From the NCBI GenBank assembly GCA_003009755.1, contig PXUB01000049.1, positions 1 through 27,048 on the forward strand: a stretch of 27,048 nt of DNA. The letters run 5' to 3'. The notes beneath the pieces were generated by a model. It ran no database searches. It worked only from the letters and a program-made list of their open reading frames with translations, and was not told the DNA's origin. A program made the translations under genes and the position numbers. Shown one piece after another: positions 1 to 27,048 of this stretch; the stretch's first letter is position 1; every line of letters begins with the position of its first letter. The stretch is from Thermoplasmatales archaeon SW_10_69_26. Its GTDB lineage: Archaea > Thermoplasmatota > SW-10-69-26.

Positions 1-40
1 CCGATGTCCGGTCGATCCCAAGGGGTGAGAGCGCGCGTGT

Positions 41-82
41 CCGCTGACCCGTGGATTGAAACTACAGGCGGGCGGTCAGCGG
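41..82. repeat. 9-bp inverted repeat at window edge
   Basis: CCGCTGACC (41-49) is the perfect reverse complement of GGTCAGCGG (74-82), with a 24-nt loop. The right arm contains the stop codon of the small minus-strand membrane gene, so it may mark the 3' end of that transcript. The loop contains GTGGATTGAAAC, which resembles the 3' end of many CRISPR repeats, but only one copy is visible. Confidence 0.4.
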
Positions 83-204
83 GACAGCTGGGTGCGGAGG
101 GACCGGAACCGTCGGGCCTCGACGGACTCGGCGACGAGCCCGACGAGGAACGTCATCGCGACGATCGAGGCGGGGATCCATTCGTACACGTCGGCCACCG
201 CCAC
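76..204 (-). CDS. Small single-pass membrane protein, 42 aa
   Basis: From a GTG at 204 this frame encodes 42 residues. A central hydrophobic stretch (about residues 10-25, WIPASIVAMTFLVGLVAE) fits one membrane span and is followed by a basic tail (EARRFRSLRTQLSR), suggesting a small membrane protein with its C terminus inside. The family is not recognised. Third positions are mostly G or C, as in real genes here. A TATA-like stretch (CCTATACC, about 224-231) lies some 22 nt upstream of the GTG, which would fit a near-leaderless message. The stop lies in an inverted repeat. The frame stays open upstream, so a longer N terminus cannot be excluded. Confidence 0.45.
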   Translation of the reverse strand: MAVADVYEWIPASIVAMTFLVGLVAESVEARRFRSLRTQLSR

Positions 205-262
205 AGGCTCTGCTGGCCGGTGGGTATAGGCAACTCGGATACGCGCGTGAAGCGAGCCGACC

Positions 263-703
263 TCAGCCGCCCTCGAAGGTCACCGTCTCCTTGGGACCGG
301 CCGGCGTGAGGTGGACGACGTCGAGATCCTCGTCGCGCAGGCGCTGGGCGAGGAAGCGTCGGTGGCAGGAGGAGACGTCCGGGCAGGCGCACAGGATCAA
401 GCTGGGACCCGTGCGGACCTGTTCAAGCAGGGTCTCGTAGGCATCCTGGAAGTCGTCGGTCTCCATGTACTCGGGGTAGGGCTCGGGCTGGAAGTCGCCC
501 AGCGCGGCCAGGTGCAGGTAGCCGATGTCCTCGGCGGCGAGGGCCTGCTCGAGCTCGTCGCCGCTGAAGCCCTCCTGGCTGGAGTCGGCGAGCGCTCGCA
601 CGTCGAGCACGCGGTCGACGCCGTGTTCCTCCAACAGCCCCAGGAACTCGGGGAGGGTCTTGTCGGCGTAACCCGCCGTCAGCGTGGCGTCGCCCTCGGG
701 CAT
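263..703 (-). CDS. DUF488 family protein
   Basis: This 146-aa protein has the DUF488 hallmarks: an N-terminal GYADKTLPEFLGLLEEHGVD segment, the LDVR motif (residues 33-36), and a C-terminal cysteine/histidine motif LILCACPDVSSCHRR (about 102-116). DUF488 proteins are small cytosolic proteins of unknown biochemical role; the conserved Cys-x-Cys and CHR residues suggest a metal or redox site. The ATG at 703 is chosen because a TATA-like box (CTTATG, 728-733) lies about 27 nt upstream, implying a leaderless transcript; an ATG further up would fall inside that box. It is divergent from the zinc-ribbon gene that starts at 803. Family assignment is firm, function unknown. Confidence 0.85.
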   Translation of the reverse strand: MPEGDATLTAGYADKTLPEFLGLLEEHGVDRVLDVRALADSSQEGFSGDELEQALAAEDIGYLHLAALGDFQPEPYPEYMETDDFQDAYETLLEQVRTGPSLILCACPDVSSCHRRFLAQRLRDEDLDVVHLTPAGPKETVTFEGG

Positions 704-725
704 CACGCCACAACTCCCTGGCTCC

Positions 726-735
726 CGCATAAGCC
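726..735 (-). promoter_or_regulatory. TATA-like box of the DUF488 gene
   Basis: GCTTATGCGG on the minus strand lies about 27 nt before the ATG at 703. The same CTTAT core recurs at a similar distance before several other genes here, which points to leaderless or short-leader transcripts. Confidence 0.45.
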
Positions 736-802
736 CTGTGTTCTCGTGGACCGACGAACGGGAACCGGAAGCCTTTCCTCGGCGCTTGCGCGTGCCGGGA
801 TC

Positions 803-1117
803 ATGAGGGATCGCGGGGCCGTCTGCTTCGAGCCGGTCGACGAGACCGAGGAACCGACGACGGACAGCGTCGATCTGCCCACGAGGGAGACCGAGTCGAC
901 GACGGACCGCTCGGCCGACGTCGACCGCAGCCAGGAGGCCGAACGCGATCGGTACCCGCTGGCGGGTCCGATCCTCGAGGGCACCGGATCGCGCGTGCTT
1001 CGCGGTCGATGCTCGGGATGCGAGGCCCGGCTGCGCGTGCGCCTGGGGGGAGACCAAGCCGGACCCGTGAGGGTTCGCTGTCCGATCTGCGGGAAGACGC
1101 GGTCGGTGGACGTGTGA
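803..1117 (+). CDS. Small C-terminal zinc-ribbon protein
   Basis: The 104-aa product has an acidic, Ser/Thr-rich N-terminal two-thirds with no predicted fold and a C-terminal zinc ribbon formed by C70-x2-C73 and C93-x2-C96 (GRCSGCEARL ... VRCPICGKTR). Such ribbons in small archaeal proteins usually bind nucleic acid or a protein partner; no specific role can be named. The ATG at 803 is used; a weak AT-poor element (AAGCCTTT, about 769-776) sits 30 nt upstream. The gene ends 3 nt from the convergent gene that ends at 1121. The frame is open far upstream, but that part lies antisense to the DUF488 gene and is not believed. Confidence 0.65.
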   Translation: MRDRGAVCFEPVDETEEPTTDSVDLPTRETESTTDRSADVDRSQEAERDRYPLAGPILEGTGSRVLRGRCSGCEARLRVRLGGDQAGPVRVRCPICGKTRSVDV

Positions 1118-1120
1118 GCC

Positions 1121-2128
1121 TCAGTCGGTCACGACCTCGCCGGTGACGGCGTCCACGAACACGGTCCCGTCGGGACCCTCGACGCGCCATCGAGGAGCGT
1201 AGGCCTTGCCAAGACGGTCGACAGCGAGCGCCTCGGGATCGGGTTCGAGCTGGACACGCTCGATGACGGCCGATTCGTTGTAGTCCTGCCGTCGCTCGTC
1301 GCGGCGCTCGAGCGAGTCGAGCAGGTGTTCGCGGGCGGCGGCCTGCGTCTCGTCTCCGCTCATCGAGCCATCGAAGCGCTCGTGGGGTTGATCGAGCTCG
1401 GCGACGCGGTCGCCGGCGGGGGCGCGCACGACGGCCCCGGACTGCGTGGAGACCCACACGCGGCCTTCGTCCTCGCGCTCGGCGCCGTCGCCGACGAGGC
1501 GGGCCTGGTAGCGGTAGACGCGGAAGGGCAAAAGCTCCAGCCGGGCGTCGTCGGCCTCGAACAGGGCCTCCTCGGCCTCGCGGAGAGCCTCGTCCCGGTC
1601 GACCTGGGGCTCGATCGTGGTCCCCGATACGAAGGACGGATCCTCGGATCTCGCGCCGGCGGCGGCCGCCGGGCTGTCGACGGCGTCCGGTGGCGAGCTC
1701 GTGGAGGGGTCCGTCGTCTCGGGGTCGGGCGTCGACTCCGAGGGGGAGCCCCGGGCGGTGGAGGCGGGCTCCGGCTCGGGCGGCTCGGCGTCGGGTTCGG
1801 GCCGCGAGGTCGAGGGCTCGGGGTCGAGGATCTCGGCGTCGCTGCCATCCTCGGCCGGCATGGGATCCTTCTCGGCCCCTCGAGGCTGGGTCGGTTCGGC
1901 CGCCGGGTCAGCCTGCTGGGGTTGGTGAGACTGTCGAGGTTGTTGGGACTGCTCGGCCGGTTGCGGCTCACCGGCACCGCCGGGGTCGGTCTGTTCGGAG
2001 CGTTGGCTGTGGGCCCGTTGCGAGCGCTCGGGGTCGGCCTCGGGCTCGTCGTCCTCCTCGACGAGCAGCTCGGCGTCGCCGTCGTCGACGGCGCCTTGTT
2101 CCATGAGCTGTTCGGCGCGCTCGAGCAT
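1121..2128 (-). CDS. C-terminal part of a frameshifted gene: acidic linker plus PepSY-like domain
   Basis: This is the downstream half of a gene that begins at 2822 and is split by one extra base near 2246-2250. The frame is open upstream of the ATG at 2128 and reads sensibly back to about 2250 (...EPDTETEATPDEPEADD), so 2128 is probably an internal Met. It encodes a long low-complexity linker rich in Glu, Asp, Pro, Ser and Gln, then a folded C-terminal region of about 150 residues with two PepSY-like beta units (GRVWVSTQSGAVV and TVFVDAVTGEVVTD). PepSY domains often act as protease inhibitors or periplasmic modules, but there is no signal peptide or membrane span in either half, so the role is unknown. 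It ends 3 nt from the convergent zinc-ribbon gene. Confidence 0.7.
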   Translation of the reverse strand: MLERAEQLMEQGAVDDGDAELLVEEDDEPEADPERSQRAHSQRSEQTDPGGAGEPQPAEQSQQPRQSHQPQQADPAAEPTQPRGAEKDPMPAEDGSDAEILDPEPSTSRPEPDAEPPEPEPASTARGSPSESTPDPETTDPSTSSPPDAVDSPAAAAGARSEDPSFVSGTTIEPQVDRDEALREAEEALFEADDARLELLPFRVYRYQARLVGDGAEREDEGRVWVSTQSGAVVRAPAGDRVAELDQPHERFDGSMSGDETQAAAREHLLDSLERRDERRQDYNESAVIERVQLEPDPEALAVDRLGKAYAPRWRVEGPDGTVFVDAVTGEVVTD

Positions 2129-2822
2129 GTCTTCGGGGTCGACGAGCTCGCGGTGGTCGACGTCCTCGGTGGGATCGGCGGGGTCGGCTCCGCCGTCGTC
2201 GGCCTCGGGCTCGTCGGGGGTCGCCTCCGTCTCGGTGTCGGGTTCGGGGGCGGGCTGGGAGGGCCCTCGGCGCCGAGCGGTCGGGGGAGGCCGCAGGCTC
2301 CGGGTCGGCGCTCGTGGATTGCGCGGATCCCTGTGGCTGCTCGCGAGGCTCGCCGGTCTCGCGGTTGGGGTTGGGGGCGCCCATCGGTTCGGCCTCCTGG
2401 TCGTCGGTGGCGACGTCGTAGGGTTCGACAGGCGAGGGGCCGATGTCGTCGGGGTCGGTCCCAGCCGATCGATGCATGGAGAGCACGTGGGCGCCGACGG
2501 CTTCCTGGGCCTCCTGTGGGCTCCAGACGTCGACCCGGTCGGCCCCGGGCGCCTCGGGCGTGTGGTCGGCGCCGTCGAGGGCGATGACGATCGCGCCGTC
2601 GAGGCCAGCGTCGTCGACGATCGAGGCGATGGCCTGCACGTCCTCGTCGCGGACCGTCCGCGAGGCGAGCACGTCCACCAGGAAGCGTTGCCCGTCCCGG
2701 TGGGCTAACAGCGACACCGGGTAGGAGGCGCCGGATGCGCCGTCCAGCGGGGGAGCGTCCTCGACATCGTAACCGCGTGCGCTCAGCGTGTCGGCGAGGA
2801 GACTCGAGAGGTCCACAGGCAT
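1968..2822 (-). CDS. N-terminal part of the frameshifted gene: nuclease-fold-like domain
   Basis: From the ATG at 2822 about 115 residues look like a restriction-endonuclease (Mrr-like) fold: a helix, strands, then FLVDVLASRTV, a helix with DEDVQAIASIVDDAG and a strand GAIVIALDG, ending in VWSPQEAQEAVG. The classic catalytic E/Q-x-K after the first Asp strand is not evident, so it may be inactive. An acidic disordered stretch follows until about codon 190. Beyond about 2250 the frame turns into Arg-rich nonsense that runs to a stop at 1968, while the sensible frame continues one base over. A TATA-like CTTAAA (about 2854-2859) sits some 34 nt upstream. Removing one G from the run at 2246-2250 would give one protein of 566 aa. 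Confidence 0.65.
   Translation of the reverse strand: MPVDLSSLLADTLSARGYDVEDAPPLDGASGASYPVSLLAHRDGQRFLVDVLASRTVRDEDVQAIASIVDDAGLDGAIVIALDGADHTPEAPGADRVDVWSPQEAQEAVGAHVLSMHRSAGTDPDDIGPSPVEPYDVATDDQEAEPMGAPNPNRETGEPREQPQGSAQSTSADPEPAASPDRSAPRALPARPRTRHRDGGDPRRARGRRRRSRPRRSHRGRRPPRARRPRRHARARRTAHGTRRRRRRRRRAARRGGRRARGRPRALATGPQPTLRTDRPRRCR
2246..2250. other. Probable single-base frameshift in a G5 run
   Basis: The interval from the start at 2822 to the stop at 1121 is 1702 nt, one more than a multiple of three. The meaningful frame switches between about 2235 and 2280; the G5 run at 2246-2250 (GGGGGCGGG) is the likeliest place for an inserted base. This may be a sequencing error or a true mutation. 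Confidence 0.6.
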
Positions 2823-2889
2823 CCCATCCAGGCCAGGAAGGCCGCGTGCGGCGTTTAAGGGTTGTGGAACTGGTTCGCGCCGAGTTGTC

Positions 2890-4302
2890 CTACACGCGGG
2901 CCTTGAGCTGGTGGTCGAGGGCGCGGTTGAGGGCGGCGAGGAAGTCGGACTCGGTGCCCTTGGGGATCGTGGCGCCGGCGGCGCCGTCGTGGCCGCCACC
3001 CTCGCCTCCGGTGCTCTGGGCGGCGTCGGCGACGGCTTCGGAGAGCTTGACGCCGCGGGAGACGAGGCCCTTGGGGGCGCGCGTGGAGACCTTGACCTCG
3101 TTCTCCGAGCGGTGGGCGAACCCGACGGTCACGGCGTCGTCGTCGCTTTGGCGGCGGCCGGACACCATGCCGGCGACGATCCCCACGATCGTGTCGCGGA
3201 TGTGGTCCTCGCCGTGGAAGTACTCGAGCTGGCCGACGCGCTCGAGGCCTTGGTCGAGCACGTGGTCGACGCCCTGCACGAGCGCGCGTCGGTGGCCGTC
3301 CATGAGCTCGTGGGCCTCCGCGAGCGCTTCGTCGCGGTCGCCTTTCACCAGCGCCATGCCGACGTCGGCGCGGTCGTAGCGGGCCGTGCTGTTCAGCAGG
3401 GTGGCGAACTCCTTGGCGTCGTGGAGCTGGGTCCCGACCGGTTCCTGGGGGAGCTGGTAGACCTCGCCGAACAGGCGGCGGACGGCGTCGGAGCCTTCGC
3501 CGTTGGCGATCACGCGGCGCACGGCGGCCGAGATCAGCCGGCTTTTCTCGTCGTGGTCGAGGTGGACCCAGGCGCGGTCCTCGCCGTCGGGGTCCCTGCG
3601 GGGGACCTCGTGCTCGGCGAGGAACTGGATGGCGGCGGTGGCGGACCCGCTGACGCCGGGGATCTCGGGATCGTCGGCGTACTGGAAGAACTTGTGGAGT
3701 TCGCGGGTCTCACGGCCGTAGAGGGTGACATCGCGGATCGGGTCGACGGTGAGCGCGTCCGAGGCGTACTGGACGATCGATCGGTTGAGGCCGACCAGGC
3801 GGTTGGCTTTGGCGTTCTGCAGGTCGCCGACGGCGCCGACGATCGCCATGGCGGCGAGCTCGCCGGCGGTCTCGTCGTCGACTAGGTGGCGGGCGATGCC
3901 CCACGTCAGTCCGGCCCCGGAGACCTCGACGGACCCGTCGAGGCCCCAGTAGTGCGGGTTGACGTGGTGGTTGGGACCTTCCTCGGGGCCTTTCGGGGGT
4001 TCGTGGTGGTCGGCGATGATCCACTCGCGGTCGATGAAGTTGTCCGCGACACCGCTGCCGAGGTCGACCATCCAGGCGGTGGCGGGGTTCTCGTCGAGCA
4101 GGTCCCCGGCCTCGGGCTTGCCCATGGTCTTGACGAAGGTGACCTCGTGGGGGATGCCGGCCTCGGTCATCGCGCGACTGGCGATCCCGGCCGCGCACAA
4201 CCCGTCGGCGTCGATGTGGCCCACGAGGTGCACCTCGTCGGCCTCGGCCAGACGGTCGGCTGCTTCCCGGCTGGCATCCTTGATCGCGTGCGCATCCCGC
4301 AA
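2890..4302 (-). CDS. RecJ-like DHH/DHHA1 single-stranded nuclease
   Basis: The 470-aa product is an archaeal RecJ-type phosphoesterase. Visible motifs are HIDADG (residues 29-34, motif I), DLGS (80-83), DHH (98-100) and, near the C terminus, the DHHA1 substrate-binding motif GGEGGGHDGAAGA. Relatives cleave single-stranded DNA or RNA with Mn2+; some, such as GAN of Thermococcales, bind the GINS replication factor, so a role in replication or repair is likely. No ATG or GTG occurs between the upstream region and motif I; TTG at 4302 is the only reasonable start, and the next Met (codon 45) would remove motif I. A TATA-like CTTATC (about 4338-4343, minus strand) is some 38 nt upstream. The gene is divergent from proC. 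Confidence 0.88.
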   Translation of the reverse strand: MRDAHAIKDASREAADRLAEADEVHLVGHIDADGLCAAGIASRAMTEAGIPHEVTFVKTMGKPEAGDLLDENPATAWMVDLGSGVADNFIDREWIIADHHEPPKGPEEGPNHHVNPHYWGLDGSVEVSGAGLTWGIARHLVDDETAGELAAMAIVGAVGDLQNAKANRLVGLNRSIVQYASDALTVDPIRDVTLYGRETRELHKFFQYADDPEIPGVSGSATAAIQFLAEHEVPRRDPDGEDRAWVHLDHDEKSRLISAAVRRVIANGEGSDAVRRLFGEVYQLPQEPVGTQLHDAKEFATLLNSTARYDRADVGMALVKGDRDEALAEAHELMDGHRRALVQGVDHVLDQGLERVGQLEYFHGEDHIRDTIVGIVAGMVSGRRQSDDDAVTVGFAHRSENEVKVSTRAPKGLVSRGVKLSEAVADAAQSTGGEGGGHDGAAGATIPKGTESDFLAALNRALDHQLKARV

Positions 4303-4334
4303 GGTAGTCCCCGTGCGTGCAACGAGCCGTTTGG

Positions 4335-4347
4335 GGGGATAAGGGTT
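4335..4347. promoter_or_regulatory. Shared divergent promoter region of recJ-like gene and proC
   Basis: GGGGATAAGGGTT is the only AT-richer stretch between the two divergent genes. Read on the minus strand (CTTATC) it is about 38 nt from the recJ-like TTG; read on the plus strand it is about 34 nt from the proC GTG. One or two overlapping TATA boxes probably serve both genes. Confidence 0.4.
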
Positions 4348-4374
4348 TCCCGGAAGCGGTGCACTCTCCCGGAC

Positions 4375-5202
4375 GTGTCGAACGAGGAGAAGTCGACGGG
4401 CGACGTGGCCGTGATCGGCGCCGGCAACATGGGCACGGCGTTGATCCGCGGCTTGCTTGGTTCGGGCTGGACGAACGATCAGATCCTGGCCACCGGCCCC
4501 GATCCGGCCAAGATGGCCGACCTCGAGGAGACGCTGGGCGTTCAGACGGCCACCGAGAACCGCAAGGGCGCGGCCTTCGGCGAGACGGTCGTGATGGCGG
4601 TCAAGCCCCAGATCATCGACGGCGTGCTGGACGAGGTCGCCGACAGTTTGCAGCCGGGCGCGCTCGTCGTCTCGGTCGCGGCCGGCATCCCGACGGACCG
4701 GATCGAGGCGCAGTTGACCGGCGACCAGCCGGTCGTGCGCACGATGCCGAACCTTCCGGCCACCGTGGGCTACGGCGCGACCGCGATGTGCGCTGGCGAC
4801 CACGCCGACGCCGAGCACCTGGTGACGACGCGGCGCCTGTTCGAGAGCGTGGGCAGCGTCGTCGGGGTCGACGAGTCGCTGATGGACGCGGTGACCGGCT
4901 TGTCGGGCACCGGCCCGATGTACGTGTTCCAGATCATCGAGGGCCTCTCGGATGCCGGCGTCAAGGTCGGTCTCTCTCGCGAGGACGCGCACGAGCTGGC
5001 GATGCAGACCGTGCTCGGGGCAGCCGTGATGGCGCGCGAGTCCGGCCAGCACCCGGCCGAGCTCAAGGACCGGGTGACCTCACCCGCCGGGACGGGCATC
5101 ACGGCGCTGCACGAGATGGAGCGCGGCGGGCTCCGTGCGCTGTTGATCGACGCGGTCGAGGCCGCGACCGATCGCAGCCGCGAGCTCGGCGATCACGGCT
5201 GA
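4375..5202 (+). CDS. proC: Pyrroline-5-carboxylate reductase
   Basis: ProC reduces 1-pyrroline-5-carboxylate to L-proline with NAD(P)H, the last step of proline synthesis. The 275-aa protein has the usual length. An N-terminal Rossmann motif GAGNMG (about residues 14-19) binds the nucleotide, followed by VVMAVKPQ, VVSVAAGIP, VRTMPNLPATVGYG and the C-terminal signature region with GLSGTGPMYV and TSPAGTGI. GTG at 4375 is the start because it gives the expected N terminus and lies just downstream of the shared promoter; the frame is open upstream only antisense to the recJ-like gene. Its last 10 nt overlap the end of the convergent PGF-CTERM-like gene. Proline is also a common compatible solute. 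Confidence 0.95.
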   Translation: MSNEEKSTGDVAVIGAGNMGTALIRGLLGSGWTNDQILATGPDPAKMADLEETLGVQTATENRKGAAFGETVVMAVKPQIIDGVLDEVADSLQPGALVVSVAAGIPTDRIEAQLTGDQPVVRTMPNLPATVGYGATAMCAGDHADAEHLVTTRRLFESVGSVVGVDESLMDAVTGLSGTGPMYVFQIIEGLSDAGVKVGLSREDAHELAMQTVLGAAVMARESGQHPAELKDRVTSPAGTGITALHEMERGGLRALLIDAVEAATDRSRELGDHG

Positions 5203-5540
5203 CGCCGGCCAGCCAGCACCGCCAGCGCGCCGGCGACGGCCACGGTCGCGCTCGCCGCGAAGCCGGGGGCGTCGTTCGTCTGCTCGTCGCCGGTGTCCGA
5301 GGAGGCGTTGGATCGGTCCCCGTCACCGCCGTCGTCCTGGCCGGTGTCCTCCTCGGCGGCGAGCTCCTGGGTCGCCTGGGAGGTGTTGTCGACCTGTTGC
5401 TCGTACTCGGCGAAGGGGTCCTCACCCTCGAAGGGATCCTCCTCCTCGGCGAAGGGGTCCTCCTCGCGCTCCTGAGCGAGCGCCAGGGGGGTGGCGGCGA
5501 GCAGGCACACCGCCAGCGTGACCCCGACCAGGGGCTTCAT
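5193..5540 (-). CDS. Secreted protein with DPF repeats and PGF-CTERM-like sorting tail
   Basis: This 115-aa protein starts with a signal peptide (residues 1-22, cleavage after ALA expected). Three DPF units follow (EEDPFAEEEDPFEGEDPFAEY), then a very acidic, Ser/Thr/Asn-rich stalk to about residue 90. The C terminus is a PGF-CTERM-like signal: PGF at 92-94, a hydrophobic span (about 95-110) and GRRQP. In haloarchaea such tails are processed by archaeosortase A and replaced by a lipid anchor. The ATG at 5540 overlaps the stop of the cysteine-rich gene upstream by 4 nt (ATGA), so the two are probably co-translated. No enzyme domain is present; a cell-surface anchor or partner for the upstream protein is a reasonable inference. 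Confidence 0.75.
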   Translation of the reverse strand: MKPLVGVTLAVCLLAATPLALAQEREEDPFAEEEDPFEGEDPFAEYEQQVDNTSQATQELAAEEDTGQDDGGDGDRSNASSDTGDEQTNDAPGFAASATVAVAGALAVLAGRRQP

Positions 5541-7066
5541 CGGTCCTCCCCTCCGCGGTCGAAGTCGGCGAAGGACGGGCACAGATCGAGGGCGCGTTCA
5601 GGCAGCAGGTCGCCGGGGTTGGCGTCGAAGAGGCCGTGGCGGGCGATGGCGTCGAGGGCGGCGCCCTCGGCCTTCTGGCAGGCGGTTTCGCGCGCGTCCT
5701 CGGCCTTGTCCTTGAACGAGCTTTTGAGCTCCTTGTGGCGTTGGGTGATGTCGGTCTTCAGCTCGTCGAGGCCGGCGCGGGCCTCGGCCAGGCACGAGCG
5801 CAGCTCGTCGTTGCGGTCGCCGGGGTCGGCGTCGTCGGGGATCTGGGCCCGGCAGTCCTCGTAATCCTGGCGCAACTGGTCCTTGTTGTCCTGGTACTCC
5901 GCGCGCAGGTCGTCGACCTGCGCCTCGTAGTCCCCGCGCATGTCGTCGAGCTGTTGGCGGAACGTCTGGGCGGCGTCCTGCAGGGTCTCGGCGATCTGGG
6001 AGCGCGCCTGGCTGCGGGCCTGGGACTTGTCCTCGCCGAACAGGTGCTCGTCACCCACGTCGTCGGTCTCGACGGGCTGGCGCTGGGTCCGCTCTCGCTC
6101 GTCGGCGTCGGTCTCGCGGATCTCGGACTCGCTGGTGTCGGGCTCGCGGGCGTCGGCTGGGTGGCGGTCGGGGATCTCGCACAGGAAGGTGCCGTCGCCG
6201 CGGTCCCGGCATTCGGGCGGGGGCGTGCAGCGCTCGGTCTCCCCGATCTCGTCTGCGCACTCGGCGGGCGGTTCGCACACGACCGTGCCGCGCTCGGGCC
6301 CGGGTTCGCACGAGGGGCCGGTCTCGGGCTCGTGCTCGGTCGTCGGCTCGCGGGCGTCCTCGGGCGGCGTGCAGACCATGCGCCCGTCGCGCGATTCGCA
6401 CTCCGGCGGGAGCTGGCAGCGATCCGTCGTGGCGTCTTCACAGTCCGGCGGGAGCGGGCACACGAGGGTGCCATCGGGCCCGGGTTGACAGTCCTCGCTC
6501 GTGGTCTCGGCCTCGTGGTCCGCCTCGCGGCGGTCCTCGCGGGCCTGGTCGGGCGGCCCCTCGCCCGCGCTCGTCGGGCAGCGGTAGAGGTCCTCGCGGA
6601 CGGGTTCGCAGGAGGTGGGCGGTCGGCAGTCGGGCGATCGGCGGCACTCCTCGGTCGGTCGGCACACGAGCTCGCCGATCTCCTCGTCGAGCCGGCACTC
6701 GGCGGCGGGGCCGGAGATCTCGGCGGATCGGGACCCGTCCTCGCTGCGGATCAGCTCCGGCTCGTTGGCATCGGTGGTCTCGGTCGTCTCCGCATCCGCC
6801 TTCGCGTTGACGTCGTCGGGCGGTTCGCAGCGGACGGTGGTCTCGTCCCGCCACTCGCACTCGGGGGGCGGCTGGCACTCCTCGTCGGCGCGGCATTCCT
6901 CGGGGACCTGGCAGATGGAGGCCTCGGTCCCGTCGTCGGCCGGCCGGCAGTCGGGTTCGGTCTCCTCGACGAGGGCCCCTGCGGCGGGGGCCGTCCCGGA
7001 GCCGACGAGCAGTGCGAACGTGACGAGGCCCGCCAACAACCGTTTCGCTTGGGCAGCAACCACCAT
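5537..7066 (-). CDS. Secreted cysteine-rich repeat protein with coiled-coil C terminus
   Basis: The 509-aa protein is not a family I recognise. An N-terminal signal-like hydrophobic segment (residues 7-30) is followed by four degenerate repeats of six cysteines each, at about 40-80, 124-163, 193-232 and 253-296. The pattern is C-x9-11-C-x5-C-x5-9-C-x5-C-x8-9-C, with Pro-rich CxPPxEC cores, separated by acidic Thr/Glu linkers. Residues about 345-465 are heptad-like and charged (coiled coil), with further Cys at 405, 425, 463 and 496. This suggests an exported, disulfide-stabilised, oligomeric surface protein. It has no anchor of its own; the next gene, overlapping by ATGA, supplies a PGF-CTERM-like tail. 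ATG at 7066 has a TATA-like CTTACAAG about 32 nt upstream. Confidence 0.75.
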   Translation of the reverse strand: MVVAAQAKRLLAGLVTFALLVGSGTAPAAGALVEETEPDCRPADDGTEASICQVPEECRADEECQPPPECEWRDETTVRCEPPDDVNAKADAETTETTDANEPELIRSEDGSRSAEISGPAAECRLDEEIGELVCRPTEECRRSPDCRPPTSCEPVREDLYRCPTSAGEGPPDQAREDRREADHEAETTSEDCQPGPDGTLVCPLPPDCEDATTDRCQLPPECESRDGRMVCTPPEDAREPTTEHEPETGPSCEPGPERGTVVCEPPAECADEIGETERCTPPPECRDRGDGTFLCEIPDRHPADAREPDTSESEIRETDADERERTQRQPVETDDVGDEHLFGEDKSQARSQARSQIAETLQDAAQTFRQQLDDMRGDYEAQVDDLRAEYQDNKDQLRQDYEDCRAQIPDDADPGDRNDELRSCLAEARAGLDELKTDITQRHKELKSSFKDKAEDARETACQKAEGAALDAIARHGLFDANPGDLLPERALDLCPSFADFDRGGEDR

Positions 7067-7093
7067 GCCGTCCCCGTGGCTCCCACCCACCGG

Positions 7094-7103
7094 TCTTGTA
7101 AGC
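7094..7103 (-). promoter_or_regulatory. TATA-like box of the cysteine-rich operon
   Basis: GCTTACAAGA on the minus strand lies about 32 nt before the ATG at 7066 in an otherwise GC-rich gap between divergent genes. Confidence 0.4.
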
Positions 7104-7184
7104 GTTTCGCCAGGGCCTCGCTCGGCTCGGCCGACCCCCGATCGAGGGCACAGCTCCAAGTACGGGGCCGAGATAGAGGTCGGC

Positions 7185-8123
7185 GTGCAGTGCTCGGCCT
7201 GCGAGAGCCCGGCGGTCACCCATCTGGATTACGCGGGGCGTGACCTGTGCGCCGACCACTTCCAGCGGCTCGTCGAGAGCCGATTCAAGAAGCAGCTGCG
7301 CGAGCAACTGGAGGCCCTGGGCGCGGGCGAGGGCGCCAGGATCGCGGTCGGGTTGTCCGGCGGCAAGGACTCGAGCACGTTGACGGCGCTGCTCGTGGAC
7401 GCCCTGGGCCCGGACCCGCGCTTCGAGATCGTGCCGATCAGCGTGGACGAGGGGATCCCCGGTTACCGCGGGCCCGCGCTATCGTCGGCCGAGGAGCTGG
7501 CCGACCAGCTGGATCTCGATCTCCGCGTCGTCTCGCACGAGGACGATCACGGGTGGACGACCGACGAGGTCGCCCAGACCGAGACCGAGGGCAAGCCGTG
7601 CGGAACGTGTGGCGTGTTCCGCCGCTCCTCGTTGAACCAGGCCGCCCGCGACGAGGACTGCGATGTGCTGGCGGTCGGCCACAACCTCGACGATTGCGCG
7701 GAGACGACGCTGATGAACCTGCTGCGGTCCGACCTGGAGCAGGTGCTCCGCACCGGCCCGCACGAGCAGGCACCCGAGGGCCTGATCCCGCGCGTGAAAC
7801 CGTTGCGCAGCTGCACCGAGCGCGAGGTTGCCCTCTATGGTGTGATCGAGGAGCTGCCCTACCACGGTGCCGAGTGCCCGCACGCGGCCGAGGCAACCCG
7901 GCGCACCTACCGCTCGCTGTTGCTGGACCTGGTCGACCACGAGCCCAGCGCCCGCCACCGTCTGCTGAGCCTGGAGGACAAGCTCAAGGACCGGTTGGAC
8001 GCCGGCGAGGCCGACGAGACCGAGCTGGAGCCGTGCCCGGAGTGTGGGGAACCCAGCGCCGGCGGCGAGTGCCGAGCCTGCCAGCTGGCGGCCGAGCTCG
8101 AGGCCGCCCACGCCGACGCCTGA
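7185..8123 (+). CDS. TtuA/NcsA-type tRNA 2-thiouridine synthetase
   Basis: This 312-aa PP-loop ATPase belongs to the TtuA/Ncs6/NcsA group, which adenylates and thiolates a tRNA uridine (position 54 or the wobble base). The N terminus has a zinc finger (C3, C6, C22, H25) and the C terminus a second one (C284, C287, C296, C299). The PP-loop SGGKDSS is at 58-64. C139, C142 and C231 have the spacing of the TtuA [4Fe-4S] ligands, and GHNLDDCAETTLMNLLR (165-181) is the family signature. GTG at 7185 starts the protein exactly at the zinc finger, as expected. It is followed after 68 nt by a membrane protein and larE-like gene. Which tRNA position is modified cannot be told from sequence. Confidence 0.9.
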   Translation: MQCSACESPAVTHLDYAGRDLCADHFQRLVESRFKKQLREQLEALGAGEGARIAVGLSGGKDSSTLTALLVDALGPDPRFEIVPISVDEGIPGYRGPALSSAEELADQLDLDLRVVSHEDDHGWTTDEVAQTETEGKPCGTCGVFRRSSLNQAARDEDCDVLAVGHNLDDCAETTLMNLLRSDLEQVLRTGPHEQAPEGLIPRVKPLRSCTEREVALYGVIEELPYHGAECPHAAEATRRTYRSLLLDLVDHEPSARHRLLSLEDKLKDRLDAGEADETELEPCPECGEPSAGGECRACQLAAELEAAHADA

Positions 8124-8152
8124 CGGGAGCTCCGCGGGGGCCTCGACCGGGA

Positions 8153-8162
8153 GTCTTATTTC
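8153..8162 (+). promoter_or_regulatory. TATA-like box before the membrane protein/larE-like pair
   Basis: GTCTTATTTC lies 30-39 nt before the ATG at 8192, so the two-gene unit probably has its own promoter separate from the tRNA thiolase gene. Confidence 0.5.
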
Positions 8163-8191
8163 GGGGGTGGTCGTTGGTTCGCCGAGTTCCC

Positions 8192-8581
8192 ATGGGACGC
8201 AGCCCGTTCGTGCGCAAGAACACGCTGTGGATGAGCACCGTCGCCACGCTGATCGGTCTCGTGTTCACGGTGCTCGCTTTCCTGCACGACGGTCAACCGA
8301 GCGGCTGGACGGCCTTTTATGAGTCCGCCGTACCGAGCCAGCCGGGCCAGGACTGGAACCTGGCCGTGCAGATCCTGGCGCCGGTCGTCCTGTTCACCGG
8401 CTTGTGGTATCTGGTCGAGCAGATCAAGGCGCGTCGCAAGGTCGACAGGATCCTCGGCCTGGAGAAGAAAAGCGAGTTCAACGAGCGCCTGCCGGAGGCG
8501 CGCGAGGAGATCCCCAAGCTCCCGAACCGGTACGAGGAGCGGCTCGACGAGAAGCAAAAGGACTTCCGTTCCCGACGATGA
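8192..8581 (+). CDS. Two-TM membrane protein of unknown function
   Basis: The 129-aa product has two membrane spans, at about residues 13-31 (MSTVATLIGLVFTVLAFL) and 56-77 (LAVQILAPVVLFTGLWYLVE), joined by a short polar loop, and a charged helical C-terminal tail of about 50 residues (QIKARRKVDRILGLEKK...). By the positive-inside rule both ends are cytoplasmic. It resembles small two-TM archaeal proteins such as those grouped as DUF3198, but I cannot confirm membership. The stop overlaps the start of the larE-like gene (ATGA), implying coupled translation. ATG at 8192 follows a TATA-like CTTATT about 32-37 nt upstream. Confidence 0.75.
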   Translation: MGRSPFVRKNTLWMSTVATLIGLVFTVLAFLHDGQPSGWTAFYESAVPSQPGQDWNLAVQILAPVVLFTGLWYLVEQIKARRKVDRILGLEKKSEFNERLPEAREEIPKLPNRYEERLDEKQKDFRSRR

Positions 8582-9402
8582 CGACGGTTCACGAGCCCCT
8601 CCCCCCGGAGGAACGGTTACGCAGGCTGTTCGCCGACCGCGCCGAGGGCGGCGTGCTCGTCGCCACGAGCGGCGGGGTCGACTCCTGCACGCTGGCGGCC
8701 ATCGCCCACCAGGTCCTCGACGAGGACATGCTCGCCGTCACGCTCGACGCCGAGTCGAACGCCGCTCGCGAGCTCGAAGACGCGATGACCTTCCTGCAGG
8801 ACCAGGCCATCCCGCACGCGGTCGTCGACCACAGCGAGCTTTCCGACCCCGACTACCGGGAGAACACCCCCATGCGGTGCTATCACTGCCGGGAGGGCAT
8901 GCTGGACCGGCTGAGGGAGGTCGCCGAGGACCGCGGTCTCGCTCACATCGCGATGGGCTACGTCCCCGACGACCGGATGGACCACACGCCCGGGCGTCGA
9001 GCGGCCAAGGAAGCCGGAGCATGGTTCCCCTACGTGGACGCCGGCATCGGCAAAGACCAAGTCCGCGCGCTCGCCGAGCGGATGGATCTGCCTGTCGCCG
9101 ATCGCCCGTCGAACGCCTGCCTGTCCTCCCGTATCCCGTACGGTCAGGAGGTCACCGCCGACAAGCTCGAGACCGTCGAGGCGGCCGAACAAGCGGTGCG
9201 CTCGATCGCGGACGTCGAGCAGGTGCGCGTGCGCCACCACGACGACGTGGCCCGCATCGAGGTCGCGCCCGACCAGCGGGCGGCGCTGTTGGCTAACGAC
9301 CGAGCCATCGCGGAGGAGCTCGAACAGCTGGGGTTCACGTTCGTGGCCGTCGACCTGCTGGGCTACCGCACCGGGGCGTTGAACGAGGCGCTCGACGGCT
9401 GA
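8578..9402 (+). CDS. larE: LarE-like ATP-dependent sulfur transferase
   Basis: The 274-aa protein is an ATP-pyrophosphatase of the LarE family, whose founding member adds sulfur to the pyridinium dicarboxylate precursor of the nickel-pincer cofactor of lactate racemase. The PP-loop SGGVDS is at 31-36. C181 in PSNACLSSRIPYG sits where the sacrificial cysteine of LarE lies, and C101/C104 (RCYHCREG) match a second conserved pair. No larB, larC or larA is in this window, so the substrate may be different; LarE-like proteins are widespread without lactate racemase. The start overlaps the stop of the membrane protein gene by 4 nt. A short hairpin (9412-9431) lies just after the stop. Confidence 0.82.
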   Translation: MTTVHEPLPPEERLRRLFADRAEGGVLVATSGGVDSCTLAAIAHQVLDEDMLAVTLDAESNAARELEDAMTFLQDQAIPHAVVDHSELSDPDYRENTPMRCYHCREGMLDRLREVAEDRGLAHIAMGYVPDDRMDHTPGRRAAKEAGAWFPYVDAGIGKDQVRALAERMDLPVADRPSNACLSSRIPYGQEVTADKLETVEAAEQAVRSIADVEQVRVRHHDDVARIEVAPDQRAALLANDRAIAEELEQLGFTFVAVDLLGYRTGALNEALDG

Positions 9403-9734
9403 CGGTGGCTCGGTCACGGTCCGCGGTGACCACACAGAGACCCACAGAGACACGGAGGAGAAGACAGGTTGCCGGAAGGTCCAAGGGAAGGGGCAAGGGA
9501 GAAGCCATCCAGCCCCGAGGTGTCCCCGCCCGTGGAACGCACGGTCCCGCGGGCCTCTCGCGGGAGAGGCGAGACAGCACAGGCAGCCAAGCCGCTGGGG
9601 ACGAGGGGTCTCTGGATCTCCTCTTCCCGGCATGAATCCCCGCCTGGTCACCGTCATCGATCGGCCCTCCCTGCTCTGTGCCCTTGTGTCTCCGTGGCTC
9701 TGTGAGCCCTGCTTCCACCGCGAGCGTGGACCCG
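9403..9734. repeat. Non-coding gap bounded by CACAGAG-type inverted repeats
   Basis: This 332-nt gap has no convincing gene. A hairpin (GGTCAC...GTGACC, 9412-9431) follows larE. At 9431-9460 lies an A-rich block with the unit CACAGAGAC repeated and ACACGGAGG; at 9672-9707 lies its imperfect reverse complement (CTCTGTG ... TGTCTCCGTGGCTCTGTGAG). Between them is a purine-rich stretch and a hairpin CCTCTCGCGGGAGAGG near 9556-9571. Sequence composition is unlike the neighbouring genes. It may be a small repeated intergenic element or a structured RNA; copies elsewhere in the genome would tell. Confidence 0.5.
9412..9431. terminator. Hairpin after the larE-like gene
   Basis: GGTCAC (9412-9417) and GTGACC (9426-9431) form a perfect 6-bp stem with an 8-nt loop, 10 nt after the larE-like stop. 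There is no T-run, so termination is only a possibility; the hairpin may instead belong to the repeat element that follows. Confidence 0.3.
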
Positions 9735-10763
9735 TCAGTCGAAGCCGAGCTCGGTGCGCTCGCGGTAGGCCTCGATGGCGAGGTCGAGCGCTTGGCCGAG
9801 CACGTCCTCGACGCCCTCGCCGGTCTCGCAGCTCATCCTCGCCCGGTCGCCGGTGGTCTGGATGTCGGCCTTGTTCTCGACGACGAGGAGCGGGACGTCG
9901 AAGGTGGCCTCCAGCTCCTCGAGCGTGCCAAGCTGGTCCTCCAGCGGGTACCCGCAGTGGCCGCTGGGGTCGAGCACGTAGAGGATGGCGTCGGCGGCGT
10001 GCTCGAGCGCGAGCACGGCCTGGCGCTCGATGTCGTTGCGCTCGTCCATCGGCCGGTCGAGGATGCCCGGCGTGTCCATGAGCTGCACCGTGTAGCGCTC
10101 GTGGTCGCGGTGGCCGAGGCTGACGCCTTTCGTCGTGAACGGGTAGGAGGCGACCTCGGGCGTGGCGCGCGTGGCGTGCTCGATGAGGCTGGACTTGCCG
10201 ACGTTGGGGTGGCCGGCGATGACGAGGATCGGGCGGTCGAAGCTCAGCGTCGGCAGGCCGGCCAGCTCGTGGCGGGCCCGTTCGAGCTCGGCCAGGTCCT
10301 CGGTGACGTCGTCGACCAGCGAGGCCATGCGGCCGTAGGCTTCCTTGCGGGCCTGCATCGCCTCGTGGTTGTTGTCCGAGTCGCGGATCTCGTCCTCGGC
10401 GTCGGCGCGGATCGTCTGCACCTGCTTGCGGGTCCACTCGACGTGGCCCAGGCGTTGCTTGAGCACGTCGAGGTCCTCGAGCACGCCGACGAGCTCGCGG
10501 TAGAAGGGCGGCAACTCCCCGAGGGAGGGGAACGAACGGATCACGCGATGGAGGGCGGACTCGATCTTGCGGGCGGCGGCGCCGACGCGAGCCAGCTCGC
10601 GGTTGCGGCCGCGTTCGCCGGGCGCTCCCTTGGGGGCCTGGGCCTTGCGCCCCTGGCGGAACGCCTGGTCGACCAGGTCCTCGGCCTGGGTCACGGTGGG
10701 CAGGCGGGAGAAGTCGATGCCCCCGCGATCGTCGAGCACGGCCGGGGACTGGTCCTCGGACAC
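9735..10763 (-). CDS. NOG1-type GTPase
   Basis: NOG1 proteins are OBG-superfamily GTPases that act in large ribosomal subunit assembly. The 342-aa protein has an N-terminal helical bundle (about 1-165) that in relatives inserts near the peptide exit tunnel, followed by the G domain: G1 GHPNVGKS (184-191), G2 around T211, G3 DTPG (230-233), G4 NKAD (297-300) and G5 SCETGEG (311-317). It stops after the G domain, as archaeal NOG1 does, lacking the eukaryotic C-terminal extension. GTG at 10763 lies 25 nt from a clear TATA box (TATATA, 10788-10793), which implies a leaderless transcript. It is monocistronic by this reading. Confidence 0.93.
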   Translation of the reverse strand: MSEDQSPAVLDDRGGIDFSRLPTVTQAEDLVDQAFRQGRKAQAPKGAPGERGRNRELARVGAAARKIESALHRVIRSFPSLGELPPFYRELVGVLEDLDVLKQRLGHVEWTRKQVQTIRADAEDEIRDSDNNHEAMQARKEAYGRMASLVDDVTEDLAELERARHELAGLPTLSFDRPILVIAGHPNVGKSSLIEHATRATPEVASYPFTTKGVSLGHRDHERYTVQLMDTPGILDRPMDERNDIERQAVLALEHAADAILYVLDPSGHCGYPLEDQLGTLEELEATFDVPLLVVENKADIQTTGDRARMSCETGEGVEDVLGQALDLAIEAYRERTELGFD

Positions 10764-10785
10764 ACCTCGGCGTAGACGGACGCCT

Positions 10786-10795
10786 TGTATATAGG
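10786..10795 (-). promoter_or_regulatory. TATA box of the NOG1 gene
   Basis: CCTATATACA on the minus strand is the clearest TATA box in the window, 25 nt before the NOG1 GTG, so transcription should begin at or next to the start codon. Confidence 0.6.
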
Positions 10796-10807
10796 CTGGG
10801 CGGGGGC

Positions 10808-11068
10808 TCAGTCGATCTCCATGGCCTCGACCCAGATGCCGGCTTCCTTGAGGTTCACGAAGCCGCCGCACTCCCGGCAGTAGTAGTCCTCCTCGTCGAC
10901 GTCGGTCGCCCCGCCCACGATCTCGACCCAGGGACCGGCCTCGGCGGCCTTCGTGAGCATGGTGAGGCGAGGCTCCCCGCAGTGGGGGCACTCGGCCGTC
11001 CAGGCCGTGATCTCCTGCTCGATCTCCTCCTCGACGTTGTCGGGCACGGGATCGTCGCGTCGTTCCAT
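10808..11068 (-). CDS. Small zinc-ribbon protein coupled to hutH
   Basis: The 86-aa acidic protein carries a CPHC pair (about residues 27-30) and a CREC pair (about 64-67) that would form one zinc ribbon, separated by a predicted beta region (GPWVEIVGGATDVDEEDYY). No catalytic motif is visible. Its ATG shares one base with the hutH stop codon (TGATG), so it is almost certainly co-transcribed and translationally coupled to hutH, although a role in histidine degradation has not been shown. Alternatively it could be a housekeeping nucleic-acid-binding ribbon that only shares the transcript. The family is not recognised. Confidence 0.75.
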   Translation of the reverse strand: MERRDDPVPDNVEEEIEQEITAWTAECPHCGEPRLTMLTKAAEAGPWVEIVGGATDVDEEDYYCRECGGFVNLKEAGIWVEAMEID

Positions 11069-12615
11069 CAGATGTCCTCCAGGGTGAGAAGCGGACCGAC
11101 GGTGTCCTCGGCGGCCTCGCGCAGCTCGCCCTCGGCCACCATCGCCGCCAGGGTTCGGATGTCGGGGCGAAGCTCGCGGTCGCCGTCGAGCGCGGGGACC
11201 TCTTCGCGGATCCGAGCGTGGGCGGCTTTCACGCCGACGCCGGGTTCGATCGGGGCGTGGAAGTCGATCGCTTGCGCGGCCGTGAGAGCCTCGATGCCGA
11301 GCACGGTCTCGAGGTTGGCCAGGATCTGGCGGGCGTGGAGGGCCTGGGCGGCCCCCATCGCGTTCACGTCCTCCTGGTTGCCGCTGGTGGGGACCGTGTC
11401 GGCGACGACCGGGTGGGATAGGGCCTGGTTCTCGTTCGTGAGGCTGGCGGAGACGTACTGGGGGATCATCAGGCCGCTGTTCACGCCGCCGCCGGTCGTG
11501 AGGAACGGCGGCAGCTCAATGTCCTCGCCCTGCAACAGGTGGCTGGTGCGGCGTTCGCTGGCGACGGCGAGCTTGGCCAGGCAGCTGGCGACGTAGGCGA
11601 TCGGTTGGCCCAGCGGTTCGCCGTGGAAGTTGCCGCCGCTGATGACGAGCTCGTCGTCGGGGAACACGAGCGGGTTGTCGGTGGCGGCGTTGATCTCGGT
11701 CGACAGGACCTCGGCCAGGTGCCCGACGGCGTCCAGCACGGCGCCGTGGACCTGGGGCATGCAGCGGAACGAGTACGGGTCCTGCACCTTGTCGCAGTTG
11801 CGGTGGGACAGCATGATGCCGCTGTCCTCGAGCAGGGCTTCCAGGGTCGCGGCGACCCGGCAGGCGCCCTCGTGCGGGCGGACCTGGCGCAGCCGTTCGT
11901 CGAAGGGCCAGCGCGAGGCGCGCAGCCCCTCCACGCTCATGGCGCCGGTGATGCAGGCGGTGGCGATCGCGCGCCGGGCGTCCTGCACCAGCAGGCACCC
12001 GATGGCGGCCTGCAGCTGGGTGCCGTTGATCAACGCCAGGCCCTCCTTGGGTTCCAGGGTGAGGGGCTGGATGCCGACCTCGGCCAGCGCTTCGTCCGCG
12101 GGGCGGGTGCCCTCGTCGGCGCGGACCTTGCCGGCGCCGGTGAGGGCTCGGGCCATGTGGGCCAACGGGACCAGGTCCCCGCTGGAACCCACGCTGCCGC
12201 GGCTGGGCACGCGGGGGACGATGCCGACGTTGAGGGCCTCGATGAGGGTCTCGATGACGGCGGGGCGGACCCCGCTGACGCCTTTGGCGAGCGCGTTGGC
12301 GCGCAGCAGCATCATGGCGCGAACGACGTCGGCCGGCAGCGGGTCGCCGACGCCGCAGGCGTGCGAGGCGAGCAGGTTCTCCTGAAGCTGGCGGGCGTCC
12401 CCGGCGTCGATCGCCGTGTCCTCGAGCTCGCCGATGCCCGTGGTGACGCCGTAGACGGTCTCCTCGCTGTCGAGGAGGTCGTCGACGTAGCTGCGGGAGG
12501 CTTCGACGTCGGCGAGCGCGTCGTCGGCGAGCGCGACCGGCGCGTGCTCGCGGGCGACGCGGACGACGTCCTCGACCGTGAGCGAGGTGCCATCGCAGGT
12601 GACGGTGTGGGGCAT
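11068..12615 (-). CDS. hutH: Histidine ammonia-lyase
   Basis: HutH removes ammonia from L-histidine to give trans-urocanate. The 515-aa length is normal. Recognisable blocks include YGVTTGIG with the catalytic Tyr (Y55), SRGSVGSSGDLVPLAHMA (138-155), and the later GNFHGEPLG and Gln-rich active-site segments. The triad that cyclises into the MIO electrophile is usually Ala-Ser-Gly; here it reads Ser-Ser-Gly (144-146). The central Ser and Gly are kept, so MIO formation is plausible, but the substitution is unusual. ATG at 12615 has a TATA-like element (CCTTTTGC, about 12644-12651) 30 nt upstream. The zinc-ribbon gene follows with a 1-nt overlap; hutU lies 1.4 kb upstream, beyond an SDR gene. 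Confidence 0.95.
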   Translation of the reverse strand: MPHTVTCDGTSLTVEDVVRVAREHAPVALADDALADVEASRSYVDDLLDSEETVYGVTTGIGELEDTAIDAGDARQLQENLLASHACGVGDPLPADVVRAMMLLRANALAKGVSGVRPAVIETLIEALNVGIVPRVPSRGSVGSSGDLVPLAHMARALTGAGKVRADEGTRPADEALAEVGIQPLTLEPKEGLALINGTQLQAAIGCLLVQDARRAIATACITGAMSVEGLRASRWPFDERLRQVRPHEGACRVAATLEALLEDSGIMLSHRNCDKVQDPYSFRCMPQVHGAVLDAVGHLAEVLSTEINAATDNPLVFPDDELVISGGNFHGEPLGQPIAYVASCLAKLAVASERRTSHLLQGEDIELPPFLTTGGGVNSGLMIPQYVSASLTNENQALSHPVVADTVPTSGNQEDVNAMGAAQALHARQILANLETVLGIEALTAAQAIDFHAPIEPGVGVKAAHARIREEVPALDGDRELRPDIRTLAAMVAEGELREAAEDTVGPLLTLEDI

Positions 12616-12643
12616 CGGGACACTCAGGCACCCGCCCTCGTGG

Positions 12644-12652
12644 GCAAAAGGC
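12644..12652 (-). promoter_or_regulatory. TATA-like box of hutH
   Basis: GCCTTTTGC on the minus strand lies about 30 nt before the hutH ATG, within the 63-nt gap that separates hutH from the SDR gene. HutH therefore probably has its own promoter. Confidence 0.35.
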
Positions 12653-12678
12653 TACCGGGGGACGCCGTGCCGGGCGAC

Positions 12679-13551
12679 TCAGCGCGGCTTGGGCCAGCTG
12701 TCGGCGCCGGTGGCTTCCTCGCTGACTCGCCACAGCTCGGCGGCCAGCGCCTCGTCCTGGGCCTTGCCGGAGGGGTCCCGAGCCTCTCGGTCGATGTAGT
12801 ACCGGCCGGTGTCGTCCTCGACCTCGGGCGAGGTGGCCAGGAACAGCGAGGTGTCGGCGGCCTCGTCGGGCTGGGTGAGGAACGGGCGGGCGATCTTCAT
12901 GAACCAGCGCACGTACCAGGGGCCCTCGCGTCCGAAGTTCGAGCCGACGACCCCCGGGTGCAGGCAGTTGGCAGTCACGATCCCGGGGTCCAGGCGGAGG
13001 GCGAGGGCGCGCGTGAACAGGATGTTGTACAGCTTGGTCTGCGCGTACACTTTGAAGCCGCGGTAGCTGTCCTCCTGGTTCTCGAACCCGTCGGGGACCG
13101 AGCCGGCGCTGCGGTGGGCTTCGCTGGCGACGGTCACGACGCGTGCGGCTCGTCCCTGGCTGCCGGCCTCGCGCAGCGGGTCGAGCAGCTCGTGGGTGAG
13201 CAGGAAGGGGGCCAGGTGGTTGACGGCGAACTGGTACTCGTGCCCGTCGGGCGTGATCTCGCGCTCGTGAAGGACGAGCCCGGCGTTGTTGACGAGGACG
13301 TCGAGAGCGTCGGCGCGCTGGCTGATCTCGTAGGCGGCCTGCTGGATCTCGTCCTGGACGCTGAGGTCGCAGAGCACGATCTCGACGTCGTCGTTGCCGG
13401 TCGTGTCGACGACGTCCGCGCGGGCCTCGGTGGCCTTGGCCTCGTCGCGGCACAGCATCAGGACCCGGTGGCCGGCGTCGGCCAGCCCGCGCGCGGTCTC
13501 GCGCCCGATGCCGCTGTTGGCGCCCGTGACGAGGTAGGTGAGAGGCTGCAC
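12679..13551 (-). CDS. Short-chain dehydrogenase/reductase
   Basis: The 290-aa protein is a classical SDR: cofactor motif TGANSGIG (9-16) with R17 nearby and CRDEAKA after the second strand, which favours NADP(H); NNAG (88-91); catalytic S143, Y169 and K173 (YAQTK). The overall layout (LCDLSVQDEI, VNHLAPFLLTHELLDPL, HPGVVGSNFGR) is like the retinol dehydrogenase/WW-oxidoreductase group of SDRs. The substrate cannot be deduced. GTG at 13551 is the start because it lies directly before the Rossmann strand. It stands between hutH and hutU on the same strand, but with 63 nt and 442 nt of separation, so a link with histidine degradation is uncertain. Confidence 0.9.
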   Translation of the reverse strand: MQPLTYLVTGANSGIGRETARGLADAGHRVLMLCRDEAKATEARADVVDTTGNDDVEIVLCDLSVQDEIQQAAYEISQRADALDVLVNNAGLVLHEREITPDGHEYQFAVNHLAPFLLTHELLDPLREAGSQGRAARVVTVASEAHRSAGSVPDGFENQEDSYRGFKVYAQTKLYNILFTRALALRLDPGIVTANCLHPGVVGSNFGREGPWYVRWFMKIARPFLTQPDEAADTSLFLATSPEVEDDTGRYYIDREARDPSGKAQDEALAAELWRVSEEATGADSWPKPR

Positions 13552-13993
13552 GGTGGCGGGCAGGCAGCCCCCCGGCAAGACGTTTCCGATGGTTCCCCCG
13601 TCGACGCGACGCCGAGGCCGCCGGCAGCCGTCGGGCGGGCGCGGTGACGGTCTCGGCCGATCGGCGGGGCGTGGGTTCGCCCGGTCGCCGTCCCGGGGCC
13701 GAACAGGTGAAGGCGGGCGCCCTCGCGGGCCTCGATCACGTCGCTCCGGCGCTGGCGCGCCTCGGGGGCTTGCCGGCGGGGTGACCGGGTCGGGTGGACG
13801 GCGAGGTCGGGGGGGCCTCAGCCCCAGCGAGCAGCGTTGGCACAGCTCGCCGACGGGGAGGTGGGCGATCGGTCCGTCGGCGAACAGCGATCGCTCGGCC
13901 CGAGCCGTCCTCGAGGGCGTGGTTGGGCTCGCGCGTGGGAGGGCTAGGAGACACACTTGCGGTTGGCTCAGCCGTGGGGCCCGAGAAGGGGGC
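13552..13993. other. Gap without a convincing gene, with a repeated hairpin
   Basis: No gene is supported in these 442 nt. Open frames exist on both strands but are Arg/Pro-rich and GC-driven. One short minus-strand segment (about 13830-13900) reads LFADGPIAHLPVGELCQRC and could be a remnant of a zinc-ribbon gene. The sequence GGGGGC(C)TCAGCCCCAGCG occurs at 13811-13829 and again across the hutU stop at 13988-14005, each able to form a GGGGC/GCCCC hairpin. Confidence 0.4.
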
Positions 13994-14001
13994 TCAGCCC
14001 C
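13989..14001 (-). terminator. GC hairpin on the hutU stop codon
   Basis: GGGGC and GCCCC form a 5-bp stem whose 3-nt loop is exactly the hutU TGA stop. A near copy (13812-13825, loop of four) lies 177 nt further on. No T-run follows, so the role in termination is uncertain. Confidence 0.3.
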
Positions 14002-15637
14002 AGCGGTCGAACGCGTCGGTGGATTCGGCGATCTCTTCGGCGTCCTCGTAGCCGGCGTCGGCGTGGCGCACGATCCCGGAGCCGGGGTCGGCGTTGAACA
14101 CGTTGGCGATGCGGTCGTCGGCGTCGGCGGTGCCGTCGGCGACGACCATCATGCCGGCGTGCGTGGAGAGGCCGATGCCGACGCCGCCGCCGTTGTGGAT
14201 GGCGACCATGTCGGCGCCGGCGGAGGCGTTGAGGAGGGCGTTGAGCAGCGGCCAGTCGGCGATGGCGTCGGAGCCGTCCTTCATGCCTTCCGTCTCGCGG
14301 TAGGGGCTGGCGACGCTGCCGGTGTCGAGGTGGTCGCGCGTGATCGCGACGGGTCCGATCTCACCCGAGCGCACGCGGTCGTTGATCTCGCGGGCGAAGG
14401 TCTCCCGTTGGCCGAAGCCCAGCCAGCACACGCGCGCCGGCAACCCTTCGAAGGGGACGCGTTCCTGGGCGGCCTCGATCCATCGGGTGAGGGTCTCGTC
14501 TTCACCGAAGAGGTCGGTGACGAGGTCGTCGGTGACGGCGATGTCGTCCTCGTCGCCGGTGAGGGCGACCCAGCGGAACGGGCCCCGGCCCTGACAGAAC
14601 ATCGGACGCACGTAGGCCTTCACGAAGCCGGGGTAGGCGAAGGCCTCGTCGTAGCCGGCATCCTGGGCCTGCCCACGGAGGTTGTTGCCGTAGTCGAAGA
14701 CGACGCTGCCCTGGTCTTGGAAGGCCACCAACGCTTGGCAGTGGTCGACCATCGAGGCCCGAGCGGCCTCCTCGTGCTTGGCGGGGTCCTCCTCGCGTAG
14801 GCGGTCGGCTTCCTCGGGCGTGTACCCGGCGGGGATGTAGCCCGCGAGCGCGTCGTGGGCACTGGTTTGGTCGGTGACGACGTCGGGCTCGAAGCCTCTG
14901 TCCAGCAGCTCGGCGTGGGTCTCGGCGCAGTTGCCGATCAAGGCGACGCTGGTGGCTTCGCCGCGCTCGGCGGCGTCCTCGACGATGCTGACCGCCTCCT
15001 CGAGGTCGTGGGTCTTGTGCTGGCAGTAGCCGACGTCGATGCGTTCGTCGGCGTGGGCTTCGACGGCTTCGACGGCCAGGCAGGCGCCGCCGGCGATCTC
15101 GACGGCCAAGGGCTGGGCGCCGCCCATGCCGCCGAGGCCGCCGGTGAGCACGGTCTTGCCCTGTAGGGTGCCGTCGAAGTGTCGTCGGCCGACGGCGGCC
15201 ATCGTCTCGTAGGTGCCCTGGATGATGCCTTGGGTCCCGATGTAGCACCAGGAGCCGGCCGTCATCTGGCCGTACATCGTGAGGCCCTGGTCCTCGAGGT
15301 CGTGGAAGTCCTCCCAGGTGGACCAGCGCGGCACGAGGTTGCTGTTGGCGATCAGCACGCGCGGCGCGTCCTCGTGGGTGGGGAAGGTGGCCTGCGCGCG
15401 TCCGCTTTGGACGAGCAAGGTTTCGTCGTCCGCGAGCGTCTGGAGGGCCCTCGCGATCGTCTCCAGATCCTCGACCGAGCGCGCGGCCTTCCCGGTGCCG
15501 CCGTAGACGACGAGGTCCTCGGGCCGTTCGGCGTTCTCGAGGTTGTTGTACAGCAACCGGTAAACGGCTTCCGAGCGCCAGCTGGGGCAGGCTCGCTCGG
15601 TCCCGCGCGGCGCCTCGTAGGGAGGGGTCGAGGACAT
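13994..15637 (-). CDS. hutU: Urocanate hydratase
   Basis: HutU converts urocanate to 4-imidazolone-5-propionate using tightly bound NAD+ as an electrophile. The 547-aa length matches the family. Seen are VVYGGTGKAAR near the N terminus, the NAD-binding GGLGGMGGAQPLA (166-178), GNCAETH (235-241), and FCQGRGPFRWVALTG (347-361) with the conserved active-site-region Cys348. ATG at 15637 is used; the GTG at 15661 would lie in the TATA-like box (GGCTTATCG, about 15661-15669), which is 28 nt before the ATG. HutI and HutG/HutF are not in the window, so the pathway must be completed elsewhere. The gene is divergent from a lipoprotein gene at 15721. Confidence 0.96.
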   Translation of the reverse strand: MSSTPPYEAPRGTERACPSWRSEAVYRLLYNNLENAERPEDLVVYGGTGKAARSVEDLETIARALQTLADDETLLVQSGRAQATFPTHEDAPRVLIANSNLVPRWSTWEDFHDLEDQGLTMYGQMTAGSWCYIGTQGIIQGTYETMAAVGRRHFDGTLQGKTVLTGGLGGMGGAQPLAVEIAGGACLAVEAVEAHADERIDVGYCQHKTHDLEEAVSIVEDAAERGEATSVALIGNCAETHAELLDRGFEPDVVTDQTSAHDALAGYIPAGYTPEEADRLREEDPAKHEEAARASMVDHCQALVAFQDQGSVVFDYGNNLRGQAQDAGYDEAFAYPGFVKAYVRPMFCQGRGPFRWVALTGDEDDIAVTDDLVTDLFGEDETLTRWIEAAQERVPFEGLPARVCWLGFGQRETFAREINDRVRSGEIGPVAITRDHLDTGSVASPYRETEGMKDGSDAIADWPLLNALLNASAGADMVAIHNGGGVGIGLSTHAGMMVVADGTADADDRIANVFNADPGSGIVRHADAGYEDAEEIAESTDAFDRWG

Positions 15638-15660
15638 CGACGACGAAGGCGAGCCCGACA

Positions 15661-15669
15661 CGATAAGCC
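15661..15669 (-). promoter_or_regulatory. TATA-like box of hutU
   Basis: GGCTTATCG on the minus strand lies about 28 nt before the hutU ATG and argues against the GTG at 15661 as the start. Confidence 0.5.
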
Positions 15670-15686
15670 TGACGAACCCGACCCCT

Positions 15687-15697
15687 CAGATTTTCAA
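15687..15697 (+). promoter_or_regulatory. TATA-like box of the DUF4382 lipoprotein gene
   Basis: CAGATTTTCAA is the AT-rich element 29 nt before the ATG at 15721. Confidence 0.45.
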
Positions 15698-15720
15698 CGC
15701 AGGCGAGGGTTGGCCGAGGT

Positions 15721-16446
15721 ATGCGAGTTCATGTACTGTTCGCCGTGGTCCTGCTGACGGCCGGCCTGGCCGGCTGCGCGACCGACGGCGAGGGATCTGC
15801 GAGCGTGTACGTGACGGACGCCCCGACGGACGAGTTCGAGGAGATCCACGTCGTCTTCTCGGACGCCTACGTCCACGAGGGCGGTGACGAGAACGAGACC
15901 GACACCAACGACTCAGAGGGCCCCGAGGGCGGTCCCTCGACCCAGGGTGACCCCTCCGAGGAGGGCGGGACCGAGGCGTCGTTCGGCCAGCACGGTGACC
16001 GTGGTGGGGACGGCGGCTCCGAGAACCGGTTCAGCCAGGAGGCGGGTTGGATCTCGCTCGTCGGCACCCAGGAACCGATCGACGTGAACCTGCTGAACGC
16101 GACCGGCACCCAGGCCGCGTTCCTGGGCGAGGCCAACCTCTCGGCCGGCACGTACACGCAGATCGCGATCGTCGTCGAGGACGCCTACGGCATCGACGAC
16201 AACGGGACCGAGGTCGACATCACGGTCCCCAGCGGCGTCGGTCGCGTCGTCCGATCCTTCCAGGTCGAGTCGGGGCAGGAGACCCAGATCGTCCTCGACC
16301 TCGATCTGGACAGGGCGATGACGGCGTCCAACGGCGACTGGAAGCTGACACCGGTGTTCGGCCAGACCGAGACCCGCGTCGTCGACGACGCCGAGTCCGG
16401 TGAACAGGCGCACGAGCCCGGCGAGGTCGCCGAGGTCGAGGCGTAG
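15721..16446 (+). CDS. Lipoprotein with DUF4382 domain
   Basis: The 241-aa product begins with a lipoprotein signal peptide whose lipobox LAGC places the lipidated Cys at residue 19. After it, ASVYVTDAPTDEFEEIHVVF is the typical opening of DUF4382, a beta-sandwich domain of cell-surface proteins in archaea and bacteria. The domain is interrupted after about residue 50 by a 50-residue acidic, Gly/Ser/Glu-rich insertion and resumes at GWISLVGTQEPIDVNLLNAT, AGTYTQIAIVVEDAYG and FQVESGQETQIVLDLDLD. An acidic tail ends the protein. Several N-x-T/S sites would allow glycosylation. The role is unknown. The next gene also encodes a lipoprotein but has its own promoter-like element. Confidence 0.85.
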   Translation: MRVHVLFAVVLLTAGLAGCATDGEGSASVYVTDAPTDEFEEIHVVFSDAYVHEGGDENETDTNDSEGPEGGPSTQGDPSEEGGTEASFGQHGDRGGDGGSENRFSQEAGWISLVGTQEPIDVNLLNATGTQAAFLGEANLSAGTYTQIAIVVEDAYGIDDNGTEVDITVPSGVGRVVRSFQVESGQETQIVLDLDLDRAMTASNGDWKLTPVFGQTETRVVDDAESGEQAHEPGEVAEVEA

Positions 16447-16581
16447 GCTGGCCTTCCCCGCGACGCGCGGCGGGCGGGGCGCGATCGCGCCTCGTCTGCC
16501 GTCGCATCCGACCGGTTCCCGGATCCATGCGAGGCTAAATCCGGCCCCGTGAGCCGCCACTGCCCCACAGGTGCCCCCCAG

Positions 16582-16591
16582 CGCTTATGAA
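16582..16591 (+). promoter_or_regulatory. TATA-like box of the LVIVD lipoprotein gene
   Basis: CGCTTATGAA lies about 30 nt before the ATG at 16616 and supports that start over an upstream one. The 169-nt gap from 16447 holds nothing else recognised. Confidence 0.5.
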
Positions 16592-16615
16592 GGGGCTGAC
16601 GGCTCGTTTACCGTG

Positions 16616-17848
16616 ATGAGGTCCAGCCTGGCACTCGCGACGGCTCTGTTGCTGATCACGGTCCCCGTGGTCGGATGCATCGGTTCCAGCGGAACGGGCG
16701 CGCCCGCGGAGACTGCGAACGCGACCGATCCCGCCACGAACGAGTCCTCGACCTCGCCGTTGCCGGAGGAGATCACTGGGCTGGCGGAGCTCGACACCGT
16801 CAGCACCGAAGGCAGCGGGACCGGCATCTGGATCGACGAGCAGCGTGACGTCCTCGTCAGCGCCAACGGGGGCGGCGGGCTGCAGCTGTACGACGTCTCG
16901 GACGCGGACAACGTGACCAAGCTCGGCAGCGTGGGCGACCTCTCGGCCCGCGACGCCGACATCCTCCGCTACGATGGGACCACGTACGCGATCCTGGCTG
17001 GATCCAGCGAGGGCATCCACGTCGTCGACATCGACGACCCCAGCGAGCCCGAGCATGTCGTCTCCGCCGACAAGTACGGCGCCCACAACGTCGCCAGCGT
17101 GCCCGGCACGCCCTACATCTACGACGCCACGGCCGTCGGCGCCGACGGGAAGGCGACGAACCCGATCATCCCGGTGCTGGACATCAGCGACCCCGAGGAC
17201 CCCTCGTGGACGACGATCGACATCCCGGCCGAGGTCAACGGCCAACCGACCCAATCCGACGGGTGCCACGACGTCGTCGTCCGCCAGGACCTGGGCAAGG
17301 CCTTCTGCGCCGGCGGCGGCAGCATGTACGCGGCCGGCGGCGGCGAGACGTTCATCTGGGACATCAGCGACGACGTGACCGACCCCGTCTGGGAGGGCGT
17401 CATCGACAACCCGTCGATCATGTACCACCACCAGGCCCTCGCCAGCGAGGACGGCGACCTGCTGATGATCAACGACGAGTTCATCGCGCCGAACTGCAAC
17501 GGCGCCAGCCAGGGCCCGGTCGACGCCCGGCAGACGACGGCGTCGATGTGGGTCTACAACATCTCCGACACGCAGAACCCGCAACTGATGGACCAGGTCC
17601 AGGTCATCGACGAGGACCAGAACGCCAACTGCGGTAGCCACTTCGGGGACCTCGTCGACGGTCGCGAGATGGTGACCTGGGGCTGGTACGAGGCCGGCAC
17701 GCTGCTGATCGACATCAGCGAGCCGAGCGACACCGAGATCGTCGACCGCATCGACCCCGAGGGCTCCACGTGGGACGCCAAGTACCACGACGGCCACGTC
17801 TACGGCTCCTCGGGCGACCTCCAAGTGCTCGACATCGTGGGCGAGTAG
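16616..17848 (+). CDS. LVIVD-repeat beta-propeller lipoprotein
   Basis: This 410-aa protein has a signal peptide with lipobox VVGC (lipidated Cys21), a Thr/Asn/Glu-rich stalk to about residue 55, and then a repeat domain. Each blade ends in a variant of LYDVSDADNV, VVDIDDPSEP, VLDISDPEDP, IWDISDDVTDP, VYNISDTQNPQ or LIDISEPSDT, the hallmark of LVIVD repeats, which fold as beta-propellers on the outside of the cell. Four to five Cys in the propeller (for example DGCHDVV, KAFCAGG, APNCNG, NANCGSH) could form disulfides. Family members are surface proteins of undefined binding role; a HYHQ-like metal site (MYHHQ) is visible. A hairpin (17862-17885) follows the stop. Confidence 0.85.
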   Translation: MRSSLALATALLLITVPVVGCIGSSGTGAPAETANATDPATNESSTSPLPEEITGLAELDTVSTEGSGTGIWIDEQRDVLVSANGGGGLQLYDVSDADNVTKLGSVGDLSARDADILRYDGTTYAILAGSSEGIHVVDIDDPSEPEHVVSADKYGAHNVASVPGTPYIYDATAVGADGKATNPIIPVLDISDPEDPSWTTIDIPAEVNGQPTQSDGCHDVVVRQDLGKAFCAGGGSMYAAGGGETFIWDISDDVTDPVWEGVIDNPSIMYHHQALASEDGDLLMINDEFIAPNCNGASQGPVDARQTTASMWVYNISDTQNPQLMDQVQVIDEDQNANCGSHFGDLVDGREMVTWGWYEAGTLLIDISEPSDTEIVDRIDPEGSTWDAKYHDGHVYGSSGDLQVLDIVGE

Positions 17849-18167
17849 GGGGACCCAGAGCCGAGGCGAGGGCTCGGAAGCCTCGAACCCAACCCCAGAG
17901 ACGCCAGGACGGGCGAGGCTCAGGGGGCTTGTGAGGGCCCTCGCCGACGTCCAGGGTCCAGTCTCCCTCCTGAAGCCACTGCCCGGGACCCCGGCAACCC
18001 CGCCTAGATCCCTGGCCGCTCGGTGGGATCCTTCCAGCCTCCGTGTCTGTGTGGTCGAGTTCGGCACTCCCAGCCCTCCGTTGCCCTCCCCTCCTCCGCC
18101 TGACCAACAGCTGTACCCCATCGCCTTGATAACCCCCCTAACAGAGCCACGAGGTGAGTTGGTCCCG
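17849..18167. other. Structured intergenic region, no gene seen
   Basis: No gene is supported here. Two inverted repeats occur: CGAGGC/GCCTCG (17862-17867 with 17880-17885) and GGCGAGG/CCTCGCC (about 17914-17946). They may end the LVIVD transcript. The rest is pyrimidine-rich, ending in the TATA-like CTTGATAAC (18125-18133) before a short open frame. Confidence 0.4.
17862..17885 (+). terminator. Hairpin after the LVIVD lipoprotein gene
   Basis: CGAGGC and GCCTCG form a 6-bp stem with a 12-nt loop, 13 nt after the stop. Archaeal termination mostly needs a T-tract, which is missing here, so this is tentative. Confidence 0.3.
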
Positions 18168-18272
18168 ATGTCCGAAGAGATGGACGTCCGCGGTGTCGTG
18201 CGCGTCGCCTCGATGATCTCCACGATCGCCGAGGAGCCGATGAACGTCGGCGGCGCCTACCGTTTGCCTTGA
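18168..18272 (+). CDS. Possible 34-aa small protein
   Basis: An ATG at 18168 opens a 34-codon frame (MSEEMDVRGVVRVAS...GGAYRLP) in a gap of nearly 600 nt. Third codon positions are almost all G or C, as in true genes here, and the amino-acid mix is balanced rather than Arg/Pro-rich. A TATA-like CTTGATAAC lies 35-43 nt upstream and an inverted repeat (GGCGGGCGG/CCGCCCGCC) plus a T-rich stretch lies just after the stop, so it looks like a complete small transcription unit. It could equally be the N-terminal relic of a longer gene. No family is recognised. Confidence 0.4.
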   Translation: MSEEMDVRGVVRVASMISTIAEEPMNVGGAYRLP

Positions 18273-18446
18273 TGCTGCAGGCGGGCGGGCTCACTTCGCT
18301 CACCCCACCTCGCCTTCGTCCACCGCCCGCCGACACCGCCGTTCTTCTCCTCAGCTCCCACCGCTGACCGCGGCCTCCCCTTCCTCTGCCGTTCTCTGAC
18401 TCTGTGGTTGGCTCTCCGTGCCCTCCACGAGGCTGGGACCCTCGAC
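18273..18446. other. Non-coding stretch with long-loop inverted repeat
   Basis: GGCGGGCGG (18280-18288) pairs with CCGCCCGCC (18323-18331), 9 bp with a 34-nt loop. The pyrimidine-rich strand beyond it (TTCTTCTCCT, CCCCTTCCTC) could end the small upstream transcript. No gene is seen before the ribH stop. Confidence 0.4.
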
Positions 18447-18881
18447 CTACACCGTGTCCATGTCCATCTCGGGCGTGACCTGGCGCAGCGCCTCGTGGAC
18501 CTCGGTGACAGCCTCGACGGCTTGGGCGCCGTAGTCGACGCGCTCGCGGGCTTCCTCGCCGCTCATGCCGGGCCCGGTGATGCCGAGCGCGATCGGCTTG
18601 CCCCACTCGAGGGACAGCTGTTGGAGGGTGCGCGTCGTCGCGTGCATGAGCACCTGGTCGTGGTCGGTGTCGCCGGTGACGACGGCCCCGAGCACGGCGA
18701 CGCCGTCGACGTCGGCGCGGGACATCAGCCGCTGGGCGACGACCGGCGTGTCGAAGGCGCCGGGCACGCGCACCGTAGCGGCGTGCTCGTGGCCGTGATC
18801 GTCGATCGCTTCCTCGGCGGCCTCGACCATCGAGTCGGTGACCTCGGCGTTGAAGCGGGCGGCGACGATCGCGACGCGCAT
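18447..18881 (-). CDS. ribH: 6,7-dimethyl-8-ribityllumazine synthase
   Basis: RibH condenses 5-amino-6-ribitylamino-uracil with the four-carbon unit made by RibB, giving the riboflavin precursor lumazine. The 144-aa protein has the N-terminal AIVAARFN strand-loop that binds the pyrimidine, VPGAFDTP (about 49-56), VLGAVVTGDTDHDQ with the catalytic-region His, and the C-terminal ALGITGPGMSGEEARER. This matches archaeal lumazine synthases. The ATG shares one base with the ribC stop (TGATG), so ribL-ribC-ribH form a tightly coupled operon, and this is its last gene. Confidence 0.93.
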   Translation of the reverse strand: MRVAIVAARFNAEVTDSMVEAAEEAIDDHGHEHAATVRVPGAFDTPVVAQRLMSRADVDGVAVLGAVVTGDTDHDQVLMHATTRTLQQLSLEWGKPIALGITGPGMSGEEARERVDYGAQAVEAVTEVHEALRQVTPEMDMDTV

Positions 18882-19393
18882 CAGGTGTCCTCCTTGGGCG
18901 GGTCGGCGGGGACCTCGATCGGGCCTTCGTCGTGGTAGCCCTCGCGTTGCCCGGTGCCGGCGAGCTCGCGCAGGCGGTCGGGCTCGAAGAGCAGCCACAC
19001 GGCATTGCGGGCGTGCTCGCGGGCGCGGTTCTCGGCCAACCATCGCAGGCGGCCGGGGTCCTCGGCCTCGTCGGTGTGGACGAAGACCTCGAGCACGTGC
19101 GTGTCCGTGGCGATCTGGGCCTGCTGGATGCCCAAGGTCGCCTCGTGGGCGCACCGCTTGTCGATCTCCTCGGGGCCCACCTGGCCCAGAGCCATCACGA
19201 GGTCGCAGCCGGCCTGGGAGATCAGCCGTTTCGCGCCGACAGGCAGGTCCTTGATGCCGGGCACGGTGCGGCGGACGATCGACAGCTCCTCGTCGTGATC
19301 GGTGAGGTACTCGTCGATCGTTTCGCGGGTGGCTTGGGCCATGTCGACGCGGGCGAAGGTGGTGTCGACGATGCCGAGCGTGGGTGGGCTCAT
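18881..19393 (-). CDS. ribC: Archaeal riboflavin synthase
   Basis: This 170-aa protein is the archaeal type of riboflavin synthase, which dismutates two lumazines into riboflavin and the ribitylaminouracil. It is homologous to RibH rather than to the bacterial RibE. Visible blocks are the N-terminal GIVDTTFARVDMA, VRRTVPGIKDLPVGAKRL, CDLVMALGQVGPEEIDKRCAHEA and THVLEVFVHTDEA. A charged tail of about 20 residues extends beyond the usual core. The ATG at 19393 overlaps the ribL stop by 4 nt (ATGA), and its stop overlaps the ribH start by 1 nt. Confidence 0.93.
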   Translation of the reverse strand: MSPPTLGIVDTTFARVDMAQATRETIDEYLTDHDEELSIVRRTVPGIKDLPVGAKRLISQAGCDLVMALGQVGPEEIDKRCAHEATLGIQQAQIATDTHVLEVFVHTDEAEDPGRLRWLAENRAREHARNAVWLLFEPDRLRELAGTGQREGYHDEGPIEVPADPPKEDT

Positions 19394-19845
19394 GGCGTCT
19401 CCTCCTCGACGTCGGCGTACTCCCGGTAGGCGGGATCGGAGAGGATGCGGCGGACGATGCGTCGGGTGCCGGCGAGGTCGTCGGCGTGCTTGCTGACGCG
19501 TTCGACGCGGACCGCCAGGCCCCGGGCTTGGCACTCGTCTTCGATGGCCTGGGCCTGGTGGTAGTCGTCGTAGCCGAGCGCGATCACGTCGGGATCGATG
19601 CGCTCGACGGTCGCGTAGTGGTCCTCCTCGTCGCCGAGCACGGCTTCGGTCACCGGGTCGAGAGCGTCGACGAGCTCGAGCCGCATCTGTTCGGGCGTGA
19701 TCGGGGGGCGTTTGCGTTCGCGGACCGAGCGGTCGCGAGCCACGACGACGTAGAGCTGGTCCCCGAACTGGGCCGCCTCTCGCAGGTAGTGCAGGTGGCC
19801 GGTGTGCAACAGATCGAAGACGCCGGCGGCCATCACCCGAGTCAT
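19390..19845 (-). CDS. ribL: Archaeal FAD synthase (nucleotidyltransferase)
   Basis: RibL transfers AMP from ATP to FMN to make FAD. The 151-aa length matches archaeal RibL. The cytidylyltransferase fold is clear: GVFDLLHTGHLHYLREA with the HxGH motif near the N terminus, VVVARDRSVRERKRPP, and the C-terminal RVSKHADDLAGTRRIVRRI in place of the bacterial ISSTxxR motif. ATG at 19845 is chosen, 12 nt before a second in-frame ATG that could also serve. It lies 59 nt after ribB and is followed by ribC and ribH with overlapping codons. A CTP-dependent riboflavin kinase to make FMN is not in the window. Confidence 0.92.
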   Translation of the reverse strand: MTRVMAAGVFDLLHTGHLHYLREAAQFGDQLYVVVARDRSVRERKRPPITPEQMRLELVDALDPVTEAVLGDEEDHYATVERIDPDVIALGYDDYHQAQAIEDECQARGLAVRVERVSKHADDLAGTRRIVRRILSDPAYREYADVEEETP

Positions 19846-19904
19846 CAACGAGGACCTATGCCCGGGGGGTCCCTTGAATGGGAGGGTGCCCGCGTGCTGG
19901 GGGC

Positions 19905-20660
19905 TCACGTGCCCTTGGCGGGGGCTTGGTGCAGGGCCCGGTTGGCGTCGGCTTGCCAGCCTTCCTGGATGTCGGCCCGGTCGACGAACGCGATGCCTCG
20001 GGCCTCGGCGCGCTGGCGGGCGCGCTGAGGGGACATGGCGTCGTCACCGTCGAGGATCTCGGCTCCGACGAGGGCTTCGGGGATGCCGGCCAGGCGGGCG
20101 AGCGCGGCGGCCATCTCGGTGTGACCGGTGCGGGTGTCGAGCAGGCCCTCGGCGGCGGCGCACACGTGAACGTGGCCGGGAGTGCGGAACTCCTCGACGA
20201 AGCGGTCGCGCAGCGTGGCGCCCTGCAGGCAGGGTTCCAGGCTGGCCAGGCGACCGATGCCCTGAATCGTCTTGGCTCGGTCGCGGTCGGTGATCCCTGT
20301 GAACGTGTCGCGGTGGTTCAGCGTGATCGAGAAGGAGCTGCGGGCGTCGTAGGGGAGCGAGCCGGGCACGAGCTCACCGAGGACCGGGTGCTCGTCGCTG
20401 GCGTCCCGGTAGACGTCGTGGAGGAACGGCAGGCCCAGGGCTTGGCGGACGTCGGGTCCGATGGCGACGAACACGAGTCCGCCGGCGTCGTCACGGAGCT
20501 GGCGGACGGCCTCGGGCGTGGCGTTCTGGGCGGGGACGAAGAGATCGGTTTCGCCCTCGCGCTCGTCGCCGTCGTACACCATGATCGGGCGACCCTGCTG
20601 GAGCGCGGACAGGGTGGTGTCCAGGGCGGGCGGTCCCGCGCTTTCGTTCCTGAGGCGCAC
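19905..20660 (-). CDS. ribB: 3,4-dihydroxy-2-butanone 4-phosphate synthase
   Basis: RibB converts ribulose 5-phosphate to formate and the four-carbon phosphate used by RibH. The 251-aa protein has the metal- and substrate-binding acidic loop YDGDEREGETDLF (29-41), the TGITDRDRAKTI segment, FRTPGHVHVCAAAEGLL, and RTGHTEMAAALARLAGI with the metal-binding His. It lacks a fused GTP cyclohydrolase II domain, as in archaea. GTG at 20660 lies 27 nt from a TATA box (CTTTATG), so the transcript is probably leaderless. A 14-bp palindrome directly upstream of the TATA box is a candidate operator. A C-terminal tail (WQADANRALHQAPAKGT) ends before ribL. Confidence 0.94.
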   Translation of the reverse strand: MRLRNESAGPPALDTTLSALQQGRPIMVYDGDEREGETDLFVPAQNATPEAVRQLRDDAGGLVFVAIGPDVRQALGLPFLHDVYRDASDEHPVLGELVPGSLPYDARSSFSITLNHRDTFTGITDRDRAKTIQGIGRLASLEPCLQGATLRDRFVEEFRTPGHVHVCAAAEGLLDTRTGHTEMAAALARLAGIPEALVGAEILDGDDAMSPQRARQRAEARGIAFVDRADIQEGWQADANRALHQAPAKGT

Positions 20661-20683
20661 GCGGGACCAACCCCCACCCCCCG

Positions 20684-20690
20684 CATAAAG
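20684..20690 (-). promoter_or_regulatory. TATA box of ribB
   Basis: CTTTATG on the minus strand lies about 27 nt before the ribB GTG, which predicts a leaderless transcript and separates ribB from rps17e expression. Confidence 0.55.
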
Positions 20691-20692
20691 CG

Positions 20693-20706
20693 TGGGTAGC
20701 TACCCA
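20693..20706. promoter_or_regulatory. Perfect 14-bp palindrome at the ribB promoter
   Basis: TGGGTAGCTACCCA is a perfect palindrome placed 3 nt upstream of the ribB TATA box, in the position of the TFB recognition element. A partial copy, GGTAGCTA, recurs at 20713-20720 across the rps17e stop codon, 18 nt away. A repressor bound here would block TFB/TBP. Archaeal riboflavin genes are controlled in some lineages by RbkR, a DNA-binding riboflavin kinase; whether this is its site is not known. Confidence 0.45.
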
Positions 20707-20717
20707 AGCCTTGGTAG

Positions 20718-20918
20718 CTAGTGGAGGATCAGGTTGTCTTGCTGGATGAGCCGCGTCGTGTAGCCGGCAACCCGGTTGCGGAGCTCCTTGCTCTCGATGT
20801 CGGTCAGCTCCTGGACGAGCTGCTTGTTGGTCTGGAAGTCGTCGGTGAACACTTCCTCGTGCTTGCGGAGGAGCTCCATCGCGACGCGTTTGATGTAGGT
20901 TTGACGTATGTTGCCCAT
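20718..20918 (-). CDS. rps17e: 30S ribosomal protein S17e
   Basis: The 66-aa protein matches archaeal/eukaryotic S17e along its whole length: [17 protein letters not shown] at the N terminus, [19 protein letters not shown] in the middle, and the signature [18 protein letters not shown]17e is a small-subunit protein found only in archaea and eukaryotes, so it is a good domain-of-life marker. The MGNIR start is like methanogen and Thermoplasmata versions and unlike the haloarchaeal form. ATG at 20918 is preceded by a TATA-like TTCATATGG (20957-20965) about 40 nt upstream. The stop lies 57 nt before ribB. Confidence 0.95.
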
Positions 20919-20956
20919 GCGAAGTCCTCGAGGCGCGTCAGGGACAGCGCCTCCTC

Positions 20957-20965
20957 CATATGAAC
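20957..20965 (-). promoter_or_regulatory. TATA-like box of rps17e
   Basis: GTTCATATG on the minus strand lies about 40 nt before the rps17e ATG, which implies a leader of some 15 nt. It is the only AT-rich stretch in the 118-nt gap after the regulator gene. Confidence 0.4.
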
Positions 20966-21036
20966 CCTGTCCATCCTCCGCTCCTGCGTGACGGGCCCAA
21001 GCTGGCCGAGGAAGGCCAAGCGGGGGCCGTCTCCGG

Positions 21037-21462
21037 TTAGGCTTCCTGGCGGGCGCGCGAGGGGTCCTCGGTGGTGACGTCGACGAGGTTGCGGGCGCGC
21101 TCGATGCGGGCGAGGTCGCGGTTGATCGCCTCGCGTCGGCGGGCGGTGACCTCCTCGACGATCTCGCCGAGCCGCAGGTCGAGACCGTAGACGTTGACGG
21201 GTCGGCCCTTGCCGGGCGTCTTCTCGGTGCGGGTGTGGATCCAGCCGCGTTCCTCGAGCGTGGTGGTGGCTTGGCTGACCTGCGGTTGGCGGAGCCCGCA
21301 CGTTCTCTCGATCTCCGCCGATCGGCCTTCGCCGTGCTCGGCGAGGAAAGCGATGACTTGAGCTTGGCGGGCGTCGAGCCCGAGCTGACCCAACAGCTCG
21401 CCCAGCTCGCGAGCCTGCTCCCCCTCCAACCGTTCGTCGCTGCGACCGGGACCCTGCGACAC
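21037..21462 (-). CDS. Winged-helix transcription regulator (MarR/ArsR-like)
   Basis: The 141-aa protein has a winged helix-turn-helix at about residues 25-95: [18 protein letters not shown], the recognition helix [17 protein letters not shown] and the wing [20 protein letters not shown] long charged helix (about 100-135) follows and probably mediates dimerisation. The GKGRPxxVYxL wing is common in archaeal one-component regulators. GTG at 21462 has a TATA-like CAGTTAAATCC about 35 nt upstream. It lies 62 nt downstream of the amine dehydrogenase beta gene on the same strand and may regulate that operon; ligand and targets are unknown. Confidence 0.82.
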
Positions 21463-21492
21463 AGAATCGCCTGGTCGTACACCCGAGCCAGC

Positions 21493-21502
21493 GGATTTAA
21501 CT
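21493..21502 (-). promoter_or_regulatory. TATA-like box of the MarR-like regulator gene
   Basis: AGTTAAATCC on the minus strand lies about 35 nt before the GTG at 21462. It shows the regulator can be expressed apart from the dehydrogenase genes upstream. Confidence 0.45.
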
Positions 21503-21524
21503 GTTGTCACGGAGAGGGGCAACA

Positions 21525-22670
21525 TCATCCGATGACCATGGCCTCGGCGTCGACGGTGCCTTGCTCGAAGCGGTCGACCCGGTATCGACTCATCTCGTAG
21601 CGGGGGTCTGCGCCGAGGATGAGGCGCTTGGTGATCTCGGTGACGACGGGGGAGACCATGAACCCGTGGCCAGAGAAGCCGTTGAGCTGGACGAAGTTGG
21701 CCAGCTCGGGGTGGGGGCCCAGGTTGGGGACGTGGTCGGGGGTGACGTCGTAGCAGCCGGCCCACTGCCGCATGGCGTTGACGGATCCCAACGAGGGGAT
21801 CAGGTCGGTCAGCTGGTCGGCGGCGCGCCGCAGGAAGTCGAAGCTGGCGGCGTGGGTGACCTCCTCGCGCCGGTGGCGGTCGCCTAAGCCGGTGACGAAC
21901 TCGCCGCGGCCGTCCTGGTTGACGTAGAGGCCGGTGTGCATGTCGACGACCATCGGGTCCAGCATCGGGCGCAGGGCCTCGGTGACGAAGATCTGGTGGC
22001 GGACCGGCGTGTTGGGGAGGTCGACGCCGGCCATCTGGGCGAGCTCGCTGCTCCAGGCGCCGGCGGCGTTGACGACCCAGTCGGGCTCGAAGGTGTGCTC
22101 GGGGGTCCCGACGGCCGTGATCCGGTCGCCGTCGGTGGTGACGTCGGTGACGGGGGTGCGGGTGTGCAGGTCGACGTCGTGGTCCTCGATGGCCTCCCGG
22201 AGGCCGTTGACGACGGGCCAGGGGAAGATGACGGCGTCCTCGGGGCAGTAGCTGGCCCCGACGTAGCGCTCCATGGCGACGGGCGGGGCCAGGTCCTGGG
22301 CTTCCTGGGGGGAGACAATGTGCGTGGGGATGCCGTGTTGGCGTTGGAACCGGGCGCGCTCGCGCATCGCGTCGAGCTTGTCCCGATCGCGGGCGAGCAT
22401 GAGGTAGCCGGACTGGCGGAACCAGGTGTGGAGGCCCAGCTCGCCGGCGTAACGCTTCCAGGCGTCGATCGAGTCCCGCGCCAGCTCGAGGTTCGACAAC
22501 GAGGCCCACTGGGCGCGCACGCCGCCGCCGTTGCGGCCGCTGCCGCCGTACATCGGGTACTTCCTCTCGACGACGACCACGTCCTCGACGCCGGCCTTCG
22601 CCAGCCGGTGGGCGGTGCCGAGCCCGTTGACGCCGGCGCCGACGACGAGCACTTCGGGTCGGGCTCTCAT
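21525..22670 (-). CDS. FAD-dependent amine dehydrogenase, DAO-family beta subunit
   Basis: The 381-aa protein belongs to the D-amino-acid oxidase/sarcosine oxidase beta family. An N-terminal Rossmann motif VVGAGVNGLGTAHRLAKAG (about 9-27) binds FAD, followed by YGGSGRNGGGVRAQW, the WVVNAAGAW strand, and the C-terminal FAD loop NGFSGHGFMVSPVV. It is the likely catalytic subunit that oxidises the C-N bond of an amino acid such as proline, hydroxyproline, sarcosine or glycine. It starts directly after the TAG of the small [2Fe-2S] gene (TAG-ATG), so both are co-translated. The combination with the next two genes is that of dye-linked proline dehydrogenase PDH1 or HcnABC; the exact substrate cannot be read from sequence. 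Confidence 0.88.
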   Translation of the reverse strand: MRARPEVLVVGAGVNGLGTAHRLAKAGVEDVVVVERKYPMYGGSGRNGGGVRAQWASLSNLELARDSIDAWKRYAGELGLHTWFRQSGYLMLARDRDKLDAMRERARFQRQHGIPTHIVSPQEAQDLAPPVAMERYVGASYCPEDAVIFPWPVVNGLREAIEDHDVDLHTRTPVTDVTTDGDRITAVGTPEHTFEPDWVVNAAGAWSSELAQMAGVDLPNTPVRHQIFVTEALRPMLDPMVVDMHTGLYVNQDGRGEFVTGLGDRHRREEVTHAASFDFLRRAADQLTDLIPSLGSVNAMRQWAGCYDVTPDHVPNLGPHPELANFVQLNGFSGHGFMVSPVVTEITKRLILGADPRYEMSRYRVDRFEQGTVDAEAMVIG

Positions 22671-22964
22671 CTACTCGTCCCCGTCGTCGGCCGGGTTGCG
22701 CGCCTCGGCCAGAGCGTCCAGGGGGACCGGCGTGACGGGTTGGCGGTGGGTGATCGAGCCCAGCTCCTCGGCGGTCTTGTCGGTGTGCTCGGCCAGCAGC
22801 TCGATCGTGGCCCGCAGGCACCAGCGGCCCTGGCAGGGGCCGGTCGTGACGGCGGTCACGCGCTTGATCGGTTCGAGGTCGGTGTAGCCCAGCTCGACGG
22901 CCTCCTCGACGTCCTCGACCAGCACGTCCTCGCACGGGCACAGCATTCGGCGTCGTCGCGTCAC
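22671..22964 (-). CDS. BFD-like [2Fe-2S] small subunit
   Basis: The 97-aa protein has the cysteine pattern of BFD-type [2Fe-2S] domains: C9-x-C11 (MLCPCEDV) and C44-x4-C49 (GPCQGRWC). In sarcosine oxidase, HcnB and PDH alpha proteins such a module is fused to the C terminus of the alpha subunit; here it is a separate gene. GTG at 22964 is the start because it overlaps the alpha-subunit stop (GTGA) and gives a basic MTRRRR N terminus; the ATG at 22946 is an alternative. It would pass electrons from the beta subunit FAD to the alpha subunit. The last 25 residues form an acidic tail. Confidence 0.85.
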   Translation of the reverse strand: MTRRRRMLCPCEDVLVEDVEEAVELGYTDLEPIKRVTAVTTGPCQGRWCLRATIELLAEHTDKTAEELGSITHRQPVTPVPLDALAEARNPADDGDE

Positions 22965-24379
22965 TCGTTCCACACGCTCCTGATGGCGTCGCGCTCCTCG
23001 TCTCGCAGCCCGCCCTCGGCCTCGATCATCCTGGCGATCGCCTGCGGCTGCTCGCCGACGGCTCGCTGGCCGGCGGCCTGGCCCTGGACGAGAGCGGCCT
23101 CGACGGTGGGCAGACCGGCGCAGGTGCCGGCGACGTAGACGTCGGGGACGGGGGTCCGGCCGTCGGCGCGGTGCAACGGGACCCGACCCCCGAGCTCGTC
23201 CTGCCAGGTGTAGGGGACACCGGCCTGGCGGCCCAGCTCGGCCGAGGGGGCCACGCCGGGGTCGATCACGGCGGCCTCGACGTCGACGCGCCGCTTGTCG
23301 CCGACGACGGCCTCGACGCGTTCCTCGCCCTCGATCCACTCGGGGTCGTCGAGGGTGTGCACGGTGAGGCCGCGCTCGGTGGCGAGGTCGGCGAAGGCCC
23401 GGCCCTGGCGGTCGGGATCGAGGACGGCGACGGGGTCCCCAGGCTCGAGACCCCATCGGCCGAGCAGGATGCGGGCCGCGCGAGCGCCCAGCACGCCGGG
23501 CGTGTCGTTGCCCTCGACGATCGAGGGGCCCTCGTAGCCGCCGACGGCGAGCACGGTCGTCTCCGCGTCGACGGTGTGAACCGCCAGGCCTTCGGGCTCC
23601 TCGGCGAGCACGGCGGCGGGCTCGTCCTCGTAGAGACCGACGACGGCGCCCTGGATGCGTCGGCGATCGGGCACCTCGTCGAGCAGGTCCTCGGCCAGGC
23701 TGGGTCCATCGGCGGCCGCCAGGTCGCCGACCTCGATCGGCTCGTGGTGGTAGGAGAGGCTGCCGCCGTGCATGTCCTCGTCGACGAGCCGGACCTCGCG
23801 GCCGGCTTGGTGGACGGCGCGGGCCGCGGCGAGGCCGGCGGGGCCGCCGCCGGCGACGAGGACGTCGGTCTCGAGGTGGCGGCCCGGACTCGTGGCGACC
23901 TCGCCGGTCGGCTGGGTGCCGAACCCGGCCATGCGGCGGGCGATGGCCTCGTAGACCTGGTTGACGGGTTGGGGTCGGACGAAGCTGCGCTCGTGGTCGA
24001 AGCGCTCGAACAGGCGGTCGACGATGCTGAAGACGTCGGTCTCGGCCGAGGGCCAGCCGGTCTGGCTCTCGGCGTCCATGCCGTCGACGACCGGTGTCCG
24101 GCAGCCGCGGACGTTGGGGACGCCGTCGACCCGGATCAAACAGCCCGGACAGTCGCCGGTCATGCACATCGGGCCGCGCGGCCGGTGGTACTTGAGGCTG
24201 CGCGTTTGCGTGACGTGACCGGCGCGCCAGAGCGCGACGGCGATCGGTTCGCCGGGGCGGGCCTGGATCTGGTCCCCGTCCCAGGTGAACGTGACCGCGT
24301 CCTCGCTCGCCCCGTCATCGCCTCGAGCACCGGCTCCCAGCGAGGGCAGGGCCGCCGGGGGGTATGGGTTCTTCGACAC
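22961..24379 (-). CDS. Amine dehydrogenase alpha subunit: ferredoxin plus FAD/NAD domain
   Basis: The 472-aa protein begins with a Fer2_4 ferredoxin domain (about 28-110) whose ligands are C72, C77, C80 and C93. The FAD/NAD domain starts with VLVAGGGPAGLAAARAVHQAG (about 173-193) and contains a second ETTVLAVGGYEGPS strand and VYVAGTCAGLPTVEAALVQG near the end. It is the electron-transfer subunit of sarcosine oxidase/HcnB/PDH1-type complexes. Unlike sarcosine oxidase alpha it has no C-terminal GcvT folate domain, so tetrahydrofolate use is unlikely. GTG at 24379 lies 3 nt after the wHTH gene stop. The C-terminal BFD module found in relatives is encoded by the next gene, which overlaps by 4 nt. 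Confidence 0.88.
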   Translation of the reverse strand: MSKNPYPPAALPSLGAGARGDDGASEDAVTFTWDGDQIQARPGEPIAVALWRAGHVTQTRSLKYHRPRGPMCMTGDCPGCLIRVDGVPNVRGCRTPVVDGMDAESQTGWPSAETDVFSIVDRLFERFDHERSFVRPQPVNQVYEAIARRMAGFGTQPTGEVATSPGRHLETDVLVAGGGPAGLAAARAVHQAGREVRLVDEDMHGGSLSYHHEPIEVGDLAAADGPSLAEDLLDEVPDRRRIQGAVVGLYEDEPAAVLAEEPEGLAVHTVDAETTVLAVGGYEGPSIVEGNDTPGVLGARAARILLGRWGLEPGDPVAVLDPDRQGRAFADLATERGLTVHTLDDPEWIEGEERVEAVVGDKRRVDVEAAVIDPGVAPSAELGRQAGVPYTWQDELGGRVPLHRADGRTPVPDVYVAGTCAGLPTVEAALVQGQAAGQRAVGEQPQAIARMIEAEGGLRDEERDAIRSVWNE

Positions 24380-24382
24380 GGC

Positions 24383-24859
24383 TCAGGCCGCGGCCACCCA
24401 TTCGGCGCCCTGCTCGGTGAGCTGGACCCTGTCGTCCTCGACGACGAGCAGGCCGGCGGCGACGAGGTACTCGCGCGTACGCTTCTCGACGTCGGCGGCC
24501 ATGGTGAGCTGTTCCTTGAGATCCGAGAGCGGGACGGCGACGGTGGGGTCCTCTTCGGCGAGGTCGTACAGCTCGCGGACGTAGTCGCCGCGTTGCTGGC
24601 GGCGTTCGTCGACGACCTCGTCTCGGCCCTCCTCGAGGCGTTGCTCTTCGACGCTGTGGATCGCGGGGATCCGCAACCGGTAGCCGGATCCGGCGTCCTC
24701 GAGCAGGCCACGGTCCATCAGGTCCCGCTCCATGCGGCGTTGGCGGTCTTCGTCGGTGCCGAGCTTGCGGGCGAGGGCCTGGCTGGACACGGTGGTCAGC
24801 GGGCTGCCGTCGGCCTCCTCGTAAGCGATCTCCAGGAAGCGAGTCTCGTCGTCGTCCAT
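24383..24859 (-). CDS. Winged-helix regulator, first gene of the dehydrogenase operon
   Basis: The 158-aa protein contains two winged-helix-like regions. The first (about 1-65) holds SQALARKLGTDEDRQRRMERDLMDRGLLE, and the second (about 90-155) reads LYDLAEEDPTVAVPLSDLKEQL ... LVVEDDRVQLTEQGAEWVA. A charged helix links them. The family is not recognised beyond wHTH. Its stop is 3 nt before the alpha-subunit GTG, so it is the first gene of a four-gene unit and probably autoregulates it. ATG at 24859 has a TATA-like CTTAAG 31 nt upstream. A second regulator gene lies at the other end of the cluster. Confidence 0.78.
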   Translation of the reverse strand: MDDDETRFLEIAYEEADGSPLTTVSSQALARKLGTDEDRQRRMERDLMDRGLLEDAGSGYRLRIPAIHSVEEQRLEEGRDEVVDERRQQRGDYVRELYDLAEEDPTVAVPLSDLKEQLTMAADVEKRTREYLVAAGLLVVEDDRVQLTEQGAEWVAAA

Positions 24860-24886
24860 GCGTCCGTTCGACGAATGGCCCCGGGC

Positions 24887-24895
24887 CCTTAAGCT
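24887..24895 (-). promoter_or_regulatory. TATA-like box of the dehydrogenase operon
   Basis: GCTTAAGGG on the minus strand lies about 31 nt before the ATG at 24859 and is the only promoter-like element before the four overlapping or abutting genes. Confidence 0.5.
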
Positions 24896-24916
24896 CCTGA
24901 GGTACGAACCGTCACG

Positions 24917-26719
24917 TCAGTAGGCCTTGCCCATGTAGACGACCTGGTCGGTCTCGGTGCCGCAGGCGATGCAGGCGCCCTGCGTCTCCTCGGCGGGCAC
25001 GACCTCGCCGTCCTCGACGGTGCGCGGGAAGCCCATGACGTCCTTGGCGCCCTCGGTCTCGATCTCCTCGGCGCACTCGTCGTCGCCGCACCACCAGGTG
25101 CGCAGCACGCCGGGTTGGTTTTCGGCCTCCTCGAGGGTCTTCACCGTCTGGAGGTTGTCCTCCAGCAGGGCGTCGGCGTCGGTGCGCAGCCGGGTCTTGA
25201 ACGCGGCCAGTTGCTCCTCGACGGCCTCGGCCAGGTCCTCGCGCGGGACGACGAGCTTGCGGCCTTCAGGTGCATCCGTGGCGTGGTCGCTGGCGAGGTC
25301 GACCTCGTCCTCGAACCCGTCGCGGGGCACGAGCACGACCTGGTCGTCGTCGACGTCGCGGGGGCCGATCTCGATGCGGAGGGGGACGCCGCGCTGCTCC
25401 CAGTGGTTGTACTTGAAGCCGGCCGTCTTGTCGCGGTCGTCCAGGCGCACGCGGAACGACTCGTCCAGCTCGTCGGCGACGGCCGCGCAGGCCTCGCGGA
25501 TCTCGTCCTCGGCCTCCTCGAAGATGACCGGCACGACGACGACCTGGATCGGCGCGACGTCGGGCGGCAGGCGCAGGCCCTGGTCGTCGCCGTGGACGCC
25601 GACGATGGACCCGATCAGGCGCTCGCTCATGCCGTAGGTCGTCTGGTGGACGTGGCGGTTGACGCTGAAGAACGGGATCTCGAGGTCGCCGTCCTCGGTC
25701 TCGATGGCCAAGGGCGGGCCCTCGTGGTTCCCGGGGCGGTCGGGCCACTCCCAGGCGAAGCCCTCGGGGGCTTGGACGACCTCGTCGAACGCGCCGGGTC
25801 CGGACTGGTTGTCCAGGTCGGCGTCCTCGTCGGAGACGACGTCGGGGACGCGGTAGGTGGTGTCCTTGTAGGTGACGTCGAACCCGGTCCAGCCGCCGCC
25901 CTCGTCGAGGGGGCCGTTGAACTTGCCGTCGTAGGTGATCGCCTCGGGGTCGAGACCGGAGGCCTCGGCCTGCTCCTCGAACCAGGTGTCGATGTCGACG
26001 ATGTAGTCGACCTCGTAGGGTTCGGAGAAGTTCGTCTTGTAGTGGTGGACGCTGGCGATCTGCAGGGTCCGCATGTCCGGCATGAGGACGTCGGCGGCGA
26101 TCGTGTAGTGGGCGCCGGGGAACTTGTCCCACTCGGGGCGTTGGCAGGTCGTCACCGGGACGCACAGGGCGTCGCTGACGTTCTCGAGGATCTCGAGGTC
26201 CTCGACGATCTGGTCCTCGGCGGCCTCGTAGTCGCGGTGGGCGGTGTGGGCCTCGAAGAAGTGGATCTCGCGCACGCGGATGAACGAGCGCGTGTGCTGG
26301 GTCTCGTAGCGGAACGTGTTGACGATCTGGTAGGTCTTGAATGGCAGATCGCTGTCCGAGCGGATCCACTCGGCGAACATCGAGTACATCGCCGTCTCGC
26401 TCGTCGGCCGCAACAACAGCTTCTCGTCGAGTTCGGTCGTGCCGCCGTGGGTGACCCAGAACACCTCGGCGTCGAAGCCCTCGATGTGGTCGGCCTCCTT
26501 CTGGAACTCCCGTTGCGGGATGAGCAGCGGGAACTCGTACTCGTCGTGCCCGGTGCGCTCCATCTCGCTGTGCGTCACGTCGTCCACGAGATCGCGGATC
26601 TTCACGCCGTAGGGACGCCAGATGTCCATCCCCTTGACGGGGTAGCGCTTGTCGATCAGCTCCGCGTCCTCGATGATGTCGTTGTACCAGGCGGAGAAGT
26701 TCTCGTCCTTGGAGGCCAT
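24917..26719 (-). CDS. proS: Prolyl-tRNA synthetase, archaeal type with insertion
   Basis: ProRS charges tRNA-Pro. The 600-aa protein has the class II core: motif 1 region with IWRPYGVKI, LLLRPTSETAMY (101-112), motif 2 FRYETQHTRSFIRVREIHFFEAHTAH (136-161), and YGMSERLIGSIVGVHGDDQGLRLPP (362-386). An anticodon-binding domain follows, and the C-terminal zinc domain WWCGDDEC ... ACIACG ends in MGKAY, as in archaeal/eukaryotic ProRS. The family is usually about 480 aa. The excess is an insertion of about 110 residues (about 240-350) between IASVHHYKTNF and HQTTYGMS, rich in Asp, Gly and Trp. A TATA-like CCTTTTTAC lies 35-43 nt upstream. It is monocistronic. Confidence 0.95.
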   Translation of the reverse strand: MASKDENFSAWYNDIIEDAELIDKRYPVKGMDIWRPYGVKIRDLVDDVTHSEMERTGHDEYEFPLLIPQREFQKEADHIEGFDAEVFWVTHGGTTELDEKLLLRPTSETAMYSMFAEWIRSDSDLPFKTYQIVNTFRYETQHTRSFIRVREIHFFEAHTAHRDYEAAEDQIVEDLEILENVSDALCVPVTTCQRPEWDKFPGAHYTIAADVLMPDMRTLQIASVHHYKTNFSEPYEVDYIVDIDTWFEEQAEASGLDPEAITYDGKFNGPLDEGGGWTGFDVTYKDTTYRVPDVVSDEDADLDNQSGPGAFDEVVQAPEGFAWEWPDRPGNHEGPPLAIETEDGDLEIPFFSVNRHVHQTTYGMSERLIGSIVGVHGDDQGLRLPPDVAPIQVVVVPVIFEEAEDEIREACAAVADELDESFRVRLDDRDKTAGFKYNHWEQRGVPLRIEIGPRDVDDDQVVLVPRDGFEDEVDLASDHATDAPEGRKLVVPREDLAEAVEEQLAAFKTRLRTDADALLEDNLQTVKTLEEAENQPGVLRTWWCGDDECAEEIETEGAKDVMGFPRTVEDGEVVPAEETQGACIACGTETDQVVYMGKAY

Positions 26720-26753
26720 GGCTACCCGAGTCGCCGGCCGATGCCGGCGGGAG

Positions 26754-26762
26754 GTAAAAAGG
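26754..26762 (-). promoter_or_regulatory. TATA-like box of proS
   Basis: CCTTTTTAC on the minus strand lies about 35-43 nt before the proS ATG, the only AT-rich stretch in the gap. Confidence 0.45.
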
Positions 26763-26786
26763 GTTCGTTCGCGGGGTCGAGCGGGG

Positions 26787-27047
26787 CTAGGGGTCCAGTA
26801 GGCCGTGGCCGAGGGCCTCGCGGATCCAGCCGGCCAGCTCGCTGTAGGCCTCCCGACCCTCGTCCGTGAGGTGGATGCGGTCCTGGCCGCGCCCCTCGCG
26901 GGCTTCCCAGGCGATCCAACCCTTGGCCTCCAGCAGTGCGAGGTAGCGACGAAAGACGTCGTAGTTGGTGCGGGTGGCGCGTTGCAGGCTGGACTTGTTG
27001 TGGTCCTCGCCGGGGTCGGCCAAGCGGTCGAGGAACCGGGCCAGCAC
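26787..27047 (-). CDS. Winged-helix DNA-binding protein, possibly partial
   Basis: At least 86 residues of a wHTH protein are visible: HNKSSLQRATRTNYDVFRRY is the helix-turn-helix, LALLEAKGWI the next helix, and EAREGRGQDRIHLTDEGREAY the wing and following helix, ending with GHGLLDP. This layout is frequent in short archaeal regulators. The GTG at 27047 could be a start, but it lies one base from the window edge and the frame is open to the end, so the N terminus may be missing. It is upstream of proS on the same strand with a 67-nt gap holding the proS promoter element. Confidence 0.7.
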   Translation of the reverse strand: MLARFLDRLADPGEDHNKSSLQRATRTNYDVFRRYLALLEAKGWIAWEAREGRGQDRIHLTDEGREAYSELAGWIREALGHGLLDP

Positions 27048-27048
27048 G

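Follow-up and report, generated by a model that had tools for sequence, protein, structure and literature searches.

A coupled gene pair encoding a cysteine-rich exported protein and a small, putatively anchored partner in Thermoplasmatota from salt lakes

How might an exported protein that lacks a membrane anchor of its own be kept at the surface of an archaeal cell? The question is raised by two genes on the minus strand of the window analysed here, a stretch of 27,048 nucleotides (contig 49 of a 2.8-Mb Thermoplasmatota genome; 70% G+C). The stop codon of the larger gene and the start codon of the smaller lie within an ATGA common to both at 5537-5540 (Table 1), confirming the overlap reported in an earlier note on this DNA. 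The small gene overlaps a plus-strand proC-like gene tail to tail by 10 nt, and the other flank of the pair is occupied by a divergent gene for a TtuA-like PP-loop protein that starts at 7185. A GTG at 7219 was rejected as the start of the large gene because the longer frame would overlap the start of this TtuA-like gene. The housekeeping neighbours give no functional hint. Also near the pair are genes for a HutH-type aromatic amino acid lyase and a urocanase (histidine degradation; 11068-15661, minus strand), which are adjoined by a gene for a putative lipoprotein with a DUF4382 domain (15721-16446, plus strand).

Table 1. Features of the gene pair (window coordinates; residue numbers refer to the encoded proteins)
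Feature	Coordinates	Strand	Basis or remark
Large gene, 509-aa exported Cys-rich protein, including stop	5537..7066	-	Open reading frame; G001 has an orthologue and a paralogue
Putative Sec signal peptide, residues 1-31	6974..7066	-	Only hydrophobic segment; cleavage site approximate, estimated from sequence
Six-Cys repeat 1, residues 40-80	6827..6949	-	
Six-Cys repeat 2, residues 124-163	6578..6697	-	
Six-Cys repeat 3, residues 193-232	6371..6490	-	
Six-Cys repeat 4, residues 253-296	6179..6310	-	Modelled alone, pLDDT 86.5
Helical hairpin, residues 344-476, C405 and C425 near tip	5639..6037	-	AlphaFold2; all five relatives share C-x19-21-C
Short C-terminal stretch containing C496 at a conserved distance from C463	5540..5638	-	Cys spacings 20, 38, 33 identical
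Small gene, 115-aa acidic protein, including stop, ATGA overlap with large gene	5193..5540	-	
DPF motif region, residues 26-47	5400..5465	-	Sequence; both G001 relatives carry DPF or DPLF/PPLF
PGF-CTERM-like tail, residues 92-115	5196..5267	-	TIGR04126 below cut-off; archaeosortase A in genome

The large protein begins with a hydrophobic signal of the Sec type, which is its sole hydrophobic segment; no internal or C-terminal membrane segment was found in this or the related large proteins. The signal is followed by four six-cysteine repeats, a linker and a C-terminal coiled-coil module with four further cysteines (C405, C425, C463 and C496). The repeats account for the first 24 cysteines and follow the pattern C-x9-11-C-x5-C-x5-9-C-x5-C-x8-9-C, for which 5000 shuffles of the sequence gave a mean of 0.002 occurrences and a maximum of one. 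The spacings of the last four cysteines are the same in three proteins, all of them close relatives. The earlier description of an exported protein with four such repeats, a long coiled coil and no anchor is borne out; its count of 24 cysteines holds for the repeats and misses the four in the C-terminal module, the total being 28.

An AlphaFold2 model of the full large protein, built from three sequences, has a mean pLDDT of 64.7 and a pTM of 0.37, so that its overall arrangement is unreliable. The helical hairpin within it (helices 344-407 and 415-476) is confident, with block pLDDT values mostly of 80-95, and C405 and C425 flank its tip on opposite sides in the model, where they probably form a disulfide that closes the tip. 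A single six-cysteine repeat, modelled from eight copies, is predicted to form two β-hairpins, a structure that may have arisen by internal duplication around two CxPPxEC turns.

In Pfam and NCBIfam the large protein matched nothing but coiled coils, all below threshold, and neither partner could be placed in a defining family. Sequence searches of the PDB gave apolipoprotein-type and other helices for the large protein and nothing for the repeat. Foldseek returned nothing with E <= 0.001 for either the repeat model or the full model (pTM 0.37), which is not proof of a new fold, and the best VIA-align Z score was 2.9, again an absence of a fold match that does not make the fold new. Pfam CBM_14 matched neither the large protein of the window (E up to 5) nor any of ten single repeats (E up to 1). 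None of these comparisons, whether with Pfam, NCBIfam, PDB sequences or known folds, assigns a function to the pair. Both families were unrecognised in the earlier note and are still so after these searches; a strong match of the repeats to a known domain, which it had named as contrary evidence, did not appear.

The small protein, which is devoid of any Pfam domain, consists of an N-terminal signal, three DPF motifs (at residues 28, 35 and 41), an acidic stretch and a tail, and carries a net charge of -21. Its tail (APGF-AASATVAVAGALAVLAG-RRQP) has the tripartite order of PGF motif, hydrophobic segment and basic residues, in keeping with the acidic, DPF-containing protein with a PGF-CTERM-like tail that had been described. 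Haloferax ArtA recognizes and processes tails of this kind (PMC7157517) and, according to a reference listed in that paper, permutation of the PGF motif blocks archaeosortase processing. The host genome encodes an archaeosortase A (139.5 bits against a cut-off of 75; G000:C39:21979-22806) as well as further proteins with PGF tails, so the sorting route exists there, and archaeosortase A exceeds the cut-off in all seven genomes of the class. Tail and enzyme thus resemble the PGF-CTERM/ArtA system (TIGR04126, TIGR04125), from which the small protein differs in its NCBIfam PGF-CTERM score of 18.8 bits (21.4 in the genome search), below the cut-off of 24.5.

A single-sequence search of 60 genomes with the large protein found relatives only in a sister genome, Thermoplasmata archaeon CSSed11_322R1 (G001), at two loci. 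This genome, which belongs to the same family as the host, comes from sediments of hypersaline soda lakes that were surveyed by metagenomics (PMC6146748). One locus (L007/L025) is orthologous: it has the same divergent TtuA-like neighbour, a large protein of 421 aa and a small protein of 107 aa whose start lies within a 4-nt GTGA overlap. The other (L010/L024), truncated where its contig ends, is a paralogue with a large protein of at least 527 aa (L010:1432-3012; G001:C211), in which N-terminal repeats of another type precede two six-cysteine repeats and the hairpin, and a small protein of 101 aa whose gene overlaps the large one by a single base. The N-terminal repeats are Trp-rich and arranged in tandem about 63 aa apart, each with four cysteines and conserved Trp, and had no Pfam match above the cut-off.

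A profile built from these three large proteins gave two weak matches (E about 0.004) in G006, a genome from another family of the class. They are the only matches in that genome and were found from the large protein alone, and at both loci a small gene encoding a PGF tail is adjacent. The large proteins of G006 are exported and contain only the hairpin (184 and 189 aa), with C-x19-C or C-x21-C at its tip. The genes for the small proteins (131 or 147 aa) begin 6-9 nt after the large gene, and their products have no DPF motif, carrying instead two copies each of SD-x-[DN]T[ST]-x-P. The G006 partners have 5-10 N-glycosylation sequons each; those of the window pair and of G001 have 0-3. The estimated contamination of G006 is 6%, which leaves some doubt about the lineage of these two loci. 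One of the divergent operons has a third gene (L020:194-1099; G006:C25), the start of which overlaps the stop of the small PGF gene; its product of 301 aa is CarboxypepD_reg-like (sub-threshold) and ends in a PGP tail.

At all five loci a small gene encoding a signal and an anchor-like PGF, PGP or PVP tail directly follows the hairpin gene, with an overlap of 1-4 nt or a gap of 6-9 nt between them. The five pairs come from three of the seven genomes of the class, and no orphan of either partner was found among the seven. The co-occurrence that the earlier note had proposed to look for is thus present throughout, the two divergent pairs included, and relatives in which the genes are never adjacent, its other contrary outcome, were not encountered. 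Searched with a profile of the five small proteins, the class yielded no full-length match beyond these, and the remaining matches were mainly to tails that belong to larger or unrelated proteins. Among 389 Thermoplasmatota genomes the hairpin profile gave no other credible match; one in G228 (E 1.7e-4) was discarded as a long SMC-like coiled coil lacking the cysteine pair, and weak matches in the host genome, where no paralogue of the large protein was found, were also discarded. A viral origin was rejected (no tblastn match in phage records and no relative in viral contigs). Literature searches on this class in combination with PGF-CTERM, and on cysteine-rich secreted proteins of halophilic archaea, yielded nothing on the pair. 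The gene pair is clearly real and conserved, and it is restricted to one uncultured class of Thermoplasmatota from salt lakes.

The six-cysteine repeat itself occurs in three of the 389 Thermoplasmatota genomes. A 1266-aa protein of G002 (L075:3765-7565; G002:C25) with 80 cysteines contains two copies (E 3e-15 and 3e-11) together with matches to CBM_14 (chitin-binding peritrophin-A; E 1.3e-10), and ends in a PGF tail of its own. Repeat and tail are shared with the window pair; in contrast to that pair, G002 has anchor and repeats on one chain, no hairpin match and a carA-like gene downstream in place of a small partner. The presence of repeat and PGF tail in one protein places the repeat at the cell surface, as a module anchored in cis in G002 and, on the best reading, in trans in the window pair. 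The core common to the large proteins is the helical hairpin with its cysteine pair and not the cysteine repeats: the divergent pairs lack the repeats, and G002 has them but no hairpin.

A surface protein anchored in trans best explains the pair, given the conserved coupling, the lack of orphans, a large protein without an anchor and a small one nearly without a folded domain. The two genes would then form a unit for surface display, the large protein being anchored by the small one. We place this reading only slightly above even, since binding, disulfides and tail processing are inferred, the pairs come from three genomes and the sister tails deviate from PGF. Translational coupling would allow both partners to be made together, and both would be exported through their Sec-type signals. 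The C-terminal tail would keep the small protein in the membrane, probably after processing and lipid attachment by ArtA where the tail is of the PGF type. The protein would project an acidic, disordered stalk, the short repeated motifs of which would bind the C-terminal hairpin of the large protein, with its probably disulfide-closed tip. The string of small disulfide-rich domains would face outwards as a stable spacer or binding surface, possibly in an adhesive, protective or substrate-binding role. A DsbA-like thioredoxin domain (Thioredoxin_4) in the host genome counts in favour of this reading, whereas the lack of a Thioredoxin_4 match in the sister genome (75% complete) counts against it. 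So do the DPF motifs, the putative docking sites, which are absent from the two divergent small proteins, where other short repeats take their place, and the tails, which are PGF in both G006 partners, PGP and PVP in the two from G001, and below the NCBIfam PGF-CTERM cut-off or unmatched in all five. PGP replaces PGF in several anchor tails of the class (L020, L035, L075, L094 and L097) and may therefore be tolerated.

Alternatively, the partners could be made together for a common surface process without binding each other, the large protein being secreted and released as a disulfide-rich molecule, for example with a binding or inhibitory function, and its partner serving as a separate acidic surface protein. 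The missing anchor of the large protein would fit such a release, tethering is inferred only and the short motifs differ between families; against this stand the strict adjacency at five of five loci with no orphan in the class, a small protein that is almost only stalk and anchor, and the cis-anchored repeat of G002, and we regard this alternative as unlikely, although the most serious of the three considered here.

In the SlaA/SlaB S-layer of Sulfolobales, the outer protein is secreted and its partner, a separate protein, is bound to the membrane (PMC10903991). The window pair, with a secreted large protein and a separate putative membrane partner, is similar in outline, and its acidic, stable, repeated domains would suit a minor or auxiliary S-layer component in which the small protein is the membrane anchor and the large one a lattice-associated spacer. 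However, no homology to SlaA or SlaB was found, the proteins are small, the divergent large proteins are the hairpin alone (184-189 aa), the coiled coil lies on the opposite partner, namely the large outer protein, and the anchors are acidic proteins of 101-147 aa without recognizable folded domains. Carried by no more than three of the seven genomes of the class, the pair is no general S-layer, and an auxiliary role in one is improbable. It is more doubtful still that the hairpin is a Skp-type extracytoplasmic holdase chaperone, retained at the membrane through its small partner, with the cysteine repeats as accessories: its shape, a weak OmpH score and the hairpin-only G006 relatives agree with such a role, but the Pfam OmpH score of the large protein (12.3 bits against a cut-off of 32.4) is of the same order as that of many unrelated coiled coils, and no fold match was obtained.

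In surface proteins of the PGF type, a single chain normally supplies both the anchor and the ectodomain. Those found elsewhere in this class likewise have their own ectodomain, whereas in the window pair the anchor is almost only a stalk and the ectodomain is encoded by a separate gene. Extending the display unit, we tentatively suggest a modular arrangement, less probable than the display unit itself, in which a small anchor with repeated docking peptides recruits a separate ectodomain through a disulfide-closed hairpin; hairpin and anchor would be kept while the ectodomain is exchanged (none, six-cysteine or four-cysteine Trp-rich).

The pair adds two undescribed protein families. If the display reading is correct, a unit in which anchor and ectodomain have separate coupled genes, the helical module is conserved and the cysteine-rich ectodomains can be exchanged would give archaea a further route to building and diversifying their surfaces, one that is rich in disulfides in halophiles whose proteins are acidic.
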